From: a virus | DNA: 41,907 nucleotides | Direction: 5' to 3' (one strand) | Virus record (IMG/VR): IMGVR_UViG_3300049491_000115 | Span: 1 to 41,907 of that record | In this document: piece after piece, positions 1-41,907 of the stretch | Position numbering within the stretch: position 1 is the stretch's first letter | Layout of the letters: the number at the start of each line of letters is the position of its first letter | The notes under the pieces: model-generated | What the model saw: the letters and a program-made list of their open reading frames with translations, nothing else | Database searches by the model: none | Told to the model about the DNA's origin: nothing | Made by a program: the position numbers and the translations under genes

Positions 1-804
1 GTCATTCACCTTGGCCTGCTCTTTAGCGGCTGTGAACCCACGAGTAATATCCTCGGTCTCCGCACCGTGTCGAGCGGTGGAGAGCTCATTCTGCCAGTCT
101 ACTCTAGCGTTGTCTATCTCATCTGCTATGCCGGACGCTACGTTCCGCTTGTTAAGACGTTTAGTATAGGAGAAGGGGTTCCAGTCGGCAGCGAACTCTG
201 CCGTCTTACGGAAGGGGGCTGACCGTAGGACTGCTCCAGCAGCAGGGATAGCAGCACCGAACAAGCCTCCCCAACCAGCATTCTCCGCACGTTCGCCCTC
301 CTCAGTTACGGGGGCGAGGGCAGCAGTTCCAGCCCCCTGAGCAGCGCCGTATCCCATCTTGGCCAGAGTAGCAAGAGCCTTGGCCGTGAAGCCTGCTCCC
401 GCAGCGGCACCCTTGGGACCAGCAGCCATCAGGGGGGCTGTACCGATAACGCTACCTAGGACATTCCCCGCAGCACCCGCGAAGGTTTTGTCAGCACCGT
501 ACTTCTTGTACTCCTCTGACTGAAGTCGGGCCTTTTCCTTGGCATCGCCTACGTCCACGCCCATAGAAGACAGGGCATCTATGCCAGCCTGCTTCGTGCC
601 GTGAAGCAGCTTGACAAGACCAGCGGCGGTCCCCATGTCGAACTGCTCCATACCGCTCATTTCATTGTCGGCAAAGTTTGGGTCGAGCTCAACCCCATGC
701 TGGATGACATGACCAAACTCGTCGCGGGGTACAGGGGGAGCTGAAGTTACCTCACTCAGCTTACGACGCTTGGGAGCACCCCCTTGGACTTCAGATAGCT
801 TCAA
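1..804 (-). CDS. Internal virion protein, N-terminal part (runs off left edge)
   Basis: An open frame of 268 codons starts at a TTG (804-802) and continues past base 1 without a stop. The TTG overlaps the stop of the upstream gene and follows AGGAGG with four bases between, so it is the likely start although it is not ATG. The N-terminus is charged (KRRK). Residues of about 95-150 are rich in Ala and Gly and hydrophobic, as in phage proteins ejected with the DNA that insert into the cell envelope. It is the last gene of the internal-protein block, which supports a virion role. No enzymatic motif was seen in the visible part. It is probably the first half of the gene whose end lies at 41309-41905: a direct join of the window ends misses frame by one base, so this is inferred, not shown. 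Confidence 0.7.
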   Translation of the reverse strand, partial: MKLSEVQGGAPKRRKLSEVTSAPPVPRDEFGHVIQHGVELDPNFADNEMSGMEQFDMGTAAGLVKLLHGTKQAGIDALSSMGVDVGDAKEKARLQSEEYKKYGADKTFAGAAGNVLGSVIGTAPLMAAGPKGAAAGAGFTAKALATLAKMGYGAAQGAGTAALAPVTEEGERAENAGWGGLFGAAIPAAGAVLRSAPFRKTAEFAADWNPFSYTKRLNKRNVASGIADEIDNARVDWQNELSTARHGAETEDITRGFTAAKEQAKVND

Positions 805-1994
805 GGAACCTCCTCTACGTCAGGATCGTTAGGGTCACCCCCTATGATTCTGTACTTCTTGCCGCCAGCGTTGATGATGGTGCCGATGCCTCCGCCCTGA
901 GGAGCCTCCGCGCCAGCGGGGGGAGCAGTCTCATCGCCGTACTGTCCAGCGTAGAACTTGCGCTGGACTTCTTTCATCAGACTTATGACCTCACGAGCAC
1001 CGGCCTCGCTGTTGTAGGCATTCGGCATTTTAGACAGAATGAGTCGAATGTCTGCGTCAGACGCAGGAGCAAGTTGAGCAATGGACTGCAACGCCGTCTC
1101 AATGCCAAGAGTCCGCATAGCTGTGTTGGCGGGGGACTCTACAGTCGTGCCAGCCGCCTGCATAATCTTCGGTATAAGTTCTCCAGGGTTCTCCTGTCCG
1201 TACTCCTGCCCTATCTTGGCAGCTTTCTGGAATGGGCTGAACATCTCCGCGCCATGCTCTTCTATCAACGAGTTCAGTTGGTCGGCCACCGTACCGAGCT
1301 TGTCGGCCTCACGTTTGGGATCATAGCGGCCTCCCTTGCCTCCGGCCCCTGTTCCAGACTTGCCGAAGCGGAGCTCCCACGCCGGACGGTCATTCTGGTA
1401 CAGCCACTTCTCGAAGTCAGAGGAGTTAGAAGCAGGGGGAGCATGGTACTCCAGACTTGCATCCAAGCGGGCTTTCTTCTCGTAGTCAGCGAAGGCATTG
1501 GTTCTGGTAGTATCAAGGTCTTTGATGGCTTGGTCGGCCTCTTCTGGGGTGATCTCCCCCCTGACCTGCGCGAGCCTAATTCCCTGAGGCGTGAGCATGG
1601 CTTGGGACACGGCACCGAATGCCGCCTTGTCGGGCAGCAGGCGCTCCAAAGCCTTGGACTGCAGAGCAGGCATATCTAGTTCTTCACCAGTTGACAGCAG
1701 TTCTGCGGGGGCCTCTTTGCCTGTAAGAGCAGTGAGCGCAGCCATGCGAGCAGCCCGTTGCTCTTCTTCAGCAGCGTCGGCTTGTTTGCCAGCACGACCG
1801 GACAGGAAGCCACTGGCAAGCTGACCAAGTGCTCCGGCCCAATTCGCCTGTACAGAGCCAGGATAAGTCCCGTTCGCGGCAGTAGTGATGGTCGGGCCAC
1901 CAGTCTCTATTCCAGCGTAGGCTTTCTGACGACCGCGTAGAGCCTCTGCCAGCTTTTTCTTCTTGCCGTAGTCACTGACAAATTCCATCGCCAT
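801..1994 (-). CDS. Putative internal virion protein (397 aa)
   Basis: This is a mostly helical, Ala/Glu/Lys-rich protein of 397 residues from the ATG at 1994, which overlaps the previous stop as TAATG. A GTG four codons upstream (2006) and an ATG two codons downstream (1988) are alternatives. A Gly-rich linker lies near residues 215-225, and the C-terminus is Pro/Gly-rich and acidic. No catalytic motif was recognised. Its place directly after two Gly-rich virion proteins, and its 4-base overlap with the next internal protein gene, suggest an ejected or internal head protein. The family is not recognised; the role is inferred from position and composition only. Confidence 0.7.
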   Translation of the reverse strand: MAMEFVSDYGKKKKLAEALRGRQKAYAGIETGGPTITTAANGTYPGSVQANWAGALGQLASGFLSGRAGKQADAAEEEQRAARMAALTALTGKEAPAELLSTGEELDMPALQSKALERLLPDKAAFGAVSQAMLTPQGIRLAQVRGEITPEEADQAIKDLDTTRTNAFADYEKKARLDASLEYHAPPASNSSDFEKWLYQNDRPAWELRFGKSGTGAGGKGGRYDPKREADKLGTVADQLNSLIEEHGAEMFSPFQKAAKIGQEYGQENPGELIPKIMQAAGTTVESPANTAMRTLGIETALQSIAQLAPASDADIRLILSKMPNAYNSEAGAREVISLMKEVQRKFYAGQYGDETAPPAGAEAPQGGGIGTIINAGGKKYRIIGGDPNDPDVEEVP

Positions 1995-2506
1995 TAGCCA
2001 CCCCACTTCCAGAATTTCAGAGCCTGCCCGAGCTTCTCAATCTTCTTCTCGTTAGAGTCAGAAATAGCCCTGCGATACCACTTCATCTGATTGTTCGCAC
2101 CAATGTTGAGTTTGTTCCCGCCCTTAATGAGCGCAGCCATCGCAGCGGCGGCAGCGGCATATCCACCGACACCCATCCCCCCTGCACCGGAGCCGGTGCC
2201 TGTCATAGAGCCTGCGCGACCGGCGGACGTAAGCCCTCCACCACCGACTTGTCCACCCATACCCGTGAAGGCATTTGCTCTACCAGCACTAGAGAGGTCC
2301 CCGCCACCGACCTGACCACCGCCGAACTTAGTCGCGCCGTACTTGCCGAGGCCCTTGGCCAGAGCACTGGTCCCCTCAGAGGGTTGGCTGGAGGGGGCTG
2401 GCTGTCCGTAGTTGTAAATCTCGTTCGCTACGCCCACAGTCCCGCCGCCATCAGGGTACAGAGCTTGCTCATTCTGCCTCAAATAGTGCGCGTATCTGGG
2501 GTCCAT
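1994..2506 (-). CDS. Gly/Ala-rich virion protein with internal repeats (170 aa)
   Basis: A 170-residue protein starts with ATG at 2506, overlapping the end of the upstream gene by one base. Residues of about 60-105 hold two copies of a roughly 20-residue repeat with the pattern GGQVGGGxLxSAGRAxxxTG. A run of alanines and small residues (about 108-128, containing YAAAAAAMAALI) could insert in a membrane. The C-terminus is basic and ends in FWKWGG. Such low-complexity proteins with one hydrophobic stretch are typical of podovirus internal or ejection proteins. The function is inferred from composition and neighbours. Confidence 0.75.
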   Translation of the reverse strand: MDPRYAHYLRQNEQALYPDGGGTVGVANEIYNYGQPAPSSQPSEGTSALAKGLGKYGATKFGGGQVGGGDLSSAGRANAFTGMGGQVGGGGLTSAGRAGSMTGTGSGAGGMGVGGYAAAAAAMAALIKGGNKLNIGANNQMKWYRRAISDSNEKKIEKLGQALKFWKWGG

Positions 2507-3243
2507 TATCGACCTTTAAACCTCATGTCTGATCCAGGAACGGAGGTCCCGCCACTGGGAGCTCGGCCATGGAGTGTGTCATTCATATACGCTCCCATAC
2601 CCTTGTCGTTTACGTATCCTGGACCGTAGCTGACTTTCATACCATTCTGCCCTTGGACTATCGTCCGGTTGGCGTTGGTCTCAGCGATCTGCGCTGCCCT
2701 GCGGCGAGCAAAGGCCTCCTTGTCTCCAGGCTTAACCTCTATGTCCATCCACGCTGGCCGCTGGTACGACGGGGGTGGAGTAGCCATGCCCTGAGCGTTG
2801 CCCTGTAGAGGCTTGGCATAGGGGTGAATCGTGTTGTACACATCAGCCCGCACCTGTGAGGTAGGTCTAACACTGTTCTCCACAGCCTGCGCTCTCTTGG
2901 CCATAGCGGTCTGCGGCACAGCGCTCCTTGCAGCAGGAGCGCCCACAGAGGGGGCCTGCTGAGGGGGAGCCTGAGGAGCAGGGGTCTGAGCCACTGGAGG
3001 AGTATACGTCCCGCCCCCTGCGGCCTCGTTGTACGATGATGACCCGCCAGCGAACATATTCGGTGCGCTAGGTGCGAACTGATTATTGTTGAAATTGGGG
3101 TCTCCACCTGACGAAGCGCCTGGATTTGTATAGCTAGGAGACTGAGCCTGACTACTGGCCCCCTTGAATCCGCCACCGCCTCCCATTCCACCGAAGCCGG
3201 AGTATGAGGGGGACTGTGCTTGTCTTCCACCTTTCTTAGCCAT
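2506..3243 (-). CDS. Low-complexity virion-associated protein (245 aa)
   Basis: The chosen start is ATG at 3243, which forms an ATGA overlap with the upstream stop; a GTG one codon earlier is possible. The N-terminal half is disordered: Gly-rich near residues 15-30, with a duplicated QAQSPSY motif (near residues 9-15 and 32-38) and a Pro/Gln/Ala-rich stretch near 80-110. The C-terminal half is more ordered and basic and contains DMRFKGR at the end. No catalytic motif was seen. Its position in an unbroken series of overlapping tail and internal protein genes suggests a structural or assembly role. The family is unrecognised. Confidence 0.7.
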   Translation of the reverse strand: MAKKGGRQAQSPSYSGFGGMGGGGGFKGASSQAQSPSYTNPGASSGGDPNFNNNQFAPSAPNMFAGGSSSYNEAAGGGTYTPPVAQTPAPQAPPQQAPSVGAPAARSAVPQTAMAKRAQAVENSVRPTSQVRADVYNTIHPYAKPLQGNAQGMATPPPSYQRPAWMDIEVKPGDKEAFARRRAAQIAETNANRTIVQGQNGMKVSYGPGYVNDKGMGAYMNDTLHGRAPSGGTSVPGSDMRFKGR

Positions 3244-4376
3244 CACTTATTCCCCAGATACGCGCCGCCAAGTTGTCCGGCTAAGTTCATCGCTCCACCT
3301 TTACCCGCTTGACCAGCATTGGCTCTGCCCATGTTGGCCTCAAAGGTAGACTGAGCAGCATTGCTCATGCTGGCTGGATTGTAGCCGGTCGCACCGCTAA
3401 ATCCTGGGAACTGACCTCCAGGCTGATTGTTCATCATTGTACCGAAGGCGGTCGCGCGCTCCATTGGCAGACTGTAGTTCTGCAGAGCCTGAGCATACTG
3501 CTGAGACTGCCGTTGCTGAGCCTGCGTGTTCCGAGCCATCTGCTGGTTCTCGCGGGCGATGGCATTCTCTACAGCCTGTTGCTGCTGATTCTTGTTGATG
3601 CCATAAGTCCCAGCGGCTTGGTCGTACCGCTGACCCTGACCCTTTAGGTTTGCGTCGTAGCCGCTGAGTAGCTGGTTGAACCGCTGATTCTGACCACCGA
3701 GGTTCGTGTTGTAGATGTCGGCGGCAGCGCCGTATCCAGCCTGAGTAGCGTCCAGTCCAGCCTTGGTAGTGACATCGCCGTGGGCTGTCATCAGGTTCTT
3801 CATGGCACGGTCGTAGGCCTCAGTTCCAGGCTGTAGACCTTGCAGGCGAAGCTGCGTGTCAATGGCCGCAGACTCACGTTGCTGCTCTGGGCGAGCGCGG
3901 CTCATTATGGACTCATAGTAGTCAGACGCTACCTTGTCCCCCTGCGACCGGTCGAAGTTACCGATGCTTCCAGCATTGTTGGTGAAGGTGCCGATGTTCC
4001 CAGCATTGGGAGCAAAGGAGCCGGTGTTGAATCGCTGCATGTTGGCGTCAAGCGCAGCACCGCTCGTTTGCTGATAGGGGGCATCTCCAGGAGCGTTGAA
4101 GCCCCCCTGATTCCGCAGGGCAGCAACAGAGTCGTTGAAGCCAGACTGCACCCCAAGATTGGAGTTACGCAGAGTGTCGTTGAGGCTGGTCTTCTGGGTC
4201 CACGCTCCAGTGGTAGGGTCCTGGGACCAGTCAATGCGGTTGCCATAGGCGTCAATCTGAGTGGGGCGGTTCGCCGCAGTCAGTTCCTGTGCAGTTTGGC
4301 GCTGAGACGCAGCGTCCTGCTTGGCCAGACTTGCGTAGTCAGGGGCCTTGGGTGTCTTTGATTTCTTGCTTCCCAT
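3243..4376 (-). CDS. Internal/tail-associated virion protein (377 aa)
   Basis: A 377-residue, Gln/Asn/Ala-rich protein with an N-terminus of the form GSKKSKTPKAPDYASLAKQ, followed by TAANRPTQxDxYGNRIDW and DPTTGAWTQ. This opening is familiar from a conserved podovirus structural protein located after the tail nozzle, usually treated as an internal or DNA-ejection protein. The middle (about 170-290) is coiled-coil-like with many Gln, and the C-terminus is Gly/Ala-rich (GGAMNLAGQLGGAYLG), possibly membrane-active. The start overlaps the preceding stop as TAATG. I am confident of a virion role, less so of the exact one. Confidence 0.75.
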   Translation of the reverse strand: MGSKKSKTPKAPDYASLAKQDAASQRQTAQELTAANRPTQIDAYGNRIDWSQDPTTGAWTQKTSLNDTLRNSNLGVQSGFNDSVAALRNQGGFNAPGDAPYQQTSGAALDANMQRFNTGSFAPNAGNIGTFTNNAGSIGNFDRSQGDKVASDYYESIMSRARPEQQRESAAIDTQLRLQGLQPGTEAYDRAMKNLMTAHGDVTTKAGLDATQAGYGAAADIYNTNLGGQNQRFNQLLSGYDANLKGQGQRYDQAAGTYGINKNQQQQAVENAIARENQQMARNTQAQQRQSQQYAQALQNYSLPMERATAFGTMMNNQPGGQFPGFSGATGYNPASMSNAAQSTFEANMGRANAGQAGKGGAMNLAGQLGGAYLGNK

Positions 4377-4822
4377 TACGCGGCCCTCGCAACTATCTGA
4401 TTAACCTTAGCCCACGAGGGGGAATTCAGTACCCTACACTGCTCGTAAGTCATAGTGTAGAGTATCATGTCCCCTTCCTCTGAGTAATCACGTACCCTAG
4501 CCTCTTCTACGAACCCGAAATGCTCGTCCAGCCGACACGCTTTCGCGTTGCTGGAAGCGACCTGCCCAACGATCTTGCCAATGCACAGCCGATTGAAGGG
4601 GTAGTCAAATATGGCGGAGTACCACTCCCTTGAAGGACGAGCACCATCCTCCATCCAGATATGGGCAGAAATGGATACTCCATTGTAACCGTCGTAGACC
4701 ACCCCCGCGATGGCCTTGCCGTTCTCAACACAAGTGATGCACTGAGCATAGGAGGTCGGCATGTAGATCAAGTTCCGGCACAGGACAGGGAGGTACAGAG
4801 TGGTACAGTCAATGCACTTCAC
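4376..4822 (-). CDS. GNAT-like acetyltransferase fold protein in tail operon (148 aa)
   Basis: It starts at GTG 4822, overlapping the nozzle gene stop (TGA 4821-4819) and preceded by a purine-rich AGAGGGGGG site. Residues of about 30-125 look like a GNAT acyltransferase fold: strands with AGVVYDGYNGVSISAHIW, then a helix and turn near CIGKIVGQV, an SSNAKACRLDEHFGF stretch matching the acetyl-CoA-side helix and following beta bulge, and a final strand DMILYTMTY. GNAT-like proteins are a recurrent, poorly understood component of podovirus tail gene blocks. The substrate is unknown; it may be structural rather than catalytic. Confidence 0.7.
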   Translation of the reverse strand: MKCIDCTTLYLPVLCRNLIYMPTSYAQCITCVENGKAIAGVVYDGYNGVSISAHIWMEDGARPSREWYSAIFDYPFNRLCIGKIVGQVASSNAKACRLDEHFGFVEEARVRDYSEEGDMILYTMTYEQCRVLNSPSWAKVNQIVARAA

Positions 4823-6417
4823 ACCACACCCCCCTCTTCAAACACGAACTCCACGGCCACTAGGGACGTTGGCTCGTTGACCGTGACCTTCAGAAGTAGA
4901 GCAGCGCAGAAGCCCAAGGCACTGACCCCAACCCACGGACGGAAGGTGGTCAGCGCTGAAGACCAAAACGCCTGATCCCAGATAGCGTCGTCCCACAGAG
5001 GCTCAACTTGTGGCTCAGCAGGGGGTGCAGGATTACCCGCCAGAGCAGAGTTATCGAAGTCCGTGTTCAGGGTCAGTCGGTAATTCGGTGGCTGCAGAGC
5101 CTGGAACAGCGGACGTATGAGCTTCCAGTGCTTGAGGGTCGTTGGGGACTCCATATAGCTGTAGGCGCTGAACAGACTACAGGTTATTGGATCGCCACCC
5201 GTACCGTCAATCTTCATGTCGTCAAGGTATATGTCGTTACCAAACTTCATTACCCGACCGTCTACAGTGCCGAAGTAGTAGTCGCCTAACGCTAGAGCGC
5301 CGCAGTTCGCTGGGAGGTCAAAGCGTGTCCAAGCCCCAGTGAGTATGTTCATAACAAACTGGACAGGGGGCTCATTGCCGTTGGGCGGCACGAGTATCAT
5401 GGCTGCTTGCAGAGTTGGAAGGTTTATGACTTCCCAGTTAAGCTGATATCGCCTCGAAAGGATGAGCCTGTTCAGAGTCCTGCTGATACGCTTAGACAGC
5501 GCCTGCTCGTTGGGGGCCTCACTCATAATGCCCATGAACACCTTGGTCAAGGGTATGAGTCCGTTGGTGGTGACCATCAGAACGTCACCCCCTATACGAG
5601 ACGCCCCGCGCTCCCCGACCGGAGGGGCAGCGTAGAACACAGCGTCCAGAGTCCATGTCTCTGCATTGTCTGGGTCTGTGCCGTTGTAGACGGCTACCTC
5701 TCCAGCGGTGGACACGAAGACTAGCTGGTTTTGCAGACCATTACCAGCGTCCACACTCCAGTCAATCATGTACAGGAGTTTACCCCCTCGACGGAATACG
5801 CTCGTGAGGTAGAACGGCTTGGCCTCGCCACCAGTGGAGTCCACCGGCAGATACCACGCGGTCATGGAGTCCTTCTCCACAAACCACAGACGACGCTTGA
5901 ACACCATGACATGCGAGAACTTGTCAGGGTCTACGCCCTTAACCTGACCAGGAGTCACAGGTGGGTCTACCTGTGTCATCTCAATCCAGTTGGTGCCGTC
6001 GTATATCAGACTAGGGACGCCATTGCCGTTGACAGCCACGAGGTACTGGAAGGACACATTACCGAACGTGACGAATTTGTAGTATCCGTTAGTCGTAGCC
6101 TTGGACAATGGGGGTGCGGATGACGAGAGAGTAACGTCGAAGATGCCAATGTCCGTAGCCGCGAACAGGGTGTAGTCCCCACTCATTTGATAAAAGGGCA
6201 TGATAGTACGGACTGGAGCACCGAGGTTGATAGCCCACTCACGGAAGCCCTCACGGGCGTTCAGAGCAGCATTTCCAGGGAACCAGTTAATGAGCGATAT
6301 GCAGAACTCTTCTGCCATGTTCGCCAGTGGATCGATGTCGTCCAAGCCCCCTAGCGGAGCGACCACGCTATGGACTTTAGACACCCTCTGTTGGGCAGAT
6401 TTCAGACCAAATGGCAT
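4819..6417 (-). CDS. Tail nozzle / tail tube protein (532 aa)
   Basis: A 532-residue, beta-rich protein. The start was set at ATG 6417 because it forms an ATGA overlap with the stop of the tail adaptor gene and has GGAAG upstream; an earlier start at 6483 would give a long overlap. The sequence has repeated beta-propeller-like strands with YNGTD, DYYFGTVDGRVMKFG and WTRFDLP. This pattern, together with the opening region containing FCISLINWFPGNAALNAREG, is characteristic of the podovirus tail nozzle (tubular B-like) protein. It would form the distal tail tube below the adaptor encoded just upstream. Function is assigned from pattern and gene order. Confidence 0.8.
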   Translation of the reverse strand: MPFGLKSAQQRVSKVHSVVAPLGGLDDIDPLANMAEEFCISLINWFPGNAALNAREGFREWAINLGAPVRTIMPFYQMSGDYTLFAATDIGIFDVTLSSSAPPLSKATTNGYYKFVTFGNVSFQYLVAVNGNGVPSLIYDGTNWIEMTQVDPPVTPGQVKGVDPDKFSHVMVFKRRLWFVEKDSMTAWYLPVDSTGGEAKPFYLTSVFRRGGKLLYMIDWSVDAGNGLQNQLVFVSTAGEVAVYNGTDPDNAETWTLDAVFYAAPPVGERGASRIGGDVLMVTTNGLIPLTKVFMGIMSEAPNEQALSKRISRTLNRLILSRRYQLNWEVINLPTLQAAMILVPPNGNEPPVQFVMNILTGAWTRFDLPANCGALALGDYYFGTVDGRVMKFGNDIYLDDMKIDGTGGDPITCSLFSAYSYMESPTTLKHWKLIRPLFQALQPPNYRLTLNTDFDNSALAGNPAPPAEPQVEPLWDDAIWDQAFWSSALTTFRPWVGVSALGFCAALLLKVTVNEPTSLVAVEFVFEEGGVV

Positions 6418-7127
6418 CAGCTTCCAAACCCACTCTCTGGTATATTGCGCCAACTGAGGTATATATGTGCGTCGTTCCCGCACAGGTCTATGACCCTCGC
6501 ACCCTGAACTTGAGCCTTATTCGCTGCCAGCAGATAGTTGAACTCGTCTTGCAGCACCGTCGTATCAAAGCCTTTCTGCGCCCACAACTTGACCTTGAGG
6601 CCAGCGGTCAGTAGGCGGCTATCGTACAGGGGGACGTCCCCTGTCTTGGTAATGCGATCCTTTAGATCGTTCGGTGGGTCTTGGTCTATGACCCAATTCT
6701 TACTGATATAGTAGAGTGCAAACTCTTCGCCAACTCCAGGAACTGGGAATACGGCATACTCGTTGCCAAGTATGCGATAACGGAAGTAGATACCAACGCT
6801 AACGATTCCATACTGGCTCCAACTCCACACTTGGGGGCTGTCAGGGCCGCCCATAGGACGACGGTCACTGGTAGCCCACTGAGTTTGGTTGACCTGACGC
6901 TTAAAGTCGATAGGTATGGGGAACTTATCAATGATGCCGTCCCCAGCGAAGGTCATTACCTTCTCCAGAAACTGCCAGTCGTGGACACGGATAAGCTCCT
7001 CACCAAGAGCATTTAGGAGAGCCAAGGTCTGTGTCCCCAACGTGTCGCCGGTGCTTGAATTCAGCGCAACGGTAGGCAGACCAAGCTCATGGCAGGCGTC
7101 GTTGATGATGGTGATAGCATCTGCCAT
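6417..7127 (-). CDS. Head-tail adaptor / tail tubular protein A-like (236 aa)
   Basis: A 236-residue protein with the opening MADAITIINDACHELGLPTV and then LALLNALGEELIRVHDWQFLEK, a signature shared by podovirus adaptor (tail tubular A/gp4-like) proteins. In that family the protein forms a 12-subunit ring under the portal and receives the nozzle. The next gene downstream is the nozzle, which fits. The start ATG has AGGAG seven bases upstream. The gene follows a small hairpin terminator, so it may have its own expression level. Confidence 0.82.
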   Translation of the reverse strand: MADAITIINDACHELGLPTVALNSSTGDTLGTQTLALLNALGEELIRVHDWQFLEKVMTFAGDGIIDKFPIPIDFKRQVNQTQWATSDRRPMGGPDSPQVWSWSQYGIVSVGIYFRYRILGNEYAVFPVPGVGEEFALYYISKNWVIDQDPPNDLKDRITKTGDVPLYDSRLLTAGLKVKLWAQKGFDTTVLQDEFNYLLAANKAQVQGARVIDLCGNDAHIYLSWRNIPESGFGS

Positions 7128-7167
7128 TCTACTCTCCTAAAAACCGACCCTACTGGGAAGCCACCAG

Positions 7168-7189
7168 AAAGGGCCGTAGGGGACGGCCC
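7168..7189 (-). terminator. Hairpin terminator/attenuator after the 188-aa gene
   Basis: On the minus strand GGGCCGT-CCCCT-ACGGCCC forms a 7-bp stem (7171-7177 with 7183-7189) followed by TTTCT. It lies directly after the stop at 7191 and before the adaptor gene start. The U tract is short, so it is probably partial. Confidence 0.5.
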
Positions 7190-7190
7190 C

Positions 7191-7757
7191 TCAACCTTTC
7201 TTACCTTCCGGCGCGGCCTTTTCGTTGACCTGAGCACCTTGCTGAGCTTGGAGGGCCGCTAGTTGCTTACGGAGGTCTTCCATCTCTGCTTGCATGGCCG
7301 TGAACGGAGCAGCTTCGGACGCTTTCTGCAACCATGCCTGAGCCTTGCGTCGTAAGTCCAACATTCCAGGGACGTTGCACTCTGTATCACTGATGTCGGC
7401 CAAGGCCTCCAAAGTCCGCACCTTGCGGTACATCAGCTCTTCAACTTGTGAGCGGGTAATCCAAGGCACTTCAGTGAGGCGGGTGCCTGTGATTTGCTCG
7501 ACATCCCCCTCTTTGAACAGGGAATACTCGCGGCGGAACTGTTGGCGCTCACGATCGCTGGCTGGTTTGCGGATGATATTGGTGGAGTTGCCAGCGGCAA
7601 TCAGCTCAATATACTCCCTGTCCTCGAATACAGGACGCCCCTCCTCAGCACTCTTGGCCTCGTTTTTCTTCGGGACCAAATAGAACCGAGCATAGATGCC
7701 CTTGGTTTTCTCTGGGTCCTGAAAGTCTTCTACGTCGTATTCTGCGGCTTCTCGCAT
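7191..7757 (-). CDS. Conserved phage head-associated protein (188 aa)
   Basis: A 188-residue protein with EEGRPVFEDREYIELIAAGN, a mid-region TRLTEVPWITRSQVEELMYRK containing a helix-hairpin-like segment, and a C-terminal helical stretch (about 140-180) rich in Gln and Ala that looks coiled-coil. This combination recurs in an uncharacterised phage family found between capsid and tail genes. The 'IxRSQVEEL' segment is its most recognisable part. AGAGG precedes the ATG. A role in head completion is inferred from position. Confidence 0.65.
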   Translation of the reverse strand: MREAAEYDVEDFQDPEKTKGIYARFYLVPKKNEAKSAEEGRPVFEDREYIELIAAGNSTNIIRKPASDRERQQFRREYSLFKEGDVEQITGTRLTEVPWITRSQVEELMYRKVRTLEALADISDTECNVPGMLDLRRKAQAWLQKASEAAPFTAMQAEMEDLRKQLAALQAQQGAQVNEKAAPEGKKG

Positions 7758-7776
7758 AAGAACTACCTCTAGTGAT

Positions 7777-7795
7777 AGGCCCCTCTAGGGGGCCT
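7777..7795 (-). terminator. GC hairpin between two head genes
   Basis: AGGCCCC at 7777-7783 pairs with GGGGCCT at 7789-7795. It lies in the 42-base gap after the decoration-like gene. No clear U tract follows on the minus strand, so it may protect mRNA ends or attenuate rather than terminate. Confidence 0.4.
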
Positions 7796-7799
7796 TTGA

Positions 7800-8474
7800 T
7801 TAAGCTACTGCGGCTGATGCAGTAGCGGAAGAGCCATGTGCAGATTGGGTCGCCACCATCGCGAACCCAGAGCGGTTGATAAAGCCCGCTTCGATTGCTG
7901 CACCGTCGGCCACTGCGCCGATAGCAGTAACCATTTTGATGGGGAAGCCAGTGAACGCAGGACCAGCGCCAGCATCACGAGAGCCACCGTTACCGAAGCC
8001 CAACAGAGGCTGGAGGTTGTACATATTCGGCAGAGACACCATCTCGTTGGCTGGATATCCGTTGCCATTCGCACCAGTACCGGCGACGATAGTGTTACGA
8101 CCGCCCCCAATGGCGGTGAAACGGCTGTCCGTGGCGGGGGTTACACCGTCAGGGAAGGTCGTACCAGGAGTGTAGTCGTCGTCGAAGCTGGCATCCCGTA
8201 TAGACAGCGGAATGGTTCGCCCTGGAGCCTGAGGTATGATTGGATTCGCGCCGTAGCCGATACCAGTACTCAACCCACCTGTAGACAGGTTGGTCGGGTC
8301 AGGGGTATACGTCGGCGTATAAGAGCCACCGACATAAGAAATCAAGCGAGCATCAAATGGTGAGCCTTTTGGTCCACTGAAGGGGGACATCAAAACGAAC
8401 TTACCATTTGATGGGTTGCCAGCAGGAGTTGGGCCAAGAGTTTGAACAGCTAGAGGAGCATTGACAGCAGGCAT
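7800..8474 (-). CDS. Putative capsid decoration / minor structural protein (224 aa)
   Basis: A 224-residue protein rich in Gly, Ala, Pro, Ser and Thr, with few charged residues and many predicted short strands. It lies directly after the major capsid gene, is insulated by a strong terminator (8572-8594), and has its own promoter (8529-8557) and a good AGGAGG site. Independent high expression next to the capsid gene is typical of decoration, cement or other abundant virion proteins. No named family was recognised, so the product is inferred from context. Confidence 0.65.
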   Translation of the reverse strand: MPAVNAPLAVQTLGPTPAGNPSNGKFVLMSPFSGPKGSPFDARLISYVGGSYTPTYTPDPTNLSTGGLSTGIGYGANPIIPQAPGRTIPLSIRDASFDDDYTPGTTFPDGVTPATDSRFTAIGGGRNTIVAGTGANGNGYPANEMVSLPNMYNLQPLLGFGNGGSRDAGAGPAFTGFPIKMVTAIGAVADGAAIEAGFINRSGFAMVATQSAHGSSATASAAVA

Positions 8475-8528
8475 GACAGCCTCCTATGATAGTAAGTGAA
8501 CGGGGAGGGTAGTCAGACCCAGGAATAC

Positions 8529-8557
8529 AGCTTACCATAGCTAGGCCAGCAATGCAA
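8529..8557 (-). promoter_or_regulatory. Late sigma-70-type promoter
   Basis: Minus strand TTGCAT (8557-8552), 17-base spacer, TAAGCT (8534-8529). It is preceded by AAATAGTGC, which is shared with the 9.7 and 31.65 kb promoters. It would drive the 224-aa gene and what follows. Confidence 0.75.
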
Positions 8558-8571
8558 GCACTATTTACAAG

Positions 8572-8594
8572 AAAAAGCCGCCCGAAGGCGGCTT
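8572..8594 (-). terminator. Rho-independent terminator after capsid gene
   Basis: Minus strand AAGCCGCC-TTCG-GGCGGCTT followed by TTT: an 8-bp stem with a stable UUCG loop, 19 bases after the capsid stop. It separates capsid transcription from the next promoter. Confidence 0.85.
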
Positions 8595-8613
8595 ATAGGT
8601 CCCACTCCTATTA

Positions 8614-9573
8614 TTAGGGGTTGACGTCCAACCGGCCCTGGAACTGTGCTCCAGAGGTAGTCATGTTACCCGCCCATCCAAGGATTTGGACTTCAGCGTC
8701 CTGGTTGATCGCATACCGTTTGTTTGGATTCAGGCTCACGAAGTTACGAGCACTGTGGGGACGGTAGTGGATATACTTGCTGTTCAGGAAGAACGCAGTA
8801 CCCAGAGGGCAGAAGCCACCGATGCCGCCGTCAAGCACAAAGTCGCAATCCATGTACTTGATGGTTGGGAACCCCAGCGATGCACTGGAGGGATCGGTGA
8901 AGCGTTGGTTCGCCTGGAGGCTTGCCAGATACGCTTTCCAAACCACACTGTCTGCAATGATCAGGTCGGGGCGGTCAGAGCCACGAACCAAACGGGACCA
9001 GAGGTCATTCATGTCCGCTTGCAGAGTAGTGGTGTTGGCAGAGTTCTGTATTTTGGAGCGCCAGAACAGCCAAGTAGCACGATCGATGCCACCGTAGACG
9101 CCGGTCGTTGGGTCAAGCGGGATTGCCGCATCCAGACCTACGATTTGCTTACCTCCGAAAGCCAGTCCGTTACTGTACAACCCGCCGCAGACGAGGTTCT
9201 GCATGGTGGATTCGGCAACGTCAATGCGGGAAGTCAGCAGATCGATCATCTGCTCGGGGCCTGCGTTCTGCAGCATCTCCAGGCCGGAGATGGTGACAGG
9301 GCAAGCTGCCTGCTTGATGTCGTACTGAGCGGCTGAAATAACGTCCTGTGCAGCGACTGGCAACAGATCGTAGCCACTGTAGAAACCCGCGTTTCCGTTC
9401 TCTGCGAAGCTCAGCTCTTCGTAGATCAGTCGACCACCAGAGAAGGTGCGACTTCGGCCGCGCTCTTTCAAGCGCATCAGCAGGGCGTTGTTCTTTGTTA
9501 CGTTGTCCGCAATCTTGCGACTGCGTTTTTCGATGGTTGTAGCGATGATATCGCTTACGTTCGGGAATGCCAT
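8614..9573 (-). CDS. Major capsid protein (HK97-type fold)
   Basis: A 319-residue protein of the family found in BPP-1-like podoviruses. It opens MAFPNVSDIIATTIEKRSRK, then NNALLMRLKERG and SGGRLIYEELSFAENG, which matches the N-terminal arm and E-loop side of these capsids. GLEMLQNAGPEQMIDLL (spine-like helix), IIADSVVWKAYLASL and the final DAEVQILGWAGNMTTS fit the P- and A-domain portions. The scaffold gene lies immediately upstream, and the gene has its own promoter (9668-9696) and terminator, as expected for the most abundant virion protein. GAGGTGA lies upstream of the ATG. Confidence 0.88.
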   Translation of the reverse strand: MAFPNVSDIIATTIEKRSRKIADNVTKNNALLMRLKERGRSRTFSGGRLIYEELSFAENGNAGFYSGYDLLPVAAQDVISAAQYDIKQAACPVTISGLEMLQNAGPEQMIDLLTSRIDVAESTMQNLVCGGLYSNGLAFGGKQIVGLDAAIPLDPTTGVYGGIDRATWLFWRSKIQNSANTTTLQADMNDLWSRLVRGSDRPDLIIADSVVWKAYLASLQANQRFTDPSSASLGFPTIKYMDCDFVLDGGIGGFCPLGTAFFLNSKYIHYRPHSARNFVSLNPNKRYAINQDAEVQILGWAGNMTTSGAQFQGRLDVNP

Positions 9574-9667
9574 AAATCACCTCACTAAGTTGATGTTATC
9601 TCGCCACTGTAGGAGGTGAGCTCCGCCCTACGGGGTCAGATGTAGGTGCGAGCGGCTAGGAAGTTAC

Positions 9668-9696
9668 AGCCTACCACACCCGCACCTATATAGCAA
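9668..9696 (-). promoter_or_regulatory. Late promoter for the capsid gene
   Basis: Minus strand TTGCTA (9696-9691), 17-base spacer ending GTGTGG, TAGGCT (9673-9668), with AATAGTGC upstream as in the 8.5 kb promoter. It lies between scaffold and capsid genes. Confidence 0.7.
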
Positions 9697-9704
9697 GCAC
9701 TATT

Positions 9705-10772
9705 TTACACCCTACCTGACACTGATCCTGCGTAGGCTTTACGGACGGTGTCGGCCAGATCGTCGTCCTTATCATCTCCATCGTCTACATCAAGGGCTCC
9801 GTTGGGAGTCAGACTCGCGCCCCCTGCGGCTTCCTGACGCTTCTTCAGGTCCTCAGCCTTTTTGTCCGTACCCTGCCTCTGAAGCATCACTTGGCGGACC
9901 GTAGGGACAGCCCAACATGACGCATCATAAGCATCTTCCAAGCTGTTCGCAGCGCCCGTTTCAATGAGGACAGCCATGTGATTACGCACATCTTCGAAGA
10001 ACTCCTTGCCTTGCGCGAAGGCGTGAATGTTCGACATAACCCCCTGAGACTCCTGCTGCTCGCGCCACTGACGCATGGCTTGGAGCTCCTGCGCGATGGC
10101 AGGGGGGATATAGTCCTGCTGTGTCTGAGCAGGGGGTAGAACCCTCGACCCAACGGACTCATTGATGACGTCACGCAGCGGGATGCCATACTGGTCTGCG
10201 ATTTGCAGCAGAGCCTGGAACTTTCCAGGAACATCAGCAGTACGCAGAATGCGCTCGGTATTCATGACCCCATAGATATACTGGTCGGCCTGAATACCAT
10301 GCTGAGCAGCCTCTTGAATGAAGGGGTCAAGGTTGCGGACGAAGTTCTCTATAGGAACGTACCGCTCTTGTAATTGACGTACCCCCACAGCAGACGCTTC
10401 CTCCCTTCGGAGTATCTCTGCTCGAATATCATCAGGGAGCGTAGACCACTTCTCTCTCGAAGCGGGAGACCACCCACGCGGAGCCTTATCCTCCGTAAGT
10501 AGTCGCTCCCCTTCCGGTTGCTGACCTTCGGCCGGTATCTTTTCATCAGCAGGCTTTGGAGCCTTTTGCTCTCCCTCCTTTGGAGCCTTTCCATCCTCGG
10601 GCTGGAGTCTAGCTGCGGCCTCAGCTTCACTCTCACCCTGCTTGGCGACAAACTTACCCGACTCATCGCGCTCCTTGCCATCATCCTCGCCCTCGTCTTG
10701 GGTCGCAGACTCCATGGCTGCAGACACAACGTCGCGTAAGTCATCATCTTTATCCTCGGCTTCTTTAGGCAT
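9705..10772 (-). CDS. Scaffolding protein (355 aa)
   Basis: A 355-residue, highly charged protein. The N-terminal third is almost entirely Glu/Lys/Asp/Gln/Pro and disordered. A motif RGWSPASREKWSTLPDDIRAEI follows, found in many podovirus and siphovirus scaffold or capsid-assembly proteins, and then a helical segment (about 130-310). The C-terminus is acidic (VDDGDDKDDDLADTVRKAY). It lies immediately upstream of the capsid gene. Of two closely spaced ATGs (10778, 10772) I chose 10772, because the GGAG site is nine bases from it and only three from the first. Confidence 0.82.
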   Translation of the reverse strand: MPKEAEDKDDDLRDVVSAAMESATQDEGEDDGKERDESGKFVAKQGESEAEAAARLQPEDGKAPKEGEQKAPKPADEKIPAEGQQPEGERLLTEDKAPRGWSPASREKWSTLPDDIRAEILRREEASAVGVRQLQERYVPIENFVRNLDPFIQEAAQHGIQADQYIYGVMNTERILRTADVPGKFQALLQIADQYGIPLRDVINESVGSRVLPPAQTQQDYIPPAIAQELQAMRQWREQQESQGVMSNIHAFAQGKEFFEDVRNHMAVLIETGAANSLEDAYDASCWAVPTVRQVMLQRQGTDKKAEDLKKRQEAAGGASLTPNGALDVDDGDDKDDDLADTVRKAYAGSVSGRV

Positions 10773-11163
10773 CTTCATCTACTCCAATTATGGGTTTATA
10801 TCCGCTGTCCACCCGTTGGTACGACTCGTAGATATCTTTGGCGATATCTTTCTTGTCTGGACCTGCGGTCGGTTTAACATATTCTCCGCGCATGACTGTG
10901 GCTTCGTCGTACCCGTCGTGGATGTTGACCACGTTGTTCCTGGCATTGTGATTACGGAGGTCCCTCTCTGTACTGATTATGGACCCGTCTACTGGGGACC
11001 TAAATCGGTCAAAATTACCCTTCACAAATCCTTGTGGGGCTTTGAGTATCACCTTCTTCATCCAGGTGCCGCAGTGCAACGGAGTAGCGCCTGCATTTTC
11101 TACAGACGCCCTATAGTCCTCCGTAGCACCGCAGATGGTGCATCTGGCACTATACGTCGGCAT
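10765..11163 (-). CDS. Zinc-ribbon protein between portal and scaffold (132 aa)
   Basis: The N-terminus, MPTYSARCTICGATEDYRAS followed by LHCGTWMKK, resembles an FmdB-type zinc ribbon, with Cys8, Cys11 and one visible Cys-Gly near residue 31. The second CxxC is incomplete, so metal binding is uncertain. The rest is a polar region with NHNARNNVVNIHDGYDEATV and a C-terminal acidic tail. FmdB-like ribbons are common in phage morphogenesis regions, with no known role. The start overlaps the upstream stop as TAATG; the 3' end overlaps the scaffold start by eight bases. Confidence 0.7.
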   Translation of the reverse strand: MPTYSARCTICGATEDYRASVENAGATPLHCGTWMKKVILKAPQGFVKGNFDRFRSPVDGSIISTERDLRNHNARNNVVNIHDGYDEATVMRGEYVKPTAGPDKKDIAKDIYESYQRVDSGYKPIIGVDEDA

Positions 11164-11309
11164 TACTGACGCAGGTGAGCACCAGACGCCACATCTGGAT
11201 ACTGCACTGGGAGTTTCTCGGGCAATTCCTCTTTAACCTCTTCCTTACTCGCTGGAGGAGGCGGAGGAGTCTTTTCCTGCGGTTTTTGCTGCTCTTCTGG
11301 CTTGGTCAT
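11163..11309 (-). CDS. Small Pro/Glu-rich protein overlapping portal 3' end (48 aa)
   Basis: A 48-codon frame, ATG 11309 to TAA 11163, with AAGGAG nine bases upstream of the ATG. It begins MTKPEEQQKPQEK, followed by a run of five prolines, then alternating Glu/Lys, and ends YPDVASGAHLRQ. It overlaps the last 65 bases of the portal gene in another frame, and its stop overlaps the next start as TAATG, so it fits the tightly coupled operon. The function is unknown; a small disordered assembly partner is possible. Confidence 0.65.
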   Translation of the reverse strand: MTKPEEQQKPQEKTPPPPPASKEEVKEELPEKLPVQYPDVASGAHLRQ

Positions 11310-13224
11310 CTTTGATATCTCCTTGTCGTTCCATTTGGTCAGCTTTTAATTCCCCTGCAACCTGCTGACCTTGCAGTTTCAGGGCTAACTCTTGTTTCTT
11401 GAACTCCAATTCCATCTGCTTCATCTGCATCTCCATCGCCTGCATCTGACGCTTATGCTGCATGTCTAGCTGCTTCATCTGCGCGTCGATCATAGCGACC
11501 TGTTTTTTGACCTCAATGTCGGCCGCAGCCTGTTGCTGCTCAAGCTGCATCCGCTGCTGGGATTCCTGCTGCTTGAGGGCAGCCTCGGCCTGCATCTTCT
11601 GCATCTCGCCCTGCACTTTCTGCTCTTCAGGGCTAGGCGGCTTCTCTTGGGGCTTCTGAGCTTTGGCCATCAGCGCGGCCATCTGCTGATCCAAGATGCC
11701 CTCGATTTCGGACGCCCCCTTAAATCCAGCCACGGTGAATTTGAACATGGCCACGATCAGGGGGGCCATCTCCGGTATTTCTTGGATGGCTGGCAGCGCC
11801 GAGGTCATGAACTGGCTGATGTAGCCAGTGAGCTCCATACGCTGACCCTTCTCCAGCGCCCAGTCGGACTGGGTAAGGGAGTCGGCCTCCACATCTACCT
11901 TGTACTTGCGAAGCAGGTCGTCGCGCAGCACCTCCACAGCCTGAGGTAGGAGCGCTTGGTCTGCTTCGCTGAAGCTGCCGCAGATAGCCTGTAGCTTCTC
12001 GTCAGAGTACAGCTTGCAGATGATCTGAGACATGATAACCAGAATGTCGCGGACAAAGTGCGACACATCTCGCTGGTAGCCGTTCATGCGGACACTTGCA
12101 AAACCAGCCTTTATTTCCTGTGCCTTCGCGGTCTCATACTGATTGGTGTCCCCCCTTACGATGTCGGCCATGCCGGACACTTCCTGGAGCGTACCCTTGA
12201 CGGCCTCATACTGAGCTTGCAGAGCCTGGAACACCGTTACAATCTGCTCGATCGGGTACCAGTCGATCATACCCTTCGCACCACCCCGTTCGGCGAACAT
12301 CGCCCAGTTGTCTACGGGGATGAGCTTGTTCTCTTGCCCCTCCAGCATCCGGCCAATCTCTGTGCTGGCAGCGTCGTACAGACCGGCCACCTTCACGGCC
12401 TGAGCAATAAGACTCATACGGGCGTACAGAGTGTCCAACTCGTTGTACTGGTCCTGCGCGAGGTGGTAGTCAGTTACAGGCAGGAACGCGCTGGTCGTGA
12501 CATTCGCTATGAGAGGCTTCGGGCAAGGAAAGAAGTCCGGAAGCTTATAGGGATCAGCCATCTCCTTGATCGGATTCTCCGCACCCTTGACAATGTGAAA
12601 CACTTTCTTGTCTTTCTTACTCCATATTTCGTAAACGCGGAACTTACCAGCAGAGATCTCCTTAGGTGTGATGTCGTTGTCGTCCTTCGCGGCGGAAGCT
12701 TGCTCAAATGCCTTCTTACCGTAGACTTTAATGAAGTCTTCCTTCGTAAGATTATGGATGCGGCCGACCCACCCGACCAAGTCCCAGTTCCGTGCCGGTT
12801 CATAGATGAATTCCTCCCAATATAGGACGTCAATGAAGATTGTTTCAGGGTTTTCGTACCTTAACCATACCTGTCCAATGCCTGGGACCAAGCGGTCAAG
12901 AATCGCGTACTTGGTAGCCTCCTCGAAGGACTTGGCACAGTGAATCTCATAGCTAAGAGCACGCTGGAGTATGAGGGCCGCCACTCTCGCCTCGTCATCC
13001 TCGAAATCCCCCTTATGCAGTCGCGAAACGTCCGGCTTCGGAAGCGAGTTAAACAGAGATTCCTTGATAGTATTGACGTTCGCATAGAATAGGTTGACCC
13101 TTTTGAGGGCCGTATACTCATCTGACCGGTCATCTTTATACCGACGGTATACGTTCTGCCCATGCGTCATGGCCTTTTCGAAGAATTTCTCGGCTTTGGC
13201 GATTTTCTTGTCCCACTTACTCAT
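11245..13224 (-). CDS. Portal protein (659 aa)
   Basis: A 659-residue portal of the large podovirus type. Recognisable parts are the opening WDKKIAKAEKFFEKAM, the segment NVNTIKESLFNSLPKPDVS, then YALSYEIH-like and LVPGIGQVWLRYENPET stretches found in the clip and wing domains, and DYHLAQDQYNELDTLYARM. From about residue 520 the protein is a long Gln/Lys/Met-rich coiled coil (barrel-like extension). It would form the dodecameric DNA channel that docks the terminase. The start is ATG 13224, nine bases after AGGAG; ATG 13230 is only three bases from it. The 3' end overlaps the small Pro/Glu-rich gene. Confidence 0.88.
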   Translation of the reverse strand: MSKWDKKIAKAEKFFEKAMTHGQNVYRRYKDDRSDEYTALKRVNLFYANVNTIKESLFNSLPKPDVSRLHKGDFEDDEARVAALILQRALSYEIHCAKSFEEATKYAILDRLVPGIGQVWLRYENPETIFIDVLYWEEFIYEPARNWDLVGWVGRIHNLTKEDFIKVYGKKAFEQASAAKDDNDITPKEISAGKFRVYEIWSKKDKKVFHIVKGAENPIKEMADPYKLPDFFPCPKPLIANVTTSAFLPVTDYHLAQDQYNELDTLYARMSLIAQAVKVAGLYDAASTEIGRMLEGQENKLIPVDNWAMFAERGGAKGMIDWYPIEQIVTVFQALQAQYEAVKGTLQEVSGMADIVRGDTNQYETAKAQEIKAGFASVRMNGYQRDVSHFVRDILVIMSQIICKLYSDEKLQAICGSFSEADQALLPQAVEVLRDDLLRKYKVDVEADSLTQSDWALEKGQRMELTGYISQFMTSALPAIQEIPEMAPLIVAMFKFTVAGFKGASEIEGILDQQMAALMAKAQKPQEKPPSPEEQKVQGEMQKMQAEAALKQQESQQRMQLEQQQAAADIEVKKQVAMIDAQMKQLDMQHKRQMQAMEMQMKQMELEFKKQELALKLQGQQVAGELKADQMERQGDIKDDQARRAAKTAGKDSSASSSE

Positions 13225-13639
13225 CTTCATGTACTCCTAATCCTGGCCGCGCTATCGTTGGGGGCAGCATACTAACTTGATCGCGCTCAGCTGGCCCCTT
13301 GAGGTATTTTATCAGAGCTTTCATGCGTTTCTGGTCACGGAACATATTCGGGCTGGGGATGTATCGCCCCCTACCACCCTCTTTCTCAGGGTCTACCCAG
13401 TGACCGCCTGGAGTAAAGGAGTTAGAGTACTGACTCTCGGCACTAAATGTCGGGTGGTTCGGCTTCTTGAAGGTGTCTGAGCCGTGCATTCCCGGCTTCG
13501 GCTGTCTCCCAGCCAAAAACTCTCCCTGTATGTCGTAATCCTCCATATCTCGAAGCGACTTGGCGTACTGCTTCGTAAACACCAGCTTCTCAGATGGGGT
13601 CAGGGGGGTGTCGTACTTACCGTAGAGGTTGACAGGCAT
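13217..13639 (-). CDS. Conserved virion/packaging-associated protein (140 aa)
   Basis: A 140-residue protein opening MPVNLYGKYDTPLTPSEK, then YDIQGEFLAG, HGSDTFKKPNHPTFSAESQY and GGHWVDPEK. The 'YDxxGxF...DxFKKPNHPTFSxES.Y...GGxW' pattern is a recurrent phage motif, seen alone or inside larger phage virion and polyvalent proteins, with no established function. It sits between terL and portal with one-base and eight-base overlaps, which suggests a packaging or head-vertex role. The identity of the family is from memory of the motif, not from a search. Confidence 0.7.
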   Translation of the reverse strand: MPVNLYGKYDTPLTPSEKLVFTKQYAKSLRDMEDYDIQGEFLAGRQPKPGMHGSDTFKKPNHPTFSAESQYSNSFTPGGHWVDPEKEGGRGRYIPSPNMFRDQKRMKALIKYLKGPAERDQVSMLPPTIARPGLGVHEDE

Positions 13640-15027
13640 CAGATCCTCCTCGAGCCTTTGCTGCGAGCTTCACGCTCCGCAAACAGGCGATCCAAATTGT
13701 AGACGTTATTCGCCATTTCTTGGGCGGGCTTGTGAGTTCTAATCTGACGGGCTGCTCGCATGGCGGCTGCTGGATTCATAGCTAGGCACAGCATCCTCAT
13801 GGCATCCGCAGGGTTCGAACACCAGTTGTGGAGAGGAGCCTGTTTGAACATCCGTTTCTTGTCGTCCCACTCGCGCTGGTAGATGCGCAGAGCGTTGAGG
13901 CCGACCATGACCTCTGGATTGTGGGTGTTGAACTGCATAGTCGGCAGTGTTTTTCTCACCCCCTGTATGCCGTCTTGGACCGACAGATTCGGTACCAAGA
14001 CCGTCTTCAGGCCAGCGGAGTGCATTAGCTCGCGGGTGGACTTACCAGTCTGAAAGGACTTGTTCTTCGCATCATGCGGCAGGTACGCTGTTCCATAGGC
14101 GTAAGGACGCTCCCAGAGGACGTCCATGACCTCATCAACACTGAGTCCCGAAACTGTGAAAAAGTCAATGACGCGTATAGTTTTTCCATCGACTTGGAAG
14201 AACCAGATGGAGGTATCATCGCTAAATCCTATGTCCCAAGCAGTCATCACGGCGCGGCCTGGATCGTAGGGGAAGTGCCCAGACCAGCCCCCCTGAGCCT
14301 CCAGCCGCTTGATCATCTTCCCGTAGTAGGCGCCACGGACGGCAGCGTTGAAGTCGCACTCGAACTCCTGTGCGAAGGTGTCTTCGTCCGACCCAGGAAG
14401 ATGCGCCAGCATCTCCAACTCTTCCGCGTCCAAAATGCCGGATTCGGAGGCCTTGAGCATCTTCCTGAACCAGCGAGGGTCGTTCGCAGCATCATTCCAG
14501 AGGTCGAAGAAGTGGTTCGGCCCTGCGGGGGTGCCGATAAAGACACACCACCCTTTGCGATCAGCGAGGGTGGGGGCGATAACCTCCCCGAAGAGCCGAG
14601 GACTCATGTTGCCGTACTCGTCCAGAATACAGCCGTCGTTGTATATCCCCCTCAGAGCGTCTGGGTTGTCCGCCCCATAGAGCCGAATCAAAGCTCCGTT
14701 CTTGAGCAGGACGCTGAGTTCGGACTCCATGGTTTTGTCGATCAGCGGCCCTGCATAGAATTTGAGGTAGTTCCACGCTACGTCCTTAGCCTGCTTATAC
14801 AGAGGGGCAATGTAGGAGTATCTGGGCATGACTTGGTGGTTCTGCACCGCCTTGTCGACAAGATCGTTGATGCAGGCGACTGTCTTACCGGCACGTCGGT
14901 GCCAAACCAAGATGGAAAACCTGTGCGCCCTGGAGTGGAAATCAAAACTATGCTCCCTCGGCATGTAGGGTGACGTAACAATGTCCCTACCATACGCATA
15001 TTCCTCTTCTAGGGCGAAGGTGCTCAT
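13639..15027 (-). CDS. terL: Terminase large subunit (462 aa)
   Basis: This is the ATP-driven DNA packaging motor and nuclease. The visible ATPase motifs are a Walker A-like WHRRAGKT at 42-49, Walker B CILDEY at 133-138 with the catalytic Glu, and coupling motif IGTPAG at 164-169. The nuclease domain shows MTAWDIGFSDDTSIWFF (Asp265) and LPHDAKNKSFQTGKS (Asp319) with the acidic residues of an RNase H-type fold. Length is normal. The ATG overlaps the stop of the ADP-ribosyltransferase-like gene (ATGA), so terS, the ART-like gene and terL are probably expressed together. Confidence 0.93.
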   Translation of the reverse strand: MSTFALEEEYAYGRDIVTSPYMPREHSFDFHSRAHRFSILVWHRRAGKTVACINDLVDKAVQNHQVMPRYSYIAPLYKQAKDVAWNYLKFYAGPLIDKTMESELSVLLKNGALIRLYGADNPDALRGIYNDGCILDEYGNMSPRLFGEVIAPTLADRKGWCVFIGTPAGPNHFFDLWNDAANDPRWFRKMLKASESGILDAEELEMLAHLPGSDEDTFAQEFECDFNAAVRGAYYGKMIKRLEAQGGWSGHFPYDPGRAVMTAWDIGFSDDTSIWFFQVDGKTIRVIDFFTVSGLSVDEVMDVLWERPYAYGTAYLPHDAKNKSFQTGKSTRELMHSAGLKTVLVPNLSVQDGIQGVRKTLPTMQFNTHNPEVMVGLNALRIYQREWDDKKRMFKQAPLHNWCSNPADAMRMLCLAMNPAAAMRAARQIRTHKPAQEMANNVYNLDRLFAEREARSKGSRRI

Positions 15028-16259
15028 TTATCATTCCCAAATTTGGTCTTGGCCAATTTTGAGTCCCTTAGTAGGTAGGAGTACCGAGGATCTGGCGCTC
15101 CAACCCCCTCAAACCCTTCGTGGATCTTGGCACTCTGCCAGTCCGGTTGGTATTCCTGCAGAAACCGCTTCAGCCGGTCAACGTGGTGGAACGTCGGATA
15201 GTCCTCTTTGAGCGAGTCCCTGATCCACCGTTCGTTGTGCTCAGGCTTATCGTACTGCGCCTCTCCTTGGCGGAGCCAGTTCGCCCATTTTTCTCGCATT
15301 TCTGGGTCTTTACTGAAGTCTACATGCCCGTACTTCGGTATGACAGCCTTGGTCATCACAGGCACGTCGGCGTCGCTGTACTTGTTCGCATAGGTGTTCG
15401 CGTAGTGGGGGTCCTCGGTAAAGAATTCGCCCTCCACCTTCTCAGGGTAGCGCCCCCCTCGGTACACCGGCCCGATGGTCGGAGGTCCCTTTTCCAGAAT
15501 GTTGTGCGCCATACTCGGGTCCCGGAGGTAGTACGAGATTTGGCTGAAGCCCGTAGGTCCCGCGTAGTCGTCATCTTCGTGCAGCTTGAGGACGTTCCAG
15601 TCCTTCCCTTTCTCCTTCAGGAAACGCACCACATTCTCACGGTTTTCCCAGTACGGATGTCCCAGCCGCTCCATGTCGTCCGAGAAGTCCAGCCCCTGCT
15701 CTTCTCCCCAGTCCAGGAGCTCCTGTCTGAGTGCGGGGTCGGCGCTAAAGTCCACCACCCCCTCATCTGGTAGCTCGTACTTACCCATCACCGCTCCAGG
15801 CTGCGCCGACTCGAAGTAGTCCCCTCCGGTACTATGTCCGTTGGCGTACAAGTCGGCGTACTTGGGGTCTGCAGTATAGAATGTCCCTTCATCCAGGTGC
15901 TTGAGGTTCGTCGCCCCCCTGAACAGCGGCCCTATGGCTCCGGCACCCACGATGGCCCCACCAAGCTCTCGGGCCATCGGATGTTTTTCCGACCACTCAC
16001 CCACAGAACGGAGTGCGTCGGCCACGGATCGGGGCATGTTCTCCGCAATGGTCCGGTTCACCTTCTCGGCCACTGCTCCCTGCGGCTGGTGCGTCAACTC
16101 CTGGACGTTGCGCCCGAAGTCCCGGTACACGTCGCTAAGTTCCTTGGGCCTCTCCTTCGGTGGAATCATGGCCGCCCTGAACGGTGCCACCGCTCCGGTC
16201 GCAGCACTGAGCCCGTACTCCCTCACTGCCTGTGCGTAGTCCTTAGCAGTCAGCGGCAT
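15024..16259 (-). CDS. Duplicated ADP-ribosyltransferase-like (ART-PolyVal type) protein (411 aa)
   Basis: The first 105 residues are a helical domain with a small hydrophobic AIVGAGAIG. Two tandem copies of a domain of about 140 residues follow: residues 111-251 and 264-403. Each has P-[L/V]-[F/Y]-RG, then EGxF[Y/F]TxDPxYAxxYAN about 14-20 residues on, VDFSxDPxxR, [V/K]RFLxExxxDWxxxK[L/I]HE and a final SYxLRD. The R, then [YF]T-xDPxYAxxYA order is that of ADP-ribosyltransferase-like domains known from phage polyvalent proteins (ART-PolyVal), proteins injected with DNA to act on host targets. It lies between terS and terL and shares their operon. Catalysis, NAD use and packaging in the virion are inference. 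A structural role, with enzymatic activity lost, is possible. Confidence 0.65.
   Translation of the reverse strand: MPLTAKDYAQAVREYGLSAATGAVAPFRAAMIPPKERPKELSDVYRDFGRNVQELTHQPQGAVAEKVNRTIAENMPRSVADALRSVGEWSEKHPMARELGGAIVGAGAIGPLFRGATNLKHLDEGTFYTADPKYADLYANGHSTGGDYFESAQPGAVMGKYELPDEGVVDFSADPALRQELLDWGEEQGLDFSDDMERLGHPYWENRENVVRFLKEKGKDWNVLKLHEDDDYAGPTGFSQISYYLRDPSMAHNILEKGPPTIGPVYRGGRYPEKVEGEFFTEDPHYANTYANKYSDADVPVMTKAVIPKYGHVDFSKDPEMREKWANWLRQGEAQYDKPEHNERWIRDSLKEDYPTFHHVDRLKRFLQEYQPDWQSAKIHEGFEGVGAPDPRYSYLLRDSKLAKTKFGNDK
15051..15470 (-). repeat. Second ART-like domain copy (residues 264-403)
   Basis: Encodes the second tandem copy, from PVYRG to YLLRDSKLA. It matches the copy at 15507-15929 in the order and spacing of all six blocks. 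Confidence 0.75.
15507..15929 (-). repeat. First ART-like domain copy (residues 111-251)
   Basis: Encodes the first copy, from PLFRG to YLRDPSMA. It keeps the Arg, Thr-x-Asp-Pro and Tyr-Ala positions of the second copy but differs elsewhere, so the duplication is old rather than recent. Confidence 0.75.
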
Positions 16260-16327
16260 AGAAGAGGCTCCCCCCTATCGCGCAGGGGTTGGTTGTCCAC
16301 CGTCCGCAGATGGCGCAGCGGACCTCG

Positions 16328-16696
16328 TTACTCAGGCTCGTCAACATCAACGAATTCCCCCTCCTCTATCTGCTCCGGCGCAGGTGCCTCTTCCTTGGCC
16401 CTGTTGAGCGGAGACTGCGGCACCATGGACCTGTATTCGATTACTTGGCCCATCGCCCCCGCTGTGAGCTCCTTCGGCGCCATCCGCATCAGTAACTTCA
16501 GGAAGTCCCCGTAGTTGTCCGGATGGTTGGCCCAGACCGCGAGGCGTGGGATGCCCCCTACGAGCTCAAATGTTTCGATGAACGCCTGCTCGATCTGGCG
16601 ACGGCTGAACACGCGCTCTACCCCCGTACGGAGGTCCTTTCGGCGCTGCCGTTCGGTGAGCTGATTTTGGAGGGCTACGTTGATATCCGTAGTCAT
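16328..16696 (-). CDS. terS: Probable terminase small subunit (122 aa)
   Basis: It follows a promoter and begins at ATG 16696 (MTTDINVALQNQL); a longer frame from 16798 would run through the promoter and is rejected. Residues of about 15-45 are a basic helical segment (LTERQRRKDLRTGVERVFSR), followed by FELVGGIPRLAVWANHPDN and FLKLLMRMAPKEL, a pattern of phage small terminases or their DNA-binding proteins. The C-terminus is acidic (EQIEEGEFVDVDEPE). First in the late operon, with terL two genes on, it fits the terminase DNA-recognition subunit. Confidence 0.7.
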   Translation of the reverse strand: MTTDINVALQNQLTERQRRKDLRTGVERVFSRRQIEQAFIETFELVGGIPRLAVWANHPDNYGDFLKLLMRMAPKELTAGAMGQVIEYRSMVPQSPLNRAKEEAPAPEQIEEGEFVDVDEPE

Positions 16697-16729
16697 GGGA
16701 GCTAGCTCGCGTGGGTATACGATACCTGA

Positions 16730-16758
16730 AGCGTACCACAGTTGGAAGGGGAATGCAA
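16730..16758 (-). promoter_or_regulatory. Late-operon promoter upstream of terS
   Basis: Minus strand TTGCAT (16758-16753), 17-base spacer ending CTGTGG, TACGCT (16735-16730). The 10-base palindrome GTGGTACCAC lies at 16761-16770, just upstream of the -35. Predicted start about 16723, giving a leader of about 26 bases. Confidence 0.65.
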
Positions 16759-16770
16759 GCGTGGTACCAC

Positions 16771-16966
16771 CATGAAATGGGGGAGGTCGAAAAATCAATA
16801 GGAATGTGGCGTCTTCAGGGTACTGGGGTCCACACAGCCACCATCAGGTTCCAGGGACCAGGACCTCGGTTCGAATTTTGCTCCTGTGGCAGGAGAGATG
16901 TGTGGAGTGGTGGCCGGTTGTTGTCTCACGGGGGGGCTTCGTCTCGCCTCCTAACCGTCAGGCATG
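16771..16966. other. Gene-free gap between late promoter and terminator
   Basis: About 200 bases with no credible gene in any frame. I see no tRNA, strong repeat or promoter in it. It separates the late operon promoter from the terminator of the neighbouring small gene. Confidence 0.5.
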
Positions 16967-16999
16967 AAAAAGCCCCGCTAGGCGTCAGCCTAGCGGGGC
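16967..16999 (-). terminator. Strong rho-independent terminator
   Basis: Minus strand: GCCCCGCTAGGC, loop TGAC, GCCTAGCGGGGC, then TTTTT. A perfect 12-bp stem. It ends the single-gene transcript of the 119-aa protein 18 bases after its stop. Confidence 0.92.
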
Positions 17000-17016
17000 G
17001 AGGGTCGCGCTGTGCG

Positions 17017-17376
17017 CTACTTAGAGCGCTTGGCCTTGCCCGCGACAGGGGCAGCTTCGGCCGTCGCGCTAGGCGCGAGGTAGCCGTTTTTAACGAACGC
17101 TTTAACGTACGAGCGCGGTGTGCCAGTACCGAGGTTAAGCCCTGCGAGCTTGGCAGCGGCGAGCGCGGCTTGCGCTGCCTCGGCGGTTATGGGCTGGCCA
17201 TTGGCAGCCGACGCAATTGCAGCGAGCGCACCGGCGCGGGTATTGGGCGCTCGGTAGTTGGCAGCGCGCCAAGCAGGTCCGCGGTGTTCGCCAGCTTGCA
17301 GGGTGGCAGCGGCCTCAAGGCCAAGCGCCGCGAGTTTAGTAGCAGCTTCGTTCAGGGCATAGGTTACAGTGGTCAT
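17017..17376 (-). CDS. Ala-rich small protein, separate transcription unit (119 aa)
   Basis: A 119-residue protein, about a third alanine, with a basic tail (VAGKAKRSK). Residues of about 83-100 (GTPRSYVKAFVKNGYLA) could be a short winged-helix or helix-turn-helix element. Gene-specific control is strong: its own promoter (17430-17458) near a 26-base palindrome, an AAGGAAG ribosome site, and a perfect terminator. The codon use is GC-rich and repetitive compared with its neighbours. A small basic, highly expressed DNA-binding or nucleoid-like protein fits, but the family is not recognised. Confidence 0.75.
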   Translation of the reverse strand: MTTVTYALNEAATKLAALGLEAAATLQAGEHRGPAWRAANYRAPNTRAGALAAIASAANGQPITAEAAQAALAAAKLAGLNLGTGTPRSYVKAFVKNGYLAPSATAEAAPVAGKAKRSK

Positions 17377-17429
17377 AATAAACTTCCTTTAGTAACTGGC
17401 AGGAGCGGTGCCCCTGTACCAGAAACGCC

Positions 17430-17458
17430 ATAGTACGGCATTGGTAGTACCATTGCAA
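17430..17458 (-). promoter_or_regulatory. Promoter for the 119-aa gene, with internal operator
   Basis: Minus strand TTGCAA (17458-17453), 17-base spacer, TACTAT (17435-17430). The palindrome TGGTAGTACCA fills 17442-17452 inside the spacer. AAAGTGC precedes the -35. The predicted start is near 17423. Confidence 0.8.
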
Positions 17459-17468
17459 GCACTTTGAA

Positions 17469-17494
17469 CCAACATTACAAAATTGTAATGTTGG
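17469..17494. promoter_or_regulatory. 26-base perfect palindrome, probable operator
   Basis: CCAACATTACAA, two central bases, TTGTAATGTTGG: twelve-base arms with no mismatch. It lies between the -35 of the minus promoter at 17430-17458 and a possible plus promoter at 17505-17533, so one bound dimer could control both. No T tract follows, which argues against a terminator. Confidence 0.75.
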
Positions 17495-17504
17495 ACAAAA
17501 ACGC

Positions 17505-17533
17505 TTGCAACCGAGTGCAAGGTGTGGTAAACG
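17505..17533 (+). promoter_or_regulatory. Possible divergent plus-strand promoter
   Basis: TTGCAA (17505-17510), 17-base spacer ending GTGTGG, TAAACG (17528-17533). The -35, spacing and spacer end match the phage promoter family; the -10 is weak. No clear gene follows, only the hairpin block. Confidence 0.35.
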
Positions 17534-17591
17534 CGCGGGCGCGCGCAGATACAGAGGTGCAAGTGTGACGTACCAGGAACGAGGTACCGAG

Positions 17592-17735
17592 CTGAGCGTG
17601 CTCAGTCCCTCGCTCTTGGACTCCGTCCGTCTTTCAGTCGGTCTTGAGAGCGAGGGACCGAGTGCCGGGAGCTTAGAATGACCACGTCTTTCAGTGCTCA
17701 TAGACGAACCCCATCTTTCAGGGGGGCTTGGAACG
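17592..17735. other. Hairpin block with three TCTTTCA loops (possible structured RNA)
   Basis: Several inverted repeats: CTGAGC-GT-GCTCAG (17592-17605); GTCCCTCGCTCT (17605-17616) with AGAGCGAGGGAC (17647-17658), a 12-bp stem; and GGAAC-GCG-GTTCC near 17730. The octamer TCTTTCAG occurs three times (about 17630, 17687, 17714), each time flanked by short complementary arms (CCG/CGG, CAC/GTG, CCCC/GGGG), placing TCTTTCA in a loop. No good coding frame spans it. It could be a structured RNA or a DNA recognition element; the strand is not certain. Confidence 0.45.
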
Positions 17736-17805
17736 CGGTTCCAGGCACTAGGGGCTTCACACTAGGCACTGCTCGTTCGCCCCCTAAAACGTGGCGCTGG
17801 GACAA

Positions 17806-17992
17806 AGTGTTACGCATTACGGGTTACGGCACCTCCAATACTCGCCTACAAAAACAGCATTATTAGTCTATAACCCCTTCTTTTACCTATTATTACTTCC
17901 ATAATTTTAAATGGTAAGAACCGTAACACCGTAACACGAAGTGCCTGGAACCAAGCCCCCTGTGCTTCCCAGCCGTTACGGTCAACCGTAAC
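17806..17992. other. Candidate replication origin: iterons flanking an AT-rich tract
   Basis: ACCGTAAC or its complement occurs at 17920-17927 and 17928-17935 (tandem), 17975-17982 and 17985-17992 (an inverted pair GTTACGGT-CA-ACCGTAAC), with near-matches GTTACGC at 17809 and GTTACGGC at 17823. Between them, about 17846-17915 is strikingly AT-rich for this genome. The cluster abuts the primase-helicase gene. Iterons plus an easily melted tract beside a replication gene is the usual form of an initiator-dependent origin. No initiator is identified. Confidence 0.55.
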
Positions 17993-18012
17993 AACGAACA
18001 ACAACCGCAACA

Positions 18013-20019
18013 TCATGCGTGCTTGGGACGCTGTTCTGCCAGCCATTCTGCGGGAGTAGCGTTCTCCCATTTGGCGAAGTTCCTAAGGCATCTTAGCTTC
18101 ATAGTTGCCTTTCCATCACGAACTACCTTGGTCAACGCTCCACCCTTACCGAGCTCTCTACCTACAGCTTCATTACTGAGTTTGCGACCTGTCTGATCGG
18201 CGTAGGCCATGCGTATCTCGTCTACTGTCCATATATCCTTAGACTCAAACATATCGTCGCCAAGGAAGCGCATCAGAGGGGGCGCGGAGAGCCTCTCCAT
18301 TTCTTCCCTCTGGGCTGTGCGCGGTCCGGGGGCATTGATGTCGAAGTTTTGCAGATCGCGGCAGGATAGGAACTCGCGGATGGTGTCGCGGCCCCCATCG
18401 CGGAGCCAGTCCATGTAGACCTTGGCCTCGGTATGAGACATGGGGGCCGTCCCCCCAAACACTGTGAAACGGCGCTCCTTGGACGACACTGGCACAATCC
18501 AGTCCTTGTTCGTGGCAATGAGCAGGCGACCGTAGTTCTTGACGGTGTACTTGGCTCCACCTTTGTGATTTATGGATATCTTGCTATCGCCGCTAAAGTT
18601 CTTGAGCGCCGACTCTAGGTCGCGGTCAAAGCCTCCGTGGATGACAGGGTCCGACCACCATGCGATGAGCAGATGTTCGAGTTCGGCGTTAAAGGACGAC
18701 GACAGGCTGTCGCCAATCGGCCCACTATAACGACCAAACACTTCGTCCAGCGTTTCAAATAGACGGCTCTTGCCTGTGCCTCCCTCATCTCTAAGGATGA
18801 CTATGTGCGGACCCCTCTCCGTGGGCTTCTGGGCGCAGTGGGCGAGGAAGTCGAGCATCCATTCCGCACCATCTTGGCACAGCCGCCGGACCAGATCACA
18901 GAAGGGCTTGACATCTGGGGGCTCTTCCGTTGCAAACGGCACGGACTCCCATGTCATCTCCGGTGCGGTGTTCAGCATCCTCCGCCCTTCCTCCCAGACA
19001 TAGCGCTCCGGTTCCTGGCCCAGAGGGGCTGGCTTGAAGATGTAGCCATCCACGACGTTGCGCCCCTCAGGGGGCTGGAGAGCCCAGACATCATCCGGAT
19101 GCAGGAACTTCTTCGCAGATATCTGCATTCGCTTCGAGGGTTCCATGATGCGGAATGCTGTGACCGTATACTTCTGCTTGGGGTTGGAGAGGGGAATATA
19201 GAAGCCGTGCATTATCACATAGTGCTCATTGAAGTAGTCCCACAGGGTTTGAAGTTCGGAGTCTATCCTCGCCACTTCCTCTACGCTTTCGCGCATGGCT
19301 ATGGATATATCACCCCCTGCGACTAGCCAATCGTCCAGCTTTTGCTCTACCTTTTCCTGCCCCTCCGGGATGGCCCAACGGAGTACGACGACCTTGGCCC
19401 CTAGACCTTGGAACAGCTTCTTGAGGTCATACTCGAGATCTCTTGCACGTTCACCGGCTTGGCCTCTTCCGTTCCAATCTGTACATATATAGACCAGCCG
19501 TCTCGTATCGCCACTTCCAATGCAATTGATAGCGAGTAGCTCTTCCCGTACCTGAGCACAGATCTTGGTTCCTGGCACTCCTGCAACGAGCGTGGGAGTA
19601 CCGTTCCCGCAGGTGGCCTTCTGAGCTGCAACTGCCTTGAGCTCTCCTTCGCAAACCAGAAGAGGGCAATCGGGGTTGTTGAAGAAGATACGTTGGGGAT
19701 AGATAGGGGGCCAGTAGACATGGTTTTTCGATCCTTTCTTCTGCGTGTATTTCCCACGGAAGTTACCCCCTGATTGGTCAGGCTCTGAGACCCTCTGCTC
19801 TTCGCGGTTGCGCTGGCGAGCGTGTGTGGTTTGAAGACCGTCGACATTGAAGTAGGGTATGATGAAGTTGGCACCGAGCTCGTCGATGTTCAACTTCAGG
19901 CCGCACTTGATGGCTATCTGTTCTGTAATCCCGCTTGCGGCCATGCGAGACAGATACCATTCTATCGGTGTTCCTGGAAGTGAGTTACTATGGAACGCTG
20001 TATCAATTGGTATGTCCAT
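18013..20019 (-). CDS. Primase-helicase (Toprim-like DUF3854 + SF3/D5-type helicase), 668 aa
   Basis: Residues of about 125-235 resemble the DUF3854/Toprim primase region: CPLLVCEGELKAVAAQKA supplies the conserved Glu, and VYICTDWNGRG the acidic strand. Residues of about 415-560 are a phage/plasmid superfamily 3-type helicase core with Walker A LRDEGGTGKSR, WSDPVIHGG near the Walker B position, and a sensor-like GRLLIATNKD. The C-terminal winged-helix-like region contains SNEAVGRELGKGG. It would prime and unwind DNA for the family A polymerase encoded on the other strand. It is the last gene of the minus-strand early operon and borders the origin candidate. Confidence 0.85.
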   Translation of the reverse strand: MDIPIDTAFHSNSLPGTPIEWYLSRMAASGITEQIAIKCGLKLNIDELGANFIIPYFNVDGLQTTHARQRNREEQRVSEPDQSGGNFRGKYTQKKGSKNHVYWPPIYPQRIFFNNPDCPLLVCEGELKAVAAQKATCGNGTPTLVAGVPGTKICAQVREELLAINCIGSGDTRRLVYICTDWNGRGQAGERARDLEYDLKKLFQGLGAKVVVLRWAIPEGQEKVEQKLDDWLVAGGDISIAMRESVEEVARIDSELQTLWDYFNEHYVIMHGFYIPLSNPKQKYTVTAFRIMEPSKRMQISAKKFLHPDDVWALQPPEGRNVVDGYIFKPAPLGQEPERYVWEEGRRMLNTAPEMTWESVPFATEEPPDVKPFCDLVRRLCQDGAEWMLDFLAHCAQKPTERGPHIVILRDEGGTGKSRLFETLDEVFGRYSGPIGDSLSSSFNAELEHLLIAWWSDPVIHGGFDRDLESALKNFSGDSKISINHKGGAKYTVKNYGRLLIATNKDWIVPVSSKERRFTVFGGTAPMSHTEAKVYMDWLRDGGRDTIREFLSCRDLQNFDINAPGPRTAQREEMERLSAPPLMRFLGDDMFESKDIWTVDEIRMAYADQTGRKLSNEAVGRELGKGGALTKVVRDGKATMKLRCLRNFAKWENATPAEWLAEQRPKHA

Positions 20020-20022
20020 TCT

Positions 20023-20190
20023 CTACACCACAGTCATGTTCTTGCGGGTTATGAATGCTCTGGCCAGATTGTACGCATGATCAACCAGCACGGAGTCGTG
20101 GGGTTCGGATATGGTACAGACACTAGGATTTGAGGCAAGGGCGTGAAGTGCTACGAGGGCGATTGTATCTAGTTCAGTTAGTTCTTCCAT
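20023..20190 (-). CDS. Small acidic protein before primase-helicase (55 aa)
   Basis: The protein starts at ATG 20190 (MEELTELDTIALVALHALA) with AGAGG ten bases upstream, and ends three bases before the primase start region. A longer frame from 20220 lacks a ribosome site. It is a helical peptide with a conserved-looking NLARAFITRKNM end. No family recognised; the tight spacing suggests it is co-expressed with the primase-helicase. Confidence 0.55.
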   Translation of the reverse strand: MEELTELDTIALVALHALASNPSVCTISEPHDSVLVDHAYNLARAFITRKNMTVV

Positions 20191-20214
20191 AGAAGGGATA
20201 CCTCTGATTAGGGG

Positions 20215-20243
20215 TTGCATTCGGTAAAGGAATATGCTACACT
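20215..20243 (+). promoter_or_regulatory. Plus-strand promoter facing the early operon
   Basis: TTGCAT (20215-20220), 17-base spacer, TACACT (20238-20243): a good member of the phage promoter family. The only element downstream is a terminator at 20269-20302; no gene lies between. Confidence 0.7.
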
Positions 20244-20249
20244 AACCTC

Positions 20250-20302
20250 GTTAGTGGTTGCGTTCCTCTGCCCCAGCGAGTGTCGAGCTCCTGGGGCATT
20301 TT
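20250..20302 (+). ncRNA. Candidate small RNA, about 54 nt, antisense to early leader
   Basis: It would run from the predicted start (about 20250) to the terminator TGCCCCAG (20269-20276) / CTGGGGCA (20291-20298) plus TTTT (299-302). It contains no open frame. It is complementary to the leader of the opposing primase operon, whose promoter lies at 20317-20345. The existence of the RNA is inferred from paired signals. Confidence 0.5.
20269..20302 (+). terminator. Rho-independent terminator of the candidate small RNA
   Basis: Eight-bp stem TGCCCCAG/CTGGGGCA with a 14-base loop, followed by TTTTC on the plus strand only, so it is oriented to stop plus-strand transcription. Confidence 0.7.
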
Positions 20303-20316
20303 CGTACCGGCCTGCT

Positions 20317-20345
20317 AGTATAACACACGCGGGGCTATCATAAAA
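20317..20345 (-). promoter_or_regulatory. Probable promoter for the primase-helicase transcript
   Basis: Minus strand extended -10 TG-T-TATACT (-10 at 20322-20317); the -35 is poor (TTTTAT at 20345-20340). The leader contains CACTAAC-NNN-GTTAGTG, a 7-bp inverted repeat at about 20240-20256. Confidence 0.5.
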
Positions 20346-20415
20346 GCCCCACATTTGTTCCTCAGACGCAAACTGGCGTGGGCTGTACCCTTGGCCAGCC
20401 CACCTCCGAACGCGC

Positions 20416-20559
20416 CTATAGACGGTCTACAAGCGGCGGGTTGCGCTTCCGCTGGCCTTCCTCGTACCACCCGTACCAGATGACGGCGATAAACCCCCAT
20501 GTGAGGGGGCAGCAGAGTAGGACAGCTGCGATCCAGCCTAGTGCTTCGAGCGGAGTCAT
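20416..20559 (-). CDS. Small membrane protein (47 aa)
   Basis: ATG 20559 forms an ATGA overlap with the previous stop. The peptide is MTPLEALGWIAAVLLCCPLT-type: one transmembrane segment (about residues 5-31, containing CC and WGFIAVIWYGWY), then a basic tail GQRKRNPPLVDRL on the presumed cytoplasmic side. It is the last of a run of overlapping minus-strand early genes. Function unknown; host membrane take-over or lysis timing are possible. Confidence 0.6.
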   Translation of the reverse strand: MTPLEALGWIAAVLLCCPLTWGFIAVIWYGWYEEGQRKRNPPLVDRL

Positions 20560-20786
20560 TCGTAGTCCTCTGGTGAGTCGGGGTATGTCCAGTGGGTAGG
20601 ATCAGCCTCTGCCACATCCCAGCAGTCCTGCTCCACATTCCACACACCCATGATGAACTCCCCCTCTATGTACGAGGCTTCGCGGGTGCCTGTGGGGGTG
20701 AACTCATCCTTCCACTCGGGGTGGAATACGCGGACATGAGACCCTAACTCGGGCCTCAGTGTGTCTGCTTTGACCCATTTACTCAT
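20556..20786 (-). CDS. Small acidic early protein (76 aa)
   Basis: The start is ATG 20786 (MSKWVKADTLRPELGSHVRV), with GAGG eight bases upstream and an ATGA overlap with the upstream stop. The protein is a probable small beta-barrel-like fold rich in Trp and Glu (GEFIMGVWNVEQDCWDVAEA), with an acidic end. It resembles phage early proteins of the DUF551-like sort (HxxPEWxDE... pattern), but that is a weak impression. Function unknown. Confidence 0.65.
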   Translation of the reverse strand: MSKWVKADTLRPELGSHVRVFHPEWKDEFTPTGTREASYIEGEFIMGVWNVEQDCWDVAEADPTHWTYPDSPEDYE

Positions 20787-20953
20787 GCTTGGTTCCTCTG
20801 GGCTTGGGCGTCGTAGCCCTTGAGCCACTCCATCCGCTGTTGGGTGGTAAGAAGGGTCTTAGGTGGCTCCCTATTCAGTCGATGCCGAGCGCTCCATACT
20901 CCATCTTCGTATGCTCGGCGCTTGGCCTTTTCGCTTTTCTGGTACTCGGTCAT
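20783..20953 (-). CDS. RMF/CrpP-like small protein (56 aa)
   Basis: A 56-codon frame, ATG 20953 to TGA 20783, coupled by ATGA overlaps at both ends. The pattern AYEDGVWSARHRL, PPKTLLTTQQRMEWLKGYDA matches the Rmf/CrpP family layout: A-x-x-x-G-x-x-A-x-x near the N-terminus, a Pro-rich turn, then R-x-x-W-L-x-G. Ribosome modulation factor binds and hibernates 70S ribosomes; phage members of the family have unknown roles. The family call is from the short pattern only. An early phage RMF-like protein could tune host translation. Confidence 0.55.
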   Translation of the reverse strand: MTEYQKSEKAKRRAYEDGVWSARHRLNREPPKTLLTTQQRMEWLKGYDAQAQRNQA

Positions 20954-21135
20954 ACTGCAATATCCTTTCGTGTGTTCTTCTCCGCATGAGCACGGAGTAT
21001 CTGGCGGTTGAAGAAGCTCACCTTAGCGAGCTCCTCTTGGAATAGGGGGCAGTCCCCATGCTTTTCGTAGCACTCAACCAGGAGGTTGATGTGCTCGAGG
21101 TGGGTCTTGACGTTCAGCAGCTTACGGCGAGCCAT
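20950..21135 (-). CDS. Small early protein (61 aa)
   Basis: A 61-residue basic helical protein (MARRKLLNVKTHLEHINLLV, with HGDCPLFQEELAK in the middle). ATG 21135 overlaps the upstream TGA by one base (TGATG). No family recognised; the coupling to its neighbours on both sides makes it credible. Confidence 0.6.
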   Translation of the reverse strand: MARRKLLNVKTHLEHINLLVECYEKHGDCPLFQEELAKVSFFNRQILRAHAEKNTRKDIAV

Positions 21136-21329
21136 CAGTGTTCTCCGTGCTTGGCGTCAAGTGCTGCGATCTTGGCAGCGGCGTCTTTGATCTGCTCTGC
21201 CATGACCGCGCACTTGGCGAATGTGTCCGTGCCCTGCATGAGCACAGTGATGGCGAGCATGGAGGTGGTGTGGTGCTTGACTATGTCAATCAGCTCCTGC
21301 TCGGCGGGTTTCCAGTTTACGTTGGTCAT
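21135..21329 (-). CDS. Small early helical protein (64 aa)
   Basis: Start ATG 21329 (MTNVNWKPAEQELIDIVKHH); a longer frame from 21437 would run through the neighbouring small gene and is rejected. The protein is helical, with CAVMAEQIKDAAAKIAALDA near the end. The same AEQIKDxxxxxA pattern recurs in the 59-aa protein at 21739-21918 (AIAEQIKDL), so the two may be related. Function unknown. Confidence 0.55.
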   Translation of the reverse strand: MTNVNWKPAEQELIDIVKHHTTSMLAITVLMQGTDTFAKCAVMAEQIKDAAAKIAALDAKHGEH

Positions 21330-21330
21330 A

Positions 21331-21462
21331 TTAGCCCATCCATTTGTGAGAGGCCAGCACGAGGCGGCCGAGTTTGAAGTGGCAGACCCAGATGTGGCTG
21401 CCGATACGGAAGTAGTGATGTGGATGCACATCGGCATCCTTGTGTACCATGAGTAACCTCAT
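21331..21462 (-). CDS. Tiny His-rich early protein (43 aa)
   Basis: ATG 21462 forms an ATGA overlap with the upstream stop, and TAA 21331 is one base from the next ATG. The sequence is short and basic with several His and Cys (KDADVHPHHYFRI, WVCHFKLGRL). No ribosome site of its own is evident beyond coupling. Function unknown. Confidence 0.45.
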   Translation of the reverse strand: MRLLMVHKDADVHPHHYFRIGSHIWVCHFKLGRLVLASHKWMG

Positions 21463-21680
21463 ACTGTGAATCCTAGCGCGTACTTAGCGTCATCTGCCAT
21501 GTGTTCCATTTTTACGAACAACTGGTTGAGTTGGGTTTGGAGGGCGGAGTCCATTGGCTCGTTATTCAACAGCCAGCGGGTGCCGTCGTGTTTCATGTTG
21601 CTGAGAATGTCACGGTCAAGCGAGGACATGGCAGTGCTGAGTGCCGCGACCTGCGCTTTGAGCTTACCGATCGTATTCAT
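21459..21680 (-). CDS. Small coiled-coil early protein (73 aa)
   Basis: ATG 21680 has AAAGGAG seven bases upstream and follows the promoter at 21730-21758. The protein opens MNTIGKLKAQVAALSTAMSS and is helical throughout, with a heptad-like pattern and a middle HDGTRWLLNN turn. It is the first gene of this early transcription unit. Function unknown. Confidence 0.7.
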   Translation of the reverse strand: MNTIGKLKAQVAALSTAMSSLDRDILSNMKHDGTRWLLNNEPMDSALQTQLNQLFVKMEHMADDAKYALGFTV

Positions 21681-21729
21681 GTCGTGCTCCTTTAGTAGTC
21701 CAGCAGACACCGCGCCTGCTGGTACTACC

Positions 21730-21758
21730 AGTATAGCATCAACCAGCTTCGGGTGCAA
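21730..21758 (-). promoter_or_regulatory. Early promoter with TGGTAnTACCA operator
   Basis: Minus strand TTGCAC (21758-21753), 17-base spacer, TATACT (21735-21730). The 13-base palindrome CTGGTACTACCAG at 21719-21731 covers the end of the -10 and the start site. The -35 lies inside the 3' end of the upstream gene. Confidence 0.85.
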
Positions 21759-21918
21759 CCCCCTGAGGGGGCGAGAGGTCCTTGATCTGCTCCGCAATTG
21801 CGCGGACAGCTTCAACGATAGCAGGGGGATAAGTGTTGTGCTTCTCCCAGGAATTGGTCTTCTTAATGAGGCTGCGCCAAGCGATCTGCTTGGCGGCTTC
21901 GTAGTCTTCAGCAAGCAT
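21739..21918 (-). CDS. Small early protein (59 aa)
   Basis: ATG 21918 is seven bases after GGAGG; the ATG two codons earlier is too close to it. Sequence MLAEDYEAAKQIAWRSLIKK, then YPPAIVEAVRAIAEQIKDLS: helical. It overlaps the upstream stop by 11 bases. It shares an AxxIAEQIKD-type segment with the 64-aa early protein, hinting at duplication. Function unknown. Confidence 0.55.
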   Translation of the reverse strand: MLAEDYEAAKQIAWRSLIKKTNSWEKHNTYPPAIVEAVRAIAEQIKDLSPPQGVAPEAG

Positions 21919-22108
21919 TTTCATCCCTCCATAAGGTGTCTTTCTTAATGTGGTCGTGGCGCTTGATGCAATCGTCCACATCGTAGTCCATGCAGGAGGG
22001 GTACTCCTGCCCTGTCTCAGTGTCCATGTTGCCCCCGTAGAGGCTGACCTGTATGGACTCTAGCCAGTTGACCACACGCTCTATCTGTTTACGAGTTGGT
22101 CGGCGCAC
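21908..22108 (-). CDS. Small early protein (66 aa)
   Basis: GTG start at 22108 six bases after AGGAG; it overlaps the upstream gene by 20 bases. The basic opening RRPTRKQIERVVNWLESI is followed by an acidic part with CMDYDVDDCIKRHDH and two Cys. Function unknown. Confidence 0.55.
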   Translation of the reverse strand: MRRPTRKQIERVVNWLESIQVSLYGGNMDTETGQEYPSCMDYDVDDCIKRHDHIKKDTLWRDENAC

Positions 22109-22316
22109 AACCTGCTCCTCTGGTGATGGCTAAGCTGACTTTGAGCTCGGCATCTTTGTCCAAGCTCGGGCCGTTGAGCGTCCCATCTGGTGTGAGGAGG
22201 TTGGCCATGCCCCTTACTCGCTTAAACACATCACGCTGTAGCTTCAGCGCGTTGCGTATGGTCATGAGCTCACCTACTGTGAGCTCAACGGTTACTTTTC
22301 TGGTAAGATAGCTCAT
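22089..22316 (-). CDS. Small early protein (75 aa)
   Basis: ATG 22316 overlaps the upstream stop by one base. The basic helical protein opens MSYLTRKVTVELTVGELMTI, then RNALKLQRDVFKRVRG; short strand then helix. No family recognised. It is part of the overlapping early chain. Confidence 0.6.
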   Translation of the reverse strand: MSYLTRKVTVELTVGELMTIRNALKLQRDVFKRVRGMANLLTPDGTLNGPSLDKDAELKVSLAITRGAGCAPTNS

Positions 22317-22702
22317 TAGTCCATCCTCGTACGTTTGACTAGCTTGCCATCTTCACCCACCACACAAACGACCGCATGGGGGTAGATGTAGATTATGTCT
22401 TTGTTGCCCTCAACGCGTTGGGCCTTCATGTAGGGGTAGAGGTCCGGGTCCTGCGGGTATTTGAACACCCCGTCCACTACCTCCCCCTGTGTGTCACCGG
22501 TCCAGCCACCGAAGAACTGGTAGTTCTCTACCATGTTCTCGGCAAGGGTGTCCTTGGGACCACGCATGAAGTCCAGGAGCAACCCGCACCCCTCTACGCA
22601 CCCGCGGAGCACCTTCTCCATGCCGTGGCTCTTCACATAGTGACCTGTGGGGTCAGCCTGTAGCTCAATGCCGTGGAATATAGTCGTCATCTTAAGTCCC
22701 AT
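22316..22702 (-). CDS. Early protein, first of minus-strand operon (128 aa)
   Basis: ATG 22702 with AGAGG six bases upstream, downstream of the promoter at 22751-22779. The sequence has FHGIELQADPTGHYVKSHGM and a cysteine pair (RGCVEGCGLLLDF), then a Trp/Gly-rich part and a beta-rich end (DIIYIYPHAVVCVVGEDG). It resembles no family I can name. As the first gene expressed from a strong operator-bearing promoter it is probably an immediate-early host-interaction protein; that is inference. Confidence 0.65.
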   Translation of the reverse strand: MGLKMTTIFHGIELQADPTGHYVKSHGMEKVLRGCVEGCGLLLDFMRGPKDTLAENMVENYQFFGGWTGDTQGEVVDGVFKYPQDPDLYPYMKAQRVEGNKDIIYIYPHAVVCVVGEDGKLVKRTRMD

Positions 22703-22750
22703 GTCTAACCTCTTTAGTTGTCCAGCGGCCCTCTGCCAACTGGTGCTACC

Positions 22751-22779
22751 AGTATACCATCATACGGCTTCAGTTGCAA
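22751..22779 (-). promoter_or_regulatory. Early promoter with operator (minus)
   Basis: Minus strand TTGCAA (22779-22774), 17-base spacer, TATACT (22756-22751). Palindrome CTGGTGCTACCAG at 22740-22752 overlaps the end of the -10. Divergent from the plus promoter about 55 bases away. Confidence 0.85.
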
Positions 22780-22833
22780 GCCTGACTCGACGCTACAGCC
22801 CACTACTATATACCTGCCGCAGCAATGATTATG

Positions 22834-22863
22834 TTGTTCCCGCACCTTCACTGGTGGTACTAT
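22834..22863 (+). promoter_or_regulatory. Early promoter (plus), start of the rightward region
   Basis: TTGTTC (22834-22839), 18-base spacer, TACTAT (22858-22863), with a degenerate TGGTGGTACTA across the -10 (22852-22862; 9 of 11 match to the operator). Confidence 0.65.
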
Positions 22864-22909
22864 GTATAGGTGGCCAGTGGGCCATCACCACTAACATGGA
22901 GAATGACAT
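22864..22909 (+). promoter_or_regulatory. Conserved leader hairpin and ACCACTAAC ribosome-site element
   Basis: ATAGGTGGCC...GGCCATCACC forms a stem, then ACCACTAACATGGAG before the ATG. The same layout recurs at 25131-25174. Confidence 0.55.
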
Positions 22910-23374
22910 ATGTTTAAGACAACTGCGGAGGTAATCACACAGGACTTTGCTCTGTGGGCTATCCCCAATAGAGATGCGGAGCCTGGAGCCCTTCCCTTTA
23001 AGTACGAGTTGTACGGGAGCAGCCCACGCTCACACTGGATGAACGGTGCCATCTTTATCAGCATGGCCACCGTCACCTGCACAGTGCCGGAGGGCTTTGA
23101 CCTCATGACCAAGGCCTATGAAACTCTGGACCAGCGGCAGAAGGAAGCCAAGGAGCTTTACGACGATACAATGGAGAGCATAGCCGCAGACCGTAAGCGT
23201 CTGTACTTGCTTGACGCCCCTGCCGCACCTGAGCAGGGGGTAGATTTGGGGGACGGTGCTGAGTTGCTGCCCCCAGATGAGGAGGTCATAACCATTGACC
23301 TTTCACGCACACAGGGGGGTGAGCCCGATTGGGTAAACCAAGTCCTGGACAACACCACTAACGAGGAAGACTAA
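22910..23374 (+). CDS. Early protein of unknown function (154 aa)
   Basis: The first gene of the plus-strand region, with GGAG eight bases before ATG. It opens MFKTTAEVITQDFALWAIPN; residues 1-70 look like a beta-rich domain, followed by a charged helix (DQRQKEAKELYDDTMESIAA) and an acidic disordered end (GDGAELLPPDEEV, NTTNEED). Not recognised. The acidic tail could mimic DNA or contact a host protein; that is speculation. Confidence 0.7.
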   Translation: MFKTTAEVITQDFALWAIPNRDAEPGALPFKYELYGSSPRSHWMNGAIFISMATVTCTVPEGFDLMTKAYETLDQRQKEAKELYDDTMESIAADRKRLYLLDAPAAPEQGVDLGDGAELLPPDEEVITIDLSRTQGGEPDWVNQVLDNTTNEED

Positions 23375-23375
23375 C

Positions 23376-23777
23376 ATGCCAGTAGAAATACTAGAAGAAG
23401 AGTACACGCCGGACAAGCCAGGAAGTGCTTTCACCCTGCAAGAGTGGATCGCTACGCCCCCTGAGGTGTTTGACGCCACGGAGGTCTACAACGCGGAGAT
23501 TATGCCGCTGGTCAAGCAGGTGGAGGAACTGTGTCACAAGCACAGAGTGCCCTTCTACTTCAGGGCCACACTCCAGGCAGACCTTACTGGATGCCAAGCG
23601 CGGACCACCCTGTTCCTTGGGGGCTTGGAACGTGCTACTCCGGAGCTTCTGGCGGCAGCGCGGCTGGAAGAGTTCAGCATGGACTACATCGGCAGTATGC
23701 TCAGCCTACTCGGGGCCTGCAAGAAGAAATACTCCCGCCTGCAACAGGAAGACGAGGGGGTGGACAACAGAGAGTAA
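23376..23777 (+). CDS. Early protein of unknown function (133 aa)
   Basis: Starts one base after the previous stop with GAGGAAG upstream. The protein is acidic at the N-terminus, with LVKQVEELCHKHRVPFYF and RATLQADLTGCQARTTLFLGG in the middle and a C-terminal helix. The pattern resembles short phage proteins in which a helix precedes a small beta sheet, but no family is identified. It is followed by a GC hairpin. Confidence 0.65.
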   Translation: MPVEILEEEYTPDKPGSAFTLQEWIATPPEVFDATEVYNAEIMPLVKQVEELCHKHRVPFYFRATLQADLTGCQARTTLFLGGLERATPELLAAARLEEFSMDYIGSMLSLLGACKKKYSRLQQEDEGVDNRE

Positions 23778-23797
23778 TAAGGTAATTCTAACCAATC

Positions 23798-23813
23798 GGC
23801 CCCTTCGGGGGCC
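23798..23813 (+). terminator. GC hairpin between early genes
   Basis: GGCCCC-TTCG-GGGGCC: a 6-bp stem with a UUCG loop, with no T tract after it. Probably an mRNA-stabilising hairpin or attenuator, not a full terminator. Confidence 0.4.
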
Positions 23814-23833
23814 ATAACTAAGGAGTACATGTG

Positions 23834-24142
23834 ATGTACACGGTAAAGCGACTCCGCCAGAAGATCTCACCACTGGAGGACAAGGAGTTTACAGAAAAAC
23901 TTATCCCCCTGCTGGCAGGCGCGGATTACGATCCGTACATGCGACAGTTCAGGGGCAAGCGATGTGTAATGATTACACCAAGGGAGGCCTGGACACTTGC
24001 GTATCCAACGGAGGAGCCTAACCTTCATGACCTCACTAACATCGGGCGTAGCCTTCAGGCCATGCTGTGGGAACGCAGCTACCTGAGGGGTAACCTCGTA
24101 TTCACGAAAACACTACAGGAGATAGACGAAGATGGCTTCTAA
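23834..24142 (+). CDS. Early protein of unknown function (102 aa)
   Basis: ATG 23834 has AGGAG eight bases upstream; a GTG one codon earlier is possible. Sequence MYTVKRLRQKISPLEDKEF, then MRQFRGKRCVMITPREAWTL and a C-terminal LRGNLVFTKTLQEI. No motif recognised. It overlaps the next gene by 11 bases. Confidence 0.6.
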   Translation: MYTVKRLRQKISPLEDKEFTEKLIPLLAGADYDPYMRQFRGKRCVMITPREAWTLAYPTEEPNLHDLTNIGRSLQAMLWERSYLRGNLVFTKTLQEIDEDGF

Positions 24143-24314
24143 TCGTACCAATCAAATTATAGTCATAGTTTCGGTGTTAATCCTATTGGGGGTTGCTATC
24201 GTAGTCAATGCTCAGGACGAAACACCTGAGATTGACTACTGCAAATACCCTGACGGCGAGATAGTCATGGTTGGTGAGGGCTCCCCCTGCCCCAACGGGA
24301 GCTATCCTCTATGA
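24132..24314 (+). CDS. Small exported or membrane-anchored protein (60 aa)
   Basis: A hydrophobic segment near residues 9-26 (IIVIVSVLILLGVAIVVNA) follows a polar, basic start, and could be a signal peptide cut after NA or an anchor. The exterior part is acidic with two Cys (DYCKYP, SPCPNG) able to form a disulfide. No lipobox. A periplasmic or membrane role, such as superinfection exclusion or a lysis accessory, is possible. Not recognised. Confidence 0.6.
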   Translation: MASNRTNQIIVIVSVLILLGVAIVVNAQDETPEIDYCKYPDGEIVMVGEGSPCPNGSYPL

Positions 24315-24715
24315 GCTACAAGGACATGCTACCGGCGGAGGCAAACCGCCAACTCACCGAGGAAACAATCAAGGCATGGAGAGCCAAGCGCGTGGACCGA
24401 CTAGCGAAGCAGCACGAGGCTGAGGTCCTCGAGAAGCAGGAGAAGGACATGAAGTCCTGGCTCATAGAGGTCTTCCGTATCCAGAAGTTCGAGGGTATGA
24501 TGATTGATCAAAGGGTCACCGGTCTTTCAACGAAGGAGCTTTACATCGTAGAGGACAGGGGGGCTTACGTCAAGTACATCTACGACAATGAGGCTATAGA
24601 CCTGCTTGAGTTCAGACCAGTGCAGAGTGCCATACGCGACCGCCAGGAAGCAAGCGAGGATGTTCCCGGCACGAGCTTGGTTGACACGTACGACCTCTTT
24701 GATAGGAAGGCATAG
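24311..24715 (+). CDS. Early protein of unknown function (134 aa)
   Basis: ATG overlaps the previous stop (ATGA). The N-terminal half is a charged helix (KRVDRLAKQHEAEVLEKQEK); the second half has VTGLSTKELYIVEDRGAYVKYI and an acidic tail. Not recognised. It forms one block with the genes on each side. Confidence 0.6.
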   Translation: MSYKDMLPAEANRQLTEETIKAWRAKRVDRLAKQHEAEVLEKQEKDMKSWLIEVFRIQKFEGMMIDQRVTGLSTKELYIVEDRGAYVKYIYDNEAIDLLEFRPVQSAIRDRQEASEDVPGTSLVDTYDLFDRKA

Positions 24716-24716
24716 T

Positions 24717-24920
24717 ATGGACAAAGCACTGACAAAGGAGCAAATAGACGCCATGACCTACGAGCAACTGCTCAGGAAGTGGCGCTTCGCCCCCCTCGGG
24801 GACCCCACGTTTCAGGCGGAGTTGGGGGAATACTACTCTACCCGCATGGAGGCTAAGCGAGCAGAGGTTGGCCCTGAGGAGCACACCCGCATCAGCAAGT
24901 TGATTGGGTGGGACAGATAA
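24717..24920 (+). CDS. Small early protein (67 aa)
   Basis: ATG 24717 is one base after the previous TAG, with AGGAAGG about six bases upstream; a longer frame from 24606 would overlap the neighbour. It is helical: MDKALTKEQIDAMTYEQLLR, then PTFQAELGEYYSTRM. Similar 'YEQLLRKWRFAPLGDPxF' motifs occur in small phage proteins but without known role. Confidence 0.65.
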   Translation: MDKALTKEQIDAMTYEQLLRKWRFAPLGDPTFQAELGEYYSTRMEAKRAEVGPEEHTRISKLIGWDR

Positions 24921-25087
24921 TGGGTAAGCTCGGCAGGTTGTTCACGGTGTGCTTTCTAGTCTGTGCTCTTTTCACATGCTCGGCAGCAACCGCCACGCCC
25001 CCAGACCAGGAGGTTATCATGTTCTACCTGTGGGGCACGATTATATCACTAGCTCTACTAGCCATGAACTGGATAGCTAGGGGGTGA
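24920..25087 (+). CDS. Small two-helix membrane protein (55 aa), possible holin-like
   Basis: A 55-codon frame, ATG 24920 overlapping the previous TAA by one base. Residues 6-24 (RLFTVCFLVCALFTCSAAT) are a hydrophobic segment or signal sequence, then a short polar stretch with acidic residues (PPDQEV), and a second hydrophobic segment at 33-52 ending in WIARG. Two short membrane helices with a positively charged end are consistent with a small holin or similar pore, but also with an exclusion protein. It is followed by the TerB-gene promoter. Confidence 0.55.
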   Translation: MGKLGRLFTVCFLVCALFTCSAATATPPDQEVIMFYLWGTIISLALLAMNWIARG

Positions 25088-25101
25088 GCTGGAAAAAGTG
25101 A

Positions 25102-25130
25102 TTGCATGGGAAGGTGGTTGGTGCTACCAT
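25102..25130 (+). promoter_or_regulatory. Promoter for the TerB-like gene, with operator
   Basis: TTGCAT (25102-25107), 17-base spacer, TACCAT (25125-25130). Palindrome TGGT-GCT-ACCA at 25119-25129 covers the -10. Confidence 0.75.
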
Positions 25131-25174
25131 ATATAGGTGGCACAAGCCACGACCACTAACTTGGAGTACAGAGT
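25131..25174 (+). promoter_or_regulatory. Leader hairpin and ACCACTAAC element (second copy)
   Basis: GGTGGC-ACAA-GCCACGACC stem then ACCACTAACTTGGAG before ATG, matching the leader at 22864-22909 in order and spacing. Confidence 0.55.
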
Positions 25175-25615
25175 ATGTTTGGGATTAAGAAGAAGTTTGG
25201 CGGGGCGAAAGTTGCCGCCAAGAATATGGAGAACCGGGACCAGATGCAGGCGCTCGTGGGCGGATGTCTACTGGTTGCTGCTGCCGATGGCAGCATTACC
25301 TCGGAGGAATCCAACAAGCTTGAGACCCTACTCCGCGCCAATAAGAACCTGAGCGGGTTTGGACCTGAGCTCACGGAAACGCTGAACCGCTTTACTGAAA
25401 AGCTGCAAGCGAACTTCCGTGTTGGGGAGCTCGACATTATGCGGGAAATTGGCGACATTGCCAGTCAGCCCTCTAATGCCGAGGAAGTCTTTGTCAACAT
25501 GCTGGCCATTGCCGAGGGCGACGACGGTGACATCAGCGACAAAGAAATGGCTGTACTCAAAAAGGTTGGGCTCAAGCTCAACCTGCGCCTGAAAGACTTT
25601 GGCATTGAAGGCTAA
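25175..25615 (+). CDS. TerB-like domain protein (146 aa)
   Basis: Two repeats of the TerB-type helix-loop pattern: LLVAAADGSITSEESNKLETLL at about 33-54, whose acidic loop could bind a divalent ion, and AIAEGDDGDISDKEMAVLKKV at about 110-131. The family (TerB/DjlA N-terminal) is linked to bacterial stress and phage-defence-related membrane complexes; the function is not fully known. A basic, Lys-rich N-terminus precedes the domain. The downstream gene for a small membrane protein overlaps by 17 bases, so a membrane-associated pair is possible. Confidence 0.8.
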   Translation: MFGIKKKFGGAKVAAKNMENRDQMQALVGGCLLVAAADGSITSEESNKLETLLRANKNLSGFGPELTETLNRFTEKLQANFRVGELDIMREIGDIASQPSNAEEVFVNMLAIAEGDDGDISDKEMAVLKKVGLKLNLRLKDFGIEG

Positions 25616-25814
25616 GGTCAAGAAGGTTGTGGGAGCCCTGCTCCTGCTGGTATTCGTATTTGCGGTGCTCAGCCGCCTCCTTTCTTGGGGGCAGTGTGAG
25701 TGGTACGGATACCAGACGGGCAGGGACGTTCGCTATGCAGCCTTCATGGGCTGCATGGTTCAATACGGAGACAATTGGATTCCACGCTCGGAAATCCGCA
25801 CTGTCAACCAATAA
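25599..25814 (+). CDS. Single-pass membrane protein coupled to TerB-like gene (71 aa)
   Basis: The likely start is TTG 25599 (or TTG 25605); no ATG precedes the membrane segment, and no strong ribosome site is seen, so it probably depends on translation of the overlapping gene. Basic start KAKVKK, then hydrophobic VVGALLLLVFVFAVLSRLL (about 9-28), then an exterior part with two Cys and several aromatics (WGQCEWYGY, AAFMGCMVQYG). Signal-anchor type. Function unknown. Confidence 0.6.
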   Translation: MALKAKVKKVVGALLLLVFVFAVLSRLLSWGQCEWYGYQTGRDVRYAAFMGCMVQYGDNWIPRSEIRTVNQ

Positions 25815-25834
25815 TAGCTAAGAGGGAAGAGTTC

Positions 25835-26122
25835 ATGGCAGCACATCTAACAGCGGTACAGCGAAAGCGCATCAAGGCCAAAGCCGAGAAGGTTCAGGCC
25901 AAGATGTTTAAAGACTTGCTCAGGCATATCCCACACCACTGGGAGTTGCAGTGCATTCTGGCGCATGATGCGGGCGTCAGCCCACAGACCATATGGTCGT
26001 GGGAGTCGGGGCGTACGATTAGCCCCCGTATCAACACTATGGTCAAAGTTGCAACCGCTCTGGGTTACGACATTGCCCTCGTGCGTCCCACCAAACCCAA
26101 CCTACGACTTGTTAAGAGGTAA
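25835..26122 (+). CDS. XRE-family helix-turn-helix regulator (95 aa)
   Basis: ATG 25835 follows AGAGGGAAGA. After a basic helical start (RKRIKAKAEKVQAKMFK), residues of about 44-77 match a helix-turn-helix of the XRE type: LAHDAGVSPQTIWSWESGRT then ISPRINTMVKVATALGYDI. The protein has no obvious extra domain. It is a candidate to bind the palindromes in the early promoters (TGGTAnTACCA) or the 26-base palindrome at 17469; no binding is shown. It lies in the early region ahead of the replication genes. Confidence 0.82.
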   Translation: MAAHLTAVQRKRIKAKAEKVQAKMFKDLLRHIPHHWELQCILAHDAGVSPQTIWSWESGRTISPRINTMVKVATALGYDIALVRPTKPNLRLVKR

Positions 26123-26128
26123 GAGCTA

Positions 26129-26908
26129 ATGACTAAGGAAACTGAGAGCAAGACTAGTGAATCCAAGGAACTCGTCAACTACGAGGAACTTCTCGGCAAC
26201 ATGGCGAAAGCCGCGACCACCTTGGAGCGCCCTTCGGGGAGCTCCATTGGCACCCGAGGGGGCATCCTGTCTTATAACGGGACTCCGTGTCCTAACAATA
26301 AGCTGGACGTTATCGTGGTTGCCAGCGTGTTCTCCAACACGTTGTACGAGGGAAAGTTTGACCCCAACAACCTATCTTCGCCGGTTTGTTTCGCCTACGG
26401 GGTGCAGGAACCTGGAGAAACCGCCGAGCAGGTCGAGTCTAAGATGGCACCGCACCCTGCATCTACGAAACCTCAAAGCCCCACCTGCTCAGCTTGCCCG
26501 AATAACAAGTGGGGTAGCGATCCAGATGGAGGTCGGGGCAAAGCCTGCAAGAATGGTCGTAGTCTGGCTATAATCCCAGCAGGTACTCCCGCCGCTGATA
26601 TTGCGGGGGCTGAGCTTGCGATACTCCGCCCACCAGTGACCAGCATCAAGAACTGGCAGATGTATGTGCAGAAGTGCTCCACTCTGTACAACCGTCCCCC
26701 CTTGGCTATCATCACGCAGGTCGGCAGCGTACCGGATCAGAAGACCCAGTACAAGCTGACCTTCACGGACATTGGGGTGGTTGATAGCTCCATGTTCAAG
26801 GGCCTCATTGACAAGATACCTGCTGCTCTGGACGTGTGCCAGAAGGTGTACGAGGCTGGGGACAACAACGCTCCCGCAGCGGACAACGGCAAAGCGAAGA
26901 AGTTTTAA
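26129..26908 (+). CDS. Probable single-stranded DNA-binding protein (259 aa)
   Basis: The N-terminal part is acidic; the core has SSIGTRGGILSYNGTPCPNN and VIVVASVFSNTLYEGKFDP strands, and a zinc-finger-like cysteine group at about 120-144 (CSACPNNKWGSD, KACKNGRSLAI). The C-terminal part has TQYKLTFTDIGVV and ends in a flexible tail with KAKKF. This arrangement recurs in phage proteins annotated as ssDNA-binding proteins upstream of DNA polymerase genes. The usual acidic tail is replaced by a short basic one. A strong terminator follows. Confidence 0.6.
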   Translation: MTKETESKTSESKELVNYEELLGNMAKAATTLERPSGSSIGTRGGILSYNGTPCPNNKLDVIVVASVFSNTLYEGKFDPNNLSSPVCFAYGVQEPGETAEQVESKMAPHPASTKPQSPTCSACPNNKWGSDPDGGRGKACKNGRSLAIIPAGTPAADIAGAELAILRPPVTSIKNWQMYVQKCSTLYNRPPLAIITQVGSVPDQKTQYKLTFTDIGVVDSSMFKGLIDKIPAALDVCQKVYEAGDNNAPAADNGKAKKF

Positions 26909-26947
26909 CTTCCCTGTGGCGCTGGACTAAGGCTGGCGTCACCCTTC

Positions 26948-26985
26948 AGGGGGCAGGGTCCCGCAGACTGTGCCCCCCTCTTTTT
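26948..26985 (+). terminator. Rho-independent terminator after the ssDNA-binding gene
   Basis: AGGGGGCA pairs with TGCCCCCCT (26971-26979) around a 15-base loop, followed by CTTTTT. It separates the SSB-like gene from the polymerase gene, which therefore depends on read-through. Confidence 0.8.
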
Positions 26986-26998
26986 AACTGGAGCTATC

Positions 26999-28810
26999 AT
27001 GTATTCATTAGACTTTGAAACAGAAGCAATCATATTCGGCAACGCCATTCCCCCCAAGCCGGTCGGCTGCGCCATCCGTACCCATGATGGGGGTAAGAAG
27101 TACTTCGCCTTCGGCCACCCTACGCAGAACAACTGCACATGGGAGGAGTTCCACCGATACCTGACCATCATATGGGAGCAGGAGATGGTCGGCCACAACA
27201 TCATAGGCTTTGACCTATGGGTGGCGGAGTACTGGTTTAAGATGCCACCACGCGACCCACTACTCACCCACGACACCCTGTTCCAATCCTACCTTATCGA
27301 CCCCCACGCCCCGAGCCTAAAGCTGAAAGACCTAGCAAGCGACTGGCTTGGGATGTCCACCGACGCACAGCAGGAGCTCTACCAGTGGATTCTGGCCAAC
27401 GTGCCGGAGTGCCGCACCATCAACCAGTGCGGAGCATTTATCTGCCGAGCTCCAGGTGACTTGGTGGGTCGTTACGCCATAGCTGACGTTGACATGGCTC
27501 AAACCCTGCACGACTACTGCTATCCCAAGCTAAGCGAGATGCTGCCCCCGTACGACAGGGAGCGGGTGCTGGCTCCCATACTTACCAAGATACAGCATGG
27601 GGGAATACGCATAGACGTACCAAGGTTGGAGGTGGATCACAAGACCTGCCTCAACAAGCTCCACCACTTGGACGAACTCATACGGGCGCATCTCAAGGCC
27701 CCTGACCTCAACCCTGGAAGTGATAAGGATCTGGTATGTGCGCTAAAAGACGCAGGTTACGAAGGTTTCTTGCTGACCCCAACCGGCCGACCCTCCGCGA
27801 ACAAGGCCAGCCTAGAGGCCGTGCTGAGCAAGGACCCAGAGCTCCAGAGGATGCTGCGAAGCAGGGCTCTGTACAGCACCCTGACAGGCACGTTCATGGG
27901 GCCGTGGCTGAATTACGCCAAGATGAATGGTGGCACGATCAACCCGAGCTACAATCAAGTGAGGAACCCGGATGGGTACGGGACCCGGACGGGGAGGCTC
28001 TCATCGTCCAACCCAAATGGGCAGAATATCCCGGGACCCCAAGATGAGAAGGAGTACGAAGGTACCGACTACTTTGGTGATACGTACCCCCTCATGCGAT
28101 CGTACTGCCTGCCAGACGAAGGGTGTGTCTGGTACAGTATAGACTTCAAGAGCCAAGAGCCACGTCTCACCGCCCACTTTGAGGATGGTGCGCTCATGCA
28201 GGCGTACATTGACGACCCAGAGCTTGACCCCTACATCTTCGTGATGAATACCGTGGGTGGGGACGTTACCCGCAAGGATGCCAAGGTAATTTTCCTTGGT
28301 CTGGTCTACGCGATGGGTGCGGCGGTCTTGGCAGGCAAGCTCGGCTGTAGTATGGAGAGGGCCAGTGCTCTGCGCAACGCCATCAGGCTGGCCATCCCCG
28401 ACGTCGTACAGTTGGACAGGGACTGCAAGCGGCGGTTTGAGCTCGGGCTGCCTATCAAGACGTTAGGGGGGCGATTCTGCCATGTTGAGCCCCCTTCAAA
28501 TGGACGTCAGTGGGCGTACAAGGCGCTGAACTTGCTGATACAGGGGTCTGCCGCCGACCAAACCAAGGAGGCCATGATCTACGCATACGAGGCGCTGTGC
28601 AACGAGCAGGCAATACGCGAAAGAAACGGTATTGACTTCCCTTGGAGGCTGCTTGGTTCGGTACATGACGAAATAAACCTCTGCGCCCCTGAAGGGGCAA
28701 GGGATTTAATAGAACACTTCATGCTGGAGGCTGTCAACGCCCTCCCGTGTGACGTTCCCATGCGTATCAGCTTTGGGGTCGGCAACAATTGGGCGGAGGC
28801 ATCAAAATGA
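26999..28810 (+). CDS. DNA polymerase, family A (603 aa)
   Basis: Replicative polymerase with a 3'-5' exonuclease. Exo motifs are visible: LDFETEA (Asp5, Glu7), GHNIIGFD (66-73) and YAIADVDM (159-166). Polymerase motif A is YSIDFKSQEPRLTAHF (about 378-393), motif B RKDAKVIFLGLVYAMG (about 424-439), and motif C VHDE (about 555-558), all with the catalytic Asp, Arg/Lys/Tyr and Asp-Glu. At 603 residues it is shorter than T7 polymerase and lacks room for a thioredoxin-binding insertion. It would work with the SF3-type primase-helicase and the SSB-like protein. TGGAG precedes the ATG. Confidence 0.95.
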   Translation: MYSLDFETEAIIFGNAIPPKPVGCAIRTHDGGKKYFAFGHPTQNNCTWEEFHRYLTIIWEQEMVGHNIIGFDLWVAEYWFKMPPRDPLLTHDTLFQSYLIDPHAPSLKLKDLASDWLGMSTDAQQELYQWILANVPECRTINQCGAFICRAPGDLVGRYAIADVDMAQTLHDYCYPKLSEMLPPYDRERVLAPILTKIQHGGIRIDVPRLEVDHKTCLNKLHHLDELIRAHLKAPDLNPGSDKDLVCALKDAGYEGFLLTPTGRPSANKASLEAVLSKDPELQRMLRSRALYSTLTGTFMGPWLNYAKMNGGTINPSYNQVRNPDGYGTRTGRLSSSNPNGQNIPGPQDEKEYEGTDYFGDTYPLMRSYCLPDEGCVWYSIDFKSQEPRLTAHFEDGALMQAYIDDPELDPYIFVMNTVGGDVTRKDAKVIFLGLVYAMGAAVLAGKLGCSMERASALRNAIRLAIPDVVQLDRDCKRRFELGLPIKTLGGRFCHVEPPSNGRQWAYKALNLLIQGSAADQTKEAMIYAYEALCNEQAIRERNGIDFPWRLLGSVHDEINLCAPEGARDLIEHFMLEAVNALPCDVPMRISFGVGNNWAEASK

Positions 28811-29046
28811 ACGAAGCAACACTTAAGATATCGGAAGGTATGCAAGACCTTGCAGGGGCCTTGGACGATGTTATAGAGGAAATAGCGGGTGAGCGCGTTG
28901 CGTTCGCACTTATCATTTTCACAGAGGGTAGGGCGAGTTACATCAGCAGTGCCAAGCGCGAGGAGGTCAGGCAGCAGATGCTGGACTTGATCAAGTTTTG
29001 GGACGAGGGGATGCCGGACATACCGGCACACGAGTATAAGGGGTGA
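28807..29046 (+). CDS. Small protein downstream of DNA polymerase (79 aa)
   Basis: ATG 28807 forms an ATGA overlap with the polymerase stop. Sequence MNEATLKISEGMQDLAGALD and then AFALIIFTEGRASYISSAKR, ending HEYKG. The FALIIF-EGRxxYIS-AxR pattern is common in small phage replication-region proteins of unknown function. Probably co-translated with the polymerase. Confidence 0.7.
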   Translation: MNEATLKISEGMQDLAGALDDVIEEIAGERVAFALIIFTEGRASYISSAKREEVRQQMLDLIKFWDEGMPDIPAHEYKG

Positions 29047-29049
29047 AGT

Positions 29050-29232
29050 ATGGCTAAGAAGCAGGTATATCTAGGGGATGGGTTGTACGCGACAATAGAA
29101 AAGGACGCGTTCCACCCCCTCATACTAACGACTGGGCACCACGAGGTCCACATGGCGGATAACGTCGTGTATCTCGAGGCTCCAGTCCTCATAAGTCTAA
29201 TAACAGCCATAGAGGAGGAATATCCTAAATGA
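29050..29232 (+). CDS. Small protein of unknown function (60 aa)
   Basis: Starts three bases after the previous stop. It is beta-rich (KKQVYLGDGLYATIEKD, HHEVHMADNVVYLEAP) with a short helix at the end. The LGDGLYA...YLEAPVLxxL pattern recurs in phage replication clusters. Function unknown; overlaps the nuclease start by four bases. Confidence 0.65.
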   Translation: MAKKQVYLGDGLYATIEKDAFHPLILTTGHHEVHMADNVVYLEAPVLISLITAIEEEYPK

Positions 29233-29882
29233 AGAGAACACAGAGCTATTCAAGCTTGAGTCTCTACAAGAAGTGTCCCAAGGCGTGGGCCGACAGGTAT
29301 GTCAACAAGAACAGGGGGCCTCAAAGCCCCGCTGCTTCTCGGGGCGACATACTTCACGCCAAGCTGGAGCAGTTCTTCCTAGGCAAGTCTGCCTACCCAT
29401 CTGGGGACAAGGTACTGGCTCCGTGGCAGCGATTCATGGAGAACCTAACCATCTATCAGCCAAGTCCCGAGGCACAGTTCGCGGTTGATGAGGAGTGGCA
29501 TCCCTGCACCTACGACTCCCCCACCGCCAGAATGAGGGGGAAGGCTGACCTCACCTATGTAGATGGGGACAGGCGTCACATACTAGACTGGAAGTCAGGG
29601 AGGGTGTACCCAGACCATGAGTCGCAAGGTCTTTCGTACGTTGCATTGGACCCAGTAGAGATGGTATACTACACTACCACCTTTGTCTATTTGGACATCC
29701 CTGTGCATGTAGTCCCCCGCAACTATGAGAATATCCATAAGCGCGTTGAGATCGGCAAGTTGAACACCCTGATAGACACTGTCAGCAATGACACCGTGTA
29801 CGAGGCCACGCCGAGCTACGAATCGTGCAAATACTGTCACCTCTCATGGCGAGTAGGTGGGGAGTGTAAGAGGGCTGTGTGA
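29229..29882 (+). CDS. Cas4/RecB-like PD-(D/E)XK nuclease with Fe-S cysteines (217 aa)
   Basis: The opening SYSSLSLYKKCPKAWADRY and RGDILHAKLEQFF (His43) match the first blocks of the RecB/Cas4 nuclease family. The catalytic motif is MRGKADLTY (Asp107) with HILDWKSG (Asp120, Lys122), and QGLSYVAL supplies the conserved Gln. Cys16, Cys200, Cys203 and Cys213 have the spacing of a Cas4-type iron-sulfur cluster. A DNA end-processing exonuclease, used in replication, recombination or host DNA breakdown, is expected. Neighbours are a VRR-NUC nuclease and an SF2 helicase. It starts in an ATGA overlap. Confidence 0.85.
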   Translation: MKRTQSYSSLSLYKKCPKAWADRYVNKNRGPQSPAASRGDILHAKLEQFFLGKSAYPSGDKVLAPWQRFMENLTIYQPSPEAQFAVDEEWHPCTYDSPTARMRGKADLTYVDGDRRHILDWKSGRVYPDHESQGLSYVALDPVEMVYYTTTFVYLDIPVHVVPRNYENIHKRVEIGKLNTLIDTVSNDTVYEATPSYESCKYCHLSWRVGGECKRAV

Positions 29883-30247
29883 TGCGTATAGAGTCCAAGA
29901 TAGAGAAGGACTACGTTAAGGAGATAGAGAAGTGGGCGCGCACTAACCATGTCGCCCTCGAAACTATTAAGATGAACCTCAAGGGCCGGAGGGGGTGGCC
30001 AGACAGGATGGTGCTTTGGGAGGGGGCCAACGTCTTCTTCATAGAGTTCAAACAACCGGACGAGTGTGCTCGCAGGTTACAGGAGTACATACACAAGATA
30101 CTAAGAGCTATGGGATTTGAGGTAGAATTGCATGACAACACAGACGATGCTCTCGAAAGTACAAAAGCCAAGATACGAGCCACGGCCCTTGCAGATAAAG
30201 GCCATGATGTTGGGGGTCAGGGAGGCGGGGTTCCGCCTATTCCTTAA
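29882..30247 (+). CDS. VRR-NUC domain nuclease (121 aa)
   Basis: Residues of about 5-88 form a VRR-NUC domain: GRRGWPDRMVLWEGANVFF with Asp41, IEFKQPDE with Glu55 and Lys57, and a helix YIHKILRAMGFEVEL. This family of virus-type replication-repair nucleases is common in phage and in FAN1. The ATG (29882) overlaps the upstream TGA as TGATG. After the domain, the last 38 codons overlap the helicase gene in another frame, so the C-terminal tail (GHDVGGQGGGVPPIP) is probably not functional. Confidence 0.85.
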   Translation: MRIESKIEKDYVKEIEKWARTNHVALETIKMNLKGRRGWPDRMVLWEGANVFFIEFKQPDECARRLQEYIHKILRAMGFEVELHDNTDDALESTKAKIRATALADKGHDVGGQGGGVPPIP

Positions 30248-31607
30248 GCCTGGAAGGGGGAAGACTGCCGTAGCCCTGAAGGTCTACGACATACTTAAGA
30301 AAGGCGGCCATGTGGACTGTATGCTGGTCGTCGCCCCCCTCAGGGTGGTGGCGACCTCGTGGCCCCAAGAACTCAATAAGTGGGAGGACTTTGAGCACCT
30401 GACAGCAGCCCTCGTGCATGGGGGCAAGGACGCCCGTCGTGCCGCGCTGGAGTCGAACGTTGACGTATACCTGATGAACGCGGAGGGGCTGATAGGCACG
30501 GAGTTCAAGCCCATCGTAGTAGACCCAACCAAGAAACGAAAAACCTATAGACCCAACCCATACGGTGAAGCATGGTTCCAAGGCAAGAGAGTAATGTTAG
30601 TCATAGACGAGTCCACGCTTTTCAAGGACCCCAATGCCCTGAGGAGCCAGTCCCTGAAGACGTACCTGCACATGACGAATCGCCGGTGCGTCATGACTGG
30701 GACACCGAGACCTGGACGGCTTGAGAACCTGTTCTTCCAGTGCTACATCACGGACTTGGGGGCGGACCTCGGCAGGTTTATCACATACTTCCGCAACTCC
30801 TACATGAAGCCAGCACCCGACGGCTACGGGTACGAGGAGCTAGAGGGGGCTAACGAGCGTGTGGCTGAGAAGATAGCTCACTGTACCGTGGTGTCAGAGG
30901 GCGACGATGACATGCCCACGCTGGAGGTCCCAGTCTGGGTGCCGATGCCCCCTGAGGTCCGCGCCCTGTACCTAGAGCTGAAGAAGGACTTCATCATAGC
31001 CTTGGGGGACAGTACGGTCATGGCCCCCAACGCGGGAGTACTCTGGGGCAAGCTCCGCCAGTTTGCTCAGGGGGCGATATTCGACACCATCAACAACATT
31101 GATGAAAAGAACAGGAAGTGGCTCCCAGTACATGATGGTAAGCTGGACGCACTGGAGGGTATACTCAACGAGCTAGATGGGGAGCCAGCCTTCCTACTCT
31201 ACGCCTACCGCCATGACTTCGAGCGTATCAACACTCGGCTAGGGTACGAAGTGCCGCGAGTGGGGGGCGGCATATCACTAACGCAGGGCCGAGCACATTG
31301 TCAAATGTTCAGTGCTGGACAGTACCCCCTGATGGTCGGGCACCCTGCGTCGGTGGCAAGGGGGATTGATGGTCTGCAGAACAACTGCCGGAACGTGATC
31401 TGGTTCGGTAATGACCCTAGCTGGGAAGCCACCTATCAAGCCAACCTGCGGATAGCGAGACATGGTTCTAAGGCGGAGAGCGTCACCATATACAGGATTA
31501 TGCTGGACTGTAGTGTGGAGCGCAGCATACAAGAGGCCTGTACAGGAAAGGAGATGGCTGAACGTGACTTTCTCAACCTGCTACGGACTAACTTGAAGTC
31601 GGAATAA
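30132..31607 (+). CDS. SF2/SNF2-like DNA helicase (491 aa)
   Basis: Residues 39-47 are a Walker A variant (LKPGRGKTAV). Motif Ia is MLVVAPLRVVATSW, motif II VIDESTLFKD (about 154-163, Asp-Glu-Ser), motif III TGTPRPGRLENLF, and motif VI is in the IARHGSKAES region. The layout is that of phage SNF2-like helicases used in replication or recombination. GAGG precedes the ATG at 30132; ATG 30147 is an alternative. It overlaps the VRR-NUC gene by 116 bases, an unusually long overlap. A helicase next to two nucleases suggests a repair or recombination set. Confidence 0.88.
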   Translation: MTTQTMLSKVQKPRYEPRPLQIKAMMLGVREAGFRLFLKPGRGKTAVALKVYDILKKGGHVDCMLVVAPLRVVATSWPQELNKWEDFEHLTAALVHGGKDARRAALESNVDVYLMNAEGLIGTEFKPIVVDPTKKRKTYRPNPYGEAWFQGKRVMLVIDESTLFKDPNALRSQSLKTYLHMTNRRCVMTGTPRPGRLENLFFQCYITDLGADLGRFITYFRNSYMKPAPDGYGYEELEGANERVAEKIAHCTVVSEGDDDMPTLEVPVWVPMPPEVRALYLELKKDFIIALGDSTVMAPNAGVLWGKLRQFAQGAIFDTINNIDEKNRKWLPVHDGKLDALEGILNELDGEPAFLLYAYRHDFERINTRLGYEVPRVGGGISLTQGRAHCQMFSAGQYPLMVGHPASVARGIDGLQNNCRNVIWFGNDPSWEATYQANLRIARHGSKAESVTIYRIMLDCSVERSIQEACTGKEMAERDFLNLLRTNLKSE

Positions 31608-31616
31608 AAAGACCTC

Positions 31617-31641
31617 CCCTTATAACGAAACGGTATAAGGG
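31617..31641. other. Inverted repeat CCCTTATA/TATAAGGG
   Basis: Eight-base arms at 31617-31624 and 31634-31641 round a nine-base loop, just after the helicase stop. No T tract follows on the plus strand, so it is more likely an mRNA end hairpin or protein site than a terminator. Confidence 0.45.
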
Positions 31642-31657
31642 TGATCGCAAATAGTGC

Positions 31658-31686
31658 TTGCCAGTGAAGCCTCCATTTGCTATAGT
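31658..31686 (+). promoter_or_regulatory. Strong promoter for the 184-aa gene
   Basis: TTGCCA (31658-31663), 17-base spacer, TATAGT (31681-31686), preceded by AAATAGTGC as in the late promoters. The TGGTAnTACCA operator is absent. The leader has CCACA-GAATT-TGTGG (31696-31710). Confidence 0.8.
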
Positions 31687-31736
31687 AACACCACGCCACA
31701 GAATTTGTGGTTCCATAAACCAACGAGGAAGTAGAC

Positions 31737-32291
31737 ATGACCTATGAAGCCGCACTGAATCAAGAAGCCGCTGGTGCCGAGACCCCTGACGCTCCCAAGG
31801 GAGGCAAGAAATCTCGTGCCAAGACTGAAGCTGTGCCCAAGTCATACCCGCAGTTCAACGAGGACGGCACCCCCCAACTGGACGGTGAAGGCAAACAAGT
31901 CTGGGGGCCGGAGAAATCCACCCACAAGGCCAAGAAAGCCAAGAAAGTGAAGGAAATTGAGTACCAAAAAGGCGAGGACGGCGAGTTCCTCTTGGACGAA
32001 AAGGGTGATAAAATCCCTGTGCCCAAGAAAGCCCGTGCACCCAAGCTGGACGCAGACGGAAACCCGATCCCGCGCCAAGTCAACGTCTTCCTGGGAACTC
32101 AGGTCATCACGCTTACCGACCAAGCGTTGAAGGTGTCCTACCGCCCTGACTCCAAGCGCGGCACCATCTTCGCCAGCATCAAGGACGGCATGACGGTTGA
32201 CGAGTTCTACGCTGCGAATCAAGGCAAGGCGGTGTCCCACACCTTCCTGGTCTGGTATCTCAACGAAGCCAAGGTCATTGACATCGCTTGA
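31737..32291 (+). CDS. Lys-rich, monocistronic protein with repeats (184 aa)
   Basis: A 184-residue, Lys-rich protein. The N-terminal half is disordered and basic (GGKKSRAKTEAV, KAKKAKKVKEI) and has three diverged repeats of 'DGxxxLDxxGxxVPxPKK' type near 37-110. The C-terminal 70 residues look folded (VNVFLGTQVITLTDQALKV, YRPDSKRGTIFASIKDG). It has a strong late-type promoter and a strong terminator of its own. A highly made DNA- or nucleic-acid-binding protein is plausible. The family is not recognised. Confidence 0.7.
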   Translation: MTYEAALNQEAAGAETPDAPKGGKKSRAKTEAVPKSYPQFNEDGTPQLDGEGKQVWGPEKSTHKAKKAKKVKEIEYQKGEDGEFLLDEKGDKIPVPKKARAPKLDADGNPIPRQVNVFLGTQVITLTDQALKVSYRPDSKRGTIFASIKDGMTVDEFYAANQGKAVSHTFLVWYLNEAKVIDIA

Positions 32292-32316
32292 TCCCGGAAC
32301 TCAACCTTCTGTTCTA

Positions 32317-32348
32317 CGCCCCCGCTAGTCGGGGGCGATTTATTTATG
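32317..32348 (+). terminator. Rho-independent terminator after the 184-aa gene
   Basis: CGCCCCCG-CTAGT-CGGGGGCG, an 8-bp stem, then ATTTATTTA. It closes the single-gene unit and precedes the hypermodification genes by 11 bases. Confidence 0.85.
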
Positions 32349-32358
32349 GAGAACGATA

Positions 32359-33621
32359 ATGCGAATATTACTCGCCTTCTACCCTATAGACGATATGGGG
32401 GGAATAATCAACCACAATGAACAACTCTGTGCAGGGCTCCAGGAGCTAGGGCACGAAGTGAACACTCTGTGCTTCGTACCACGCACGAATCACCCACGCA
32501 ACGGGATAGCTGGAGGAAGGGGAGCCTTCTCCCCCTACACTGGCCTGGAGTTCGACCAGCGGAGGGGGTACTCGTGGCCCTCGGGCCGCATTGTCCCGTA
32601 CCTTGGTGATGCCAACGTGAAGATAGCGCAGGAGATAATCCGCAAGTACGACCTTGTTATCTGGCAGATAGCAGTCCCGACCAAGCGCAAGGAGAACAGG
32701 GGGAACACCGACTGGGAGCTACTGTACCAGAGTGGGGTCCCCAACCTAGCGGTCATCCACGACGGTAACTTCCTGAACTCCTACCCTTGGCTGTGCGACG
32801 TGCAGGATTACCTAAGTGGACTGATATGCGTCCACCACTGCGCGTTCAACTCTGCCAAGAACATCACAGTACCGAGCAGCTTCATACCTAACCCTCAGGA
32901 GCCACTGAATCGCCCCCCTGATACGTCCATGGCTGCGTGGGGCGAGCGCCAGCCCGGAGTGCTGAGTGTGCAGACCTTCAAGGCGTGGAAGCACGTCCCG
33001 GAGTACGTCGCTGCTATTCCCCACATGAGCCACAGCATCGCCAAATTCTTGGCAGGGAAGGGCATTGACTACTACTACCTCACTAGCCAGGACAAATGCA
33101 AGTGGCCCGACATCTGGAAGTACGCGATACAGTCCGGGATGGTGTACCTAGACGTCATCACCAACGAAGTCAGGGACTCGGTACTACGGAATGTCACCTG
33201 CCTCTTGGACCCTAGCTGGAGCCTGAAATATTCCCAGATAGGGGGACACTTCAACAGGGTGTTGGTTGACGCTATCAAGTGTGGTACACTACCAGTGGTG
33301 CGGCCCTTGGGCATCTCGACCAATTTAGAAGGGTCGGGCGAGCTTTTTAAGGCAGGCGTGAACTGTGTGGCTATACCACAAGGGGTTACTCCTATGGAAT
33401 ACGGGAGACGGCTCTCCGAGGCTTGTACGCTTCCCTACCCGAAGTGGCGTGACCTCATGGGTAATGCGATAGAGCTCCTCCCCCTGTTTGACCGTAAGCG
33501 GGTGGCGGAGCAGGTAATGGAGTTAGCACAGGGAGACTGGCAGCAGATGGGGAAAACGACCCCAGAAGTAGAGAAGGCATCAGAGAACGCCCACTTCACA
33601 TTTTTTGGAGCCACAGCATGA
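32359..33621 (+). CDS. GT-B-type glycosyltransferase, probable DNA-base modification enzyme (420 aa)
   Basis: A GT-B-fold glycosyltransferase of the GT4-like kind. The N-terminal domain opens MRILLAFYPIDDMGGIINHN followed by LCAGLQELGHEV, the usual start of these enzymes. The C-terminal half shows LSVQTFKAWKHVPEYVAAI and NRVLVDAIKCGTLPVVRPLG, the latter like the sugar-nucleotide side with a conserved Glu/Ala region. It is the first gene of a cassette with an alpha-glutamyl/putrescinyl-thymine-pyrophosphorylase-like protein and a thymidylate synthase homologue, so its target is probably a modified thymine in phage DNA rather than a surface sugar. The donor sugar is unknown. GGAG precedes the ATG. 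Confidence 0.72.
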   Translation: MRILLAFYPIDDMGGIINHNEQLCAGLQELGHEVNTLCFVPRTNHPRNGIAGGRGAFSPYTGLEFDQRRGYSWPSGRIVPYLGDANVKIAQEIIRKYDLVIWQIAVPTKRKENRGNTDWELLYQSGVPNLAVIHDGNFLNSYPWLCDVQDYLSGLICVHHCAFNSAKNITVPSSFIPNPQEPLNRPPDTSMAAWGERQPGVLSVQTFKAWKHVPEYVAAIPHMSHSIAKFLAGKGIDYYYLTSQDKCKWPDIWKYAIQSGMVYLDVITNEVRDSVLRNVTCLLDPSWSLKYSQIGGHFNRVLVDAIKCGTLPVVRPLGISTNLEGSGELFKAGVNCVAIPQGVTPMEYGRRLSEACTLPYPKWRDLMGNAIELLPLFDRKRVAEQVMELAQGDWQQMGKTTPEVEKASENAHFTFFGATA

Positions 33622-34415
33622 TAAACAAGGTGAACTTAGAGAGACTGATTTATTGGATACGGGAGCGTGAAGTAATACGCGTCTACAAGGGTGCTGGGAA
33701 AAAGCCCCCTTGGACGCAGGACCCCATACTCGCCAACTACCACTTCTGCAACGTGTGTCGGGAGGATGACCGTGGCACTAGGGAGATACACTCGGTGCGG
33801 GAGGAGCTAGACCCAGACTATGACCAACTCCCCACATTCTACACGGCAGCGAGGCTTCTCAACAAGGCGTCCAGCCTGCGCATCTTCTGGAACATGGGCA
33901 TTGAGCAGTTGCAGGACATGCGACTAAGGGGGGAGACAGTATTCCACACGGCCTATGTAGTCAGTACCTGCGGAGCCAGCATGGATAAGCTAGACTACGT
34001 GCAGAGAGTGGTGGACGACGTAGCTTTGATCCCCATCGGCAATGCTTCATGCCGTGAAGCCTTCACCTGTCTACGCAAGGTGGATGGTTTGGGGAGCTTC
34101 CTCGCGGGTCAGGTGGTAGCCGACCTCAAGTATACTCCGTACCTCAGACCCGACAAGGTGGGGGACTGGAGGTCATTTGCCGTGATGGGGCCAGGAAGCA
34201 AGAAGGGTATGGACTACCTGTTCAGCGGCGGCACCACGGAGAACAACTTCATGGACCGGCTGATGGCCCTGAGGTTCGAGTTGGGGGAGCAGATGTTGGA
34301 CTTCCCCGCCATCCACAATCAGGACTTGCAGAACTGCCTGTGTGAGTTCAGCAAGTACATGCGACTACTACTAGGCGACAAAGGTCGCAGGAGGCCGTAC
34401 CATGCTGTCAGTTGA
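33618..34415 (+). CDS. Alpha-glutamyl/putrescinyl-thymine pyrophosphorylase-like (glycosylase-fold) protein (265 aa)
   Basis: The opening IREREVIRVYKGAGKKPPWT-DPILANYHFCNVCREDDR matches the core of the aGPT-Pplase clade, proteins of the HhH-GPD DNA glycosylase type that act in thymine hypermodification in phages such as phiW-14 and SP10. A central VDGLGSFLAGQVVADLKY segment is a helix-hairpin-helix-like GLG turn. Family members replace the 5-hydroxymethyl of modified dU, after phosphorylation, with an amine. Here no hmdU kinase gene lies nearby and a glycosyltransferase sits upstream. ATGA overlap with the previous gene. The exact chemistry is unknown. Confidence 0.72.
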   Translation: MINKVNLERLIYWIREREVIRVYKGAGKKPPWTQDPILANYHFCNVCREDDRGTREIHSVREELDPDYDQLPTFYTAARLLNKASSLRIFWNMGIEQLQDMRLRGETVFHTAYVVSTCGASMDKLDYVQRVVDDVALIPIGNASCREAFTCLRKVDGLGSFLAGQVVADLKYTPYLRPDKVGDWRSFAVMGPGSKKGMDYLFSGGTTENNFMDRLMALRFELGEQMLDFPAIHNQDLQNCLCEFSKYMRLLLGDKGRRRPYHAVS

Positions 34416-35370
34416 TGTGAAGAATGTAAACGACGCCTACGAGCTTCTGATGAAGAAGGTGTGGAGGGAGGGTATATCTACGCAGACCCGAAACGGTGAA
34501 GCTATGGCCCTTCCACACCCCCTGCTCGTACACTTCAGCCACCCAACTCAGCGGGTACTGTTTGACCCGCAGCGGGACGCCAATCCATTCTTCCACTTAG
34601 TGGAGGCGCTGTGGATGCTGGCAGGGCGCAACGACGTGGATTTCATCTCTGGCTTCAACAAAAACATGATGAACTACAGCGACGATGGTCTTACCTTCAA
34701 CGCCGCCTATGGACATCGGTGGCGGCATCACTTCGGGTACGACCAAATAGACAGGGCGTGTCGCATACTAGCCAAGAACGCTGAGGACAGGCGCTGCGTT
34801 CTGGCCATGTGGGACGGGGCCAAGGACTTAGGGGGTGATGGTCTGGACTACCCCTGCAACACGACAATCATGTGTAGGGTGGAGAACGGAGCGCTGGACT
34901 TTACAATCACCAACCGTAGCAACGACTTGGTGTTTGGACTGTGCGGGGCGAACGCCGTACACATGACCATACTTCAGGAGTACATGGCCACGAGGATAGG
35001 GGTCAAGGTAGGTCAATGGTATCACCTGTCCAACAACCTCCATGTGTACGAGAGGCACTACCCCCTCATCCGCGGTATACTGGACGCTTACCCTATGAGG
35101 CCTCCCAAGTACCCCGCTCAGCAGCCGCTGGTCAGGGACTGGACAGCGTTTGACAGGGACTGCATCGCTATGTGCAACGGAACGTGGCAGGACTTTGAAG
35201 AACCCTTCTTCTGCTACACTGTGTCCCCTATGCTCAAGGCGTGGGAGCACTGGAAGACTAAGGACATAGTGAGAGCTATGAACCAAGCCACCATGATACT
35301 TTCAGACGATTGGAAACTGGCAGCAACTCAATGGCTACAACGGAGAATACCAAATGAAACTACTAGATAG
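34402..35370 (+). CDS. Thymidylate synthase homologue, probable dUMP hydroxymethylase (322 aa)
   Basis: The core motifs of the family are present: FNAAYGHRWR, then DYPCNTTIMCRVENGALDFT (the catalytic Cys), TNRSNDLVFGL (Arg, Ser, Asp), a folate/dUMP-binding CGANAVHMTILQEYMA and LSNNLHVYERH (His, Tyr). Canonical thymidylate synthase has PCH at the catalytic site; here it is PCN. The segment before YGHRWR is NKNMMNYSDDG, without the Trp pair (WDxW) of true synthases, whose loss favours hydroxymethyl transfer. In the neighbourhood of glycosyltransferase, glycosylase-like and Nmad1 genes, 5-hydroxymethyl-dUMP formation is the best guess; plain dTMP synthesis is possible. Confidence 0.75.
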   Translation: MLSVDVKNVNDAYELLMKKVWREGISTQTRNGEAMALPHPLLVHFSHPTQRVLFDPQRDANPFFHLVEALWMLAGRNDVDFISGFNKNMMNYSDDGLTFNAAYGHRWRHHFGYDQIDRACRILAKNAEDRRCVLAMWDGAKDLGGDGLDYPCNTTIMCRVENGALDFTITNRSNDLVFGLCGANAVHMTILQEYMATRIGVKVGQWYHLSNNLHVYERHYPLIRGILDAYPMRPPKYPAQQPLVRDWTAFDRDCIAMCNGTWQDFEEPFFCYTVSPMLKAWEHWKTKDIVRAMNQATMILSDDWKLAATQWLQRRIPNETTR

Positions 35371-35929
35371 GATAGCGGCAGCACGACAAGGGGGTGCGGT
35401 GACACGATATCACACCTCCCGTATGGTGATGCCAGAGACCGTGGGTCAGCATACGTTCAACATGGTTCATCTTGCCATGATACTAACAGAGGGGCAGATG
35501 AGTGTCCCCCTGTTTCAGGCCATGCTGAGCCACGACCTCGGGGAGTATATGACGGGGGACCTCCCCAGCCCCATGAAGAAGCGACTGCCGGTGGAGTTCA
35601 AGGACCACCTTGTGGAGGTTGAGGCCCAAGCCATTGAGGGCATACACCCGAACGCACCCATGGACCTCAAGCCCCACGAGGTCAACTTGCTCATGCTGTG
35701 CGACAACCTGGACGGGCTGCTCAAGTGCATGGATGAACTCACTATGGGGAACGGCTTCGCACTCACCTTTGGTAATCGGTACTACGACTACATAAAGGAG
35801 TTTATGAAGGACACTGGTGACCTCATGCACGAAGACGCTGTGTGGGAAATACTTGACAAATACAAAGAGATAAGGAGAGCTTATGAACCCCGATGGCTTT
35901 ACACGCCGACTTATGACCATTGTGGATGA
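35354..35929 (+). CDS. HD-domain 5'-nucleotidase, YfbR-like (191 aa)
   Basis: The N-terminal region RYHTSRMVMPETVGQHTFNM, with HD in MLSHDLGEYMTGDLPSPMKKR (about 58-78), matches the YfbR family of dNMP phosphohydrolases. The family removes phosphate from deoxynucleoside monophosphates. In a phage with modified thymine it would deplete host dTMP or dUMP to keep unmodified bases out of DNA. The start overlaps the synthase gene by 17 bases; the end overlaps the next gene by 47. No loss of the HD metal ligands is apparent. Confidence 0.83.
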   Translation: MKLLDRIAAARQGGAVTRYHTSRMVMPETVGQHTFNMVHLAMILTEGQMSVPLFQAMLSHDLGEYMTGDLPSPMKKRLPVEFKDHLVEVEAQAIEGIHPNAPMDLKPHEVNLLMLCDNLDGLLKCMDELTMGNGFALTFGNRYYDYIKEFMKDTGDLMHEDAVWEILDKYKEIRRAYEPRWLYTPTYDHCG

Positions 35930-36215
35930 TGATGTCCACGTACTCCACGCCAAGAACAGGGAGTACGGGCAATCCTGGAAGAAGCGCGGAGGTGTGGGGG
36001 CGTTCATGATGCTCGCCCGCAAGTGGGACAGGTTGGAGACTCAGTGCAAGGCCAAGGACTGGGACATCTTTGAGGTGTGCAACGGCAACGACGCCCTGAT
36101 GGAGGATACCATGGACACCATCCGTGACCTGCGTCGCTACCTGCTCCTTGTTGAGGACCATGTGCTCAACGAGCTCGGGCCTCAGCCTCCACGGGAGTAT
36201 GTGAATCCCGATTAG
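35883..36215 (+). CDS. Nmad1/DUF1599 nucleotide-modification-associated protein (110 aa)
   Basis: HAKNREYGQSWKKRGGVGAF, ARKWDRLE and the C-terminal EDTMDTIRDLRRYLLLV match the nucleotide modification associated domain 1 (DUF1599) pattern, an all-alpha domain related in layout to MazG-type NTP pyrophosphatases. It is found in phages next to DNA base-modification genes, where it may clear unwanted nucleotides. Its presence at the end of this cassette is independent support for a base-modification function. It overlaps the HD gene by 47 bases. A promoter follows. Confidence 0.78.
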   Translation: MNPDGFTRRLMTIVDDDVHVLHAKNREYGQSWKKRGGVGAFMMLARKWDRLETQCKAKDWDIFEVCNGNDALMEDTMDTIRDLRRYLLLVEDHVLNELGPQPPREYVNPD

Positions 36216-36220
36216 GGGGC

Positions 36221-36249
36221 TTGCATTGGAGTGTAAATGATGCTATACT
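36221..36249 (+). promoter_or_regulatory. Early-type promoter with operator
   Basis: TTGCAT (36221-36226), 17-base spacer, TATACT (36244-36249). Palindrome TGGTAGTACCA at 36252-36262 covers the start site. It drives the small genes from 36281 to 37353. Confidence 0.88.
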
Positions 36250-36280
36250 ACTGGTAGTACCATAACTAAAGGAGACTGGC

Positions 36281-36532
36281 ATGTTCCAGTGGAAAGGGGA
36301 AGATGTTGATGGGGCGTTCCTGGCTATAGATGCAGCCTATGACGATCCTTATCATGCAGTAGAGGCTGTGTTCATAGCAGGGGAGCCAATGCCCCTGCCT
36401 GAGAAGGACAGGGTGCAGTTCATAACCGACAATCACCAATCGCTAGTCTGGTTGTGTGAAGAGGCCCATCTGCAATGGGTGGAGACCCAGCCCCCTCAGG
36501 GCTGGGACGCCCAGAAGCAGACGATACATTGA
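36281..36532 (+). CDS. Small acidic protein (83 aa)
   Basis: ATG preceded by AAAGGAG eight bases upstream, directly behind the promoter. Acidic, with FLAIDAAYDDPYHAVEAVFI and a helical LVWLCEEAHLQWVE region. Not recognised. Confidence 0.65.
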   Translation: MFQWKGEDVDGAFLAIDAAYDDPYHAVEAVFIAGEPMPLPEKDRVQFITDNHQSLVWLCEEAHLQWVETQPPQGWDAQKQTIH

Positions 36533-36693
36533 TGAATACCATCATAACAGGAATTCAGGCCCTCCTCATAGGGGGCCTGATTTACGGGGTCACTGTCCTA
36601 TGTAGCACAGACTACACATGGCACGAAGCCCCAAAACAGCCATCTGAGAAGCACTGGCCTTGCCCGTACCCTTGTATGGGCAAGCCCGTGTGA
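36532..36693 (+). CDS. Small Cys-rich membrane protein (53 aa)
   Basis: ATG 36532 overlaps the previous TGA (TGATG). One membrane segment (about 5-24, IITGIQALLIGGLIYGVTVL) is followed by an exterior part with four Cys (CSTDYT, CPYPCMG) and aromatics. Not recognised. Confidence 0.6.
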   Translation: MNTIITGIQALLIGGLIYGVTVLCSTDYTWHEAPKQPSEKHWPCPYPCMGKPV

Positions 36694-36762
36694 AGCCCTT
36701 GCAGGGCTCGTACGATGGGTAAAATGGGCTTCGCGGCCCCCAACACTAAAGCAGGTAACAGT

Positions 36763-36942
36763 ATGAAATTAGAAGCAAGACTACAGGAAGATGTTATAGA
36801 GATAATAGCCAAAGTGCTGGAGCTAGAAAAGGAAAACGCCAAGCTCCAGGCTAGGTGCGACAGGCTCCAGGAAGAGATCAACTCCCTGGAAAACCCCCCA
36901 CATCAACTGTGTGGTCACAGTGCGGGGAACTGCAAATGTTAG
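36763..36942 (+). CDS. Short coiled-coil protein (59 aa)
   Basis: Starts MKLEARLQEDVIEIIAKVLE with a weak AGG eight bases before ATG; a longer frame from 36715 lacks a site. Residues 1-44 are a strong leucine coiled coil (ELEKENAKLQARCDRLQEEI). The end is Cys/His-rich (HQLCGHSAGNCKC), possibly metal-binding. Function unknown. Confidence 0.6.
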   Translation: MKLEARLQEDVIEIIAKVLELEKENAKLQARCDRLQEEINSLENPPHQLCGHSAGNCKC

Positions 36943-37169
36943 AGCGGAGCAGCGTTGAGAAGGGATACCAAGGATACATAGACTACGAGCGCCAGAAGTA
37001 CCACATTGAGCGACACACCTACTGGAGAGACATGGCGGTCCGGCTAAACCAGGAGAACATAGACCTGAGGCTGGAGGCTATGGACAGGGAGCGTAGCGCC
37101 AAGCTCCACGCCATCTGGGTGACCGTGGGGGCGTCGTTGTTACTCATTGCGCTGTTTCTTCATGGATAA
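36936..37169 (+). CDS. Coiled-coil protein with C-terminal membrane anchor (77 aa)
   Basis: ATG 36936 overlaps the upstream stop; GGGGAA lies six bases upstream. After a helical, charged part (about 20-55) comes one C-terminal membrane segment, AIWVTVGASLLLIALFLHG. Tail-anchored topology puts most of it in the cytoplasm. Adjacent to another coiled-coil gene it may pair with it. It is unlike classical Rz, whose anchor is N-terminal. Confidence 0.6.
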   Translation: MLERSSVEKGYQGYIDYERQKYHIERHTYWRDMAVRLNQENIDLRLEAMDRERSAKLHAIWVTVGASLLLIALFLHG

Positions 37170-37353
37170 TATAGAAGAACGGTCTAAACAGGCGCTCCTG
37201 AGACGCCTAGTGCAAAACCGGCAGGGCAGTACCCTTGCCGCAAACGTCCAGCACCCCCTTAGAAGACTAAGGTTCTGTACGAAATGCTCCTGGAGATGGC
37301 ACTTGGCAGTCAACTTCAAGGACTGCCCGAACTGTAGTCAGAGCAAGGAGTAG
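37162..37353 (+). CDS. Zinc-ribbon protein (63 aa), end of plus-strand genes
   Basis: Opens MDNIEERSKQALLRRLVQNR and has FCTKCSWRWHL and FKDCPNCSQ: two CxxC pairs of a zinc ribbon. Weak ribosome site; it starts eight bases before the previous stop, so it may be coupled. The last 16 bases overlap the end of the opposing fibre gene. Possibly a nucleic acid-binding or anti-host protein. Confidence 0.65.
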   Translation: MDNIEERSKQALLRRLVQNRQGSTLAANVQHPLRRLRFCTKCSWRWHLAVNFKDCPNCSQSKE

Positions 37354-38039
37354 GGGCGCAGAGATACGTTGTCCAGCCAGAGCGTGAAGTTGGCGAAGTT
37401 GTTGTTGGGGGTGAACGTCAGAGTGTTAGACGTCGCCCCCATAACGAAACTGGCCGATATGTGACCAGAGGCCGCTGCCGTCGGGGGGTTTAGCAGATGG
37501 GTGAACCCAGAACCATTGTCCGCTCCAGGCCCCGCCAAGACACGCAGAGTATCGGCGGGGTTCCACCCTATGACCTCCCAGTCAGCCTCAAGCAGGACAT
37601 TAGCGCCTGAGGGGGCAGGGGTGATAAAGGGGTTCTGGAATACCCCCTGCGCTCCAGGCACTCCGGACTGGAACTTCAGCCGACCAGCCTCCCAGACTAC
37701 AGTCCCGTTGATGTACACCGCCCACCCATTGACATTTACTGGAAAGTCACCATTGACTATGACGTTGGCCCCGTAGATGGGGCCTGACAGGGTCTTGATG
37801 TCGTACCCCACCTCCTCCCACGTGGAGTGCCCAAGGGCGACAGCTACTATCCGCTGTAGGTCAGGTATGTTCATAGACAGGTTGCCGGTAATCTGCCTCA
37901 GGTATTGAATCATGCGGTCAGGGAATGCACCGAGCCAGCCGTTGCTCAGGGCAAACTGCATGAAGGTATCGTTATAGGTGCCGGTGATGGGGATGCCAGC
38001 AAGCTCAGCCCACGCCTGTCTACGCCCTTCAGCACTCAT
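37338..38039 (-). CDS. Carbohydrate-binding-like tail fibre component (233 aa)
   Basis: The N-terminal part is helical (RRQAWAELAGIPITGTYNDT, MIQYLRQITGN), and the C-terminal half is a jelly-roll-like domain: IVNGDFPVNVNGWAVYINGT, ending in TLTFTPNNNFANFTLWLDNVSL, the pattern of CBM-type modules (ANxIxNGDFxxNxNGW...). It is likely an adsorption or fibre accessory protein. The start ATG forms an ATGA overlap with the lipoprotein gene. It is the last gene of the fibre block and converges with a plus-strand gene. Confidence 0.7.
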   Translation of the reverse strand: MSAEGRRQAWAELAGIPITGTYNDTFMQFALSNGWLGAFPDRMIQYLRQITGNLSMNIPDLQRIVAVALGHSTWEEVGYDIKTLSGPIYGANVIVNGDFPVNVNGWAVYINGTVVWEAGRLKFQSGVPGAQGVFQNPFITPAPSGANVLLEADWEVIGWNPADTLRVLAGPGADNGSGFTHLLNPPTAAASGHISASFVMGATSNTLTFTPNNNFANFTLWLDNVSLRPYSLL

Positions 38040-38206
38040 TGCTTTAACTCCATATCATGGGATATAGTACCTTCACTAAGACCTTCGCACTCAATATACT
38101 GCATATCTGGAGTACACTCAGCCCTACAGGTAATCTGGCGGGGGGAAATTTCTTCCTTAGCAAAGGCGCAGCCAGCGAGTAGAAACATTAGGAGCACTAC
38201 TCTCAT
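38036..38206 (-). CDS. Small lipoprotein (56 aa)
   Basis: Start ATG 38206 (MRVVLLMFLLAGCAFAKEE) in an ATGA overlap with the upstream fibre gene. The signal ends in a clear lipobox LLAGC; the mature peptide would begin at Cys13. Three further Cys lie in the mature part (ITCRAEC, IECEG). A long frame from 38293 is a shadow of the fibre gene. An outer-membrane spanin (Rz1-like) is a possibility, but it is not proline-rich and no i-spanin lies beside it; receptor blocking of superinfection is another. Confidence 0.7.
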   Translation of the reverse strand: MRVVLLMFLLAGCAFAKEEISPRQITCRAECTPDMQYIECEGLSEGTISHDMELKQ

Positions 38207-39069
38207 ATCGGGTTGCTCCCGTTGAAGTCGGCGCTCTTCCAGTAGTCGCTGAGTGCGACCCAATTCGCCCCCGCAAAGAAGGAGTTGGCCCAATAGAAGC
38301 CAGCCCTGAACTTAGCTGACGTACGACCTATTTGGATCTGTATAGCGTTGGGCATCGCACCAGCAGCACCCCCTCCGGCCATGTTGGTCGTGCTGCCGTT
38401 CTTGAACAGAGCGCAGTTCGTGTTGGGAGCTCCGTAGGTCGTGTGCATCATGTAGGTACGATCATCTACCCCTGAACCTATAGTGTCTGCGGTGTTGATC
38501 ATATACAGACCACCACGAATGGCGTGGAAGGTGTAGTTGGTCAGACTAGCGTGGTCGTTCAAGATACGAAGATAGTCTCCACTAACCCCACCGACATGGA
38601 AGACTGGAGATGCTCCACTCAGGGCAGTAGTTCCGTAACCGAAACAGGCAGCGATACACAGATTTAGGTTCACAGCATCGTTGATAGTCGCGGTGTAGAA
38701 GTAGGCCGAAGTACCGACTCCTTGCATGTAGTACCCCTTCGCATCAAGCTGGAGGGTACAGATGGTGGAGTTGTTAGAGCTGACATGCTTACCATACCCA
38801 GACAGGTCACTTATAGACCGTATGGGCTGACCAGCAGCGGTGCAGGGAGTAGTCCGTGCTACGTCCTGATAGCAGCGGTGGAAGCCCTTACTGGTCAAGC
38901 CAATGCCGATCTCGTAGTACGCCCCCACCTGTCCAGCAGCGAACAGGCTGAGGGGGTTGAACACAGACGGCCATATCTTGTTCGTGCCAAGATACACGGC
39001 GTTGAGGGTCGTCGCCCCCAGAGCAACCTTGTTGAGCTTCGTAGCTCCTAGATATATGTCTGCCGCCAT
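38203..39069 (-). CDS. LamG-like tail fibre protein (288 aa)
   Basis: It opens with a small repeated block (IYLGATKLNKVALGATTLNA, then VYLGTNKIW), typical of phage fibre or tip proteins, followed by a concanavalin/LamG-like domain (about 45-280): SDLSGYGKHV, LLxLDAKGYYMQGV, and TYMMHTTYGA. Such domains bind glycans. It follows the long tail fibre gene, so it is probably a receptor-binding partner. No C-type lectin variable region is obvious. Confidence 0.72.
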   Translation of the reverse strand: MAADIYLGATKLNKVALGATTLNAVYLGTNKIWPSVFNPLSLFAAGQVGAYYEIGIGLTSKGFHRCYQDVARTTPCTAAGQPIRSISDLSGYGKHVSSNNSTICTLQLDAKGYYMQGVGTSAYFYTATINDAVNLNLCIAACFGYGTTALSGASPVFHVGGVSGDYLRILNDHASLTNYTFHAIRGGLYMINTADTIGSGVDDRTYMMHTTYGAPNTNCALFKNGSTTNMAGGGAAGAMPNAIQIQIGRTSAKFRAGFYWANSFFAGANWVALSDYWKSADFNGSNPI

Positions 39070-39070
39070 A

Positions 39071-41299
39071 TCACACCACGAAGTACAGAGTGTTGGGGTC
39101 TTTAACCGCGAGACCAGTGTACTGAGCTTGGTTCAGTACCTGGAGCTTACTGGTAGTGACTGGAGCTCCGAAGTTAGTCCACATTCCGTGCCACTCTCCA
39201 TTAGCCGCAATCCCGCCCCTCACTAGGTTATTGGTCAAGAAGTCTATGGGGTGGTTGGTGACAGCCCGTACCTCTACGCCAGCGTTTCCGTTGGCGGAGA
39301 ACTGACCCTGAGCACCTCCAGGGTTCTTGACCTCCATAGCAGTGTATGATGCGGTGGCTGCCCCTAGAGCGTTGAATCCAGTACCATTGAAGACGCCAGC
39401 AATGCCGAAGTTTCCAGACACTGGGTCAAGGAAGCCCTTGAGGTTCTCAACCCACGAAGTAGTGGCAGAGTTCCAAGTAAGTAGTGAGTTGTTCACAGTA
39501 CCCTGTGCCGAGACCACAGAGCTACCGTCAAGTAGCATCTTACCGCTGGCGAGATCGTAGGTGATGGTGTGGCGCAGAGCACCGCTGACTGGGTTGTAGC
39601 TCCGCAGGTACGCCTTGTCATCAGGGTTGGTGACCTCCAGCGCGAACCACTTGAAGGTGTTCGCCCAGACGGTATAGCCTGCTGTACCGGGAGCATAGGG
39701 GTTCATCACCATGTTGAGGGTAGGTGAAGGTCCTTTGATCTCAGCACTGTTCTGGATGGCAGGAGCCAAGGCACGGAGTACGCTGACCCACCCCGCGTTC
39801 TGGCGTCCGTAGGGGGTGCCGTCAATTGGAGCCTCTGTTATTCCTCCAGGCGTACCAATAGAAAAGTTAATCTTGCCGGGAGCCACGATAGCGGCTTGGC
39901 TAAGATTAGACAAGCTAACCGTAGACTTCTGGGCTATGATCTCAGCGACCAGCGTGGCATCTTGTAGAAACAGCGAGGCCTTATACTTCGTCCGGTCGTA
40001 CTCCAGGAACGAGAGGGCATTCTCTACGCTAGTGTAGATAATCTGCCCAAAAGCCCAGATGAACGTACCGTAGAGGTAGTAGAGCCTGTGAACTACAGTG
40101 TCGCCATTGTTGGGGAGTATGCTGACCACCCCTGCTCCATTGGCGTCGTACTGCGTGACAGGGGCATTGAGTATCTGCGCCCCCAGAGTGTTCTGCCCCG
40201 CCAGTGTGCGGAACGGAAGGTTCTGTTGCTGTGCGATTTCCCACAGGTTGGGAGAGTCAATGACGTTGGCGCTGCCTCCAGGCATGAAGATGCTGCCAGC
40301 GGATATATCCAGCTGTAGAAGACTGACAGCGTTGCCCTGAACTAGACCACCGCTGATCAGGGTGTTGGTCAGCAGAGTAGCAGTGTCCGTCCCCCTGTAA
40401 CCGTCGTCCCCGAATATGAACGGTTTGGTGACTACTCGGTTAGCAGTTCCGCCCATGTGCTCCACAGTACCAATGACGGCGGCTGATCGCAGGGGGGCGC
40501 CGATGACACGGCCAGAGTACTGGACTATATTGCCGTTAATGTCTGCAGCGATGGTAGTCGTGAAGCTGGTGTTCAGGAAGTTGAGCACAATGGTCTGCGC
40601 CAGCCACGATACCTCCACAGCATCCGTTGGGCTGGAGGAGTTAGGGGGTATGATCCACGCAGTCCCAGCAGGTACGTTGATGCTATTGGGAGTAGCGATG
40701 GTCAACGCGTCGTAAGTGCCATCGGCAGGGCGCTCCTGACCAGTGGTCCGCAACTGGAACGTTTCAGGGGGTACAGACGACCGTACCGCACTGAGTATGA
40801 GGAACACAGACCCATCATAGTAAGCGATGACGAAGTCATTGGCCAGGATCGCCCCCGCAGCGAGAGGTACACCGTCAGCGTCAACCAAGCTCTTCGGACC
40901 AAGACCGTTGTAGTTGACAGTCATTGGGCTAGTGTTGGCCCCAACCGCAAAGAACGAGATGAACGCACCGGCGACGTAGGCGGTAGAGCCTCCAGGGAGG
41001 GTGGCGACTATGTTGTCAATGCCGATTACGTTGATAAGCCGTGTGTGACGCCCATCCTGCACCTGCCCTAGCGAGGTATACTGATTACGGGAAGTAGCCT
41101 CACTGACGTTGGTGTGATGGAATCCCCCCATCGGCAGGTTGGCGATGGGCACCGTCTGACCGTCGAAGGCAAGGCTCTGGCTCAGCGCATTGCTGATGTC
41201 CGCTACGGTATCATTAGCCCACTCCGACTCAATAACGGTGCCTGGAGAGACAGGGTTACTGGGAGGGGGCGTGAACGTTCCACTACCATTTCTAGGCAT
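39071..41299 (-). CDS. Tail fibre protein (742 aa)
   Basis: A 742-residue, Thr/Asn/Gly-rich fibre. The N-terminus, IESEWANDTVADISNALSQS followed by NLPMGGFHHTNVSEATSRNQY, is the virion-attachment domain found in many podovirus fibres. The middle is beta-rich and repetitive, with no enzymatic motif; the C-terminus includes a WHGMWTNFGAPVTTSKLQVL region. Predicted trimeric fibre binding the host surface. AGGAG precedes the ATG by six bases. It is followed by two smaller fibre-like genes. Confidence 0.88.
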   Translation of the reverse strand: MPRNGSGTFTPPPSNPVSPGTVIESEWANDTVADISNALSQSLAFDGQTVPIANLPMGGFHHTNVSEATSRNQYTSLGQVQDGRHTRLINVIGIDNIVATLPGGSTAYVAGAFISFFAVGANTSPMTVNYNGLGPKSLVDADGVPLAAGAILANDFVIAYYDGSVFLILSAVRSSVPPETFQLRTTGQERPADGTYDALTIATPNSINVPAGTAWIIPPNSSSPTDAVEVSWLAQTIVLNFLNTSFTTTIAADINGNIVQYSGRVIGAPLRSAAVIGTVEHMGGTANRVVTKPFIFGDDGYRGTDTATLLTNTLISGGLVQGNAVSLLQLDISAGSIFMPGGSANVIDSPNLWEIAQQQNLPFRTLAGQNTLGAQILNAPVTQYDANGAGVVSILPNNGDTVVHRLYYLYGTFIWAFGQIIYTSVENALSFLEYDRTKYKASLFLQDATLVAEIIAQKSTVSLSNLSQAAIVAPGKINFSIGTPGGITEAPIDGTPYGRQNAGWVSVLRALAPAIQNSAEIKGPSPTLNMVMNPYAPGTAGYTVWANTFKWFALEVTNPDDKAYLRSYNPVSGALRHTITYDLASGKMLLDGSSVVSAQGTVNNSLLTWNSATTSWVENLKGFLDPVSGNFGIAGVFNGTGFNALGAATASYTAMEVKNPGGAQGQFSANGNAGVEVRAVTNHPIDFLTNNLVRGGIAANGEWHGMWTNFGAPVTTSKLQVLNQAQYTGLAVKDPNTLYFVV

Positions 41300-41308
41300 T
41301 TCCTACTC

Positions 41309-41905
41309 CTAATCGCTCAGCTCTGTCTGCATGTAACCACGCAGAAGCCGAGACGTAATGTTCGCTGTGGTCTTGTTGTTCGCTGCCTTCTTCATGGCAT
41401 ACATCGCAGGGGCGACGCCAAGGTGACCCCCCATTGTCGGCACTCCAATCAGACCGTTGATTATCGCCATCCTGAGTATGTCCTTCTCCTCCTTACGGGT
41501 GGTGAACTTCGGCAGAAGCTCAGGAGCCATAGGGTACTGAGGTTCAGGTACGGAGGCGGTTGGGACTCTGGGTATATTCGCAGGCTTCTCAACCGCAGGG
41601 AGCTTGGCCAGTGTGTCGGTTAGGTAGTCCCGCGCACCCGTAGGGTCCAGAGCGTAGGGGTCGTCTATACGACTTAGCACCTTGTCTACGTCCATACCCT
41701 TTCCGGGCTTGACCTTGCCGACCTTGGCACCGAGTGCGTACTGATTACGCATTTTCACTATGCCTCGGTATGCTACATCGTCACCCACAGAGCGCCGCAG
41801 CAGGTCATCGAGGGTGTCGATGGTCAGTTGCAGTTGCTCTTTAGCTGTCCCCCGCGCATTGACCTTGGCAGCGTTGAGGTCGGCCCTGATAGTCCTGTAC
41901 ATACC
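41309..41905 (-). CDS. Virion protein, C-terminal part (runs off right edge)
   Basis: The frame is open to the right edge, with 199 visible codons counted from 41905. An ATG at 41902 has no ribosome site and is probably internal. The start is helical and charged (RADLNAAKVNARGTAKEQLQ), and the C-terminal 60 residues contain LRMAIINGLIGVPTMGGHLG, a weakly hydrophobic segment. It is likely the end of the internal virion protein that begins at 804 on the left edge, since both are minus strand, both are helical and the tail fibre follows. The frame differs by one base if the ends are simply joined. Confidence 0.65.
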   Translation of the reverse strand, partial: GMYRTIRADLNAAKVNARGTAKEQLQLTIDTLDDLLRRSVGDDVAYRGIVKMRNQYALGAKVGKVKPGKGMDVDKVLSRIDDPYALDPTGARDYLTDTLAKLPAVEKPANIPRVPTASVPEPQYPMAPELLPKFTTRKEEKDILRMAIINGLIGVPTMGGHLGVAPAMYAMKKAANNKTTANITSRLLRGYMQTELSD

Positions 41906-41907
41906 TC

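Follow-up and report, generated by a model that had tools for sequence, protein, structure and literature searches.

Among described phages, the closest parallels to the locus reported here are M6 and PaMx11, which infect Pseudomonas, and Pam3, a Pseudanabaena phage, all of which share with it a dUMP hydroxymethylase, a PF18723 protein, an HD protein and an Nmad-like gene, in the same order and beside DNA polymerase I. These phages also have a P-loop 5-hmdU kinase, the amino-acid:DNA transferase ADDT (PF18724) and radical SAM, PLP and FAD enzymes, whereas in our locus a GT-B glycosyltransferase (GT) sits in the kinase slot. The T-even phages, like our locus, combine a hydroxymethylase with a DNA base glycosyltransferase (AGT and BGT in T4, TAGT in T6-type phages), and the GT-B fold of T4 AGT resembles the model of our enzyme, but their base is hydroxymethylcytosine (hmC), made via a dCMP hydroxymethylase, while the synthase here is of the dUMP type. 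We know of no PF18723 protein in T-even phages. Relatives of TAGT glucosylate the DNA bases of T-even phages (PMC13216743, PMC13390438). The type of product expected here, an O-glycosylated 5-hydroxymethyluracil in DNA, is that of kinetoplastid base J, for which thymine in DNA is oxidised by TET/JBP before JGT acts (PMC6449724); the hmU of base J comes from the oxidation of DNA, whereas the hmdU of our locus would stem from a nucleotide-level hydroxymethylase. A further likeness to the predicted product is the sugar-bearing modified thymine in the DNA of Bacillus phage SP-15, a dihydroxypentyluracil with glucose and phosphoglucuronate; that phage carries synthases of the Thy1 type and a sugar cluster of 10 genes (PMC5977210). 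The cultured Brevibacterium phage LuckyBarnes (NC_047851) has an operon that encodes a hydroxymethylase of the dUMP type together with PF18723 and two TAGTs; a kinase was looked for in its genome and not found, and its slot enzyme is a TAGT (GT-A), whereas ours is a GT-B. No measurement of the LuckyBarnes DNA base was found in the literature (PMC6588365). Operons of a glycosyltransferase plus aGPT may have been predicted earlier (Iyer 2013; Lee 2018, 2022; Wen 2024).

The DNA analysed here (the window) is an entire IMG/VR virus record of 41,907 nucleotides, IMGVR_UViG_3300049491_000115. An earlier note on it had proposed a five-gene thymidine hypermodification cassette at 32359-36215, and the ORFs and coordinates hold: all five are open, lie on the + strand and overlap by a few bases. 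On comparative evidence, the cassette is likely to represent a branch of thymidine hypermodification that uses a sugar: 5-hmdU would be glycosylated directly in the phage DNA, with PF18723 as a shared hmdU-DNA-handling partner.

The synthase and the identity of the base

The third gene (34402..35370; 322 aa) encodes a dUMP hydroxymethylase-type homologue of thymidylate synthase, a superfamily to which it is assigned by PF00303 (1e-24) and phrog_5131 (1e-103). Its catalytic C152 corresponds to C146 of ThyA, N177 is retained, H147 and Q165 are both replaced by N, and W80 is missing. The changed active site described in the earlier note is therefore real, and canonical ThyA, the assignment that the note had set against its own proposal, was rejected on these differences at 147, 165 and W80. 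The N147/N165/N177 signature is common to the window synthase, SPO1 gp29 and M6 gp58, and N is found at 147 and 177 in all 136 cassette synthases tested, irrespective of partner. Identity is 40% with M6 gp58 (38-44% across the M6, PaMx11 and Pam3 synthases), 25% with ThyA and 21% with T4 gp42. The latter differs in having T147, M165 and ND at 176-177, and a T-even type of dCMP hydroxymethylase was rejected because these residues are absent. From the signature we infer that the synthase makes 5-hydroxymethyl-dUMP from dUMP. Were the hmdU assignment wrong, the modified base would be a cytosine, with a sugar on hydroxymethyl-dC in the T-even style; hmC is the known substrate of TAGT and T4 AGT, the closest PDB sequence to the synthase is the CMP hydroxymethylase MilA, and the LuckyBarnes authors guessed a dCMP hydroxymethylase (PMC6588365). 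We nevertheless regard a cytosine base as highly improbable, given the SPO1/M6 signature, unlike that of gp42, and the presence of the same synthase type in the kinase cassettes of hmdU phages (136/136 tested).

The HD nucleotidase recognised earlier is a YfbR-like HD 5'-deoxynucleotidase (35354..35929; 191 aa; PF12917, 1e-13), whose gene, as in PaMx11, M6 and Pam3, comes after that of the synthase, and which probably trims the dNTP/dNMP pool. The last gene (35883..36215; 110 aa) had been called Nmad1, an assignment left unconfirmed, as no Pfam family matches at E<=0.1 and the phrog_1485 match is weak (7e-4). Its product is a small conserved cassette protein that is homologous to the Nmad-like gene 3' of HD in PaMx11 and Pam3 and has homologues in 235 examined loci; its relatives match nothing in Pfam or weakly match DUF3310.

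The glycosyltransferase in the kinase slot

The first gene (32359..33621; 420 aa) encodes a putative hmdU-DNA glycosyltransferase in the position of the 5-hmdU kinase. Profile searches found neither the P-loop kinase (PF18748) nor ADDT (PF18724) in the whole 41.9-kb record, which is linear and may be a fragment, while 7/7 kinase-type records serving as positive controls were matched; the lack of a kinase that had been reported earlier is thus upheld. Radical SAM, PLP and FAD enzymes of the M6/PaMx11/Pam3-type cassettes were likewise not found in the window, nor were any sugar-nucleotide genes recognised there. The enzyme itself matches Pfam weakly (PF13439, E 0.008, under the cut-off), but a profile of its family matches GT-B enzymes in the PDB (7e-5), and its AlphaFold model (pLDDT 90.9) has the GT-B fold, in agreement with the earlier assignment. 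The closest folds are the GT4-type enzymes PimA, HepE and BshA (E ~1e-11; Foldseek 1.7e-11), and T4 alpha-glucosyltransferase with HMU-DNA (1y8z) is matched at E 2e-8 and TM 0.60. In a 38-member alignment D12, G14-G15-I16, H134-D135, K208, W210-K211, D284, H297 and N299 are invariant; the canonical EX7E motif is missing, its first acidic residue being G/A/N/S followed by the invariant H297, and D/E304, at the second EX7E position, is mostly retained. The TAGT profile (PF20691), which at its curated cut-off matches 8/8 TAGT-bearing records, has no match in the window record, and comparison of the window-type GT-B and TAGT profiles detected no relation (hhalign probability 0.1%), so the slot has been filled at least twice by glycosyltransferases.

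As a single sequence the window GT retrieved no relatives from IMG/VR and, by tblastn, no match among cultured phages, where a relative from another locus found weak Gordonia GT matches only; a two-row GT alignment as the IMG/VR query yielded 63 loci. PF18723 adjoined the GT or was present at 62/63 of these, and the hydroxymethylase at nearly all, and since they had been found with the GT alone, its association with PF18723 is not a matter of chance. The layout is common to many related uncultured phages in IMG/VR, and the GT usually overlaps or adjoins PF18723 or the synthase across many phage lineages. The similarity to the cell-envelope enzymes PimA and HepE, weak and of GT4 type, would suit a surface-polysaccharide or host-glycan enzyme that is the cassette's neighbour by chance, a reading that the earlier note had weighed as a surface-sugar clade and that is rendered very improbable by the 62/63 relatives in the cassette, by the replacement of the enzyme in place by TAGT or kinase, and by its near absence from 84,980 cellular genomes, where only 3 relatives were found, 2 of them inside the same type of cassette. 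One cellular chromosome that lacks the cassette has a broken copy of the GT.

PF18723 and the exchange of its partners

A census of 266 PF18723 loci gave as partner the P-loop kinase at 61, TAGT at 100, the window-type GT-B at 69, both GTs at 4 and an unassigned 300-aa protein (X300) at 7, with none found at 25; these labels may move by a few, as the 'GT' of L200 and L207 are remote matches (E 1e-5, 7e-7) and some of the TAGT-profile matches, with E from 1e-13 to 1e-18, are radical SAM proteins, picked up by the profile through a fusion at L009. The X300 family has no Pfam or PDB match and no profile match to the GTs. Kinase and glycosyltransferase of any kind occurred together at 0 of the 266 loci. 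ADDT was present in 42/61 kinase cassettes vs 0/180 non-kinase cassettes, and an M6-type radical SAM in 25/61 vs 0 in the others. In whole records bearing GT or TAGT (the window and 30 others, linear and possibly fragments) the kinase was found in 0/31 and ADDT over the cut-off in 0/31, each against 7/7 kinase controls. An amine-bearing base, the other product that the earlier note had entertained, is disfavoured by this distribution of ADDT and its absence from the window record.

Judged from sequence, the slot partners are swapped in place between related cassettes. A TAGT cassette (L049) and a GT-B cassette (L128) are 70% identical in PF18723, 86% in the synthase, 72% in HD and 70% in the small protein; a TAGT vs kinase exchange (L078, L059) shows 63% and 53% identity, and one between L199, with kinase, ADDT, PLP and radical SAM, and L200, with its distant GT-B, 63% and 63%. 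The PF18723 tree has 26 partner changes vs 53.8 when shuffled, and its starred branches force at least 6-7 changes for each main partner. Together with the census and the 62/63 loci, these exchanges strongly support the earlier proposal that a GT stands in place of the 5-hmdU kinase, pointing to a sugar-bearing base.

The second gene (33618..34415; 265 aa) encodes the PF18723 protein (Pfam, E 5e-33). The earlier note called it aGPT-Pplase-like, which stands insofar as PF18723 is the former 'aGPT-Pplase clade 1', now 'HMUDK_hel' (helical domain of 5-hmdU kinase) in Pfam; it does not belong to the amino-acid-transferring 'aGPT-Pplase2' clade, now ADDT (PF18724), and a pyrophosphorylase step found no support. 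A search against PDB sequences gave nothing useful. The best fold match of the model (pLDDT 94.7) is the 5-PmdU glycinyltransferase gp46 of PaMx11 (prob 0.87-0.90), a weak one at TM 0.45 and E ~0.5, and the fold is also weakly near HhH glycosylases. Some 20 residues are near-invariant and the same with every type of partner. In Bacillus phage Goe26 kinase and PF18723 are fused, which argues for physical coupling to the modifying enzyme; it is the only fusion of PF18723 with a slot enzyme, none with GT or TAGT occurring among the ORFs examined. From context, the weak fold match and the invariant residues, we infer that PF18723 is a helical, glycosylase-like DNA partner that presents or recognises hmdU for the enzyme in the adjacent slot. 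The invariant residues are equally compatible with a catalytic site.

Were PF18723 itself catalytic on hmdU-DNA, activating or transferring, the GT would act on its product rather than on bare hmdU. In keeping with this are the near-invariant residues, kept whatever the partner, and a nearest fold that is an enzyme; against it, PF18723 is common to kinase and GT cassettes of differing chemistry and fused to the kinase in Goe26, other proteins phosphorylate and transfer the amine in M6-type pathways (PMC6449724, PMC9476957), and MW202897 has TAGT and a hydroxymethylase with no PF18723 gene detected, so that we consider it unlikely. MW202897 also indicates that PF18723 is not always required, and its occurrence alongside a dCMP-type synthase in the Microbacterium phages Golden and Mandalorian that it may not be strictly hmdU-specific.

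The predicted pathway and its product

In the direct glycosylation that we favour, the synthase would convert dUMP to 5-hydroxymethyl-dUMP, the small protein and the HD nucleotidase would alter the nucleotide pool in favour of hmdUTP, which takes the place of dTTP, and the phage polymerase would put 5-hmdU into DNA, as in M6/SPO1-type phages. PF18723, predicted to be neither a pyrophosphorylase nor kinase-specific, would recognise or present hmdU to the adjacent-slot enzyme, and the GT-B enzyme, to judge from gene context, fold and the exclusion of the kinase, would move a sugar from a host nucleotide-sugar to the hydroxymethyl group in DNA, with no phosphorylation. The product would be a base-J-like O-glycosyl-5-hydroxymethyl-deoxyuridine shielding phage DNA from restriction and repair. 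The sugar might instead be added to hmdUMP, hmdUTP or the free nucleoside and enter DNA via the polymerase, since the operon holds nucleotide-level enzymes (synthase and HD nucleotidase) and in SP-15 some of the base is thought to be formed ahead of DNA synthesis (PMC5977210), but this is improbable when the kinase of the same slot acts on DNA (PMC6449724), T4 AGT and TAGT work on DNA, and the helical fold of PF18723 is nearest, if weakly, a DNA-acting transferase and HhH glycosylases.

More broadly, we lean towards viewing PF18723 as a general hmdU-DNA module for which phages repeatedly swap the modifying enzyme (kinase, TAGT, GT-B, X300), with glycosylated thymidine bases in phage DNA forming a large class as yet undescribed, some of them perhaps heptose-bearing because ADP-heptose genes lie inside several cassettes. 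If true, this would mean that thymidine carrying a sugar is widespread among uncultured phages, that DNA of the base-J kind occurs in viruses of bacteria, and that PF18723, a family linked to the kinase, should count as a shared module. The cassettes would then supply new DNA glycosyltransferases, together with candidate substrates for enzymes of modification-dependent restriction, and LuckyBarnes, being cultured, makes the sugar-base question directly testable. A Lys/Ala/Pro-rich protein encoded just ahead of the cassette (31737..32291, +), with no Pfam or PHROG match, may be an accessory component; in sister phages, too, its conserved gene directly precedes that of the GT, at 25 loci.

The cassette and its glycosyltransferase

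The linear 41,907-bp IMG/VR virus record carries its structural genes (terminase, portal, major head protein and amidase) on the minus strand, and the cassette (32359-36215) sits after the plus-strand replication genes, which include DNA polymerase I (26999-28810), a PD-(D/E)XK exonuclease and an SNF2-type helicase (30132-31607). Since sister records that share this gene order span 39.6-42.7 kb, the record is probably near complete. The five consecutive genes described in the earlier note were confirmed at their given positions, as overlapping ORFs on a single strand. The first (32359-33621), proposed to be a GT-B glycosyltransferase (GT), was scarcely detected by Pfam (0.008), and the proposal held: PDB GT-B enzymes were matched by an alignment of 38 family members, and an AlphaFold model (pLDDT 90.9) matched GT4-type GT-B enzymes (E 1.7e-11) and resembled in fold the T4 alpha-glucosyltransferase with HMU-containing DNA bound (1y8z, E 2e-8, TM 0.60). 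Of the description of gene 2 as aGPT-Pplase-like, the aGPT-Pplase1 type stood (PF18723, 5e-33), and aGPT-Pplase2 was absent. Genes 3 and 4 were indeed a thymidylate synthase homologue (phrog_5131, 1e-103) and a YfbR-like HD protein (1e-13); gene 5 is a conserved protein with no Pfam family matches, leaving its reading as Nmad1 unconfirmed. Elsewhere in the window, 25175-25615 encodes a protein of the PHROG "tellurite resistance" family (phrog_632, 2e-46).

With the GT family as the only query (an alignment of the enzymes of the window and locus L013), IMG/VR yielded 63 loci, and the fetched DNA of 62 of them contained PF18723, with the synthase and small protein in nearly all; in the remaining one the DNA begins 274 bp before the GT gene. 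Two orders recurred, GT-PF18723-synthase-HD, as in the window, and PF18723-GT-synthase-HD. Among 84,980 cellular genomes there were only three relatives, two of them on short MAG contigs that also carry the cassette and the third (L271:8001-9246) a frame-broken copy without the cassette in a Pseudomonadales chromosome, adjoining a type III CRISPR locus and a MocA oxidoreductase. Because its relatives lie nearly all in PF18723 cassettes and are near absent from cellular genomes, a surface-sugar role for the window GT, the alternative raised in the earlier note, appears unlikely.

Partners of PF18723 and their exchange

In phages M6, PaMx11 and Pam3 a P-loop kinase (PF18748) is followed in turn by PF18723, in some cases an extra gene, synthase, HD, Nmad-like protein and DNA polymerase I, whereas the window has PF18723 without the kinase or ADDT (PF18724, amino acid:DNA transferase), the current Pfam name for aGPT-Pplase2; PF18723 itself is now "HMUDK_hel". 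For the M6-like phage SN1, these parts have been listed as aGPT-Pplase1, nucleotide kinase, rSAM, PLP enzyme and aGPT-Pplase2 (PMC9476957). M6 gp54 (L002:41685-42248) and PaMx11 gp49 (L001:6218-6787) are annotated "terminase small subunit" in public records, and PF18748 or P-loop matches identify both as 5-hmdU kinases. In Bacillus phage Goe26 (L275:7056-8966), a 636-aa protein annotated as hypothetical fuses a 5-hmdU kinase (residues 35-193) to PF18723 (312-597).

Further loci were gathered with PF18723 as the query and classed by profiles built in this analysis. The 266 loci, a sample drawn by similarity in which proportions are not abundances, had as partner TAGT (100), an enzyme adding a second glucose onto hmC in T6-type phages (PMC13216743, PMC13390438), the window-type GT (69), the kinase (61), TAGT and GT together (4), X300, a family of about 300 aa (7), or none (25). 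Kinase and GT were never found in one locus (0/266). ADDT occurred in 42 of 61 kinase loci versus 0 of 180 GT, TAGT or X300 loci, and M6-type radical SAM in 25 of 61 versus none. Searches of whole records found no kinase in 31 GT or TAGT records, with all 7 controls matching; the window, for which the lack of a kinase had been noticed at first reading, is one of the 31.

A quick tree of 107 PF18723 proteins, made without bootstrap, needed a minimum of 26 changes of partner type (mean of 53.8 when shuffled), and its well-supported branches called for no fewer than 6 or 7 for each main type, of which there are three. L049 (TAGT) and L128 (window-type GT) share 70% identity in PF18723, 86% in the synthase, 72% in HD and 70% in the small protein; L078 (TAGT) and L059 (kinase) gave 63% and 53%, and L199 (kinase, ADDT, PLP enzyme and radical SAM) and L200 (distant GT4-like) 63% and 63%. 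As close pairs swap partners in place and profile comparison found no relationship between TAGT and the window GT, the partner position is, judged from sequence, a single slot that unrelated enzymes have come to occupy while the core stayed constant, which agrees with the earlier suggestion that a GT occupies the kinase's place.

PF18723 has the same near-invariant residues whatever its partner, and no position clearly separated kinase-linked from GT-linked members. Its best fold match, a weak one, was the PaMx11 5-PmdU glycinyltransferase gp46 (E ~0.5, TM 0.45), with HhH glycosylases lower. Given this match, its chemically different partners and its fusion to the kinase, PF18723 would be a DNA-presenting partner.

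The probable modified base

In the window synthase the catalytic Cys is retained, ThyA positions 147, 165 and 177 are all N and W80 is lacking, which bears out the changed, non-canonical active site proposed for it. The pattern is that of SPO1 gp29 (a dUMP hydroxymethylase) and M6 gp58, and is unlike E. coli ThyA (H, Q, N, W80) and T4 gp42. N147 and N177 were present in 136/136 cassette synthases tested, with any partner, and this common signature makes 5-hmdU the most likely substrate to which the sugar is added. hmdU would first be made as a nucleotide, next incorporated into DNA and then glycosylated within it, and, sugar genes being rare in GT-B cassettes, host nucleotide sugars are the likely donor.

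Glucosylated 5hmdU was, according to a 2019 paper (PMC6449724), unreported in phages, and no later report was found in the literature searched, the coverage of which was partial; the cassette would be a sugar branch of known thymidine hypermodification, with novelty claimed with that reserve. The cultured phage LuckyBarnes (host B. iodinum ATCC 15728) encodes the synthase (gp41), TAGT (gp40 and gp39) and PF18723 (gp38), with no detectable kinase. Its announcement guessed at a dCMP hydroxymethylase, together with a pair of GTs that modify DNA (PMC6588365), whereas the residue signature says that the synthase is of dUMP type.

Variant cassettes

Two M6-like cassettes have a remote GT4/GT47-like glycosyltransferase (L200:1266-2390, L207:5848-6969) and no kinase or amine genes. 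The Microbacterium phages Golden (L272) and Mandalorian (L278) have PF18723 with a dCMP-type synthase, adjoined by a kinase-like gene in Golden and by TAGT in Mandalorian, possibly a kinase/GT exchange in a cytosine setting between cultured relatives on one host. In about 25 loci the gene immediately upstream of the GT or TAGT encodes a conserved Lys/Ala/Pro-rich protein, which the window has at 31737-32291.

X300 (L068:383-1345, L083:9627-10559, L054:6856-7995, L014:11062-11886) had no Pfam, PDB or profile matches and is, from its place in the kinase/GT slot, a candidate new DNA-modifying transferase. With X300 in the slot, L066:4594-10900 and L071:6881-12688 carry a complete-looking ADP-heptose set (PfkB-type HldE kinase, adenylyltransferase, GmhB and GmhA) adjoining PF18723 and the hydroxymethylase, and four TAGT loci likewise have ADP-heptose genes, which suggests heptosylated hmdU. 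L009:3324-5063 encodes TAGT fused to a radical SAM/SPASM domain and several other TAGT or X300 cassettes have stand-alone SPASM radical SAM genes, which may mean that the sugar or the base undergoes further modification there. A sulfotransferase-like gene within the L083 cassette (8843-9625; PF13469, 3e-4, below cut-off) makes a sulfated modification possible, and NAD-dependent nucleotide-sugar epimerase/dehydratase genes adjoin the GT or TAGT at L013:10163-12657, L184:6817-9266 and L043:5705-6676, hinting at a donor sugar made by the phage.
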